From Isoetes taiwanensis (lineage: Eukaryota > Streptophyta > Lycopodiopsida > Isoetales > Isoetaceae), in assembly GCA_021234155.1 (NCBI GenBank), contig JAJEKV010000002.1, forward strand, positions 42,271,203 through 42,335,202: a stretch of DNA of 64,000 nucleotides. The letters are read 5' to 3'. The translations under genes were made by a program, and so were the position numbers. Position 1 is the first letter of the stretch, and every line of letters starts with the position of its first letter. Positions 1-64,000 of this stretch are shown here, piece by piece. Below the pieces are notes generated by a model, which had not been told where the DNA came from, did not search any database, and was given only the letters and a program-made list of their open reading frames with translations.

Positions 1-440
1 CCTTCCTTAGTCCCTTAAAGGCGCATCCAACAAGATCTGTGGCTCAAGTGGCCAAGCCTTGAAGAGTTCAAATACAGGCAGCTTAATATATCTAACAATA
101 AAGTCCATCAATTACAGACTATACCATGATCTTCTTTACAACTGGATGCACAAAGCCAAAGTAGTCTACAGTTCTTCAAGGCTTTTAAACAGTATCAAAG
201 CAAGCATCTTAATGCTCCAACATTCTATAACATATTGACAATCCATGATTCAGTAATTGCAGTGAGTGCAGTTCCAAACCGCAAGGAATGTTGCTTTTCT
301 GTGCATTGAGTGTAGCAAGAAGTACCTATGTCTGCTATAATGTGTAAAAAATAGAAGCTAGCTAGAACTGGAAAATTGAACTCAAACACTGTTCAAAAGC
401 TCCTAGCATTAATCAAGTAAAAGCATTTTAGTCAATTTCA
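1..440. other. Non-coding stretch, nothing recognised
   Basis: AT-rich sequence with no sustained reading frame and no motif I can name. It runs up to the first integrase-like codons and may be older LTR-element sequence, but nothing shows that directly. Confidence 0.5.
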
Positions 441-454
441 TTATCGAGCTCCCA

Positions 455-885
455 TCCTCCCGCGGCCATGATGCCATCCTTATTGTCGCTGACCACTTCT
501 CCAAGATGGTGCATTTTATTCCTTGTAGCACCTCTATCTTCAGCAAATCCACATCTGACCTTTTGCTTCAAGAAATAGACTGACTCCATGGCTTACCAGA
601 TACCATTATCAGTGGCACGGACCTTAGTGTGTTGTCGGCTTTTGGAAGCGTCTTCTGCAACTCTTGCATTTGGAATGTTCACTCTCTTCTGAATATCACT
701 TAATGACAATGGGCAAGTGGAACATACCAATCATACTCTTGAGCAGTATTTGCAATGCTTCATCAATTACCAGCAGGATAACTGGGTTACCCGTGGCAAA
801 ATTTGTTTACTGTAGTTTTTTCATGATTCTATGGGCCATACACCATCCTTCGTTAATTCTAGTACTAATCCTCGATGGTCCTATT
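455..885 (+). pseudogene. Ty3/gypsy integrase core relic
   Basis: Remnant of a retrotransposon integrase, the enzyme that joins element cDNA into the genome. In one frame from about 467 it reads HDAILIVADHFSKMVHFIPC, then LHGLPDTIISGTDL, the two Asp-containing blocks of a Ty3/gypsy core. After a frame change it reads NGQVEHTNHTLEQYLQCF and INYQQDNW, the Glu-containing block, then GHTPSFVN in a third frame. The spacing fits the family, but there are in-frame stops (TGA near 582, TAA TGA near 700) and at least two frameshifts, so it cannot be active. Neither flanking reverse transcriptase nor LTRs were found. Confidence 0.8.
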
Positions 886-2650
886 GTGCTGCAGCGCAAT
901 AGGCTTGAACAAAGGTGCATGATGTATATGTTTAACGAGCGGCAATTGTGGTTGCAACACAATAGGCCTGACAAAAATTGCATCCGTAACGCGGAAATAC
1001 AATTGTTTTGTAGAGATTAAGAGCAAAGAAATGCAGTCGGACTAGGGCCACTTGTGATGGGCCAGTGTCCGGGTGAAGGATACGGAGATGTCATTCGTCC
1101 CATGCCTTCTATGGGAATCCTATATAGCGGAAGCATACATACAAGGTTAGCACCTGGCAACAATGCAAATAATAATATACCACCTCGAAGTGTGGCCTAT
1201 CATCATCCATAAGAATATCACAGAACATCAACATAACAAAGAAAAACACCATAAATAAGGGCTCTAACCCGAGCTCAGACTCATGGGGGTCGACTGATAG
1301 TCAAGGCCTCCGGATAACAACAGACAGAATCATAACAATGGCGTTGGCTGGCATAGAACAATGGCTAGGGTAGTCCACTCCGTCCGCCCCTCCTGTGCAC
1401 ACTTTGCAGATAGGTTGAAACATGCTATGGCGTGGTTGTAGCGGAGACGCAATCCCATGGAATCATCCGATGGGACTACTCCGAGTTACATCTCCCCGGT
1501 CCGATGAGGCAGGCCAGAGAGGCATCCCCTCCCCGAGTATGATGGGTCCCCAGGTGTGCTAGAGAACCGGTGCCACATCAGTGACCCCCGCGTTCGTACC
1601 CGACTTATTTCCCTAAATCTAAAGGCGGGCTCACCTGCCCGTTCGAGTCCGGGGCATCCCTGAAGGCACGTCCCATGCGACCCAGGGCGTGTCAAACCCA
1701 TACCCGGCCCTCTCTGTGACCGGTTATAAGCCTAGCACACTATAGGAGTCCTGTAGCCATGCTAGGTAGGACCCCACCCCCCCTTCTTCGTCATACTCGT
1801 TCTTTGGTGCTGAATCACATCATAGCATCCACACCCAGGTAAGTTCTTGTGCACAGGCCGCATTTACTAGGTTTTAAGAGGTTCTAGCTAGGAGCATCAC
1901 TAAATCTAGATAGCTTTTAGGTCTCTACCCCCCTTAATCCCATACAACACAGGAGGAACAAAAAAAAAAAAAGAGAAAACAAAACCAGGTACGAACATCC
2001 ATATAGAATAAAATCTAATCATCCATCTACTCAAACAAGGGTTAGAATAGCACACAACTACCTAAAGACTGACCTGTGTCTTGGCTGGACCCATTGTCTC
2101 GAAGAACATCCATAGAACTGGTCAGGTGTTAGGTTGCAACAGCTCCTTCCTCCCTCAGCTCTTCCCAAACTCGAATTTGGGGCAGAATTGGGCTGGGAGC
2201 TCAATTTATCACCCAAAAATGGCAAATAGCCCTTGTCAAATCGAGTTAAGCCAAGTGGTGCACTCTAATTAGCCTTTTTGGCTAATTAATACCATTACTT
2301 GGTCTACTTAGGTTAGTTAATTACAATAACCCCTTTAGGTTAGTCCCTAATGGTCCTAATACCTTGGTGATGTATCAGGTTAGGTATATGTATACCGTAT
2401 ACTTACATGGAACGTCACAGCGGCGGTCAAGGCCGCCGCGAATGTTTCTCTTTCTCAACCCCCTGTCCTCTACCTACTGTATTGTAGTAAAAAACCATGG
2501 TATTCTCACTACGCCTATGGCTGCTATGGCTATGGATTCAGAACATGCAATCTAAAGTTGGCATTAAACTTCTCATATGCTGCCAATATACGCTTTCAAG
2601 CATGTTCAATGGTGGTTTATAATCATATATATCCCTACATATAACAGGAT
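886..2650. other. Non-coding, possible LTR-element remnant
   Basis: No gene seen. The stretch contains a 13-A run with a purine-rich shoulder (about 1955-1985) and a GC-rich palindrome, GCGGCGG then CCGCCGC, at 2421-2440, related to similar palindromes near 17950 and 54050. The sequence following the gypsy integrase could be the rest of that element, but I found no LTR pair. Confidence 0.4.
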
Positions 2651-2654
2651 TATA

Positions 2655-4640
2655 GTAAGTAAGTAAGTAAGTGTATATTAACGTCCACGAGAACCAAAAC
2701 GGCTATGGGACAAAGTACAATGTTTAATCATTTTATTTGACGCTATCAAGTAACTCATGTATAAACCTGCCAACATGTTTCAAATGGTCTACGTCATTGA
2801 AGAATTCCACTAAATTTGAACTACTCCATCTCAAGTGCGAGAATTTTGCTCGAATACTGTCGTGCTTATGACATCTAAAAACCGCGTGTTCTTCCGATTC
2901 CACCTCACCCGATTTACAAGTACAAAGTCTATCCTTCTGTTCCAGCTTCATCCATCGTCCAACTTCTATCATAAGCCTGTGTGAGCTCATTTTGAACTTG
3001 GCAATAGCCTGGACAAGATATTTAGGCATCTGAACTGATAGATATAATTGCGAACCAAGTGTCATCTGGGGGGTTGAAGTCCCGAAAGTAGTAACTCACT
3101 TTTGCTTTTCCTGTGTTCTGCATGTATCTAGTAATACTTGCCTCCCGTGATACTCGAACCTCATCCAATGAAATGTTAAACCGGGCAATCCATCTCCTAA
3201 CATCACGATACCAGTTGTTTTTATTAGCATCGTCCCATGTTTTTGAGGCTTGTACAGCAGTAAATGAAAGTTTATGCGCTCCTTCAGAACATGTTCGTCC
3301 TAGGAATCGAATTGTTCTTTCAACTGCCACAATTTCTAGAGGGGCAGAGCCCATTTCTGTAAGCATTACCTCATAAGGGGTGCTTTTCTTCACCCCAAGA
3401 AAGGTTTGAAGAAAGAGCTTTTGTATGCCTTCTAGTTCAGCCCATTTTTTCCTTGGAATTGAAGCTCCCCAAATCTCCGACCCATACAAGGCAACTGGCA
3501 CCACAAGCGCATCAAAAAGTCGCTTAAGCAACTTCCAGGATTGAATATTAGCATGCCTACATTTATTGATCATTGCATACAAGGCCTTTGTAGCAGCAGC
3601 AATGCGGTGATTAACACCAGGCGACCAAGGGTGTGAGCAGGCACAGATCTCATATCTCAAATATTCGTAGGAAGCAGCATGCTCCACTAGCTCTCCATTG
3701 TAATGCATGTCGATATGTTTGCGTATCCCAAATCCAAGAACCTTGGTTTTACTATGATTGACCGTCAACCCATATTCAAGACAAAAGGATTCAAGTGCAA
3801 CAAGCTGTGCTTGAAGATCCTTCTCGTTATAAGCAGATAGAAGGAGATCATCCGCAAACAGTAAAAGCATTATCAATTTGTGGTGCAACTTCGGAAAGTT
3901 ACACCCAGCATCAATCAAATATTGCTCTAAACGATCAATATACATACCAAAGAGTGTCGGTGACAGTGGGCAGCCCTGTTTAACACCAGTATCGCTCACA
4001 ATTATGCCAGATAATCCATTAGGAGTGACGACCCTTCCTTCCACATTTTCATACGACCTTCCAATAGCAAACACCCAATCACTTGGGACTCCAATTTGGG
4101 TTAACTTATCAAGTAATTTATGTCGGGGAATTGTATCGAATGCCTTAGCAAAATCCACAAAACAGCAATACAATGGCTTCCTCTATGCTTTAGCTTCCTC
4201 CATCAATGCTCTAATAGTCAAAATATGATCTAGAGTGGATCGGCCTGCCCTAAAACCAGCCTGCCCGTGTGCTCTTTGCCCATTTTCTTCTGCCCATGAC
4301 ACCAGCCTCCTATCAAATATGAGACCAAAGAGCTTAGCCAAAATTGGACTTACCATGATTGTGCGATAGTTGCTTGGTTCAAGCTTATCTCCAGCTTTAT
4401 GGATCGGATGGATAAGGCTAGTTGTCCATGCCTTTGGGAAACCTTCTCTCAGTGCTTATTAAACATGTCTGTGACTCTTGATACCAATTCATTGCCACCA
4501 GCCCGCAATATTTCTGCTGTAAACCCATCTATATCAGCTGCTTTTCCTCTTGCTAGATCATGAATTCCAGCAAACACCTCATCTTCCATGATACAGATGC
4601 ACTCTAGTTCCTTTTGTGGCAATTCCAATTATACAATGCT
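2655..4640 (-). mobile_element. LINE A, 5'-truncated non-LTR retrotransposon
   Basis: Minus-strand LINE containing most of a reverse transcriptase. Upstream linker and palm sequence (EENGQRAHGQAGFRAGRSTL, about 4240-4300) leads after one TAG stop into an open frame at 3022-4173 with FVDFAKAFDTIPRH, GVKQGCPLSPTLFGMYID and the catalytic FADD. The C-terminal part, 2733-3065, lies in a different frame, so there is a frameshift. It ends in a CTC..H..C knuckle typical of this LINE group. The 3' end has the shared hairpin (2683-2711) and a (TTAC)n tail on the element strand (2655-2673). No endonuclease domain is present, so it is 5'-truncated and dead. Confidence 0.9.
3022..4173 (-). pseudogene. Reverse transcriptase of LINE A
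   Basis: The 383-codon open stretch covers RT fingers/palm to thumb: VDFAKAFDTIPRH (motif A region), VKQGCPLSPTLFG (motif B), FADDLLL (motif C, catalytic Asp pair), then KTKVLGFG and the thumb. The TAG just upstream and the frameshift before the C-terminal zinc knuckle cut it off from both ends of the original ORF2. The call as an RT is firm; function is not expected. Confidence 0.9.
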
Positions 4641-5520
4641 ATAGGAGAAATAGGCTGAAAGAAGCTAATAAAGGAATGCTAAATTACCCATTGCATGTAT
4701 AAGTCAAGGTAGTTGCTGAAAAATGAGAAATGGATAACAATTGCATAAAAGTTTTAGAGTGTATATTTCTTCAAAAGTTCTTCAGAACATACTTGGTAAT
4801 ATCTGATGAGAGAGATGAAGTCTTGTTAATCTATGCGATTTCTTTGCTCTTCACGAAAGATAATTCAAGCCATTCATTTCTATAATCTTAATTCATCGGT
4901 CCATGGCAAAATTTGCGACATTATCATCTCAAAACCCATTGGTATACACTAAAAAAATGCTGAAATTGCATTAGAAGCTTAAATGAACATGACTTTGAAA
5001 AATATGTAGAAAGACATGGAAATTTATGTCAAAAGATGAGAAGGATGCTTGCAGCAATATTCTAGCTTAAATAAATGAAAACGATTTTCTATTGGAACTA
5101 AAGTCGAGATTTAGAATAGAGAAGTATGTACATTTTGCATCTGGGTGAAATATGTTTGTGACCATCTGCTTCTATTCTATTCTTTTTTTCCTCAATACTG
5201 CATCAAAACATTTGTTTTGGTAACTAGTTTGAGAATCCAAAAGACCTTCTCCTGGGGATACTAAGCACTAGACCGTATGAGAAAACCATCTTCAACCTGC
5301 TTGCTCAACATAAGTAATTGGCACAAACATTGGTCAGAATAAGATGCACAAATAATAAAAAGTCAAGTTCAAACTAGGTCACATTTCTCTCATCCAAATG
5401 ACATCATAAATTTAACAGTTCAGACACATCGTAAGCATTGGAGTTTTTTTCATTGCCATATGCGCCATAAATTTTAAAGCCCAATCTGTAGTGCAAAAGC
5501 TTTTACATCTACGTTAAGGT
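4641..5520. other. Non-coding, nothing recognised
   Basis: AT-rich sequence between LINE A and the poly(A)-tailed retroposed segment. No reading frame, repeat or motif that I can support. Confidence 0.5.
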
Positions 5521-6425
5521 AATACAATTGCTGCTTCATGTATATCCTGGTGCTTGGCCGCTCGTACGGCAGCAAGGGTTGGTGTGGTTGATTTGGAAGC
5601 GGCGGCGGTTGTGGATCTTTCAGGGGATTCAGCAGCCTGCAGCCTCTCTGATTCCTCGACTCAGGTACAAGCTATTTCAAAGCTTTTTGGTGTTCCCGGG
5701 ATTAGTAGAGCGGAAGTTTTCCATTTGGCGGGACTTCTTGGGTTACCTGAAGCTTTCTGCAGAGAAGTGACCCAGATGTTCTGCATGTTTGATTTCTTAT
5801 CTATGTATGACCGTTACATGTCAGTGAATCAGTTCATAAGATACTGAGGAGCGATTACTATACACCTGCGGACTTTTGGCAGATCTATATGGTTCCTTAC
5901 TATGCTTATGTGGAACGGAGTCTTCTTGCATTGATGGACGGCTGGCGGCAAGTCGAGAAGAGGCCTATATTTTTGGATCTGCTGCACCTTTTTATGCATA
6001 TTTCAATGCCAAATTGGATTCCATCGACTCCTAGACCTTCCATTTTCCTAAACTTTCACTGGAACCTCTGGGATTGTTTTTTCACCTGCCTGAACATCCT
6101 TTGCTCAACCTTGCCTCCTAATCTTGTTTTGGTTTTAGCTAATACTGGGTAATCCGCGAGAATTTTCTTTGGGGTCATTGACTATTTTTCCTTCATCAAC
6201 AAACTGTTTATTGTTATTTCTGCTCTACCAACAAGTCAAACAGTGAGACTGATTATATTTTGGACTAGTCCTACATTATAGTCACCTCATGGTGATGGTC
6301 ACATCCTAGGGACATTTTGTTTCAGAGATCTTTGCTATGCTTAGCAGATCAACTATGTATTATTTCTCTTGATTAATGGAAAAACCAATTCTTACTCTCT
6401 CAAAAAAAAAAAAAAAAAAAAAAAA
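5520..6425 (+). mobile_element. Candidate retroposed sequence with 3' poly(A)
   Basis: An open stretch at 5554-5847 encodes an Ala-rich N-terminal part, then AISKLFGVPGISRAEVFHLA and GLLGLPEAFCREV, which I do not recognise. Further frames continue to about 6150 with stops. The segment ends near 6400 in about 24 A residues, about 45 bases after a GATTAATGGAAAAA-like stretch. An A-tail on intergenic DNA points to an L1-type element or a reverse-transcribed mRNA. No target-site duplication could be confirmed, so the 5' limit is a guess. Confidence 0.4.
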
Positions 6426-6653
6426 CATATTATTCTTCTCTGGAAGGATCTTCTCGTGCAATAACCCGTGCATCTAAGAGTGGTAAGATAAAAAGATGGA
6501 GATGGTGGTAAGATAGAAAGAGTTGATAAGTATGTCACCTCAATAGAGCAGAGATACTAGCATTGCTCCACTTGAACTTGGTTTGGAGGTTGAGAATTAG
6601 CAGGCACGCCGACAAACGAGAGGCTCGAGGCGCTTAGGAAATAAGCGCTTTTA

Positions 6654-7230
6654 CGCTTCGATAACAATAGGGCCATCATCGGTACGACCAGTCCTCGAAG
6701 GGTATCGCACATCTTCTACCATGTCCTCTCCACCACCATCCTCGACATCATCTAAATCAATATCAGATAATTCTTGAAGAGCGTGCAACATTTCGAGCAT
6801 CGGCTCATCATGAAAGACTTCGTTCTCGGGTTCGTCAATAGGTTCATCCTCTTCATATTGATCCTATGCAATATCTTCATATTGGCGCGCTCTGGCTTGA
6901 CATTCACAACGATAGGTTTCCCTTTGCCTGTAACTTAAAAGTAATGGATCGGGATGGAGACCGTCCTGAATGAGTTCATTAAACAGGAGTAACGTATTAA
7001 ACATCATGTCCAATAATGTAATAAATATAAAATACATACAACCATATGCATAGGCTCACGAATGACAAAAAACATATTAAAAATTCCTTTTTTCTTTAAA
7101 GTACAATACTATTGTTCCATCTTGAATGTTAGAGGTCTATCATAGCGATAGTTGATGAATAACTCATCTCCAATGTTTATGCTTTTAATAGCACACACCA
7201 TGATAAATCTGCCTTTGGGCAGCGATCAAA
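6654..7230 (-). pseudogene. Broken exons: SET-like tail and acidic C-terminus
   Basis: Read on the minus strand, about 7110-7215 gives PKGRFIMVCAIKSINIGDEL then FINYRYDRPLTFKMEQ and a stop. This resembles the last strand region of a SET methyltransferase fold (a GDEL.I.Y pattern). About 6654-6960 gives LHPDPLLLSYRQRETYRCEC, a TAG, then an acidic stretch (DEPENEVFHDEPMLEMLHAL, SDIDLDDVEDGG) ending at a TAA near 6655. The two pieces may be exons of one lost gene. The SET assignment is weak, and the stops make it a relic either way. Confidence 0.3.
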
Positions 7231-8490
7231 ATGAGCGAGAGGTTTTGATGGCGGTGAAGGGGCGGACGGCTATGGCGGCGGTTACTGTTGCTCTGTAGAA
7301 GCGACCATGTTGGAGATGTTGGATGCACCCAGGGCAGGGTAAGACATGTTTTGAGCAGGCAAAAAAAGGTGGTGTGTGGAGCACTTCTCGGTGGTCGAGT
7401 TCCCCTATTTTATGGAGTAGGCCTTTGCTGTGGTGCAGAACCTGCCTGTTTATCTCTAGAGCTTAATCATGTATGAGCATGGTAAGATCTGCAATTTGTT
7501 ATTCAGTCCTAATCAGTGCTGAGTCATTTCCTATCTAGTAGTTGGATTTATCTTCTAAGACGGCCGCACCACTGTGGCTGGGCCTTGCAGTCACAGGAGG
7601 GCCACAGTAGAGGTTCCTGCATATTGGATAGCAGTCACCAGCATTATAGATTGAAAATAAGGGCTTCTATATTGATGTTGCAACCTTGCGAGCTTATTAG
7701 ACTCAGTGATTCCATAGATATTTATGCAGTGCTATGAGACATATCTGACATAAAAACCCATCTCAGCAATGAAAGCATGATCCATCCAATAGGGGTGCTA
7801 ATGTTTTGAAACCTTGCAATATTTATTGCATTCAATGGCAGCGAGCAAAAAGCCAGCAAGAGGATCTCTTCACAAACCAAGGCACAATAAAGAGGTCAAA
7901 CCATTTGAGGGCAAAAACATGAAAATACACATCCATATTGACCCCAATAAACGTAAGGAATGGCAGCTCCATGCATAGTTACCATTAAAATGTTCTCAGT
8001 GTCAAGGCAAGCTTCATATACCCTTTCAATCGGAAACCTCACACCAATATTACATCATATGGTTGCAAAAGGAAAATTCAAACAAATAAATGCATGTTAC
8101 AAGCAGAAATGAGCTGCCTACCATATGAACACCTAATTATTATTTTTTTTTTTTTTTTTTTTTGAGGGAACTGGGTTGTTTTTTATATTATATATAAATC
8201 AAGAGTACAATGTTTGATGTTAATAGAGAATTACTACAGGAGTAATCTCGACATCTTCATTCTCTACAAACACAAACTTATTTGTTTGCTCCAAAAGCTG
8301 ATATACATGAAGCCCATATATAATCCGTCCACAGGTAACCAGATGACGTGATGATGATACCTGAGATAAGCCATTAAGGCCCCCTAAATTCTCAAACCAA
8401 GTAGAAGAACCACATAAATTCTCCTGAAATATTGGGAAAAGGCAAGAAAACACGTAGAGATCAAGATAGCATAGCGATGCGAGAATGGAA
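7231..8490. other. Non-coding, nothing recognised
   Basis: Short frames only. An 8140-8163 T-run sits next to an AT-rich stretch. I see no conserved protein motif and no repeat with a clear border. Confidence 0.45.
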
Positions 8491-8692
8491 TGAGGTTCTT
8501 GGCATAGCAGTACCAAAACCAATCAAGCATCAGCACTTGAAAGATTCGCCCAGGCATAGCAGTACCTGAGCAAGAACTGAGAGCTAAATAAATATAGGGT
8601 TCTTGGCATAGCAGTACCAGAATCAATCAAGCATCAGCACTTGAAAGATCCGCTCAGGCATAACAGTACCTGAGCAAGAACCGAGTATTTAG
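8490..8692. repeat. Two-copy tandem repeat, unit about 105 bp
   Basis: The sequence GGTTCTTGGCATAGCAGTAC, then a shared block ending in CCTGAGCAAGAACYGAG, occurs at about 8493-8582 and again at about 8600-8690. A few substitutions separate the copies. The overlapping minus-strand frames through it are products of the repetition, not genes. Confidence 0.75.
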
Positions 8693-9780
8693 GATCATCT
8701 CCCCATGCTTCCTGTTATATCTGCAATTTCTGACCATTTACCAACAAATCTGTAGTAATCCACATAATTTTACTAATCAGTGTGAGTCTTTACTATCATC
8801 CAAATACATAATCCAGACCTTTCTGCTAGGAAGAAAGAGTGGAAGGAAGGGGAAAATTTCTACTGTAAAGAAGACTTGAAGAAAGATAGCACTGCCAAAA
8901 TCTGAAAACTGCCACCATAAGCTAATATTCCAAAATGATAATCCTGCTCCACCTTATAGACATCTACGTCTTTTCGGTGTGTTGCTCAATAAGATAGAAA
9001 CAGCCATAAAAGATAAAGAAAGATCCTTCAGGAAAGAAAAGATCTTTCAAGAAATAGAGTACCTCTGTTTTTATCTCTTAGAACCAGATCATAATGCTTC
9101 ATAGGAAGCAGAAGAGCAGAATTAACCACGTTAGTGGCTTACCCGGAATCGTTAGCATACCGCCCTGGTGCTGCTACAGAAAATCTTTTTGCTATAAATC
9201 TTTCAACTCCACAAACAGAGATCAGAGTTTCCCTTCTTCTAGCAAGGGAAATCAGAGTTAGGAAGACAAGAATTTAGCAGCAGTTCCGGTGGAGAGAAGG
9301 GGGGCGGCCCCTGTCTCACGTCGCCGCCCTAGCCGCTGCCGCTTGCGCCAAGAACCATTTTTCCTCGAGCATTTGAACACCTAATTATCAACTAGAACAA
9401 TGTATGGTCCAAGCAAAATGCATGAACATAGCCTGCAAACCATTGAAAACCTAAAAGGAAAACAATATTAGCGTACATCATTTTGAGGCCAGAGAGTTTC
9501 AAGCCATTTCTTGCAGTCATTTTCTTTTAATTGTTTTTTACGCATAGCATCAGATGCTTTGATTGAAAACAAAATACACAATCCATTTACTGCCAAAATA
9601 GAAACGTAGAAGGAACTGCAAGGACTTTCTATGTGACTCATTTTTCTTGCATATCCAACCTATCTATTATTTTCCAGCAAAATAACCTTAGATTCTGACA
9701 ATTTTGCTTGGTTTCGATGATATGTATACTCTATTCATCGTACAATAGAGAACATGCTTAGTGAGGAAAATTTTAGCAAT
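8693..9780. other. Non-coding; searched for WAPL 3' exons without success
   Basis: This lies downstream (in gene sense) of the minus-strand WAPL exons. A GC-rich patch at 9295-9355 interrupts AT-rich DNA. I looked for the next WAPL armadillo-type blocks on the minus strand and did not find a convincing match. Confidence 0.4.
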
Positions 9781-9814
9781 ATACCTCAAATTTCGTTTGG
9801 TTGAAAGCAGAGCT

Positions 9815-11000
9815 TCAAGACGGTACAGTTCTTATTTTAGAATTTGAAGAGGGCAAACAGGTAGCCGACTCATCAGCCATGAAGTTATAATCTTCTTTGC
9901 ATCTGAATTCCTTGGCTTTCATTTTACTAAAAATTGCAGTGACTTTTGCAATGACTGCAGCACCTCCACGATTAGTCCCCTTCTCAACTGAACTTGTTCT
10001 CTGAACTAGAAATTTGGAACTTAAGCTTGAGAGTCTATTTCCTGTACATATTCTATTCCTTGAAGATGGCTTTGCTTTATCTAAGCTAAGCAGCTTCAAC
10101 GGAAACTTTATATAAGTAGGAAAAGTGAAGTAAATCTTTATGTTTACCCTGATAAAAGTAATATGATAGCATTAGCAACATAATGACTACTCAATTGGAA
10201 AGATTACAAATATTTTATGCTCCTACATGTTGTCACTCATTCGCCAATTAGTAGTGTTTTCTTGTTAAAACTGATAAGATAAGAATCCATATGGAATAAA
10301 TCTCGGTGCATTTCTTTCGAGGTACAAACAGTATTCTAAATGTGTGCATATGAATGTAATTACAATAAAATTTCATATTTTTTCATGTTTGTATGATAAA
10401 AAATATTAACATCTGTCCACCAGTAAAAAGAGCTTACGTCACTTGCAAAAAAATAAAGAATTGCAGCAGCTGCCAGTGCTAAGTGTGGATCATCCATGGG
10501 GATTGCCACTATAGCACCCAAAAGAGGTTTTGCCAATCTGCATGAAATAACACACATCTAAATGCAAGCCACATTAAAGCATATTTATGAGTATATTATA
10601 GAAGTTATAAAGCTGGAACCACAGCCATTAGACTATAGAAAAGATTGCGGTTTAGAAGATACCCATTAGACTTTAATAGAAGACGACACTGCAAAGATCC
10701 AGCAATATTGAGAATAGATGATAAAGTAGCTTTCTGCACAGTAAGGGGCTGACCAGCCCACAACCCATCTATAGGAAAATTAGCCTCGTCCACGTATTCC
10801 ATCATCTCCCCTGGTTCTTGGGCTTCCATTAAAGTATAAGTTGTAACTGACTTGTCCTTAGTCAGAACATCAGAAAATCCATTACTTTCTTCACCACCTG
10901 CATGTTCCTTACCAACGATCAAGAAACTTCCAATGCTATATTCTGTACTAGAGCTGCCTCGATTCTGATTGAACCGTGTATAACTCCGACGCATGTCCAT
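9815..11000 (-). pseudogene. WAPL: WAPL-like cohesin-release factor, partial gene
   Basis: WAPL removes cohesin from chromosomes in the nucleus. Three minus-strand exons splice in frame: 11000-10663, 10537-10438 and 10105-9815. Exon 1 contains TLMEAQEPGEMMEYVDEANF and PIDGLWAGQPLTVQKATLSS, close to the start of the plant WAPL domain. The joins give LLLKSNGLAKPLLGAIVA then ALAAAAILYFFASD, and exon 3 ends with AAVIAKVTAIFSKMKAKEF and CKED. Splice sites are GG|GTATCT, CATGCAG|AT and GAC|GTAAGC. Only about 240 residues are present against roughly 850-950 for plant WAPL, and the frame stops after IRTVPS. It is therefore a fragment or a gene decayed at its 3' side. Family call confident; functionality doubtful. 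Confidence 0.72.
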
Positions 11001-12140
11001 GACTGTAGGCTATGCTTTTCTTTGTGCGCAAACTATTTGGTTCTGAAGCCTGTGACCAAGATGATGAATCTTATGAAAAGAAAAAACCAGCCTCCTGTGA
11101 ACTGGTATAGTGGGATTCCTGTGAACTATTCCACGAGACTTGAGAATTTAAATCCTTTTTGCATCCTCTATCTTCGTTTAAAAAACTTATCTCGATCAAA
11201 CTGTGTCCTTTACCTTTATTCATATGCCTGCATCTGTAATCCAACTGGGCCCCAAATCTCTTGCCCGAAATAAATCTTGCAAACAATAAAATGTGCTAAC
11301 TCTAGAAACTAATGCTGGTTTTTGCTCAGAACTGTGGCTCTGTCTCTACCCTATGATATTAGGGTTTTGGATTCAGCAGCCTTTTAGCTAATGCGAGTGC
11401 ATTGAGCTCTACAAACTACAGCCCAATAATCCTGAGCTCAGATCCAGTGAGGAAGTTTCCGTCAATGCCAGATTTAGAACTACGAACCAAAGAGCAATCT
11501 GACTGTTCATAAATCGGACCGTTGCAACACCACCAACTCTAACAGAAAATGATGCCTTGTTGCCGCCATAGCCGAAAGCAGAAAGGGAAAGTCCCAGGTG
11601 TGTTTTATAGCAATATCGTTGGTTTAGATCCTTAAATCATTGCCCTATGTGCAAGCAGGAAGTGGATACTATGTGTCGATTGGAGGGCTGCTCAAACAAA
11701 TTCTTTCAAACAAATAGGTGCTAAACAGAAAAAGAGATTGTATTAGACATGAGTGATGTATATCTTGCAGAAATGCTTGAAAGGGACATTCTAGGGAAAG
11801 GTCCTTATGCACAAATATCATCATATTTGAAATGAAGTGGTATTCCATTGAGCTGAATGGAAAAATAAGGGAACAAACTGATGAACCCCAAAATGAGTGA
11901 AGAGGGGAACAAAATGATAAACCCTAAATGAATAAAACAACAAATACAACCTTGGGTTAGACCACCCGATATATAAGATAATTGTGTACGATGAGTCCAG
12001 GCCCCCATATAGAACATTCAAAAAGTCGCTATATTATAATGCTCCCGAACTGCAACAATTGCAATAGTCAGGTCGCGCCACCCATCCAAGTAGTGATCAA
12101 ATCCTTCCTGCTAAGATACCGCTCCATGTGTCCCTCTTGG
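11001..12140. other. Possible WAPL upstream exon, otherwise non-coding
   Basis: On the minus strand near 11225-11285 a stretch reads KIYFGQEIWGPVGLQMQAYE in one frame before a stop next to AAAG|GTAAAG. It could be an upstream WAPL exon, but two frames are comparably open. The rest shows no gene. Confidence 0.3.
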
Positions 12141-12145
12141 TTGCT

Positions 12146-12592
12146 CGTATAAAAAGCAACCTTATGCACATCAGAGAGCTCCAAACTGCAAGACCAAACA
12201 ACATGTGATTGTCAACTGTGTTAGAAGCCATCTACGGGCCAAGAGTCAGCAAGCTACAAAGTTGGACTAGAAATACAACAGCACAATATCAAAATGGAAA
12301 ATACGATCCATGAGGATCTTCGAAAACCATAGGACTACGCCGAAATAGAAAAATATAGGCTCGACTCAGATGCGTATAAAAAGCAGCCCCATGCACATCA
12401 ATGAGCTCCAAACTACAAGACCTAACCATATGTGACTGTCAACTGTGTTAGGAGCCATCCACGGGCCAAGAGTCAGCAAGCTATAAAGTTGAACTAGAAA
12501 TATAAGAGCACAGTATTGAAAATTGGAGAGATGATCCATGAGGATCCTCGGAAGCCACGGGGCTACGCCGATATAGGAAAAGGTAGGCTCGA
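12146..12592. repeat. Tandem duplication, unit about 227 bp
   Basis: CGTATAAAAAGCA at 12146 and again at 12373 starts two copies of one block. Shared landmarks are AGAGCTCCAAACT-like, GTCAACTGTGTTAG, GGGCCAAGAGTCAGCAAGCT and GATCCATGAGGATC. The copies differ by scattered substitutions, so the duplication is not recent. Confidence 0.8.
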
Positions 12593-13098
12593 CCAGGGGG
12601 GCTTCCCCTTGGTGCCCTCCAGAAGCATCACATGCTACGCTGGAAAAAATGCAGAAGCCCATCGGCCAACATTGAACGAAAAGTAAAATCCATATAGCAG
12701 AGTAAGAGGTGGGAGGGGGGAAACTCTGTACACCAACAAGATTCAGCTCAGAGGAAACGCCGATGAGGAATGCAGGAAGACATAAGGCTTTTATGGGAGA
12801 AAGGGCCAAAGAAAGCTTGTGCTATAGCAGGCTTGTGCCAAAGAAAGCTTGGGTCCAAAAAAAGAGCTGGCGCTAAAATTGGCATCTCTATCCCTAGAAT
12901 GATGGTTCTCTTCTATATAAGAAGAGAACCATAGCATTTCTCAGCTTATATAAGTTTATGTTTGAATTTTTTTTCTAAGCTTTAGCTAATGCCGTAAAAA
13001 TCGGACGTGGTCATGTTAAAGTCAGCGCAAATATACCATGGATATACCCGTGGTTTAAACACGACGACATCCGATATTTGTGGCACTCGATGCTTTAG

Positions 13099-13330
13099 GA
13101 ATAGAATAGAATAGAATAGATTTTTTAGCGTCCACGGAGACCGACTGGCCTATGGGACCCAAACAAAAAGAGAGCAACAAGCGTATTACTGACATGATTA
13201 AAAAACCCCCGCCCCGAAGGGTTTTCGAGGGAAAAACCTTAGCAGTAACAAGTATGCTAGCATGCTGTACAATTGTATAGGACAGTTCAATACCGTCCCA
13301 GAGGACACAACTGAGTCCGTGCATAACAGA
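13099..13330 (-). mobile_element. LINE B, 3'-end fragment
   Basis: About 230 bp of a LINE 3' end on the minus strand. It matches the 3' end of LINE D (23097-23330) closely: stop region, the AAAACCC/GGGTTTT hairpin, GGGTCCCATAGGCC, the GGCC-AGTC-GGTC hairpin (13139-13150) and a (TCTAT)n tail on the element strand (13099-13120). Only the terminal 3' part was copied, as expected for abortive target-primed reverse transcription. Confidence 0.9.
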
Positions 13331-13750
13331 TATTGTAGTTACTATAGTTCTAAAAGCACTTGATTACTTGGAATATTCAAGGTATTTCAACTTCCATTTC
13401 AGACATCAACCATTATTACCTCAAATATGTGGTTCTTTCCATGACGATTAGATGAGATTTATTGTAAAGCATTCACATGATACTTATCTTGGGTTAGCAA
13501 ATGTATAATTGCATGAATTACATTTACATAAGTAAATAGTAAATTTGTCATAATATTATTGTCATGTTCTTGAAAGAACAAAATTGAACTTTGTAAATAT
13601 AATAAAAACGTACTTAAGCATCTAAGTCGCATTTAATTAAAGTGGGTCAAATCTCGAAATTTGGGACTCAGACTGAAAATGGGACTCATATGGCATTTTT
13701 TTTTTTGAAATGAATGCTTGAATAGAATTTTTTCGTAATAAAGCAACAAT
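13331..13750. other. AT-rich non-coding
   Basis: No frame or repeat supported; flanks LINE B and the polypurine tract. Confidence 0.45.
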
Positions 13751-13754
13751 AACA

Positions 13755-14065
13755 TTTACAAAGAACAATCCGAGAAAAGAAGAGGAGACGGTGGAGAAAG
13801 AATGGTAGGAAGGAAGGGGAGATGGAAGGGAGGGACTCAGGGAGGGAGGCAAAGGAGCAAGGGAGAGGGAGGAGGCGGGGAGAGGTAGGAGGCAAGGGAT
13901 AAGTTGGAAGAAGGGGAAGGAAAGGGAGGAGGGAGGGGGGAAGGAGGGAGGGAGGAGGGAGGGAAAGAGAAGAGCAAAGGAGAAGGAGGGGAGGGGAAGG
14001 GGAGGAAAGAGAAGGAGGGGGCAAAGGAGGAGAGGGAGGGGCAAAGTGGGGCAAGGTTCCCCCCC
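13755..14065. repeat. Long polypurine (G/A) tract
   Basis: About 300 bp in which the plus strand is almost entirely purine, built from GGGA, GGAG and GAAGG words, ending at CCCCCCCCC near 14058. The open frames through it (Pro/Leu/Ser-rich minus, Glu/Gly/Arg-rich plus) reflect composition only. Such mirror-like tracts can form triplex DNA, which is general knowledge and not shown here. Confidence 0.85.
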
Positions 14066-14167
14066 CCAAAAAGTATTAATTATTAATGTATAATTAATAA
14101 TTAATTAAACTAACTAAATAATTAATTAAATAATAAATTAAATTAAACACACAATACAACTGCCTCC

Positions 14168-14303
14168 ATTCTCGACTCGGTAGTCGAGAATGAAGCATCC
14201 TTTTCCAAAGCTTTTGCCCTAAGCATCCTTTGATACTTCCCTAAACATGTGTTTGATTTGCTTGATTCTCGACTCGGTAGTCGAGAATGAAGCATCCTTT
14301 TCT
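14168..14303. repeat. Two copies of a palindrome-led repeat
   Basis: The palindrome ATTCTCGACT-CGGT-AGTCGAGAAT occurs at 14168-14191 and 14265-14288. Each copy is followed by GAAGCATCCTTTTC. The 10-bp stem shares the TCGACT/AGTCGA core of the hairpin array at 16.68-17.2 kb. Confidence 0.85.
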
Positions 14304-14399
14304 GAAGCCATGGCCAAAAAGCTGAATCCACCATGGTTCAAAACTTCATTAAATCTTCGCGCAAAACTGTAGAGCATGGCAACAGGATCCTCCTTCCAC

Positions 14400-16620
14400 A
14401 TCTCTTTGGCATATCTTCATCTGCAAGATGCGGAACCGTGATGGACCAGCTCCATGGCTCCCAATACGAAGGAAGATAGCCAACGCAAACGCATGGACAC
14501 CATAGCCATACCTTCCCGTTTTCTTCTGTTCTGTTTATTCCGGCGCCATAGCCATAGCCATAGCGGTTGCACTAAGCAAGCTTAATCCCGAGGCTCTCAA
14601 CAACCGTCGGACCTCTATACCTACACCATACTGCCGTAGCCATCGCCGTCTGCACCAAACTGCCGTAAATACCTACACCAAACTGCCGTAACCATACTGC
14701 TGGATCTGGGATCTCCTTAGAGCTCCAAGCATGGGGATGGCATGCAATCCGTTTATTCATGTCCTCCAATCTGTTTATTTCCTGCCTTGCAAGCTTGCCC
14801 AACGCTTGCTCTTGAGGGGACCTTCAAAGGGCATTTTTTTTTAAACAGTTAGAAAAGCAGCTATGGCGTTCTTCTAAAGCTTTTCTCGAAGCTGCAACAG
14901 AGCATGATCTTCCTCTTCTAAATCTGTTTTCGAAGCTATATTCCAACGTTCGAAGAAGCCTGGCCGTTTTCTTGTCTGGACTGGAGCAGCATCAATGCAA
15001 AAACTTCTCGCAGAATGAAGAACAGAAGCAGTTCCGGCCCCGATTTCAAAGGTATGATTGCTGACAAACTTTGTGTCATGGATTCCCTCCCTTCGCCCTG
15101 TTTCTTGTAAAATATGGCTTATCTTGATCCTATTTCTCACAAATTTGTTAGCATTTGTTGCAGTTTCGTCTAGATTTAGCATGGCAAAGAATCAAGAAAA
15201 AAAATGGCAAAGAAAAGGTACAGACCAGTGCCGAAATCTTCAAATTTGGGCTTGAATACCTAGATATTTATAGACCCTGATGTTTCCCCTGCCTCATCCA
15301 CCTCAGAAATAGAACTGTAATCCTTATTTTCCAGCTGCAAGTAAGACCTTTTTTCTTCCCGTTCTTGGCTTGGCCGTCGCTGGCAGAGGGAGTTCTTTGC
15401 AACGCATCGACTGTGGCCGTCTGTGGCTTGGCCGTCTGTGGCTTGCCGATCCAGATCTGCCATAGCCAGTTAAGAGCAGAAGGTGTCCGCCATAGCCAGG
15501 GTTCGGTTCGGGAAGCTCATTTCTTGAAGCGGAAGAGAAAGATGCAGATCCGGGTGAGTTCGTTTAGATTAAAGTCCCAAAATCGAATAAGCAATTTTTC
15601 TTGGTTTCCAGGTGCCGAATGATTCAAGCTCAGCTATGAAGAATGGAGAATTGCACTGACGGGTATTGAAGCTGCGGCAATCCGGAAGGCATTCCGGAAG
15701 CAGGGTGACCCAAAAGAACAGTTCCAAAGGTATGTACCAAAGTTCAAATTTCAAGCATGGGCGGGAAAAAAAATAAATACTAATATGGCATTATAATTTG
15801 ACATATTTGTTTATACATTCTAATTTCTCTTTTAATAAGTATGCTATATGTTCACGTGTTACACATTACGTTACCATTATACTTATACTGTATAGTAGAA
15901 AATGTGCCTAAGGCACATAATTCTAATTTTAAGGTTAAAGGGTCTAAGTTTTAGGTATGGTCAAGTTGAATAAATATGAGTTTTAGGTCGTCAAACCAAT
16001 GATTATACTAAGTAGAAATTTAATCAAAAATGTTGCTAGGCAATGTGTGTGCATATAAAGCATAAAAATGGTGCATTTAATGAAGGCTATTTTTTTTTAT
16101 ACGTAGACAATAGTTGCATACATTATTTGGCCTGCCAGTTAACTAAACAGGCTAGTTATCAAGGTTAATGCATAGGTTTGCATAGGCTTAATAGGCTTAA
16201 TAGTTCAATGCTTAATAGGTTGAGTTTGGATCGGAGGTGGAGTAAAAGCCAGTGGGAGCTATGGCGTTGGGAGCTTCTTCCAAGCAGTACAAATGAACTT
16301 CTGTCTCAAAGGTATGTACCAAAGTTTAAAATTCAAGCATGGGCGGAAAAAAAAGGCGAATACGTTGAAAAAGAAAGTGTGAAATAAATGATTTTAAAAT
16401 TCAAGCATGGGCGGGAAAAAAGGCGGGGTATTAGAAAAAAAAGGGTAAAATAATACATTGAAAAAGAAAGTGTAAAATAAATGCTAATAATATAGGATTA
16501 TATTTTGACGTGTCCCCAATTTCCTCTTTTTATATGTGTGTTTTCATGGAAAATACGTAGGAAATTTATGGAGAGGGTATTTTTTCATAGAAAATACATA
16601 GGATGTTTGAAGGTTATTCA
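14400..16620. other. Unassigned region with short repeats
   Basis: There are CCATAGC-rich stretches at 14500-14660 and 15440-15500. A block with AAAGGTATGTACCAAAGTT and CAAGCATGGGCGG occurs at about 15728 and 16306, with its second half again at 16392. A minus-strand frame at 14874-15182 (102 codons, ends DHALLQLREKL) is open but unrecognised. I cannot assign a gene. Confidence 0.35.
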
Positions 16621-16678
16621 TTTTCGACCTTCTCGGACTCTGAGCTTTGAAATTGCCCTTTTTTTACTCTGAGCTGCC

Positions 16679-17190
16679 TTTTTCGACTCGTGAGTCGAGA
16701 AAGGCCCTCAAACTTGCATTTTTTAAGCTTTTTGGTCGCCTTTTCGACTTCGCGAGTCGAAAGCGACTAAAAACAGTTTTAGGTCGAAGGTCTTTCTCGA
16801 AGTCGAGAAAGGCAACTCAAAGCGAAAACACAGGTTTTATGGATCGGAAGGCCTTTCTCAACTCGCGAAGTCGAAAGGCCTTCACCCATAAAACCCGTTC
16901 AACTTTGGTCGCTTTTCGACTTCCGCGAGTCGAGAAAGGCCTTCCGACCCATAAAACCCGCTTCGGCTTTTTGCCTTTTCGTTCGAAGTCGAGAAAGGCC
17001 TTCGACCCATAAAACCCTGCGTTTTTTGGCTTTGAGCCGCCTTTCTCGATTTCGCGAGTCGAAGAAAGGCCTTCCCGACCCTAAAACTTGCATTTTTCGC
17101 TTTTGAGCTGCCTTTCTCGACTTCGCGAGTCGAGAAAGGCCTTCTCCCCTAAAACTGCGTTTTTCCTCCGAGCTGCCTTTCTCATGCTGT
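16679..17190. repeat. Array of TCGACT/AGTCGA hairpins
   Basis: Eight or so hairpins lie 55-70 bp apart, at about 16679, 16739, 16795 (half), 16852, 16910, 16974, 17039 and 17110. The best one is CTTTCTCGACT-TCGCG-AGTCGAGAAAG. Each is followed by GGCC and a spacer such as TTCGACCCATAAAACC and a T-rich GC(G)TTTTT-GAGCTGCC stretch. Individual arms are mutated, but the inverted symmetry is kept. Confidence 0.9.
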
Positions 17191-17276
17191 ATTTTCCAAA
17201 AATGGCCCTAAGAAAGCGTGTTTTATTTTATTTTTTTGCATGTAGCATCACTTGACTAATTTGATTTTGTCTCTTG

Positions 17277-17430
17277 CAGTCCTTATCTCGACCAAATAGT
17301 ACATGCTTGGGAGCAATGAAAAGATCAGTTCATTAAAGAAAGGTGCCGAGAAGAGGGTGGTGACATCGGTTGGACATACAAGCCGCATTGGCCCATAAAG
17401 GAACTCCTCATACAAATTTCTATCACCGTA
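17277..17430 (+). pseudogene. Orphan exon-like piece, unknown
   Basis: After an acceptor-like CTCTTGCAG, one frame reads PYLDQIVHAWEQ, a TGA, then KDQFIKERCREEGGDIGWTY and KPHWPIKELLIQIS before CCGTAAGT. It has a protein-like composition, but I cannot name the family. One stop breaks it. Confidence 0.3.
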
Positions 17431-17933
17431 AGTTGCTCAGGTGACTAGGAAAGAGCTCCACGCGCCCTTTGCACTAGGTGGTTCATGTGTGAAGAGGGTG
17501 TAATGATTGTGCCCATACGACCACTATGGTCTCTTCACCCACTGTAATATATATTGTAATGAGCCCATTTATAAATATAAGGTATCTCAAAACTAGTATT
17601 TTTGGGTGATTAAGTAAACGATTTGCATAATTTTTGTTGGAATTTGTGATCTATTGTCTACCCACCTAAGAAAATAGAGCCAAAATGTTCAACTAAGAAT
17701 CTTTTTCAATTAGAACTTGATAGGTCTAATGCATGTTTGCGTTGCATTGTTCTTGTTCTCGACACGCTATCCAAGAAAACTGGAAGAAAAGCTTGGATGC
17801 ACACTAATAGACAAAAATTCCAATTATGGCCAGTTTTCAGGTCGGGGTGCTTCTTTTTGTGTAAATTAACAGGGTTCCGAAAAAAAATGGGAATGGAATG
17901 AGTCCCACTTTAATTAAATACGGCTTATCTATA

Positions 17934-17965
17934 TCATTACAAGAAATTTATCGCGGGGGCCTTGG
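17934..17965 (+). mobile_element. CACTA-like terminus fragment
   Basis: CATTACAAGAAATTTATCG, then GCGGGGGCCTTGGCCGCCGC, resembles the CACTACAAGAAA start and subterminal GC palindrome of plant EnSpm/CACTA elements, with one change in the CACTA word. No partner end was found. Confidence 0.4.
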
Positions 17966-18074
17966 CCGCCGCGAACATTTCTCTTCCTCAATTCTTTGAG
18001 GAATTAGTGAATCCAGCCTATGTTAATAGGAGCTCTGTATTGATGAATGCATTGTCTCCAATATCACTATTATC

Positions 18075-18286
18075 ACGACTTTAATATTGGTTTATTATAT
18101 ATTGCATAGGAACACTTTGTCAAATGACTATTGCTTAAATCCATGCAGTTCTTGATCTTATTCTTCCCTGGACTTGAATTATACACAACTATTGCTTCAA
18201 TCCATGTAGCATCCAAAACGTATGTTCTTGAAACAATCTGTTCTGGTCTTGATCCCCCTTGAATGCTTAATCTCCCACTCATATAC
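18075..18286 (-). pseudogene. Orphan 3' exon, unknown protein
   Basis: On the minus strand, after TTTTCTCTGTTGCAG, an open exon reads YMSGRLSIQGGSRPEQIVSR, TYVLDATWIEAIVVYNSS and onward to a stop at 18073, about 70 residues. The polypyrimidine-AG acceptor and the coherent sequence suggest a captured or relict last exon. I do not recognise the family. Confidence 0.35.
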
Positions 18287-18693
18287 TGCAACAGAGAAAA
18301 TTAAGATTTTAATTGAGGGATAGTTTGAGAGTGCACATACACCTACAGTAGTCTAGCAACCACTTTTTGTAACGACGATAAAACCCTAAACCTAGTTTTA
18401 AATGGGGAGGAGACAAAATGCTTTCTATTCTTACAGATTTGCTAAATAAGAGTATCAGATAAGGCCTACCATATAGTTTGAAGTTTAGAGTACACCCAAT
18501 TCATAAATCAGGGGACAAGAATGTAGTACAGAATTACAGAACCATCCTGATAGGTAGCACTTTCGCCAAAATTTTGGGAAGCTTGCTGGAATACAAGTTG
18601 AGCACCTAGGCAGAAGAGAATGGCAAGCGCCCCAATTTTCAAGCGAGCTTTCGGAAATATTTTAATACGTTAGATCATGCATTAACACTTTGT

Positions 18694-18981
18694 GTGTTAG
18701 TAGAGAAAGCAAAGGCACCATCTGCAGCATTGTATATTGCATTTATAGATTTCGTAAAAGCATTTGACACTGTGCAGAGGAAGGAGTTAGGTGACAGAAT
18801 GGAGCAGCTCGGTGTTCCAGAAAACATAAGAGGAGCTATCTCACAATTGTATGTAGAGGTATTAATCAAATTATCTCGGGAAGTAAATCTTGTGATAAGG
18901 AACACTACAGGGGTGCGCCAAGGATGTCCTTTATCTCCTACATTATTCGGCCTTTTTATCGACGAGCTTGAAGAATGGTGA
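18694..18981 (+). pseudogene. RT motif A-B segment of LINE C
   Basis: Open piece of 95 codons with VDFAKAFDT-type motif A (IDFVKAFDTVQRK) and motif B (GVRQGCPLSPTLFG). A TGA immediately after LEEW separates it from the motif C segment. Confidence 0.85.
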
Positions 18982-18993
18982 CATGCATGCTCT

Positions 18994-19461
18994 TTGGCAG
19001 GGACTCAGCTTGGAGCTTACATAGTACAATTATTATTGTATGATGATGGTGTGGTGCTATTGGCATCCAACAAACATGTGCTACAAGAGCATTTGCATAA
19101 TTTAGCAGCGTTTTGTGCAGCAAGACAAATGAAAGTAAATGTTGCAAAATCCAAAGTTATGGTGTTCGGGACAAGGGAGAGACCAAAGTTCATGTATATA
19201 GAGCAGGAAATTGAAACAGTGGAGAGTTTTAAGTACCTGGGGATAGATTTCTCCTCAAGATACAACTGGAAGGACTGTGTCAAAAGGAGATCCACAGGCA
19301 GGAAAATGGCGCTCTATGGTATGCTTTCTAAATGTTCTAGAATTTCTTGCATGATTGGGGGCTTAAAAAGCTTTTATTTAAGATATTGGTTCAAACCGTG
19401 CTATTATATGGGGTTCCTATATGGGGACCTAGCATCTCTGCCAAGTTATAGAATCAAATAG
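18994..19461 (+). pseudogene. RT motif C-thumb segment of LINE C
   Basis: The segment has LLLYDDGVVLLAS, where the family has Y/FADD, then VNVAKSKVMVFG and SFKYLGIDFSS, the standard LINE thumb-side blocks. The shifted Asp pair indicates an inactivating change or local frameshift. Confidence 0.82.
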
Positions 19462-19796
19462 AAACAATTCAGAAGCTATTTTTGAGAAATGTTCTTGGCA
19501 TAAAAGCTCAGATACAATATGCAATTATGCTTGCAGAGGGAGGTATGTTTCCATTATAATTGGAAGCATTATTTCAGACTGTAAATTTCATTAATAGGAT
19601 TAGAGATCAATCACCAGAATGCTTATCCCATCAAGCAATGATGGTTTCAGAGCAACAAGGTTGGATGCATGATTTCAAGACCTGAGCAGGAAAATGGGGT
19701 CTGAATGATGAAAATTGGCCTGAATGTAAGACAGATGCAAGAGCATTACTAGAAAGACTTGCAATTGAATGCTTATGGCAGCACCGAGGTAGTAGA

Positions 19797-20165
19797 ATGC
19801 TTCATTACAGAGCTCAGATAAATCACATATGCGAGTATAAGAACCAAGAGTATTTGCGGTCAGAAATGCCGATCCATCTAAAGCATGTCATAGCTCGTTA
19901 TAGAATGAGCTCGCATAAATTGGGAGTTGACACAGGCAGATGGTCAAATACTCCACTTGAAAATAGGGTATGCCGAGCTTGTGATTCTTATAGTGTAGAA
20001 GATGAGGCACATGTACTACTGCATTGCACGGCTTACAAGGAGATCAGGGAACAGTTTGAAATCCAAGCGTCAGATCTTGAATCATTGTTTTCTATCTCTT
20101 ATTATGAGTTAGGATTATATTTGAAGGCGGTAGATAGTCATCATACTTTGATATTAAAAATATGA
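19797..20165 (+). pseudogene. C-terminal zinc-knuckle segment of LINE C
   Basis: This 122-codon segment contains HVIARYRMSSHKLGVDTGRW and a C-x2-C...H-x4-C knuckle (CRACDS, AHVLLHC), the C-terminal domain seen in all LINEs of this window. It is followed directly by the 3' UTR hairpin and tail. Confidence 0.8.
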
Positions 20166-20255
20166 TGTACTTTGCTGGTTTTTTAGTGCTCCATGGCCTG
20201 TCAAGGCCCTAAGTGAGCAAGACCAAATAAATAAATAAATAAAATAAATATTGAT

Positions 20256-21734
20256 AAATACAATTTTAATACATGTACCATTTTCTTGCTGCCTCGACAT
20301 CAGGCATCTTTAAAACTTGTATAATCCTTTGTTCATAATAGAAAAAGATAACTATAGGTAGAGAATGTACCTGTCAGCAGACTATATATTGACTTTGCGT
20401 CTAATGAAAATACAAACATCCTCTTTTACGGGTGGAAATTAATGGATATTTTTTGTTTTATTTTTTGTTTTCTGAAGGTGTAAGGACATTGGTCTGTGTG
20501 GACCCTCCCTATAGAAAAAGTCAACGAATGCATGGTGAGGAATAGCAATCAAAATCTTGGTGTTTTTACTTCGTTTGGAGAAGTACATGCTTATGGCCAT
20601 AAGAATTTCTGTTGGAAACTCTCTAATAGACACTTTTTTCCCTGTGAAACCTGAACCATGAACATGAATGCTAGATGATAGCAACAGGAGTCCTACATTG
20701 TTCTCTCAGATTGGAATCTCAAATTACTCACTCTGCTTCTTTAATAGACATGAAGAAATACTCAGACTTTCTACTCTGCTTAGCATAAACTTAAGGTAGA
20801 CATCATTCTAACAAAATTGAACTAAAAGGCAGATTTAGGAACAGACAGAAGCGGCCACCGAAAAAGCCTGATCTATGAAGCCTTGTAAATGTTCTTAGCC
20901 AGCCGATTTAGCAAGAATCGGGTTGTTCGAAAGTAGAGATCCAATAATAGAAAAAGACTAGTAAACGTGTGCCCGGTGTTGCCGAGCTAATGTCTTGGCA
21001 TGTGTTTTTATCCGGCCTTTAACGTCCATATATGCAACTTAGACAACATTGCATATTAATATTGGCCAAAATGGGCATTATTTGCCTTTGTAATTATTTT
21101 TATTAAATTGTTTAATTACATTATCACCAATGTATTAACTTTGCGTTTATGAATTTCAATGGAGAAAACAATGTTTTATAAGGAATGTGGAGGGCAGTTA
21201 AATCCACCTCTAAAGACAAAAATTTGGAGCATATTGGTTGCGTGTGGTATGTGGTACACATTTAGAGTGCACATTTCGTGCATGTGGTGTTTGAGACTTA
21301 AACTTTATTATGTTTTGGAGGTAGCAGTTCATTAGGTTGCAAGACTCCAACCTTATTGGTTGACCAACCAATGTGTCTTAAACTCATTGTGGTTATACGA
21401 AACGTGGCCAACACTCACACATAAGAATCGTAAAAGCTTCTTAAGCGTTCATCTCTAGTGCCAATGGTCTATATTTTGGTACATTAAGTTTCTTACGGGA
21501 CTTTTGATGGTGAATAGACCTACAACTTTTGACTATATGCACTATTTTCAATGTGTTTCCGTAATCATTTGATGTAAAGCCTAAACATTCAAAACCTATA
21601 ATCAAGCAACATCATTTGAAATGATTCATTATTAGTGTTTCAGCCTATAGAATAAGACCAAAGTGTCATGAACTTGGGCTTGGGCCCTCTATGACATAAA
21701 TTTGTGTGAGGCTATTACATAAACTTCACCACCA
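20256..21734. other. Non-coding; holds one copy of a dispersed 150-bp segment
   Basis: Positions 20823-20965 match 24618-24790 (shared CTAAAAGGCAGATTTAGGAA, CACCGAAAAAGCCTGATCTA, GTAGAGATCCAAT). Otherwise no frame or motif supported. Confidence 0.5.
20823..20965 (+). repeat. Direct repeat copy 1 (partner at 24618-24790)
   Basis: Roughly 90% alike to the partner except for about 35-40 extra bases in the partner (around 24676-24710). LINE D and unrelated DNA lie between the copies. Whether this is a segmental duplication or a transposon pair is unclear. Confidence 0.75.
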
Positions 21735-21794
21735 TTATATTGTTTCCATATTTGTGTAAACAACATGCATTCGTAGTCCTCAGCAGCACAACCG

Positions 21795-23018
21795 GTGACC
21801 AGTAGCATTGGAGTGCGTCAGGGCTGCCCCCTCTCCCCCACACTCTTTGGCTTGTACATTGATCAGTTGGAAGATTGGCTCTCTGAGCATGGAGGTGCGG
21901 GCGCACATCTCATGCATCACACAATCCGGCAACTCATATATGCTGACGATGTCAACCTCATGGCCTATACCCCAGAGGACATGCAACGTCACCTGGATGC
22001 TCTTGACACTTTTTGCCAATTCACTGGCATGCGAGTTAACTTGGCCAAAACTAGGGTGCTGCTAGTTGCATCATCCCGTCAGCCAAGGCTTCCCACATTC
22101 ACTTACCAGGGGCAAGAGGTAGAGGTGGCTCCGACCTACAAGTACTTGGGGATTGAGTTCTCAACTACCACCCATTGGGATGCGGCTATCAGGTTGCGGG
22201 TCACGGCGGGTTGGAAAGCACTATATGCCATGCAGAACAACAGCCACAAGGCAGAGTTGTATGCCTGGGGTCACCAATCACATTTGTTTCGGGTCTTGGC
22301 TGAGCCGGTCCTTTTGTATGGGGCAGAAGTGTGGGGTCCGGTGATATCCCTCAACACTGGAATGACCTCGGCAGTGTGCGTAGGCCTTCTTGGCACGGGC
22401 CCCGGGGTGAAGTCCCGATTCCGTGCAGATCCTACTCCAGAGACAGGCTTTCTACCCCTTCAACGGGTCGCATTGGAACGCCATATCGTTTACTTCCAAA
22501 AGGTGGTCGCTATGGCTGATACACGCTTGTCCCCCGCCTTTGCTTTGGCCAACGGCAATGGGTCCCCAACGCCTGAAATCCTCATTGGAAAGACAAGCAA
22601 GCTCGCTGGTTCTCACGCGGGGTGTGCAGTAAAACAGATGCGCCCGTGTCAGGGACAAAGAAAGATCGCGAGGCACTTAAACTATACCTTGATGCTACTT
22701 TCCTTCGCTAAGCCGTGGGATGCGAGGCTCGGACGCATGTTAAGTCGGCACACTATCGGCAGCAAGTCAATCCTATGCTCACAAGAGGCCCACACCAAGC
22801 ATTTGTACACCCGGCTACCCATGAAGAAGTTGACTTATAGCTTCCATTCAAGACGGGGCACATCGCCTCCGATTGAAACAGGCGTTGGGCTCGGGAAGCA
22901 CGAGAGCAAAGGCTTTGCCAGTGTTGCCACCAGGGCGCGATTGAGGATGAATGTCATGCCCTCCAGATTCGCCTTCAAAGATTTGCCCATATCCGAGAGC
23001 GATATGTTCGATTACTAG
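21795..23018 (+). pseudogene. RT C-terminal half of LINE D
   Basis: 407 open codons: motif B, catalytic YADD, MRVNLAKTRVLLVASS, YKYLGIEFSTTTHWD and the thumb. In this frame the tail lacks the zinc knuckle. The knuckle appears in another frame near 22905-22985 (RLCQCCHQGAIEDECHAL), followed by Arg where LINE G has Cys. So there is a frameshift and a lost zinc ligand. Motif A and the endonuclease are absent by 5' truncation. Confidence 0.88.
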
Positions 23019-23339
23019 TGCCTGGCCAGCCGTTGCATCAGTTATTGACTACGGCGTCAGTGGGTTTGTTGGGGTCGTACCTCCAGGAGGTTATGGATGC
23101 ATGGACTCGTTTGTGTCCTACGTGACGGTATTGAACTGTTCTATGCAATTGTACAGTGTGCCAGCAGGCTTGTTACTGCTAAGGTTTTTCCCTCGAAAAC
23201 CCTTCGGGGCGGGGGTTTTTTAATCCTGTCAGTAATATGCTTGCTGCTCTCTTTTTGTTTGGGTCCCATAGGCCAATTGGTCTCCGTGGACGCTAAAAAC
23301 CTATTCTATTCTATTCTATTCTATTCTATAATCTTCAAT

Positions 23340-25903
<2,564 letters not shown>

Positions 25904-25961
25904 GAAATGAAATGAAATGTATTATGTCTGTGGAGGCCTCACAGGCCTATAGACAACAAAA

Positions 25962-26522
25962 TTACACATCTTCATAAAACAGTAGATGAGTCTCAGTTTC
26001 CTCATCTACTTCTCCACTCTCACTCTCATCATCATTTTCATCCAATAAATTGTTTACAGTATGTACATTGGTCTCTCTGTAGATCAACACTTCAATCATG
26101 AAGGATCCTATCTTATCCCCTGGAAGTGAGAAGAATGTTGTGAGATCATTCTCTTCAATCCCAAAGCGGTCTCGTATCAGCTTGTACGCGGGACATTTCA
26201 GCAAAACATGTTCTTCATCTTCTATATCACCACTCCCACATACTTTGCACTCTCTCATTTCCCTGGGAATGCTCCTCCCCCATCGTCCTACCTCAATGCC
26301 AAGCCGGTGAGAACTCAGTCGCATCCTGCTAATTGTATGCCTCTTCTTAACCGATATGTCCTCCAGTAAATGTTTTGCAACCTTCAACTCAGGATTCATT
26401 TTTTGCTTGTATAGGAACATCTTAGTCATAGGGGTCTGCCATATTTTTCTTTTCACCTGACCATAAACCCATTGTCTAATATCACCATCATATAAAACCG
26501 CATCATCCCACCTAATCCCCAC
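25962..26522 (-). pseudogene. C-terminal domain of LINE E ORF2
   Basis: 186 codons with RMRLSSHRLGIEVGRWGRS, the CCHC knuckle (CKVCG, HVLLKC) and an acidic end (ENDDESESGEVDEETETHLL). This is the longest intact copy of the C-terminal domain here and useful as its reference. Confidence 0.85.
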
Positions 26523-27310
26523 CGGTTAGCCATATTTTTAAGTCTGAGAACCACCCTTTATCCTCACTTGCCTGCATAGCCCGATATGGTATCCTATTGT
26601 TATCCATGCTCCTAATCTTCTTCAAATATCGAATGCATCGAGCATCGCTTCTCCCTCAAGAGGCATTATCTCGCGATTCGGCTAGCATCATTTGGTAAGG
26701 TGTGTCCGAATCTTCACTCCCAATTCTAGACGAGAAATTTCTTTAGGACTTGTTCAACATCATCCCATAACCCTTTTGGCAAGCCTGGTCCCCAAATCTC
26801 GCAACCATACTGGGACAACACTTTGGACTAAAGATTGGAAGAGCTTAATCTTTAGTCGCCATGACCACAAAGAGATTCTTCGCACATGCTGCTCAGACGC
26901 ATATAAGGCCTTGAGTCCTCCCTCCACTCTACGGATAATGCAAGTGTTCCATCCGTGATTTCGTGGATTATCAATCCCAGATACTTATAGGCCTCACAGT
27001 GTGTCTCTGACCTTATCTTTGTATTTAAACCGATGGTCTTGTCTCGAGTGCCCCAACCGTCATGATTTTTGTTTTTTCGGGTTTACTTCCATGCCCTTCT
27101 TTTCACGTAAACTAGCCAATGAATTCAAATGTTGCCGCATGTGGTCTCTTGTCCGTGCAAACATAACCACATCATCTGCGTACATTACGTGCTGAATTAC
27201 ATACCCATTTACATCCGTTCCTCCTCCCCCATGACATCCGAGCAGTCATCTAAAAGCATCAATAAATAGGCCAAATAAAGTCGGAGACATCGGACATCCT
27301 TGCTTCACAC

Positions 27311-28403
27311 CTATATTACGCTTACATGTTCTGGAATCTCTTGAGAAAGTGGTTTAGATAGTTGAACTAATACCTTCTCATAAAGTACTCGAACTGCATC
27401 TCGTAAATCTTTAGGCACCTGCAATTCCTCCATCCGTTCCCATAGTTTCTTCCTGGGAACCTTATCGAATGCCTTCTTAAAATCAACAAATGAAATATAG
27501 ACGCAGGTTTTTAGTACCTTTAACGAGTCCATGATGATTTTCAGCACCAGCAAGTGGTCTAGTGTGGATCTATTCGGTCTGAACCCAGCCTGCGTCTCTA
27601 CCCTTACACCCTTTGCCTCTGCCCATCTGCTTATTTTTTTTTCTAGAATAGTAGCAAACAGTTTGGAGAATAGGCTACTCACCATGAGCGTTCTGTAATT
27701 GTTAACATCCGTCTTCACACCCCCCTTGTGAATTGGAACAACTCTGTTCAATTGCCACTCCTTGGGAAATCCACGAAGTCACGCTTTGAACATTAAACAT
27801 GTTCACAATTACGTTACATAGTGGCTTGCCAGCCCACTTCAAGTGTTCAGCACAGAGCCCCTGGACATCCTTGGCCTTTCCATTTGCGAGTTGCCTTATT
27901 CCTTCGGACACCTCTTCCTCCATGACCATTAAGTTTGATATCTCCTTTATCTCATCTGGAATACCCTCATCATGGTATAATTTTTTTACCTGCTCCCATA
28001 TTTCACTGGCGGTCAGGGGGATCTCTTGTTTATTAGTCCCTTTCAGCTTATTCCAAAAAGTTTTCGGCTCTTCAAGATATTTGTTTACTAACATTTCTTG
28101 CTGGTCCCTTACAAACCTCCGTTTTTTCTGCCTAACCATTTTTTGATATTCTTTTCTACATCGATCTCGCTTTGCCCCCCTGCTGTTTCTAAACATTTTC
28201 TTTGCGCTTATGCACTCACCATCAAACCATGAGTTACACTTCAGGCCTTTTTGTATACGCTGAGATGTGGAGCATTTGACTGAGGCAATAGCCAGTATAC
28301 TATGTAATGTTATGCTGATTTCATTTGCTTTATCTGTCCACTCTGCTTCTGCAATTAATTCTTCCACTAGTTGCTCATAGTGTTTTCTCTTTTTCGGATT
28401 CAA
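27311..28403 (-). pseudogene. Linker and RT N-terminal half of LINE E
   Basis: Two overlapping frames (28403-27702 and 27751-27311) join by one frameshift. The first is a basic helix-rich linker; the second holds RT blocks up to motif A (FVDFKKAFDKVPRKKLWERM). Confidence 0.82.
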
Positions 28404-28420
28404 TCTCCCACCTATGACGC

Positions 28421-28425
<5 letters not shown>

Positions 28426-28456
<31 letters not shown>

Positions 28457-29970
28457 GAAGTGTATTAAGTCTTTGGGAGGCCTCAAAGGCCTAAAAAGAC
28501 AACCAAACTTTTACACATCATCATAAAAGAGTAGATGAGTTCCGGAATCCTCATCTAACTCGTCCTCTCCTCAACATATTATCATCCTCTATAATGTTAT
28601 TCAATCTCTTAGGACAATTCTCTCTACATCTCATCAATTCTAATATATATGCCCCAATCTTATCTCCTCCCAAGGTAAAGAAGGTACAAAGATCTTGGGC
28701 ATTAATCCCATGTTGTGCTCTTAATGCATGATAAGCACTACAATGAAGCAATGCATGTTCTTCATCTTCTATTTGTTCTTCCCATAAAATCTTACAATAT
28801 CTCTCCATCCTAGGGATAACATGTCCCCATCTACGGTTCCACTCCCAAATGATCTGAGCTAAGGCGTATTAGATCCTATTGCATGCCTTTTCTTTATAGA
28901 GATATTCTCATGTAGGTACTTGGCTATTCCCAAACTAGGATTCATACTTTGCCTGTATAGAATCATTTTTTGTTTTAGGTTGAGACCACATCTTCTTGTA
29001 TACCTTACAAAAACCCATTGTCTCAAGTTATTGCCTACCGAATGCCTCCTTTGATCAATATCCCATTTCCTTAGCCATCTTACAACATCTTGAAACCATC
29101 CTTTATCCTTGCTAACCAAAAGGGCCTTGTGGGGAGTCTTGTCTTGTCCATGGTATCCACTTTTTTTCAGGTATCTAATGCATCGATTAACGCTTCTCCT
29201 TCTAAGGCATAAGCCCACATTCGATTAACATCATTTGATATGATCGAGCTTTTACCCTATCTCAAAGGCGTATGAATTTCTTTAGAATTTGCTCTAAATC
29301 ATCCCATAATCCTGTGAGGCTAGGCCCCCCATATCTCCTTGCCATATAATGCTACACTCGTACTAGTGAAACAAAAAGTTTACGCTTAAGTGACCAAGAC
29401 CATAAATGTGCTTCTCGGCATAGGCTACGCATAGCATAAAGAGCCTTATAACTCCATCGATTCTCTGCTTTGTATGCACATGTTCCATCTATGGTTCTGT
29501 GGAAAATCAACCCCAAGTATTTATAGGAATCACATGTATTCACGAGCTCCCTTATATTGAAATAATTCTGTTTAAGTGCCCCTCTTGTCATGATATTTGT
29601 CTTATCCAAGTTCACTTGCATTCCCATGGTATCCTGGCCGGGCCAGCCCATCTAAATGTTTACGCATTTTGCGGTGATCGGCAAAAATAACTCGTCATCG
29701 GCATACATTAGTATCTCGTGCCACATAGCCATAAATATCATCCCCTCTGGGCAATTGTCATGTAACCGAACCCTCAAGGCTGTCAATGAACAATCCAAGC
29801 AGTGGAGATATTGGATTGATATATATTACGGGTTTTCTCTGAGAGGGAAAGGAAATATCAATACCTTTTCATATATATTACGGCACCTCTATCAATATAC
29901 TCTATCAAAGGCCTTTCTAAAATCACAAGGCTACATGAGAGGGAAATTTGAGCAAATTTGATATCAATAC
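28426..29970 (-). mobile_element. LINE F, same lineage as LINE E
   Basis: Minus-strand LINE lying directly upstream (in element sense) of LINE E. It has a short RT remnant near 29950 (DFRKAFDRVY) and 29700 (LMYADDELFL) with much lost between them, VNLDKTNIMTRG and CDSYKYLGLIFHRTIDGTCA (29352-29651), a middle segment (28859-29218) and a degenerate knuckle (EDEEHALLHC, 28551-28808). The 3' end has GTCT/AGAC around two AGGCCT words (28469-28500), then (ACTTC)2 and a (TC)14 tail. Confidence 0.85.
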
Positions 29971-31300
29971 CTTTTGTGTTTTCATTGCTATAATACTTTC
30001 TCTTCTCCAAAATAGATCCGTAACCGTTGTTCGGTGTTGCGTAATTTATTAAATTTCTCCAATCTCTCCCACAATTTAGGTCTGAGGCAGAGAAATAATA
30101 GGATGGAGGCCTTTCTATTTCTGCGTTTGTAAGAGAGCTTGCTTCATTTAGCGATCATTGGATTTCACTTTTTCTTGAGGTAGGCTATGCATCAGATGTT
30201 TGAAGCTCTCCGTCACAAGAAACTGATTAGAGGTCTTCAAGGAGTTCTCTCATTTCTATGCTAACAAAACATGTATTTCCATTCTCTGATCTATTACACT
30301 TGTCCTTATGCTTCTGCAATACTTCTTCCATGCCGAGCATCGAAAATTTCTTCAGGCTAATTCCCATAAAGCCACGGTATAAGTATTCTATTGTCTAGAA
30401 GTAGCAAGTTGAATTAATTATTAAACATGACTTTAAACTATGATTTAAGCCCTCCACTCTCCATCATGAGGCAACCCTTCTTGCGCAGCACCTTGTTTTT
30501 TTTAGTTTTTGGGTTGCCCCTAGGAGGGCAATCCCTTGTTTACATGGGTTTTCGGCATATTCCTGGTATATGTTGGTATATACCAAGAACATCCCAGAAA
30601 CTGCTCCAAACTCCCAATAGCCTGTAAATTCTCGGTTGCCCCTGTTGCTGGGCAGCCGCTCCAAAACCGTCTAACCGGCAAACCCTAAATAAGTGTGGCA
30701 CCTCGACCTCGACCTCTCCTTTACTTCGACCTTATTCTTTCCGGCCCTTCGTTCTAATCTCCGCAATGAGTCATGATTTCTGATGCTAAGCTATTTCATG
30801 CTTCAATTTGAAGCTTTGAGCTTGCAGAACCTAGAAGGGGCGAAGCAGAACAAACAGGTATGCTATTGCCTAACCATTTTTTGCAGAGATTGCTTTTGAT
30901 TCTGTGCATTAGGGAAAGTATGCCTCATTTTGATCTGATTGAATGTGTCCACATTATCGCCTGTTGAAATTTTTACTGGAGTTTGCAGACCGAAGCTCCA
31001 ATCTTGTATTCCAACAGGCAATCCATTGTAGCAGGGGAGCAAGCGAATTGTACTTCGTAAGCATAAGTTTTCCATTCATATAATTTATATATGCTAGTTT
31101 TCAATTTCATTTCAAGCACCAATATGACTCCTGGACACAAGACTGAGGACATTTTTCCTTATTCCTGATAGTTATATTTGTGGTTATAAGAGCCGTTTCC
31201 AAAATTTCATCAAATACCTGAGAGAGATGGGAGATGCTGGCTCATTCTTTTGGAAATAAAAAGTTTCATGAGTTTTTTATTCTGGAGTTAATTATCTTTG
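29971..31300. other. Non-coding with a palindromic dispersed repeat
   Basis: Apart from the repeat at 30466-30680 (listed separately) I see only a loose match, GAAGCTCCAAT...TTGYATTCC, at 30990 to 63930. No gene found. Confidence 0.4.
30466..30680 (+). repeat. Palindromic dispersed repeat, copy 1
   Basis: It contains GGGTTGCCCCTAGGAGGGCA (palindrome-like, 30521-30540) and an inverted repeat GGCATATTCCTGGTATAT with its decayed partner (30553-30594). These are followed by GCTCCAAAC...CTGTAAA and CTAACCGGCAAA. The same order of parts is at 63758-63930. The leading AACCCT..T.GCGCAGCACCTTG block also occurs alone at 35909. Confidence 0.7.
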
Positions 31301-31304
31301 TGAA

Positions 31305-31625
31305 GGGTAAAAGCATGTTAGGGTGTACCACTTTTGGAACCTGCAAAAGTACATACACTAGGTACTTCAGAACTGGGTACTTTCTCATTTTTATTTTCAT
31401 TAAAACTAGTACAAAGGTCCAAAATAAAAGTCAAGGACGCATTAATATTCAAAGTTAAGATAAAGATAATGCTACCGGAGACCAAAATATATATAAACGT
31501 TCTAAAATGTAACTTTTATTGAGATATTACACGGGTACCCAGTACCCAGTCCTGGGTACCTTTTTAAGTACTTTTTTGGTCACTAAATAATACTTTTTAA
31601 GGGACACCCTAACATGCTTTTACCC
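31305..31625. mobile_element. MITE, 321 bp, 25-bp TIRs, TGAA duplication
   Basis: The left end GGGTAAAAGCATGTTAGGGT is mirrored at the right end by ACCCTAACATGCTTTTACCC, 24 of 25 terminal bases matching. Both ends are flanked by TGAA (31301-31304 and 31626-31629). The interior is AT-rich with TACCCAGTACCCAG words and no coding frame. A short non-autonomous DNA transposon is the best reading; the superfamily is not clear. Confidence 0.85.
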
Positions 31626-31629
31626 TGAA

Positions 31630-32087
31630 TGTTAAAGAGTTTCGTCTGCCGTTTCCGAAGAAGATAGTAGAGGCTAGATACATGAGGCTTCTTATTTTGC
31701 ATTTGCATTCAAGGGTGCAAAAGGATGTTATAGGGAAAGCTGGGCATTCTGGAATGACTGAGATTGCCATATGCTAGAGCATCTAAGGCATAGAGGTGTT
31801 GGGACTTATTTAATTTTTGTTTAACGTTTCTATCTTTTTTTTTTCTTGATTGGAGTTGATTTTAATAAACGAGTTATTGGCTATAATTTTCTGAAAGTTT
31901 GTCCAAGAAAGAACAGTTCTGAGCTAAGATATAGCTGAAAGATAGTTGGTTTATTGCTTTTATTAATTTGTTCTTGATTGGAAAGTAATGCGTCATGATG
32001 GTCTAATATATGCAAAGTTTGTAGGATTTAATTGATATCTTGACTGCCTTTTATATAAGATGATGTGTTTTACCAATATGCATAGGT
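31630..32087. other. Non-coding, possible relic exon
   Basis: Around 31640-31740 one frame reads LPFPKKIVEARYMRLLILHL before stops. It could be another captured exon but I cannot name it. Confidence 0.3.
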
Positions 32088-32325
32088 TTTCAAGACCAAC
32101 TATTCATTTTGTTGATGAAATATATGACCATGGTTGAATCCTAGCTCAACGCATTGTTCCAGTTTCAACAGATGATACATCGAATGCACTTGCAACGAGA
32201 GTTCTTGAACAGGTAGATGGCGCTTTTAATCCTTTTAGAAAATCTTGTTCTTTGATACTTATTGTCCTTCTGTCTTGAGTAGATATAGTACTTCATTTTT
32301 GTAGGAACATGTAGTTTACGTAGTT
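32088..32325 (+). pseudogene. PUR3: PUR3-like phosphoribosylglycinamide formyltransferase exons
   Basis: PUR3 adds a formyl group to GAR in plastid purine synthesis. The exon at 32088-32211 reads FSRPTIHFVDEIYDHG, a TGA where the family has Arg, then ILAQRIVPVSTDDTSNALAT and RVLEQ before GTAGAT. The piece at 32305-32325 reads EHVVYVV, matching the next PUR3 codons (EEH.LYVEVV), and then runs straight into beta-amylase sequence. The conserved HFVDE.YD.G block makes the family clear. Only about 50 residues of roughly 290 are here, so it is a fragment with a stop. Confidence 0.78.
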
Positions 32326-33320
32326 TGCCTCCCTGGGTCTTAGAAGAGATGCACAACGACAATGATATTCTCTATACCGATAGGGCTCGTAGGACGCAAT
32401 TCCGAGTATCTGTCTCTTGGATGTGATACATTTCCTATCTTGAAAGAGAGAAACCCAGTACAGGCCTATGCTGATTATATGAGAAGCTTTAGGGACACTT
32501 TCAATGACATGCTTGGTGATACGATAGTGGTGAGTGGCATAGTTCCCATTTGATGCCTTATCGTATGCTCTTTATGCCGCCTTATCTGACTGAAATTTGT
32601 GGTTCTGAAATCTTAGGAAGTTCAAGTTGGCATGGGCCCTGCAGGTGAATTGAGGTATCTTGGATTCCAGAACGTGATGGCATATAGAGATATCTTGGCA
32701 TCGGAGAGTTCCAGTGTTATGGCAAGGTAATTCATTTGTCTGCTTCCTCCATATAATAGAAATTGTAGATATGCCATGCTTGCAGAGTTTGTGATTTGTT
32801 AAGCTTTTTTATTAGAACGGATACGACGATATGCCATGTTTCATTTCTGCAGTTTTATCTGTTTGTCATTTTATTTATTTTGCATGTTCTGATGGACAAC
32901 CCGCCTGGGGCCATGGTAGTCCATTTGATGCTAGGTCCTACAAGAGAGGATTCACTGTTTCTCAAAAGGGATGGTAGTTGAAATACACCATATGGACATT
33001 TTTTTTCTGAATTGCATTCTGGAATGCTAATAGATCATGGTGAAAGAATTTTGGCATCTACAGAAGCCATCATTCGGAGTACACCAGTTAGACTATCTGC
33101 AAAGGTTGCTGGTATCCACTGGCATTATGGCACCCGATCTCATCCACCTGAGCTGACTGCTAGATATTACAATACTAGAATAAAGGATGGGTATCTTCCA
33201 GTTGCGAGAATGTTTGGTAGGCATGGTGTTACATTCAATTTTACTTGTTTTGGAATGAGGGATATTGAGCAACCACATGAGGCATTGTTGAGAGCCAGGA
33301 CAAGGTGCCAGATTCGTCAG
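32326..33320 (+). pseudogene. BAM: Beta-amylase (BAM) fragment, broken
   Basis: Beta-amylase releases maltose from starch ends. Pieces in order: LPPWVLEEMHNDNDILYTDR (32326-32390), then after a frameshift NSEYLSLGCDTFPI, MRSFRDTFNDMLGDTIV to a donor at 32529. The exon from 32617 reads EVQVGMGPAGELRY, which keeps the Glu of the GELRYP active-site block, then after a frameshift YLGIGEFQCYGK. Next are PAWGHGSPFDARSY and EDSLFLKRDGS in two frames near 32890-32980, and a long good stretch, SGMLIDHGERILASTEAI to HWHYGTRSHPPELTARYYNT and NFTCFGMRDIEQP (33012-33320). Later exons with the second catalytic Glu are absent. At least three frameshifts and stops prevent function. Confidence 0.9.
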
Positions 33321-33819
33321 GTGAGATCTCTTTTCCGAATTTTTTTTGGCAGTGATCTAATCTTTAGTTGGATATATCATTGAGATTGTTATTTGATGTG
33401 TCACATGGTTGTTGAGAGTTAGATAGAATTTAAGTGGTCCTATCATTCAAGATCATCTAGTAGATGATAAGATCTACACCTCTTTGGCTGGAAGATTTAA
33501 AAACTTTTGAAATTCCAAGTACAGCCAGAATGCCTTCTGTTCCTATCTTTTGTATTAGGCTAAATTCCTCCTTGCATCAAGTGCTTGGGCTTTGTTTTAG
33601 ATTTCTTAAAGTTCTCACAATGTTGCCCATGGTTTTATTACTTATATATGATCCATTCAGGAAGCATTTTTTTCCTCTAAATATGTCAGACATCACTATC
33701 CATGTGATTAAATGTGCGCTTTCACCTATAGATGTTGCTTCTATAGTACATCTCTGATTTCTATAAGGACATCGTTCCCTTTACAGCCACCAATGACTAC
33801 TCTCCTTCAAACTGGTCCT
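33321..33819. other. Non-coding, probably BAM intron/flank
   Basis: It starts with the GT donor after RQ (33321). No further BAM exon is recognisable. Confidence 0.4.
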
Positions 33820-34030
33820 CCTGCAACCATCCATCCTTTTAATCCATCTATACATGATGAATGACCATCCATCCTCTTATTGCGTTCACACGTTCATGGC
33901 TATTCGCGTTCATTGGCTAGCTATCCAATGCTTCACACATCAGCAACCATCCATCCATTTTGTCCTATACATGATGAATGACCATCCATACTCTTCTTGC
34001 TTTTCACACAATCAATGGCGATCCATCCAT
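33820..34030. repeat. Two-copy CCATCCAT-rich repeat
   Basis: ATACATGATGAATGACCATC occurs at about 33849 and 33966 within two copies of a 117-bp unit rich in CCATCCAT words. Confidence 0.7.
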
Positions 34031-34112
34031 TATAATCCTTTTCTATGTTTTTCTAACCACTATGCAGACAAAAGACAGATTTAAAGATGTATTTTACAAT
34101 CAAGTTCTGAAG

Positions 34113-34646
34113 ATTGCAATATTCTCCTCACAGGTGCCCACCATCTTCGCATCGAGACGGGCAGGTGGATTGGGGAGCCCCGCCAGGACAGGCTCTGTCA
34201 GTGCTGTCAAACGGGTGCCATTGAGGATGAGTCTCACACTTTCCAGAGTTGCCCAGCGTTCAGTCACATCCGGGCCAGATACGCTCCCTTAGTACGGCCG
34301 GACGTGCCCTTGCATTTGCTGATGAACACACCGTCAGTACGTGCCCTGGGGTCATACATTCAGGAGGTACTGGACCTGCGGGGTCACCTTTGCCCCCGCC
34401 TGGCTGCCCGCTGACTAGGCACTACGGGTGTGGTGCATGACTGTATATATTTGGGTGTTTCTGCATTTTATATGATTAGCACAGTTTGTCAGCAGGCTGA
34501 TTGCTGCCACGGTTTTTCCCTCGAAAACCCTTCCGGGCGGGGGTTTTTTAATCCGGGCAGTAATCCGCTTGCTGCGTTTTTTGTATTGGGTCCCATAGAC
34601 CGATTGGTCTCCGTGGACGATAAAAGTACCTTCCTTCCTTCCTTCC
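34113..34646 (+). mobile_element. LINE G, 3' end inserted in the gene-fragment cluster
   Basis: A plus-strand LINE 3' fragment. Its coding part, 34131-34414, reads HHLRIETGRWIGEPRQDRLC and QCCQTGAIEDESHTFQSC, an intact-looking CCHC knuckle, ending at a TGA. The UTR has the AAAACCC/GGGTTTT hairpin, a perfect GACC-GATT-GGTC hairpin (34598-34609) inside GTCC...GGAC, and a (TTCC)n tail (34629-34646). TCAAGTTCTG-A/C-AG lies on both sides (34100-34112, 34647-34659), a likely 13-bp target-site duplication. Inserted between the beta-amylase and TBL pieces. Confidence 0.9.
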
Positions 34647-34659
34647 TCAAGTTCTGCAG

Positions 34660-34998
34660 CACAAAATGCTAATAGATGCTATCTACTTTACATACTGAAG
34701 CGAGATCTGATGACGTATTTATGTCTTATAGATTGATGGCCTAACAAGGCATAATATCAACCTTTTCATTTCATTTCTTGGTAAGCATATTAAATTGGTC
34801 TGTGATATTACTAGAATCAATATTTGGTAAATGTCTAAGTACATTAAATGGTTGCCTTTTCATTCTTATGCAGTATAAGCTTCCTTAAAACCGTGCCAGC
34901 CAACCATTAGGAATTTTTCTGCATACTTAAGTTGCAAATTTAGGCATTTGCCCTTCCATTTGTCTAGTCATTGAATTTGGTTCTTTCTTGTTTGCCAG
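34660..34998. other. Non-coding between LINE G and the TBL exon
   Basis: Ends in TTTCTTGTTTGCCAG, a good acceptor for the next exon. Nothing else seen. Confidence 0.45.
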
Positions 34999-35261
34999 GA
35001 ATTTGTGATATCCCAAAGGGAGATTGGATACCTGATTCAGTAGACAGAAATGAGACATGCCATTATATACAGGGGCACCAGAATTGCATGAAGAATGGAT
35101 GGCCTGACAATGACTATTTGTATTGGAGATGGAAACAAACAAACTGTGATCTTCCACGTTTCAATGCTATAAAGTTTTTAGAGTTAATGATGCATAAGAA
35201 AATGGCATGTATTGCTATGTGCTTTGTCCTAGATAAAAAATCTGTGATGGGCACTATTTAG
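34999..35261 (+). pseudogene. TBL/PMR5-type O-acetyltransferase, N-terminal exon
   Basis: TBL proteins acetylate wall polysaccharides in the Golgi. The exon reads ICDIPKGDWIPDS, NETCHYIQGHQNCMKNGWPD, YLYWRWKQTNCDLPRFNA and KFLELMMHKKMACIA. This is the Cys-rich PMR5N domain with the HQNC..NG.PD and LPRF blocks in order. Where the family continues into the catalytic GDS motif, this sequence reads AMCFVLDKKSVMG and stops. The catalytic GDSL and DxxH parts are absent, so it is a truncated copy. Confidence 0.85.
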
Positions 35262-36182
35262 GTTCTTAAGATAATTCTTGCATGTCAATGGCCTCTCCAA
35301 AGATAATTCTTGATGTTTCCTTCATGATGGTAAATAGTGCTGCTCTGAAGCAACAAAGCAAATATGAATTTATGAATTCTAAATTCATTAGCTTTTGGTT
35401 ATTTAGATTTTCCTCTCATTGACGTTCAAACAAACCTTAGACCCTAAACAAATAGCTCCTGATTTTGAAAGATTGGAAGTTTTGCGCATAACATAGGCTT
35501 AAAAGAAATGCACTTTTGAGAAGGATCCCCCAATACCATGGTATCTACAAATAGAGGTATCATAGCTGATTAATTGCAGGGTCAATGCCTCAAGATTGTT
35601 GTTACACCAGGTCATGCACATTACTAACATGATATGCACATATTACTAGATACTTGTGATAAAAGGCAAGATGTGGAGAATCTGTCATAAACTTCTCGGA
35701 ATGCAATTAACGAAGAAATAACAATACTAGCATTTATAAGGTGTGTAGGTGGCATCGCCAACAGGCCAGAAAAGCACAAGTTCCTCCGTTAAGAAGGCCA
35801 AGGATTTGCAAGGCCAGTTAAACTCCATAAAGACAACATGAAATGACCAAACAAAAAGACAACATGAAATGACCAAACAAAAAATATAAAGATACATTCT
35901 CGGGCCACTTGAGGGCAACCCTCTGTGCGCAGCACCTTGTTTTATTCGGTTTGCCTTTGAATTAATTTGAAACGTGAACCCGTCCGTCTCTTCAAAACCC
36001 TAGCCTTTCCCCAAGCCTGCCCGCACAGCAATTTCGTTGGCTGCAGCTACCCAGCCAGACCTGCTGCCGAATCAGGTCTGTATTAGAACAGGCTTTGGAA
36101 CTGCTAATCTTGGCAGAGGGTTCAAATCGACATTGTTTTGTTGTTCTCTACCGACGTTCTGGTGCCGGATTCTCACGGGATT
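35262..36182. promoter_or_regulatory. Upstream region and 5' UTR of the RNI-like gene
   Basis: No coding frame. 35909-35955 shares a 45-bp block (GCGCAGCACCTTGTTTT) with the repeat at 30466. The CT-rich AAACCCTAGCCTTTCCCC stretch near 35996, an AAACCCTA (telo-box-like) word, is typical of plant promoters near start sites. The transcription start itself cannot be fixed from sequence. Confidence 0.4.
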
Positions 36183-39100
36183 ATGACATCCTTAGATTTT
36201 TCAGACATTACAACCATCTCTTCTTCGGAAAAAGTGTGCGTCGATGATTCCATCAAATCCAAGGACGTTCTAGGGATAACTAGCTCTCCGTCTATCAATT
36301 CCTCATCGGCCAAATCGAGTGGCGTAGCACGAGAACGGTCACTCCGATGTGAGTCTGTGTGCCCTTTTTTTTCTCGTCATTTACTATTCCCAAACTAATT
36401 ATGAACTTCCGACTTTGTTAGTAGGTAATGTTGGCACATCGCAAAGAAAATGCAGAAGTTTGCTCAACTTATGCCTAGGTCTTTTGGGGAGACACTTGGA
36501 ACAAATTTCGGATGAGATCTCTATGGTTGCTCCAGTATTTCCTTCTAAAGTAAAGGTATGTCTCAAGCAAATCATGTTAAACCTAAATTTCTCTAGTATT
36601 ATCCTTTTAAAAATGATGAATGATGGAAAGATTGAGTCAGAGGTTAATCCAGCATTGCAGTCTAGCATTGCAGTCTTAGTTGAACGGGCTTTAGCAAAAC
36701 TTGTTAGTGTGGGATTACATGCACTGAAAATGCAATCTTACACTTTTCAGTTCCTTGCGTTCTTTAGAGGACCACACTATGGGCCTCAGTTATTATAGTT
36801 TTGCATTCTCTTCATAGTTAAATGGATGGCTTTGCGAAGAAATAGAAATGGAATAACATGATTCTAACAATAGAAAAGAAGATGCTTATTGCATTCAACT
36901 AGTCAGAGCTCTAGACTGTAAAAAATATACTACCATCTTTTAGAGGTACAAAGGCCTTGCCGTTAGGTTACATACAAAAGCCTTGCCGTCAGGTTACATA
37001 TGATACATATGAGACTGGAAGTATCTTCCACCGAGAAAACATTATTATAATGTAGTCCATGGAAAGGATACTTACTGCTGCATCCAAAGAGATTAGTATA
37101 ACCCTCATGGTTATGTTCCTCCTTGACCATGTACTCCGTTTTAAGTGCCTATGCCTGAACTTCTTTGTATTGTATCCTTCTCATCTTGATTGATATTAGA
37201 GTGTTTCTATTGCTTTCCAACATGATATTAGTGTGCTCTATGCTAATTTGTTTTTAGAGAGAGAGAGAGAGAGAGGACGGAGGGAAGCGGGCAAATTTGG
37301 CTGTAAATTTGGCTGGCAAATTTGGCTGCAAATTTGGCTGGCAAATTTGGCTGTAATCTCTCCCTTTGCCTATTTCATAGAAGTCACAAGAAGTGATTTG
37401 GGCTGTTGAAGTGTCAGGAAGAATCAAAGTACCTGGAGGTTGGTCGAACAAGATAAATAGCATCATTGGGGTTAAACCGGGCTGTCCCTTGCTCCCTAGT
37501 TTCTTTGGCCTGTACATTGACGAGGTTTTCCTTATCCCTTTGTTCTTTGACCTGTAAAAGCTTTGTGTGCACACTGAAGAGTGCACTTCCATCCTTCTTT
37601 ATGTGGGCACTGGGAAAGGAAATTCTTCCAAGCTGATTTCCAAGAGATTTCAGTAAGGCTCTATCTCTTCAACACTTTGGTTAGACGAGCTGCATTATAT
37701 GGTGCTTGAGATTTAAAAGCTTCTCACAATGGATTAGTATATAGACTTTAGACTCCCCACATAACTTGAAACATTGAGACAGATCACTTAGGTCTCACCA
37801 TCAGAAATATTCTAAATTTACTGTATGCTATGAAATTGGACTTGGACTACATATGAAAGGGAGCACATTATTCAGTATACATGTTTATAAAATGGAGTTG
37901 CAGAAAGGGAGAATAGAATGCTCTGCTAAAGAATGGTTCCTTTTAGATAGCGTGAACTGCTGCTCTTCCTAAATTTGGGTTCTAGTGTTGAATGTCTGGC
38001 TTCTCAAAAGTGTTCTTTTGCTTTATAACTTTTATGTGTCTGGCAGATTTGCTTAATAGCAATTGCTCGTCGAAGAGGATTGCTACATGATAAGCTTTTG
38101 CTAGCTTTGGCAGATGAATCATTTGAATTGCTGGATATATCTGGATCAGATGTCACAGACATGGGCTTGGAGGGTACAGTGAAAATGTGCCCTCTTTTGA
38201 AAGCAGCAGACATTAGGTATAGTTTTGGGCTGCATTTCTTTTGCACATGCCAGAGCAACTATTTTGAGAGACTATGATTTTTGTCTTTTTGCAGTCGATG
38301 CAGCAGAGTGACTTCTCGTTCCATACTGGCATTGGTTATGCATTGCCCTTGTTTGCAAACATTGAGATGTGGGTATGAGTTTTTTATGTGTAAAATGTCT
38401 GTTGTCTTATTCTATAAGCCATTTTGACTTTTAATGGTATCTTAACAGTGGCACTTTAATGAGCAACAAAGCAATAAAATCATCACTTAGCTACATTTGT
38501 CCAGGCTTGAATTTGGAAGCAGTAGAAGAAAGCTGGGAAAATCTTGAAACCAAGGAGATTAGAAGGGGTGCTTTATCTTTGCAGTGGCTGATTTGGGTAA
38601 GCAAGGTGTCGATATGTGGCACCTTTTTTAAACGACAAATCAGGTTTTATTTTCCTATTTTTGTGTTTAGGTGTGAATCAATGGTGTTTAGACTAGCGCT
38701 TAATTGTCTATTTCAGCAAGTAGATTTGCAGACCTTAATGTAGGATTCACATGAGCCTCTAAATTTGCAGCAGTGAGGGAGGTGGCCGTGACCAGCGGTA
38801 CAGCAGCCCTCTAGCTGCAACAGTCCCGCTAATAGGTGTACGCGCGGCTGCTTAAAAATTTGCAGTGCTGCTTGAAGATTTGCAGCGCTGCCTAAGATGT
38901 CACGCCCTCTTGCAGCTGGCATTTTTTCCTCTATGTGCATGTGAATCTGCCATAATTCACATGTATGGCTACTGTGAATTGCCCCCAGATGTTTTTACCC
39001 CTTTTTTTTCGCTGTCACTACTGATCGTTGGCATGCACCCTTGACTGTTATTAAATAAAATACAGCCACCTACATTGCCATGACTTTAGGAACTAGCCTT

Positions 39101-39899
39101 TTTAACCTGATGTTGAGGTTGTGTGGTTATTCACTTGAGACTTAACATTCTAGAATTTTGATTCGGCTGCTAAATTGTGATAAAAATATTCACAATAGTA
39201 GACTGTTCATGATAGGTCATCTGTGGTTAAACTTGAAGGTGATGTTAGGATGAACAATTTCTATGTTTAGAATTTTTGATTCGGCTGCTAAATTGTGATA
39301 AAAAGATTCACAATGTTATACCGTTCATGATAGGTCATCTGTGATTATAGTGGAAGGTGATGTTAGGACGAACAATTTTTGTCTAGAATTTTTGATTCGG
39401 CTGCTAAATTGTGATAAAAATATTCACAATGGTATTCATCTGTGGTTAAAGTGGAAGGTGGTGTTAGGACGATCAATTTTTATGGCCATGTGTAACAATT
39501 TTTTGATTCATGCAGCCTTCAGTTGATGAGACGTCAAAAGAGTTTCTAGAAGTTCACTGGCCGAAGGTAGTATTGAATCCAAAGCCTGCTAAATTGTTGA
39601 TGCCTCAGATTCCATCAGAGGCTTTCCCTGACAGGGTGCTCGATGATCCCATCATATCAGACATCGATCCAAGGACCTGGGAAACAGGAGTATGTGCACA
39701 GATCATTCATGATAGAATGGAACTTTCATTAGCTGAGCGCTTCAGGATGGCGTTTGTCAAAAGAGATGAACGTCTGGCCCCTAAAAGAGCTAAAAACATG
39801 AGACAAAACCAAAGGCGTGCTGAAAAAGTACATCTAAGCTCCAATGTAGAGGCCAAAGCTCGTTTTTTAGCTGGAGATATGTGGGAAGTATCTTCATGA
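36183..39899 (+). CDS. RNI-like leucine-rich-repeat protein, six exons, intact
   Basis: The only complete multi-exon gene I can reconstruct here. Exons 36183-36348, 36422-36555, 38047-38216, 38295-38372, 38449-38596 and 39516-39899 total 1080 nt and encode 359 aa, with GT-AG at every intron and no stop. Residues 1-55 are Ser-rich. Residues 56-125 are helical (LLNLCLGLLGRHLEQISDEI, IARRRGLLHDKLLLALADES). Residues 126-215 hold RNI-type leucine repeats (FELLDISGSDVTDMGL, DISRCSRVTSRSILALVM, LQTLRCGG). The C-terminus has PKPAKLLMP, DIDPRTWETGV and a basic RLAPKRAKNMRQNQRRAEKV block known from plant homologues. Such repeats bind proteins. The family's molecular role is not known to me. Introns 2 and 5 hold transposon debris, tolerated by splicing. 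Confidence 0.87.
37255..37360. repeat. (GA)n and AAATTTGGCTG repeats in intron 2
   Basis: A short GA run (37255-37275) is followed by five to six tandem AAATTTGGCTG units (37290-37350). They lie inside intron 2 of the RNI-like gene. Confidence 0.8.
37415..37560 (+). mobile_element. LINE H, RT motif B scrap in intron 2
   Basis: SGRIKVPGGWSNKINSIIG then VKPGCPLLPSFFGLYIDEV matches RT motif B of the neighbouring LINEs (V.QGCPLSPTLFGLYID), with Gln to Pro and other changes. It sits in intron 2 of the RNI-like gene, in the gene's orientation. Confidence 0.8.
39147..39485. repeat. Three-copy tandem repeat in intron 5
   Basis: TTGATTCGGCTGCTAAATTG then TGATAAAAATATTCACAAT and TAGGTCATCTGTGGTTA occurs at about 39155, 39275 and 39395, units of about 118 bp. 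It lies in the last intron of the RNI-like gene. Confidence 0.85.
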
Positions 39900-40631
39900 A
39901 CTGGTTATTTGTGAACATCAATTATTGTAAATATATATCTAATAATGCGAGAAAGAAAGAATGGATTCCATGATCTATCACAGTATTCTCTTCATGAAAA
40001 GCTTGACTTGCTTGCGTCTGCATAAGATGATGCATATAATAGGACTTTTGTTGAGAACAGCAGCAGCAGCTAACATACGAGTGGACAACTAGAACTATTT
40101 ATTTATAAGGGCACATTAAGATAGAAGTTCATGTCAGGATGTTCTAGAGAGTTATCCAATCCGAGAGAGTTATCCAGAAGATAAATCTAGTTGCTCTTTC
40201 AATGTGATAGGGTAGGGATTTTAATTGGCAAAAGCGAACCAAAATTAATATCCTAAATTTGGAACTTCAGAATTTTGTCGTTCAGCTCAACAACTTTATA
40301 ATGAAGTTGCCTCTCATAAAATGTTCTCAACAAGCGGTAATTTTGAGCATCCACAACAGAAGTTCTAGTTAAAAAAAAAAAAAAGAATTCGAAAACTTTG
40401 AAAGTGACGGAAATGCTGTCTTATTCATTCTTTAGATTATTCATTCTTTAGATGTGGCACTTTTTTTTTCCTTTCCTTTTATGGGATTCTGCAGATCTAT
40501 TAGATTGCATGTAAAAAGTTACATGATATACAAAATTGGCAAAGTTAGGATCTCTGACACCAAAGGCCAACTACAACTACAGATCACCCCATGGGAGGGT
40601 ATAAGGGTAGGTTCACACTTACCGTTATGTT
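39900..40631. terminator. 3' UTR/flank of the RNI-like gene
   Basis: No further coding. AATAATGCG and AAATATATAT words follow the stop within about 60 bases and could serve polyadenylation, but no canonical AATAAA is certain. 40586-40605 (CCATGGGAGGGTATAA) recurs at 58130. Confidence 0.35.
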
Positions 40632-41181
40632 ATACTAGTAACAATGCCCTGTGTTGCTGGGCATAAGTTGGAGGTATAAGTTGGAGGTCTCTAAATGTTT
40701 TACCTGCAGTGAGAAAAGTGTGCAGTAACCTTTTATTATAACAAAAATATCCAACGATAATAAGATTGCCTAGCGTTGCTACGGATAAGTGGGGAACCTA
40801 TAAAGTTATATATCTTATATTATAATGTTGTGTAATAAACCACGCCCTAGATCCAACGGTGAGATCGCCCTAGATCCAACGGTGAGATTTAGTGATCCAA
40901 TCAAGGGCCAAAAAGTCACGTCAAGAAAAAAAAGTCACGTAAGAAAAAAAAACATACAGGGAGGCTAAACCCTAAGGACGAGGGCGGATTTAACCACAGG
41001 CAATGACGGCGATCTGCGACTATGCCAGGCTTCTTAAGATAACGGTAATAAGCTAGGCTATGGTGGGCTTCTTGAGGCTTTTTCCTTCTCTACTTCCTTT
41101 GCAGGTACCTCAGGCTTCCTTTGCAGGAATAAAGCATTGCATGCCTTATTTTGGCGGATAATAATAGGTTATGTGTGTGCA

Positions 41182-41496
41182 ATGGAAGAAGGATCCGGCA
41201 ACGATGATGGCAACGTGAAGCAGTCTGTCTCTTCAATTTTTAGGCATGCCCACAAGCTTCTGTACCAACGCATGAGAATCAGAGCAGAAGATAGCCGCAT
41301 TTTTGTTGGTAGGTTTCATTTCCTTGACAAGCAGGGTAACATAATCCTGCATGATACCGTGGAACACAGAACTCACAGATCTGTATCATCTCCGGAGCAC
41401 ACTGAACAACGCAGCCTTGGGTTGGCTCTCATTCTGGCGCACTGCCGAATATTCTGTGTGGATTGCAGTTTGGCTTGCTTTCTATTCAAAGAATGA
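41182..41496 (+). CDS. NAA38: NAA38-like Sm-fold auxiliary subunit of NatC
   Basis: NAA38 (LSMD1) is the small Sm-like subunit of the NatC N-terminal acetyltransferase, which acts at ribosomes in the cytosol. This intronless frame gives 104 aa. Residues 23-95 form the Sm-like region: HKLLYQRMRIRAEDSRIFVG, RFHFLDKQGNIILHDTVEHR and TEQRSLGLALI, closely following the plant NAA38 pattern (FLDKQGNIIL, EQR.LGL.LI). The last residues (CSLACFLFKE) depart from the family. ATG at 41182 fits the usual length. No stop or frameshift. It lies inside the candidate Helitron-like unit, so it may be a captured or retroposed copy; a 5' leader with AAACCCTAAG at 40970 suggests it might still be transcribed. Confidence 0.8.
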   Translation: MEEGSGNDDGNVKQSVSSIFRHAHKLLYQRMRIRAEDSRIFVGRFHFLDKQGNIILHDTVEHRTHRSVSSPEHTEQRSLGLALILAHCRIFCVDCSLACFLFKE

Positions 41497-44033
41497 TTAG
41501 TGCAAACAGAGGATGGAGCCGTTTAGGCTGATCAATTGGTGGCTTAAACAACATATGCAGATCTCATTCCAACAATCTTCCTACTCCTGGTGAGTGTATT
41601 GGATTATTTCCATTGCCCTGTTATGGAAGCAAAGCTGTTTTTGGACAAAGCTGCTATCAGAAGGGAAAGGTGCAAATTTGTATGTTTGTTACTGGACAAG
41701 AAAAATGGGCTCTGTATCTTGACTTCTGCATTAAGCACTCTGTAACTGTGTCAAATATTCAGCTATGTCATGCAAAATTAGAAGTCTTGGGAGTCTGGTA
41801 AGGTAGCAAATCATTTCTTCTATGCTTGATTAAAGATCGATTTCATGATATGAGTTGGTCGCTAATCCACATTCTTGGCATTTTTAAAGCTCAGCAATCT
41901 ATCACAACGACTAGGGATGGTTTAATATTGGCAATCTTTGTTACAAGCTCTATCCACAAGGCAGCCGGACTTCCTGCTATTTTAAGATAAGCATATCTTA
42001 TTTTTTTATCTTGCCGTTCATCTTAGCCTCAGAAGCCAATGACTTCTTAATTTTCTCTGACAAAACCCACAGAAAAGATCGATTTGTGGATTCACGGTCT
42101 GGTTTTTAATATTAATTACCTCAGAGGCCGATGGGTGCTCAATTTCTGTATCAAGTGCATAGAAAAGGCCGATTCTTTGGATGTCTTGCAGCTTTATCAT
42201 TGATTTGCAAACGCCATAGCTGTGGCAAGTCTAGCCTTATCTAGCTCACTGTTTGTTTTTTCTTTTATTTCTAGATAGATTAAGTTTATGAGTCATCTCC
42301 TTCTAGAAACATACAGCTCCGTGGCATGTTTATGGAAAGTTTCCCCATTTTTTAGTGTTTTTTAAGCTCAACTATGGCTTCCGATCAGGGGATTCAGAAA
42401 AGGGTATTCTGATACAGTTGATGGATTTGCTAATAGAATCCTCTAATGGGATTAGGAAATAGCCCACAGAGAGATTGCTTGAGCTCTATCATGAAGAGGT
42501 GATGATTTTGATCAGAATGATTGCATAGCCACAACTGCAATGCCTTTTGCCAAGCTATCATTTCGATGTAGGAATATTGTTAATTAAAACATAAGGCCAG
42601 CACTTGGCCTGACTTCCCTGCCTAAGGACCAAGCATGCCACTATGATGTTTTGAACTTTAATTTCTATGCGGTCCATTTTGCCAAACTCAGGCACACAAG
42701 CATGTATCCAGTGAAATCTGCATTATAGTAGTTACAATTCATGATTGTGGCAGAGCCAAATGATTTGCTTTTGCAATGTCATGAAGCCAACTAGGTAAAG
42801 GTCATTATCTGCAGAAGAGCTGAATAAACCAAGGGCTGAATATACCTTGCTCGAAACAGGAGTAAGGGCGGTATTTACAGGAGAAAGGAAATATCATAGC
42901 AGGCTGGATAAGAGCATTTCGAAAAGGGAGATTTTTACGAAGATAATAACTGGAGATCCTCCTTGCAGTGGGAGCGAGCCTACTCAACTTTGTTTGATGC
43001 ATTGGATTCAAATTGAGCTTTAGATGTTCTTATGCATTTGAATAATAGTTGAAATGACAGTTGAAAATGATGGTTTCGAGTTATAACGAGCTATCTTTTT
43101 ATTGTTGAAGCTCATTATCATACATAAACTTTGGCTGTAGTAAGCAGCGGTGATTTTAAAACCTCATGCAAATGTGATAGATTATGTGTACATATGAACT
43201 GGTTTATGTGGATTAATAAAACAGTAACAGCTTTGCTTTGAATTAGGGTATAATAAATAATGCATGTCCTTTCCTTTTTGGAAACAACAGCTAGATAGTG
43301 CAGTATAAAAAGACTATCTTGCTGCCGAAATGTACATGCTTCTAAAGTGGAAATCAATTATTTGGTCATGAATATTTGATGACATACAACGTACAGGCTG
43401 GCTAGAGCAAAATGATGGCATGCATATATCTCTCCTTCAGGTCCACCACTTTCATCCTTTATGCGTTGGTGCTCACTGTCAATTCAGGTCCACCACTTTC
43501 ATCCTTTATGCGTTGGTGCTCACTGTCAAATGGTAGACTTAGATAATGACTTCTACCTTTCATTGGACATTAAAGATGGGATTTTTGTAAGCAATTCCTA
43601 AATTGAAAACTAATATTTGATTGTGCTCTATTTGCGGTTACTACATGCAGAGGTGCAAGAAGCACTTTTTGTTGTTGGGGGGGAAACGAGAACAAGTATG
43701 ACATTGTGATAAGTGATGAACAAGTATGACATTGTGATAAGTGATGTATACATGTAAGACATGGATGGTTTCAAACTTCTGGAGTGAGAAAAAAGTTCCA
43801 CATGAAACAAACATAAGAGCAATTGTTGTCATCAAATTGTAGCAAAAAAAAAAAACAAATGAAGTGAAAATGAATACTCCTAATGCTCAAAGGATGAGAA
43901 TTAAGTTGAAATGCATGTTTAATTACATAGTTTTGTAACCATAAGTGCCTCGCTACATTTCTAACAAAACACAAAACAATAATGGTACACATCTTTTCTT
44001 TCTTTTAGCCTATCATTTTCAAGCTCTTAATGT
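41497..44033. other. Unassigned interior of the Helitron-like unit
   Basis: No recognised protein. A 47-bp perfect-looking tandem duplication (GTCCACCACTTTCATCCTTT...) lies at 43440-43530, and ACAAGTATGACATTGTGATA is duplicated at 43692-43740. Plus-strand short frames near 41600-41800 are unassigned. Confidence 0.4.
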
Positions 44034-44099
44034 ATGCCCAGCAACGCTGGGCACCTTTACTAGTATATACAAGTTTTTGTAGTCGCATTATGAGTGGTT

Positions 44100-45210
44100 G
44101 TTCCCAAGATTCTATAAAGACTTCGATAGAATCCTTAAGATTCTCTTGAGATTCCTGTAGATTCTCTAAGATCCTATAAAGATTCTTCTATATTTTTCAA
44201 GATTGCACCAAGATTCCCATAGATACCCTTAGATTTCCCTTAGATTCCTTATGATTCTACAAAGATTTCCCTAGATTCTTAAGATTATATGGAGATTCCC
44301 CTGGATTTTATTAAGATTCCCTTAGATTCTTCGAGATTCTATCTAAATTCCCATAGATTCTTAAAGATTTTATGACAATTTCCATAGATTCTCTTAAGAC
44401 TCCCTAAGATTCCTCTAGGTTCCCAAAGCTTATACCATGATTCCTCTATGTTCCCTAAGATTCTATGAAGATTCTCCTAGATTCCCCAAGATTCTATGAA
44501 GATTCTCCTAGATTCTCCAAGATTCCATCAAGATTCCCCTAGATTCTCAAAAATTTCAGGAAGATTCTTCTAGATTCCCAAAGATTCTCTTAAGATTCGC
44601 TTAGATTCTCCTAGATTCCCAAAGATTCTCTAAAATTCTTAAAGTTCTACAAAGATTCCCTAGATTATTAAGATTCTACAAAGATTCCCTTAGATTTTAT
44701 TAAATTCTTCTAGATTCTCCAAGATTCCATCTTGATTCCCATAGATTCTTAAAGATTTTATGAAGATTCCTTCAGATTCCCCTAGATTTCAAAAGAATAC
44801 CCTAAGATTCCTCTAGATTCTCCTAGATTCTTCTAGATTCTCCAAGATCCCATCAAGATTACTTTAAATTCCAAAATATTTTAGGAATAATCCCCTAGAT
44901 TTCAAAAGAATTGCTTGAGATTCCTCTAGATTCTCTTGAGATTCCTCTAGTTTCCATAGATTCTATGAAGATTCACTGGACCCCAAGATTCCTTCAAGTT
45001 TCCTCTAGGATCTTAAAGATTTTATCAAGATTCCCTTACATTCCCTTACATTCTCAAACATGCTCTCTTGAGCTTCCTATAGATTCTCTAAGATTCTCAT
45101 GATATTCCTCTGGATTCTCTAAGATCCTATAAAGATTCTCCTAGATTTCCTCAATAAAGATTCTCCTAGATTTCCATAAGATTCTTAGTATTCGATTATG
45201 TTGGCTCTAA
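44100..45210 (+). repeat. Left arm: AAGATTC/TAGATTC minisatellite
   Basis: About 1.1 kb of short units alternating AAGATTC and (C)TAGATTC with 4-10 variable bases between, heavily diverged and with no fixed higher-order period that I can see. Confidence 0.92.
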
Positions 45211-45586
45211 CTACGAGAAAATAGTGCCAAAACACCACTCATTGGAAAGCTCTCGACGAGAGCAATCCAATGGCATGGGCCGCACCTTCAGCCGACCCAT
45301 CTACTGCAAGCTACGTGCCTTTGAAGGCGATTAAGCAAAGAGAGGCTTCCTAGAATGTCCACCTCACTACTTTTTTTTATTAATGAGGATGCCACCTCAC
45401 CTCCTTTTAAAAAAAAATTAATATTAATGGCTAGGATTTATGCTCACCTTTTAATCTAACGGTTAAGATCTGCTACACCAAATATTGCTGCCACCTCATC
45501 ATGTGGCATTGAATGCATTCAATACACGTGGCAACATCTGGGCTATTTATTTAGCACATTCGACGGCTCAAATCAATTTGGCTTAA

Positions 45587-45700
45587 GCTTCCCCCTTGAT
45601 GTTCCAATACTTTGAGGTGTCGTCGCCTGGACCGTCGATCTCAGATCTGGATGGCTCACAAGGTGACACCTCAAAGTACTGGAACAAGGGGGGTGCTTAT
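45587..45700. repeat. Foldback hairpin with about 33-bp arms
   Basis: TTCCAATACTTTGAGGTGTC (45602-45621) is mirrored by GACACCTCAAAGTACTGGAA (45665-45684), extended outwards by CCCCCTTG/CAAGGGGGG. The arms mismatch at one base in the core and the loop is about 42 bp. It may be a MITE or the folded end of a larger element. Confidence 0.8.
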
Positions 45701-46744
45701 CACTAATATATATACACGTATATCACATGCTGGGTCATCATGAACATTTTATATATGGGTATCGATCTTGGCCGTTGGTTTTGCTTGGGTGGCATTTATG
45801 TAGGATCCTAACCATACATATGATTTGATGTGACATTCATTTATAAGATGGTGGGGTTGCAACTTTCAATCCTGGCTGTTTATTGTTGAAGAAGCAATCT
45901 TGGCCATTCACATGAGTGCATGGGGTCATGTATGGGTCATGTGGATGCATGAGGTGGCAAAAGGTGGCAAAAGCTAGATGTGACAATTTGTTTGTCGGGT
46001 TATGTTAGAGCATGGGGAGATAACGTGGCGTTGTTATAATGTGCCAAATTTATTGGTTATATTAAAAAAGGAAAAAAAAAAGGAAAACCATTTACGATGG
46101 TTTTCGAGCTGTGTGCTTCGGCGATGGCGGCAACTGATAGGATTTGGCTTATTTTTGCATTTCTTAGTGTCTCTGTAATGGCGGTGATGGTGGAGCTCCG
46201 CCAGACTGTGTTGCTTCCGGGTAGAGTGATTTGTTTCTAGTGAATCGTTGGCGCTCCCTCGCATAGCTTAGAAATTACTGTCTGTGGCCGGATCTTGCCA
46301 ATATCTTTCTTTGTAATATTCATCGGCTTGCAAGAGGCATATGCGATTTCTTCTGTTGATAATTTTTTTTTCTGTATTCATTTCTTCCTTTTTCTCCTCT
46401 GGAAACAAACCATCATTGGCACAATTTTTCTGTTGGATCGGGTTCCTCTGGCGACACATGAGAAAAAAATACATGCAAACTAGGGAGGATCTAAGGTTTC
46501 TAGAAATTTCGTTGTCTAATTTGTGTTTTGTCTGTCATTTCAGATCCCGCATCGACCAAAACGGAAGGGCAGTGAAGTGTTCCAACTCCTTTGCTGGAAG
46601 ATTTTTGAAGATAGCGCTTCTTACAACATAGGTAGACTCTTGTGTGTGTATGGCTATAAACCGAATTGAAACTGCAGTGGTTAGTAAGGCATTAGATTGG
46701 CATGTACCTGGAAAAGGAGTTTTTAGCGTGCCCATGTTTTGTGG

Positions 46745-46945
46745 CAATTTTTATCTGTGCCAAATATGGCGAACCATGTAAATCGGGCTCTGAGACTGTG
46801 TAAGAATATGTTCTGGGCCGGATTCTCTTGCTTCGACAGTCTATTCTCTCTTGCAATTTTTATCTGAGCCAAATATGGCAACCCGTGTAAATTGGGCTCT
46901 AGGATTCTATGTAGGATGTGTTCTTGGGTCGGAATGATCCCAAAG
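46745..46945. repeat. Two-copy tandem repeat, period about 107 bp
   Basis: CAATTTTTATCTG-G/A-GCCAAATATGGC and TGTAAAT-YGGGCTCT occur at about 46746 and 46854. Non-coding. Confidence 0.75.
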
Positions 46946-47309
46946 CTTAGCAGAGGTATTCCTGTGTTGAAATAAAGCAAAGCTAATTTTGGACCAGATT
47001 TACAGCCTCTACTATCGATAAATATCCAATTCTAGGTTGCCTTTGATCGGATTCTCCGGTTTTAAAGCTGCATCTTCCATTTTCTTCAATGCAAAGCTTG
47101 CATTTGGAGCTCAGGCAAATATTCTTTGATTTACCTAGTTAGTAGCGGCACTAACTCTGTGCTTCTTTGTTGCAGAATGTGGAAGGCTGATATGTAAATA
47201 GTGGATGCCATAATCATCGAATTCCATGAATCAATAACTCGAGGTTTGAAGCTTTTAGTAAAAGATTGTCTCTGCCCATATATGGCAGAAGATTTGTGAG
47301 GCAAGATGC

Positions 47310-47450
47310 ATGCACCCAGATAGAACCGCATCACTTGCCATGGTGATCAACTGCAGAGGCAGGCTGACAGATCTACCTGAGGATTACTTTGGAAATGCAG
47401 CATCCTTTACTGTTGCCAACACCACTGTAGGAGAACTAAATGTAAAGGGA
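47310..47450 (+). pseudogene. BAHD acyltransferase fragment
   Basis: BAHD enzymes move acyl groups from CoA to alcohols and amines. From ATG 47310 the frame reads RTASLAMVINCRGRLTDLPE, DYFGNAASFTVANTTVGEL. This matches the family's mid-protein block (RGR...LP.GYFGNA...T...GEL), which precedes the DFGWG motif. The HxxxD and DFGWG motifs are absent, and the following sequence is unrelated. It is a fragment of about 45 residues. Confidence 0.72.
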
Positions 47451-47595
47451 TGCCTTTTGCCGTTTGCCGTTTGCCTTGCTAAGGTGCCTTTTGCCGTTGA
47501 TGAAAGCTTGATGAAGACTTAAAAGGCAGGCAGATTGATTACTGTATGCTCACAAACCAGACTTTACTCATTGATGTTAACAACCAATGATGCAG

Positions 47596-48402
47596 GTTAA
47601 AGGGCAAATTACCTATAATGGCCATGGATTGCAAGAGTTTATTCCGCAGAAAACCTCTGCATATGTAAGCCAATTTGATTTGCATGTGGGTGACATGACT
47701 GTTAGAGGAACGTTAGAATTCTCTGCACGTTGTCAAGGTAGAATCACATCATTGTTTAGCGTTACTTTATGAATTGAGTGTAATCGGTACATGTTTTTTG
47801 TTTACCAACATGTCCGTGATTGGTGTTCTTGAGATGTAGGATCTGTGCAAGTGAAGTTTGACACGCAGTATATTCTCCATGCCATGGAAAAGCTGGAGAA
47901 CTTAGAGATGGAATTAACAGTGAGAACAGACAAGCACTTGGGGACATTGGCAATCTTGTGTCGGCAAGGTAATGTTCTAATCTCATTTCTATTGTGGCTA
48001 GAATAGCTTCCGCCAGAGCTGCTGCTTTCAATATTAGTTCTGCATTTGAAGCATAGGCTTGATTGTGTGCACTAGCTTTTGAGTCTCATATCGTTACTCT
48101 AGAAGGTGCAGAAGTGAGCATAACAATCTGCTTGTGTGATATACAGGTCTACTTTACTTAGTTCATGTGCTTATTGTCATGTATTTAATGTGCGACCTCT
48201 TAGTGCTTGGCACGGTTTTGCAATTATTGCTTTTGTATTGCTGAATGTAGTCATTGTTCATTTTATCAGCCAACATCTATTGATGTAGTGGTGGCTCCAA
48301 ATCCACCTACACCTGCATTCTATCCTTGGATCAATTCTAGGGGCTCAGGTTCTCCGCTCATCAATTGCCTGATGCCGCCTCTGCCCTCCTCGGATCCTGC
48401 AC
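47596..48402 (+). pseudogene. ABCG/PDR transporter exon joined to unknown exons
   Basis: The exon 47596-47737, bounded by GATGCAG and a CAAG|GTAGAA donor, reads [40 protein letters not shown] and EFSARCQ, the block after Walker A of plant pleiotropic-drug-resistance ABCG transporters. The next exon-like piece, 47840-47968, splices in frame to give SVQVKFDTQYILHAMEKLEN and LEMELTVRTDKHLGTLAILC. That is not the transporter continuation and is unrecognised. A third, 48270-48402, reads PTSIDVVVAPNPPTPAFYPW and ends at a perfect CAC|GTAAGT, but is out of phase with the second. It appears to be a chain of exons from different genes. Confidence 0.65.
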
Positions 48403-49880
48403 GTAAGTAACAAAGTTTTTCTTCTTTTTTTTCAGATCGGTGAACACGAATATTGGTTTGCCATAATGGGGTTTTACTTTATAAAACCATGCTTGCTTGT
48501 GCTGATCGTCAATCTTCCTTTGAGGATGGGTTCTAGGCACTAAATGTTTATAGAAGATAGCATTTGTCAACTAAATTACAAAAGCTACATTTAATTGTAT
48601 GAACTCGTTTATCAGTTCCACATAGCACCTATTGCTTTTTTTAAAAGGTTCCTAGTTGATAACATTGATGGCAGTGTATTGAAATTGAAGTTGCCCAGGG
48701 AAAAGCTTGGTCCCCATTTTAATTTTGTCAATTTCTTGCAAGCCACTAGATGACTTAAGATCATTGCCTCCTGAATTAGCATTTAGAGATGGCGTTATTA
48801 TTACTATTGTTGAGCAAGGCATTTAAGTGTAACAAGAAGATTCTCTTTCCTTTATCCCGAAGCCAAATTATCCTGATAGGAAAAGGCAACTGTTCTGTTT
48901 CTGTTCGATGTGGTCAAGCTTGCGGCTTTATGCAGACGGCAGTCATTGACAAAGAATCACAAGCTCACGGATCCTCAGATGAGCTTCAATACAGAACATG
49001 AGGTATCGTATTTAGGCATTGTGGCTTTGACTTCCTTTTTTCTTTTCTTTTTTCCACCAATGACATATCTAGACTTCAAGCATGCAACTAAGTTTGAGGC
49101 ATATTTGTTAAGCATGCGCAAAACATTCTGATGCTGATAGGTTTTACTGTATATGTTCATTCAGCGAATAAAATCTTAGTCATTAATCTTAGTCATTGTA
49201 ATCGTTCGTCTATTGAATCATGCTTTCTAACTCTGCTCACATAGGTTGATGAATCTTGCAGGTTCTCATGATGTGTGGGTCAAGAAATTCACAAACATTT
49301 GCTGCTGCGTTTTGGTCCAGTTGAATCCTGATTGGAGAGAATGTTTTTATACAAGGTCCCATTGAATTCTGCTTGGATTGAGTTTACACCTTGGTGATAT
49401 GTTTGTGTACCTTCATTCACTTGTGCAATGGAAACTTTGCTGTAAATTAAAGTGAACCTCCTGCAATTTGTTAATGAAGTACATGAGTGCACGTGATTTT
49501 GGATAAATGTTGGCTTCCCCGCACATTATTATCAAGATTGTCTAGGAACATGCCAATGTCAAAAAGAAAAAAAGGGGAAAGATTATCCATCTCCAACATA
49601 TATCCATTTTCAACATAGGTGCTACCCGACATATGTGCTCCAACCTAGCATTTTTGCGCTTTGCCCCAGGTTAGCACTTTTACGCTGCAATAGTATATTA
49701 GTGACAGATCTTTGGATATGTACAACAATGGAACCATATAACAAATGATGGATTGAACAAGCTTTTCCACGTAAAATGCAGGTAAGAAGATGATGAAATA
49801 AGATTGCATAATGTACATAACATAACTATGCAAGAGTCACCCCAAGATGTGTGGATAGGAAGTGCATGCTTGCTTGACTT
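48403..49880. other. Unassigned interior of the foldback candidate
   Basis: Short frames with no family match (for instance around 48900-49010). May contain further mutated exons, but none can be supported. Confidence 0.35.
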
Positions 49881-49889
49881 TTATTGTTA

Positions 49890-50025
49890 ATAACCGGCTC
49901 TCTCAAGTGCTCAAATTCACAAGGAACATGTTATAAACTATTTGCTTGAGTTGGTCATTAACAACCGGCTCTCCCAAGTGCTCAAATTCCCGCGTTAATC
50001 GGCTCTCTCAAGTGCTCAAATTCTC
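49890..50025 (+). repeat. Three copies of a 27-bp motif
   Basis: CGGCTCTCTCAAGTGCTCAA and a following ATTC recur at about 49896, 49968 (CTCCC variant) and 49999, each preceded by a TTAAYAACC/TTAATCGG-like lead. Confidence 0.8.
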
Positions 50026-50389
50026 GCTAGTTGTTTGTCTTTAAGTTTCATTATATGATTTTCTTTTCCATGACATCAATACATTCATTAGTTAAATTAC
50101 ATTGATAAGTCAAACCTTGGACGAATTAAAATGGTGATCCAGATTCACTTGATAGCTAATGTTAGTATGCCCCAAACCAAATGTACGACTAGTTGGGAAG
50201 TAGATGGCAATGCCTTACAAACAGCTTACCAAATTGCTAGATCATGTCTCCTCGCATTTCAAACTAATTAGCTCGCTCTCTCAGGCCACATATAGCCCCC
50301 GTCTCATCACAGACATGTCACTGCATATTACATATGTCTTAACACTCTTAAAGCCTGAACTACACACCATAGGAACTGCAGATTTATAT

Positions 50390-51060
50390 GAATGTTGATG
50401 AATGTTGGTGAATGGGAATCTTGAAGGATCTTTATAGAGACTTGAATGATCTGAGGGAATGTTTAGATGCGGTGAGAGAATCTAACGATAATTGTGGAAA
50501 ATTTTATCTCAAACCTTAATTTTCCTGGCTAGTCTCAACATTAGAAGTTGATGTCTTAACTCTCGTGAAATCTTTGAATAATCTTCGGGAATCTGGTGGA
50601 ATCTTCAGAGAATCTTATATAAAATCTAGAGAATCTGGAGAGATTCTTTTCAAAACTAGAGGAATCTAAGGGAATCTTCATAAAATATTTGAGAATCCAT
50701 AGGAATCTTGATGATTGAAGAATTTAGAGGAATCTTTATGGAATCTAAAGGACTCCAAGAGAATCTATATAGAACCTTGGAGAATCTAGAGGAATCTTCG
50801 GATAATCTTTAAGGATCTAAGGGAATCTTATTATACTCTTGGGATAATCTTTGAGAATCTAAGGAAATCTTATTATAATCTTGGGGAACCCTTATAGAAC
50901 TAGGGGAATCTTAAGAAAATTCACGTGAATTCCTATAGAATATTGGAGATTCTAGGGGAATCTCTGCAAAATCCTAGGGAATCTAAAGGGATCTTCATGG
51001 AACCTTAGGGATTCTATGGGGATTAGAGGGAATTTTAAAAACTTTAGTCCCAAACGTTAC
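50390..51060 (-). repeat. Right arm: inverted AAGATTC minisatellite
   Basis: Words such as GAATCTAGAGGAATCTT, the reverse complement of the left-arm consensus. A block ending TCTCAAC.TTAGAA.TT..TATCTTAA occurs near 50540 and 51080, showing two larger units in this arm. Confidence 0.9.
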
Positions 51061-51178
51061 ATTTCCTAGCTAATCTCAACTTTAGAACTTCGTATCTTAA
51101 TTTTTTAATTTCAGACTTCGATAATACTTCATGCCGGGTCGACTTCATGCGGTCCTTCATAGTACAACCACTTGTATA

Positions 51179-53100
51179 ATTGTATATATATATAAGAGAT
51201 AAGTATATATAAAATTATGTATGTGTTTTTTAGTGACATGGCAAGAGAAAGTGACGTGTATGAGGGAATTAATTCCACGTCAGATTGAGATGGAGGGCCA
51301 GGATTTCTTTAGGTAAAGTAGGGTTTGGGCCATTCCGGCAAGGTGTGGGGCTCAGCTTTGAGTCCTGACTGCTGGTTGTGCATGTACGTCCGCGTTTTGG
51401 CGTCGGCATGTCTGTTCTTTCAGCGCCCTAATTCTTGCAGCTTCTCCCTGAACATGGCTATGCAATTCGCTGGAGCCTTTAGTGCAAAATAAAACCCAGA
51501 AGTTCTGTATTGGCTAAGCATGGCTTTATTTGTCTGAATTCATCCAACAGCAGAAAAACGCAGAGTTCTATTTTAGCCGCTCTATCGATTCCGGAGCCCA
51601 GGTGTCTATCAAATGGCCTTCACTCTTTTAATTCCCTCTCTCCGATCACCAGCAGGAGGGGAGCCGGCTTGCACAAAATAGATTGTCAATTAGCTCTATT
51701 TGTTGTGCTTATTGGAGCAACTCTATTAGTTGTGCTTATTGCAGAAACTCTGCGCCCACTAGCATCAACCAGCCAAATTAAAAGCTCGGTGAGTCGTTAT
51801 CTCAGATTTTGAATAGATAGTAGAAGCATGAAATTTGTTGTAAAATAGACAGGAATCAGTTGGAGGGTTGAGACAATGTAATATGTTCTATTATTTAACA
51901 TTTCTTAAGAATCAGAAGCATGATTTGTCAGACAATGCTGCCGTTTTCTAGTGGCTTGAGAACTACATTTATCAGTCTACCAAAATCAAGCCTCTATATT
52001 GGTCTGAAACTTCACATAAATGACTGCCTGAACAACCTGACTTTCAAAATGATGCTGAGTCTGATACCGCCCTTTAGCATCTGCCATCGATTATTCACAT
52101 TCTTCACAAATGGCAGTTTACCCAGAATTTCCTGATTCTTAAATTTAATTCAAAAGGAGAAAACATCAGAGCACTATCTTTGACCCAAACATGATTGTCT
52201 GTACCAATAGCTCTGAGGCATCATTGATCTGTCTAATTCTTCCATCCTGTCGTTTGTAGATGTGATTTGCTCCTTTGATTTTGCACAGCAGGGACTTTTA
52301 TAGAATCCAAAAGGCATACACTGGGCATCAACCCATTTATTCCGGCAGCATCTTCTGTTTTCAATCTTTCCTACACCGCCATTTTAAGGATTTGGCCAAA
52401 GCAGAGGTATGTCCATAGTAAATAGATGCAGGGGCCTGTTTTGTGCCAATGGTCTGACATGATAAAAATGGGTGGCTATTTTCAATCAAGTTGCATTTAT
52501 TCTAAAATAAATTTGGTGCATATATTGCCTCTTACAGCTTTTGCTATGTTATCCAATCAAAATCAAAACAGCCACAGAAGATATTTAGGATCTCAACCCT
52601 TTGCAAACGGCAAATTGGTACCAGAATAAGACTATTGTTTGGATACCCAATGCTATTTGAGCAATACCGTGCAGGCATTTTTTCAAGCTCTCAAATATAT
52701 TCCATGAATCAAAAGAATATTCTGCCATGTTGAGCAGAATTCTACAGTGGAATTATCTGCAATAGAATGGCCTCGATTTCAGAGAAGACTAATTTTGGGA
52801 AGCTATAGTTTGGTCTTAGCCTTCAGATGCAGCATGGATTTTGCAATGGAGCAAAAGCTCCATGTTTGAATTTGTCGTTGCACAAGCTTTTTGGAAAATC
52901 CCCCTAAATAGTAAAGATGCATTAGAGTTCGTTCCAAATAGTGTTCCAAATAGATAAGTTTATGTTCCTGAGCCTTGATGTTTTGTGCGGCTTTGGAAGG
53001 AAAAAGAGGAAAGAAAGTTTGTTTCAAACCCAAGATCATCCTAAGAATGTTAAAGTTTAGCCTATTTATGAACGGAATTAAAATCCCTTTGCAAAGTAAG
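51179..53100. other. Unassigned, mostly non-coding
   Basis: An open stretch at 51510-51812 (Ser-rich, then QLALFVVLIGATLLVVLIAE, a hydrophobic span) could be a small exon before GGTGAGTC near 51788. No homologue recognised. The rest shows no gene. Confidence 0.3.
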
Positions 53101-53107
53101 TCTGATC

Positions 53108-53550
53108 TACTGTGGTTGCAAATAAGTCTTTGGTGTGCTTTGCACCAATAGAAGCTCACACTTTCGCTTGGGTTTTTCGTATACAATAGGCTATGGTTGC
53201 ATCTTAGTTGATTATCTTAATATTTGATTTCAATCTCTAATATACAATTTAGATGGGCGACAAATGGTAGCTTAAACGCCCAAGGAACTCAATGCATATT
53301 AGCTTATCTAATGTGGTTGCAAATAAGTATTTTAGTGTGCTTTGCACCAATAGAAACTCACGCTTTTGCCTGGATTTTTCATATACAATACGCTATGGTT
53401 GCATCTTAGTTGATTATCTTAACATTTGATTTCAATCTCTAATATACAATTTAGATGGGCGGCAAATGGATTTTCGAATTTGCCCTCCTATTGTATATTA
53501 AACAAAAATCTAATAGCTTAAACGCCCAAGGAACTCAATGCATATTAGCA
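53108..53550. repeat. Two-copy tandem repeat, unit about 200 bp
   Basis: GTGGTTGCAAATAAGT, GTGTGCTTTGCACCAATAGA and CTATGGTTGCATCTTAGTTG recur at about 53111 and 53313, followed by the same TTTAGATGGGCGRCAAATGG ending. Confidence 0.85.
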
Positions 53551-54015
53551 TTTTTTTAAGGTTTAATGGCATTCTTATCATGAAAAATGGATTGCCTTTT
53601 GGGGTAAGTCAAAGCAAAAACCTAATAGATTCAAGCACCCAAGGAACTCGAATGCATCTTAAAAGTCTTCTTAAAGTTTAATAGCATTTTTTATATCACC
53701 AATGGAAAATTCGGCATTCCCACAAGGCTTGCTGTAAAAAATGCCCACATCAAATTTCTTTATATGGTTTATATATGAGTGATGATTAGATGAGTTTTGT
53801 GCCCAATTTAGGTAGCGAGGGTTCAAACCATGAATAGGTGGGGATCTACGGACTGGGAAAGAATGAATGTTCTATATGGTATTTTATGTTCATTTAATCT
53901 TTTAAAAGAAAAAAAAGTTATACTTCCCATTCTCTAAATAAATAAAAATTGCACCCATCGATCTATCTTACTATACATACAGCACACATTCATATAGTCT
54001 CCATCTCACCCATAC

Positions 54016-54065
54016 CACTACCCCAAAAAATCCTTCGAACTATAGCGGCGGCAACGCCGCCGCAA
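54016..54065 (+). mobile_element. CACTA-like terminus
   Basis: CACTACCCCAAAAAATCC, then GCGGCGGC-AAC-GCCGCCGC (54045-54063). CACTAC followed by A-rich bases and a GC palindrome is the pattern of plant EnSpm/CACTA ends. The opposite end and a transposase were not found. Confidence 0.45.
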
Positions 54066-54199
54066 AACCGTCTTGTAAAGTTATAAGTACCATAATAACA
54101 ATGTCCGACATTAGTTGAGAACTTGTAAATGATTCCAAGATGGTGTTGATGTCCTTGGCTCTCCATTTGCGTTGACGAATATTACTGCAACTTCGTTTA

Positions 54200-55020
54200 T
54201 CTCCTATGGTCTAGGCGTCGGGAAGCATTGAAGTACATCCTGGTGTCTTTCTCGCCTTCACCTAACCGTTGTGTCCGTTCTTCTATCTTGTGCATCATCA
54301 TGAGAGTTGATGCACAGGGGCTGACAGTGCGTAGTTCAACATCCTGTTCTTTGAGGAGGTCGCTACCGCAATTTACATTCTGGGGTTTTGGGCTCGTCCT
54401 TGCATAATTGGCATCTAGAATGTAGAGCTGGGAATATGTTGTGGGTTGGAAATTATCGACATAATCTGGCCCTACCTTATGGTAGGTTTGTCCTTGGATC
54501 TTGAAACAATATAGTCCACGTCCTTCAAATGCTCGACGTTGATGCCAAGGGAAGCAAAGGCGAGAGCATTATCGTATGCCCTGATGCGCTAGTGAAAGTT
54601 AGTGCATTTTGGGTGTTGGTGACTCAGTAATGTTTGAATGAAATGGGGGATTAGTTGTACAGGCTCCAACTTGATTTGTCCATCGTAGACCATCGTCTTT
54701 GAATGAAAATGCCCTACAATTCATGCATTCCCGATTGAATGGGCCGCAATCATCATGTTCCACCTGTGTGACTGCAAGCGTCCTTGCTATTTTATTTGTA
54801 GATGGGTGGGCTCTCCTTTCACGTTCATATTGTGCGTGTTCGTCTAACCTTTGCTGATGCTCCTCTTCTGTTTATGTTGCGACATGATAAGTTCATTTCT
54901 TGCGCCGATGTTGGGCATGTTCAACCAATCTTTGCCAATTCTCCTCCTTTGTTTCTGTGGTGACTATTTGGCATCTTTCATCACGTCTTTGTTGTGCATT
55001 TGCAATCGATATTCATCGGT
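54200..55020 (-). pseudogene. Helitron replicase/helicase ORF, N-terminal part, decayed
   Basis: Minus strand. The upstream part reads EEHQQRLDEHAQYERERRAH and VEHDDCGPFNRECMNCRAFS, the Cys-containing block at the start of plant Helitron proteins. After a stop it continues with RAYDNALAFASLGINVEHLK and, one frame over, GLYCFKIQGQTYHKVGP then YSQLYILDANYA, matching the Helitron-like N-terminal domain (Y.FRI.GQ.YH..G....P..AQLYI.D). Rep HUH and helicase motifs are absent. Stops and at least one frameshift mark it as a relic. Confidence 0.75.
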
Positions 55021-55960
55021 TTCTATGATAGCCTATTGCAACTTTCATCACTTGTAATTGTCTCTTTCTTTCTCCAATCGAACTTCACGTTGTTGCAAGC
55101 CTTCTTTCTCGTCCTTCTATCATTGCAAATTAGGTGTCAAAAGGATGTTAAAATTCTGTGTCCTTGCTCCTCCATACTCTTTACAAACCTAACTAAAGGG
55201 CCTAACTAAAGGGCAAAAAGCAAAACGTGGTAGTGTCTTTGCTAAGTTCAAAAGTCTTTTTGTACATGGAGAAAAGACAAAAAGATGGTGTCTTTTTTAA
55301 GTTCAAATAGTGTGTTCTTTGTCTTTTTGATGACCTTTTACTTTTTGATGAACATGCTTGCAAATTGTGCATTTTGTTGGAGTCCATCAAACGCCAAGTG
55401 CAAAATGCACCTTCATCTGATAGCTCTTCCTGTAAATTATGGTTTTCACGCTTATAGAGGGCTATCCTATTCTTGCATGCCTGTCTAAACTCTAAAATCC
55501 AGAAGATTGCATAGATTCTACAACCTGAAAATTGCTGAATACAACACTGCATTACATGTTCCAGTTTCATTATCCCACAAAATTTCTTTACACATAAGAT
55601 GCCAATCTTATTTTTCAAATTTATAAAATCTTCCAAGAAATAGTACTGAGCATATATCAACCAAAAAACGTTTTCTGTTATACATGACTTCATCTATCAA
55701 TAGAATATGTAGATAAAGAGGACAAAAATGTATGCTGCAAATCTCGCATTAGGATGCTTTTGGTGGTCAGAAAATTGGATTCAGAGAAGGCAGACAAAAA
55801 TGTGCTTGCCATGGCTCACCATGGGCGCCATAGCCAATGGCAAAGGCAGCTCTGGAGAGGAAGTTCCTGTCATGGACCTTTAAAACTTGTTCTGCAACAA
55901 TGGCCTACACATGATCTGTAGCACTGACAAAATGAAGCAACCGTTCAACCTATAATGCCT
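55021..55960. other. Unassigned
   Basis: A 163-codon minus-strand frame (55202-55693) is open with RQACKNRIALYKRENHNLQE and a Lys/Ser-rich part, but it matches nothing I know and has AT-rich composition. It could be the far N-terminal side of the Helitron ORF. Confidence 0.25.
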
Positions 55961-55968
55961 AACACTAA

Positions 55969-56638
55969 CCCTTTGAGCATTTAAGTAGCCAAATTAAGTA
56001 TCTGCAGTACATAAAGCATTCACATCACTTGCATCCCCTGCAAGCAGTCTAGATAAGCGCCATATAAGCCTAATTAAGGAGGCATTTAAAAACCAGCAAA
56101 TCTCATGAGATAACATTATTGTACTTTAAGGGAGATCCCGAGCCATATTTTTATTCTTTCACATCCCTTTGCAACAACATTAGATCATAAACTTAGAAAC
56201 TATTTCATATTTTGATGTTTATACAGTTCAAAAAATCGTGGCTAACCTGAGCTCTATGCTTGTGCCAAGTTTTATTCTTCCAGCTTTGAAAGTGCGTCTT
56301 CGCTTTCTTGAAAGAAGAATACAGTATAATATAACAGCAATCTAACCCTTTGAGCATTTAAGCAGCCAAATTATGTATCTGCAGTACATAAAGCATTCAC
56401 ATCACTTGCATCCCCTGCAAGCAGTCTAGATAAGCGCCATATAAGCCTAATTAAAGAGGCATTTAAAAACCAGCAAATCTCATGAGATAACATTATCCTA
56501 CTTTAAGGGAGATGCCCAGCCATATTTTTATTCTTTCACATCTCTTTGCAACAATCTTAGATCATAAATTTAGAAATTATTTCATATTTTGATGTTTATA
56601 CAGTTCAAAAAAACGTGGCTAACCTGAGCTCTATGCTT
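55969..56638. repeat. Direct duplication of about 295 bp
   Basis: 55969-56262 and 56343-56638 match at about 95% over their length (AACCCTTTGAGCATTTAAG to GGCTAACCTGAGCTCTATGC). About 80 bp separate them. It is the best preserved duplication in the window, hence relatively young. Confidence 0.9.
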
Positions 56639-56800
56639 GTTGCCTGCCTGTGTTCTTGCCGACATTATACCTGCTATAGCAAGCCCAAAGGGAGCTTGGA
56701 AGTTGGCATAATCTCTCCATTGTTTACAGTTTGGAATAAACGGAGCTGAGACATTTGCAAAGCCAATATCCAGTGCTGTAGATTCACTGATCTCTATCAT
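56624..56800 (-). CDS. Possible first exon, unknown protein
   Basis: On the minus strand, ATG at 56800 opens a frame EISESTALDIGFANVSAPF, IPNCKQWRDYANFQAPFGLA and IAGIMSARTQAGNKHRAQ, then CTCAG|GTTAGC, a usable donor at the edge of the duplicated segment. The sequence looks protein-like but I recognise no family. Downstream exons were not found, so this may be a fragment. Confidence 0.25.
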
Positions 56801-57529
56801 AACCTCTCAATGGCAGAGTATTTGTTGAGAGATCTATCACAGCTCTCCCAAGCATGGAATAAACTAACGGCTAGGGTTAGCCAAATGGCTATTTTGTAGC
56901 AGTATTGCCAAAAAAAACGGCTAAAGTAAATGGAAAAAATGCCCAAAAAAAAGAAAATTTTAGCCCAATTTTTTTGCCAAGTGAGTTTTTAGGTTGAATT
57001 AGCTAAACTAAGATAGAGTGGGCTTGAAAAAAAGGATAGATTAGCCTGAAATTCAACACCAATGTATGTACTAACTTTAAGAAATTTCAAATGGGGTTTA
57101 TATTTTTCTTTTTCTCTTTTCCACTTTCTTTCTTGTTCGAAGTACAAAGTTGAAGCATTAGAGGAAAAGGAACAATGTAGTCCCTTTTTTTTAGGTTTTT
57201 GAATATGTTCATGTATGTTTGTGTCTTGATTTATGTATTTACAATAAATTCACTTTGCAAAAATGCTTGGATTTTTTTAAATTACTATAGCGTGATGGCT
57301 AATATTTGCCTTTCCATTTTGTGAAAGTTTAGCCAAAAGCAAGAAATTGTAATGGAGAAAAACCATTTAGTTTAGCCAAGTGTTAGAAACTTCTAGCCCC
57401 AATTTGAAGGTAATTTAGCTAAACCTATTTTGGCTACATTAAAATATAGGAGTGGTAATTTATTCCATGCTCCCAAGATGCTAGAATCGAAGGGCAAGAT
57501 TTAGAAGAAAAAATAAATAGAGCATGGAT
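56801..57529. other. AT-rich non-coding
   Basis: Repeated TAGCCAAA/TTAGCCAA words but no frame and no clear unit. Confidence 0.4.
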
Positions 57530-57870
57530 TTCAAATAATGCCAGGATGGTTTATCTGATAGTGTCGGCCAGTTCGCTTGCAGCAACAGATCATTCTCGAA
57601 CCGTGAATATCTTCTGCATATTTAAAAGGAGTAAAGAATAGAGTATGGATTCGAAATAATGCTAGAAGGGCTTATTTCATGGTGCCGGCCAGTTCGCTTA
57701 CAGTCACAGATCATTCTCGAACCATGAATATCTCTTGCAAGATTTAAAGGGCAAGATTTAGACAGAAAAAAAAGAGCATGGATTCGAAATCCTATATTAT
57801 AGTGCCGGCCAGTTTGCTTGCAGTAACGGATCATTCTCGAACTATGAATATCTCGTGCATATTTTTCAAA
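57530..57870. repeat. Three-copy repeat, unit about 120 bp
   Basis: GCATGGATT-Y-GAAAT, GTGYCGGCCAGTT and CAGATCATTCTCGAAC...GAATATCT recur at about 57527, 57645 and 57778. Non-coding. Confidence 0.85.
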
Positions 57871-59295
57871 GGGTTTTCGCCATAGCCATGCCCTGGATTG
57901 GATGCACCCTGGATTCGGCGCACTGTCTGTCATGCGGCTTGGCCATTGGTAAAAAAAAAGTTCATCCATCGAGTGTGGGCCGTCAGATTTGGTCAGATTG
58001 ATCCTAGCCGCCCGATCTAGGGCACGATGCACAACCGACACACCATAAAACATTATAATATAGGATTAAAATGTAACTTTTAACATCTTACCCGTTATGA
58101 TTAAATTATTTTGCAGTTCACACCAACCCATGGGAGGGTATAAACCTTGATTTAAGCAAAATAGATGAAATGTATCAGAGCTTAAAAGCTTAATATAAAA
58201 GCATAGAGTTCTTTGCTGTTAACACAGAATTCAGAGAAAGTCTGCTTCACTTGGCGGCTCGATCATTGATCCACCACTCCATCAAGAGTGGTGATGAAGA
58301 AGGCATCTTTTGTATGCTCAAACATGATATGATCAAGCATTCGGGCCACAAGTGATGGAGTCAAACAAACGCAGGATCCAAGAATCTCTAGCAACCTCCA
58401 GAATGTGAAGCTTTTCGTTAAAGTATTTTTTGAGTTTAGGATTGAACGTCCATGTGTCTTTATCACACACAGGAACTGGTCCAGAGTTTTGCAGTCGATC
58501 ACCTTAGATGTAACCCTTTGAGGTTCAACAATGAGCATGTATATTGTAGATCGATCCACACCATAGGATCGAGGTTCTTGTGAGAAGGTGAGCGATATAT
58601 ATTCGGTCTTTTCTTATTTCTTCTCATTCGACGTTCTTCTCACAACAGTATAGTTAGCATTGGGCAAACCCTCCTCCTGAGCCTTTTTTCTGTTGCCTCT
58701 GAGCCTTTTTTCCATTACCTCTTCCTGTTCGGGGGATATCTCTTCTTCAAGTCAAGATGCTCTTGTCCAACTTCAATGCTACTTCCTTCTTCAACTTGGT
58801 TTTCGGGATGTTTGTTATGTTAATCGCTTTTGGTAACTTTCTTCTCCCTTCATTTAATTTTCATGTGTTTATCCTGGCGTTCGGATGGGCTCTTGAGTTT
58901 GGAGGATTTTGCACGATTTGGTTTGTGAGATGGCAATTATGTTATTGAGTTTCAAATGATCATGGAGAATTGGGTTTGTGAGCACTTAGGATTTATTTTT
59001 TATGGTTATAAGCAATCCAACAGGAAAAAGCTTTTCGTGTTGTGCATTCAAAAGTCGTCTTCTTTTTCATGTTTATGCATTTGGATTCGTTTGGCTCGCA
59101 TGCGGCTTAGCAGATGGCAAATTGAGGGCGTTTTATGATAGGCTTTATTTAAGCCTTGCGGATGGAGATTTGGATTTATAGTAGGACCAATTGGAGGTCA
59201 AGATTTACGGTTTTCAGAGTGGATCTTTTCTTTGGGGTTTCGGATTTTTTCAATGGAAAATCAAGAGGCAATATTGCAGTCTAGAATCAGGGTAG
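57871..59295. other. Unassigned
   Basis: A minus-strand frame at 58263-58559 (98 codons, DQFLCVIKTHGRSILN) is open but unknown. 58755-58950 on the plus strand is hydrophobic. Neither has splice or homology support. Confidence 0.3.
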
Positions 59296-59299
59296 CTTT

Positions 59300-59790
59300 C
59301 CTTATTCGGCCTGTCCTCGCTGGAAAATATGCCGGAAAAATTTTTGCCCGGGGCCAAATAAGGAAGGTCTCCCCAGAATCGTATACCAAAAGGCACTTAT
59401 GATTGCAGCTTGCTCTTCCTTTCTTGGACCCAGCCCAAGTGCTTCTTCTTTCGAAAAAAACGGGACCCGCTAAACAGCAGGTTTTTTCAAATCGAAAAAC
59501 ACACTCGATTCAAGTTTTCTGCTTCCGTCGGCCCCTGCCTCCGTCCCCTGCTTCCATCGGCCCCCGCCGTCCCCTTCTAACCGGCGCCACCAAGATTCCC
59601 GGTGGATAAACACCGGAAAAACAAGAAAAGGACAAAATTTCAGGGTCCCGTTTTTTTCGTCGGTGAATTTGTGTGAGCAGGGAAATTTCAGCTTGAATTT
59701 TTTCTGGCGGCGTCGGCGGGTCCACTCGGCGGCGACCCCACGTCGGCAAACAAATTCGGGGCTGAAATTTCCCTGCTCACACAAATTACA
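59300..59790. repeat. Cluster of three inverted repeats
   Basis: Pair 1: CCTTATTCGGCC (59300-59311) with GGCCAAATAAGG (59352-59363). Pair 2: CGAAAAAAACGGGACCC (59452-59468) with its exact complement GGGTCCCGTTTTTTTCG (59643-59659). Pair 3: 27 perfect bases beginning AATTTGTGTGAGCAGGGAAA (59666-59692) with the complement at 59761-59787. Open frames here are GC-rich by-products. Confidence 0.92.
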
Positions 59791-59799
59791 CCTTCCTTA

Positions 59800-60665
59800 A
59801 TTTCACCGGGTATTTTTTTCTCTATCACAGGTGTTCCTCTCCCACAGGTATTCTAATCAGTGTTGCATTGGATCTTCGCTCAGGGATATTTTTGCAGAGG
59901 CAGCCCCTGCATGTATTTTCCATCCGTTCTGGCAGGGCTATTTCGGATTCTTCTCAATTGAGCGGTTTGAGGCATATTGCTTTTGAGCAATCGGATTGGC
60001 TGGGGCCTATTCTTAACCTCTGCACTATTTTTGCATCCATCGGTGGCATCCCCACTTTTAGGGTGCTCACCTTTTTAAAAGGGATTATAAATATTAGATT
60101 TGAGTCCTTAAATTACAAGGTTTAAATAGGCCAATTTTTACTCAACAAATTTTGTTGCCTAACATTTTTTGACATTATCCCCGCATGCCCCTATAATATT
60201 CATTGTACCTAGGGTAGTTCAAACCCGTTTATTCCTCTTTTTTCTCAGATGCTCTAGCGCCCAATGGCTCGAGTCTTGCTATCCCCATATGGACTTTTGG
60301 GCCTTCTTGCACCCGCATTTTCTCCTGTCTATCTATCTTTTGCATTTTATTTTTCCGTTGGCATATCTTTTTCCTTGTTGTGGTTCCGATGCCGTCTCAA
60401 TTGTTTGCCCGCAATAATATCGTTTTATTTGAGGTTTTCATGTTGTTTCTTCAGGTGGCAAGTTTAAACATGTTTTCATGGCGAAGATTCGATTTTATTC
60501 CTAAATCATAAGGTTTTAAATAGATGCTCTTTCAAAGGCTTTTTACTCTTAGGCCTCTTTCATTCTTTCCTATATATTTGTCCTAATGTTTCACACATAT
60601 TCTTTATCTCCATATTCTCCCAAGCCATTCATTAGTACAAATCGATTATGTACCGAGATTAATCT
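59800..60665. other. Non-coding, nothing recognised
   Basis: Short frames without motif; T-rich. Confidence 0.4.
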
Positions 60666-60669
60666 CAAG

Positions 60670-62226
60670 AGGTTGTGCAACTAAGCCAGCTAGGGATGGG
60701 TAAAGGTTCTCGTATATGGTGATGGCGGCATATTTAGCAATATTGGAGTTCGACAGGGCTGCCCTTTATCTCCTACACTTTTTGGCTTGTACATTGATCA
60801 ATTGGAAGAATGGCTTGATAATCATGGCGGCGGAGGTCCACATTTGGCACACTATATCATTAGGCAACTTATGTATGCTGATGATGTTTCACTTCTGGCA
60901 CATACCGCTGCTAGTATGCAGCAACATTTACATGCTCTGCACAGTTTCTGTGAGAACACAGGTCTGCGTGTTAATCTGCAAAAGACCAAGCTTTTGGTAG
61001 TTCAATCTTCTCGTCACAATGTTCCCCTATGCACTATGATAGCGAAGTTGAAGTTGTAGATAGCTACAAGTATCTTGGTGTAGAATTGCGTAAGAACACA
61101 CTCGGGGAGCGATGTATTACCAAGCGGGTGGGCTCTTTGGATGGAAGCACTCTATGCAATGCAAAACAATTGTTTTCCTTTGAGAAATTCATGATTGGCC
61201 ACGGAAAGCCCACTTGTTTTGGGCTTTGGTAGAGCTGTTTTCTTTGTATGGTTACGAAGTGTGGGGGCACGCCATTAGTGCTAGTGCTTGGGAGAGCTTG
61301 GGCGGGTGCAAAAGTCCTTTCTCACTTACAGCCTTGGAGTTAAAAGAGCGGTGCCCTATGCTATTCTTTTACAAAGAGGCGGGTTTTGGCCTCTTCAACA
61401 TTACGCCATGAAGCGCCATCTCCACTATATCGCAAAGGTGCACCACATGGGCGATGTTAGGTATCTGTTCTTGCACTTGCCATGGTTTGAATCTCCTCGG
61501 CGTTTGAAAGCGATGTTGGAAAGAGCATTGCACTACATGGTTTTGCGTTGAACTGTGCAACGCCGCCTTGCACGATGCTTGCCGGTTCGATCACGAGCTT
61601 TTGCAACAATATCTTAATGGTCGATTTTTCTCAAAAGATATGGGGCCTTGATTACTTTGGCCCAAGTGGCCGGTCATTATCATGCACACATAAATCCCAC
61701 TTTGGCACGGGGCCCCAAGCTTATTTGCTTGCTTCATTGTCCAGGAACAAGCTTGTAGCTATTGCATCAATTCGCACGGGGTCCCACAGTCACGGATTGA
61801 GGCGGTAGATGGGGCGCCGCGAATTGCCGCGGAGAAGCGAGACTATGTGCTGTTGCCGCCATGGGTTATTGAAGATGAAAGCCATACTCTTCCGAGTTGC
61901 CCCTGCTTTTGAGATAGTCGGAATCATTTTTCGACCTTAGCATTCCATTCCACGCTTCCACAACTTCTCGGTAGCACCATCATTGCATGACTTGGCATTA
62001 TACATACTTGAGGTTCTAGATAAACGTCTGCAATTACTGAGCCCTCAGTAGTCATTATCTAAGCTTGTCTAGTATCATCATTACTGCAAAGGTTTTTCCC
62101 TTGAAAACCTTTCGAGGCAGGGGTTTTTTAATCCTAGTAGTAATGATTGTACTAGCCCATTGTATGGGTCCCATGACCTATTGGTCTTCGTGGACGTTAA
62201 AAAAACTATTCTATTCTATTCTATTC
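60670..62226 (+). mobile_element. LINE I, related to LINE D
   Basis: Plus-strand LINE starting, like LINE D, at RT motif B: IGVRQGCPLSPTLFGLYIDQ, then IIRQLMYADDVSLLAHTAAS with the catalytic YADD intact. Frameshifts follow near 61050 (YKYLGVELRK in a new frame) and 61250, and the C-terminal part is badly broken. The 3' UTR has AAAACC/GGTTTT, a perfect GACC-TATT-GGTC hairpin (62175-62186) inside GTCC...GGAC, and a (CTATT)n tail at 62206-62226. Confidence 0.9.
60787..61059 (+). pseudogene. RT motif C region of LINE I
   Basis: 90 codons beginning in motif B and including YADD, LRVNLQKTKLLVVQSS; then a stop. Nearest relative in the window is the LINE D RT (shared IDQLE.WL..HGG, HYIIRQL.YADDV). 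Confidence 0.88.
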
Positions 62227-63740
62227 ATTTCAGCACATTGGATATGGCTACAACCTTGATTTACATTATTTTCATGGCATATCGGGTGGTGATACATAGG
62301 GAGGATATCAACATAATACTCTTCATTTGGCGAGCTCTTTTAGATGTTATTGTCGATTCGTTCAGTTCTTTGAGCATGTGGTCGCTCTTAGTAATTTCTC
62401 ATTATGTGCGAGATTCGAAGTGGTGGTTTGGAAGGTATTGCGTACACCTGAGCAGTGGGTTAATTGTCGATGTCGAACATTCCAGACCTAGGCCGATTCC
62501 CTCTTATCCTCAACTTCGGCATCCTTTTCTTACTTAACTCGAAGTGACCTCGCCCTTGACCTTGGCTTGGAATGTATTTTGAACCCGATTTTTCCTTTGC
62601 CCTTGAGCGGATTTCCTTTGCCACTTTTTCTTTGTAATGTGTTATTGATGTCGAATTGTCCTTTGCTCATGAACCTACATCAAATTTTCCTTTGCCCTTT
62701 AATGTATGTTATGGATGTCGGATTGTCCTTTGGCCTTGAACTCACAACGAATTTTCCTTTGTTCCTTAGGTATTGATTTTTTCTCTGCCTTTGAACCCAC
62801 AGTGAATCTTCTTTTGCCCCTTTTCTCTTTCAATGTGATATTTGATGTTGATTTTTCAATGTCTTTGAAATCATAACACATTTTCATTTGCCATCTAAAC
62901 TATATTTGTTGGGCAAGCAGTTGATTGTCGTCATTTTTTACATATAAGTTTGGGTTTTCGGAGTCTACGGGAGCAAGATGGATGCTCCAAGTTTTCTGCA
63001 GTTCGATGCTCCAATTTTTCAAAAATTTGGTCATTGCTTTTCTCATAGGTTGTGCTACGTTGCTATAGTCTCCTAACATAGGTAAATCACGTGGTCTCTA
63101 GGTTCCATTTAAGAAAGTCTCATAGTGCGCAAGTGTTACCTTTGTTTTTTTTCTGTCATAATCCCTTATGTACCGTTCACTCCATTTTTTCATTTATCTT
63201 CATATGGTTCCGTAGACTTCTTTTGTGGCATGGAAATTATGTTTTGGGCGTCTTCTTTATTGATCTGCTTTTTCGATAGATACCTTCGCTTTTGAGAGTT
63301 CCAGCCGCATCATTCTGTAACCTTAGTCCATCGACCCATCAATATTCCTAGTCAAATTTGGCAAGTTAGGTTTTCCATTATATCCTAGGGGTAATTCTTA
63401 GAGGGAGTCCTTCTTTTCGTAGACATTGGAGATTGTTGTTCCGTACTATAGCTTGTTATTATTTTTTCAATTGTCTCAGGCTTCTGCCTCATTACATGTA
63501 TGTTGGGCATTGATATGCTAAGGCTTGAAGTTGTGGTTTAGAAGGTCAAGTATGTGCATAGACAATGGGTTCTATTGTTATCGGACATTCCGAACTTAGG
63601 CTGCTTCTCTTTTAGCCTCGATCTCGTCCTCTATTCTTAAACTTGCCTCGAATTGGTCTCAATCTCGATCTCGACATGGACTGTTTTCTTGCATGTTTGG
63701 ACATGTCCGCCATCCTGACCAATTGCCCAACTTGGTCCAA
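62227..63740. other. Unassigned with internal repeats
   Basis: Holds a diverged minisatellite (separate entry). A degenerate pair of segments at 62429-62520 and 63537-63640 shares CAATGGGTT/CAGTGGGTT and ACATTCCGAACTTAGG/ACATTCCAGACCTAGG. No gene supported. Confidence 0.4.
62560..62900 (+). repeat. Diverged minisatellite, unit about 65 bp
   Basis: Five or so loose copies of TTTTCCTTTGCCCTT, AATGTGTTATTGATGTCG and GAACCCACAACGAAT. Period and identity are approximate by eye. Confidence 0.75.
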
Positions 63741-63757
63741 TCTAGGTTTTACGTGTT

Positions 63758-63930
63758 TTTTGGGTTGCCCCCAGGGGGCAAACCCTCACTCATGTGAGTT
63801 TCTGGCATATTCTAGGTATATGCTAGAATATACCTAGGATATGCCGGTAATTGCTCCAAACCTATTGTTCCCTGTAAACTGGCAGTCAGCCGCATTCTAG
63901 ATCGCGGGTGTTTGAACCGGCTAACTGGCA
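63758..63930 (+). repeat. Palindromic dispersed repeat, copy 2
   Basis: Three palindromes in a row: TTGCCCCCAGGGGGCAA (63765-63781), ACTCATGTGAGT (63788-63799) and an 18-bp stem GGCATATTCTAGGTATAT with ATATACCTAGGATATGCC (63804-63845). Then GCTCCAAACC, CTGTAAA and CTAACTGGCAA as in copy 1 at 30466-30680. This copy keeps its stems better. Confidence 0.8.
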
Positions 63931-64000
63931 AGGCAGGCTGAAGCTCCAATTTTGCATTCCTTACTTATTTCTGTGTGTGCTCTCTAGTTGTGTGGCTCCA

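Follow-up and report, generated by a model that had tools for sequence, protein, structure and literature searches.

Several LINEs are known to carry a stem-loop at the 3' end of their RNA. In UnaL2, ZfL2-1 and ZfL2-2 of the L2 clade, a stem-loop with an upper and a lower stem is followed by short repeats; deletion or swapping of this element stops retrotransposition of ZfL2 LINEs, and a region of the fish LINE protein binds its stem-loop in a loop-specific manner (PMC4176376). In plants, a 3' hairpin with compensatory changes occurs in LINE1-1_ZM, ZmSINE2 and ZmSINE3 (Ohshima), and stringent recognition has been proposed for the corresponding L1 elements of maize and sorghum. The L1s of flowering plants mostly end in poly(A); tandem-repeat tails, e.g. 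(ATT)n and (CTATTT)n, are found in RandI and the non-poly(A) L1 of green algae (PMC3747384). A different type of 3' structure, the ENE, is present in the plant retrotransposon Evade, where it forms a triple helix with poly(A) and raises mobility (PMC12501189).

The hairpin considered here was found in Isoetes taiwanensis, in a window of 64,000 nt (assembly GCA_021234155.1, contig JAJEKV010000002.1, positions 42,271,203 to 42,335,202), at the 3' ends of LINE copies belonging to lineages A, B, C, D and F, the letters being assigned in this analysis. The arrangement is like that of UnaL2 and the ZfL2 elements in having an upper and a lower stem followed by short repeats. Unlike theirs, the present loops vary within lineages, and the hairpin is known from sequence alone. 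With LINE1-1_ZM and the maize SINEs it shares the compensatory changes, and it differs from the maize and sorghum L1 hairpins in its tandem-repeat tails, which resemble those of the green algal elements, and in a fold that spans proteins 32% identical. Neither the UCU loop nor the CGAG 3' flank of maize and sorghum is conserved: TCT was present in the loop region of 20/44 D, 1/21 F, 0/31 A and 0/2 B and C ends, and CGAG on the 3' side of 4/98 ends. In the partial literature at hand on plant, fern and other LINE 3' hairpins, no publication was recognised as describing this hairpin.

Hairpins and tails in the window

The first-pass annotation had proposed a common plan just before the tail of LINE copies in the window. 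Letters and strands were as given at all eight intervals that it listed, although its text counted seven copies, and a tandem-repeat tail was indeed found directly 3' of each of the eight hairpins:

23263..23291, plus strand: 3'-terminal hairpin, lineage A; GTCC CATA GGCC AATT GGTC TCCGT GGAC, then GCTAAAAA and (CTATT)n
13130..13158, minus strand: 3'-terminal hairpin, lineage A (folding and window descriptor scan)
34590..34618, plus strand: 3'-terminal hairpin, lineage A; (CCTT)n tail
62168..62195, plus strand: 3'-terminal hairpin, diverged subfamily of lineage A (folding and window descriptor scan)
2683..2711, minus strand: 3'-terminal hairpin, lineage F; GTCC CAT AGCC GTTTT GGTT CTCGT GGAC, (ACTT)n tail
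20188..20218, plus strand: 3'-terminal hairpin, lineage D; GCTC CAT GGCC TGTCAA GGCC CTAAGT GAGC, (AAAT)n tail
25926..25954, minus strand: 3'-terminal hairpin, lineage B; GTCT ATA GGCC TGTGA GGCC TCCAC AGAC
28469..28500, minus strand: 3'-terminal hairpin, lineage C; outer stem GTCT/AGAC, inner stem GGCC/GGCC

Each consists of a 4-bp outer stem, a 5' linker of 3-5 nt, an inner stem of 4-6 bp with a short loop (3-8 nt, the letters varying also within lineages) and a longer 3' linker; beyond the outer stem a short spacer leads to the tandem-repeat tail. Upon RNA folding, this plan was the minimum free energy (MFE) structure in 7/8 hairpins. At 2683-2711 (minus) the MFE structure had a shifted outer stem, and the plan was the centroid. 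In a hand alignment of the 4+4 stem pairs all 64 of 64 cells were standard pairs, a value reached by 26 of 20,000 permutations in which the 3' strands were re-dealt among the eight hairpins. With one copy kept per lineage, which left four lineages, full pairing was reached by 2/24 permutations of the outer and 6/24 of the inner stems.

A descriptor of hairpin plus tail, written after the sites had been seen, gave 97 hairpin matches on both strands of the window, compared with a mean of 62.2 (sd 9.3, maximum 89) in 30 dinucleotide shuffles. A tandem tail followed nine of the window matches, as against seven in all 30 shuffles together (maximum 2). These nine were the eight known sites and 25691-25722 (plus), which was judged to be a chance match; it lies in an apparent local duplication beside (GA)n, and no LINE piece was called there. 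In four descriptor hairpins the tail lay 5' instead of 3'; two of these were the B and C sites on the opposite strand. When a covariance model was built from the five GTCC copies, 25926-25954 topped the non-training matches at an insignificant E of 1.5, and the hairpins at 28469 and 20188 were absent from its 11 matches in the window. An isolated reverse transcriptase (RT) fragment lies at 37411-37536 (plus); no such hairpin was noticed in the surrounding 37300-38100, and the descriptor scan gave no hairpin with tail there.

Elsewhere, the window contains two degenerate arrays of short AAGATTC-like units (44100-45190 and 50570-51018, the second inverted relative to the first), tandem and inverted repeats rich in AGTCGAGAAAGGCC (16676-17183), and a frame at 47581-47769 (plus) which we take to resemble an exon of a PDR-type ABC transporter, a resemblance that would point to a land plant.

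LINE lineages and their proteins

Comparison by tblastn divided the LINE copies of the window into at least five groups. Named by the start of their hairpins, these are A (13130, 23263, 34590 and 62168), F (2683), D (20188), B (25926) and C (28469), with the following coding remains:

2736..4455, minus strand: lineage F LINE; RT in 3022-4182, C-terminal cysteine-histidine motif in 2736-3095
18397..20162, plus strand: lineage D LINE (tblastn)
21777..23119, plus strand: lineage A LINE (tblastn)
60694..62036, plus strand: lineage A LINE, diverged (tblastn)
34085..34411, plus strand: lineage A, C-terminal remains (tblastn)
25965..28406, minus strand: lineage B LINE (tblastn)
28578..29714, minus strand: lineage C LINE (tblastn)

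Between groups, most RT pieces of the window show 30-50% identity, some of them less, and even within lineage A the 62168 and 23263 copies have RTs only 42% identical. A complete frame was found in none of the window copies, which appear 5'-truncated or broken. The B and C tails run into (TC)n (25722-25900 and 28424-28453), and the 5'-truncated B copy starts adjoining the tail of C; this could reflect preferred insertion into (TC)n or into LINE tails.

Long-frame members were obtained for lineages D (L123, 1051 aa, with the 3' end L070) and F (L124, 1069 aa, with the 3' end L112). Over 1,037 aligned positions the two proteins share 32% identity, and the same hairpin plan is present at both 3' ends. 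RVT_1 was called in both (E 9e-34 and 2e-33). Exo_endo_phos was called in L123 only, at 25.1 bits versus a cut-off of 24.5; no endonuclease domain was called in L124, whose N-terminus aligns with that of L123. The C-terminal cysteine-histidine motif was read directly from the sequence, the support from zf-RVT being sub-threshold. Against solved structures, phmmer scored R2 chains at 96 bits and human L1 at 66 bits, an order of scores and not a clade assignment. On these protein features the hairpin-bearing elements are taken as APE-type LINEs.

The hairpin across the genome

The genome searched was that of the window itself (1,658,258,908 bases in 1,110 contigs). The A-type hairpin pattern had 5,614 exact matches (2,829 and 2,785 in two counts), and the same pattern reversed, as a control, had none genome-wide. 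The lineage A sample comprised 31 copies, of which 27 were picked by this exact pattern and are consequently uninformative on hairpin conservation. Lineages B and C, both with GTCT/AGAC, are represented by one window copy each.

Sampling independent of the hairpin was achieved by searching the genome with the C-terminal proteins of D and F. The D search gave 21,761 first-look candidates and 151 matches, from which 44 3' ends were read (identities 100 to 48%, window copy included); the F search gave 17,117 candidates and 150 matches, with 20 3' ends read (identities 93 to 40%). In both cases the copies were hand-chosen down the match lists. Of the two outcomes that the first-pass annotation had named as speaking against its proposal, a lack of significant covariation among tens of copies and absence of the hairpin from most full-length members, neither was observed; with motif anchors typed from the letters seen, the hairpin was present in 44/44 D and 20/20 F ends. 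A letter-blind geometry descriptor, whose limits were set after the sites had been seen and for which a match anywhere in the first 150 nt was counted, recovered it in 34/44 D and 16/20 F ends, compared with 0.95 and 0.65 on average in the respective shuffles (maxima 3 and 2), and with 2/44 and 0/20 on 120-nt flank stretches. The misses that were compared had mostly one broken or wobble pair. When the cut-out hairpins were folded, the MFE structure contained both stems in 39/44 D and 13/20 F copies, and in the seven F failures the outer stem was displaced, to CCAT/GTGG or a similar pairing. Since the F members L111, L113 and L116 cannot form this displaced stem, GTCC/GGAC was kept as the shared one.

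Relatives were also sought in Viral_contigs by pattern scans and RT searches, and none were found. The hairpin core had 28 matches in bacterial and archaeal genomes, none with more than two of the four outer pairs; these were attributed to chance and serve as a control.

A tandem tail was called in 97 of the 98 sampled ends, the exception being L108. The tail units vary within and between lineages (AAAT, AAATT, ATT, ATTCT, CCTT, ATCT and others), which would follow if recognition falls on the hairpin rather than on the repeat. Spacers are typical of the lineage, with GTTAATA in 21/21 F copies, and an A-run of at least four within the first 12 nt after the hairpin was present in 31/31 A, 0/44 D, 3/21 F and 0/2 B and C copies.

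Covariation between and within lineages

Because MAFFT misaligned the eight mixed hairpins, pairs were compared between lineages on an alignment made by hand or by fitting. The first outer pair is G-C, the second T-A or C-G, and the third and fourth C-G or T-A; the first inner pair is G-C or A-T and the second G-C, G-T or A-T. At the second to fourth outer pairs and the first two inner pairs, both sides have changed between lineages and pairing has been kept. The third inner pair varies within lineage D (C-G 35, T-G 5, T-A 2 and unpaired C/A 2; n = 44).

Among 59 distinct hairpins, 460 of 472 cells were standard pairs; when the halves were re-paired with the same fit, 2,000 permutations gave a mean of 415 and a maximum of 433, the relatedness of copies being ignored. 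Within lineages the outer stems are nearly invariant, and all 2,000 permutations reached the observed value. For the inner stems, the observed value was reached by 65/2,000 permutations in D, 282/2,000 in F and all 2,000 in A. With outer stems near-fixed within lineages, there are few independent covariation events. The compensatory changes reported in the first-pass annotation are borne out between lineages and weak within them: the covariation between lineages is real, and rests on few lineage-level changes.

This weakness within lineages is what would be seen if the hairpin had no function and reflected identity by descent among copies, plus chance. Such an explanation is scarcely credible, as the fold is kept between proteins 32% identical, a distance at which unconstrained noncoding sequence should no longer align, and as shuffles yield about 1 of 44 with the letter-blind descriptor. 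It is likewise very improbable that the shared letters arose by exchange of 3' ends between lineages, through template switching or recombination, rather than by descent with selection on the fold. Lineages A and F are near-identical in GTCCCATAG...GTGGAC despite RTs about 38% identical, as exchange would produce; yet in D and in B/C the paired positions hold other letters and still pair, and spacers and tails differ by lineage.

A second RNA element in lineage A

Upstream of the lineage A hairpin, a further putative structure was found at each of the four window copies:

23162..23246, plus strand: ENE-like or pseudoknot element upstream of the lineage A hairpin
13175..13259, minus strand: ENE-like or pseudoknot element, lineage A; fold z only -1.2
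34488..34575, plus strand: ENE-like or pseudoknot element, lineage A
62069..62155, plus strand: ENE-like or pseudoknot element, lineage A; outer stem changed and still complementary, MFE structure differing inside the stem

The element is about 86 nt long, contains U5, AAAA and U6 tracts, and in the window copies is separated from the hairpin by 12-16 nt. Subfamilies differ in the letters of its long outer stem, with pairing retained. Single folds in the window gave z values of -1.2, -3.6, -4.9 and -5.3. The whole structure, terminal hairpin included, was paired in 86.6% of 1,056 cells over 31 copies, a count favoured by the derivation of the tested structure from one of these copies; sliding the partner along it reduced pairing to 48% or less. 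None of 500 shuffles reached the observed pairing, covariation score or number of doubly changed cells in the 31 copies; the number of pairs with a double change was reached by 45/500 and the number of further pair types by 179/500. The helices flanking the U-tracts were 87% and 89% paired in the 31 copies.

In 3/31 copies the element is missing; read by eye, these copies seem to break off close to its 3' side, consistent with 5' truncation. The pairing counts use all 31 copies, and the motif, column-identity and 28-copy RNAalifold analyses drop these three. With default settings, RNAalifold returned no structure (0.0) for the 28 copies. RIBOSUM scoring, chosen after this negative result, gave -32.9 versus -13.6 (sd 2.6), with none of 200 column shuffles as low; default scoring on the four window copies yielded the lineage A structure. 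Mean column identity was 0.95 (with their GG) and 0.93 for the U-tracts and 0.96 for AAAA, compared with 0.78 and 0.80 for the outer stems. A loose ENE motif, defined as facing U-tracts between G-C stems, was matched by 26/28 uncut copies. The element had no Rfam match at gathering score, and four matches far below it at a loose threshold.

The predicted layout, in which U-tracts face each other between G-C pairs and an A-run lies within reach, matches that of ENE elements. It is like the Evade/Copia93 ENE in having a U-rich internal loop between G-C pairs in the 3' UTR (PMC12501189), and an A-run is available here too, but in a LINE with a tandem-repeat tail, the A-run being encoded by the element and an alternative pseudoknot being possible. 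This alternative, an H-type pseudoknot (GGUUUU/AAAACC, CCCUCG/CGGGGG) modelled by hand, fits equally and would explain the conserved AAAA. As a tentative possibility, the 3' end of lineage A may work in two parts: the U-tracts would clasp the element-encoded A-run past the hairpin, and the resulting triple helix would present the hairpin to the RT, whereby a non-poly(A) LINE would both protect and position its own 3' end.

Discussion

The presence of one hairpin plan directly before the tail in sampled D and F members, together with the joint changes of its paired letters between lineages, argues that the hairpin is probably a conserved 3'-terminal recognition element of a large APE-type LINE group in this genome. 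By analogy with stringent-type LINEs such as ZfL2 and UnaL2, we infer a role in template recognition by the reverse transcriptase. The LINE's own protein would bind the stem-loop at the 3' end of the RNA, its endonuclease would then nick the DNA, and reverse transcription would begin in the repeat tail just past the hairpin, slippage there generating and altering the repeats. Selection for recognition would have preserved the fold, the protein diverging to about 32% identity and the paired letters changing jointly. Some observations sit less easily with recognition: loop length and letters vary here, whereas the fish LINE protein reads loop letters; the outer stems are near-fixed within lineages, with few lineage-level pair changes; and the MFE structure does not contain both stems as drawn in 7/20 F and 5/44 D copies.

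Alternatively, the hairpin could be a signal for 3'-end formation or RNA stability of the LINE transcript and not a binding site of the RT, being retained because it lets RNAs with this end be produced or persist. Its position at the 3' end of sampled copies agrees with such a signal, and so does the additional structure of lineage A, whose type is known for stabilising the RNA of a transposon (PMC12501189). Still, D and F have the hairpin, yet no second element was noticed at their 3' ends when read by eye, and in fish, roles of tandem-tailed LINE 3' hairpins in retrotransposition have been tested, so that this explanation appears unlikely. Template recognition, suggested by these precedents, would be the simplest account.

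A single 3' recognition fold would then be common to LINE lineages with proteins of only about 32% identity. Such a fold, in elements with tandem-repeat tails, bears on the proposal that stringent RNA recognition was the ancestral state of plant LINEs (PMC3747384). Should the ENE-like element of lineage A be real, a LINE would join the transposons that protect the ends of their RNA.
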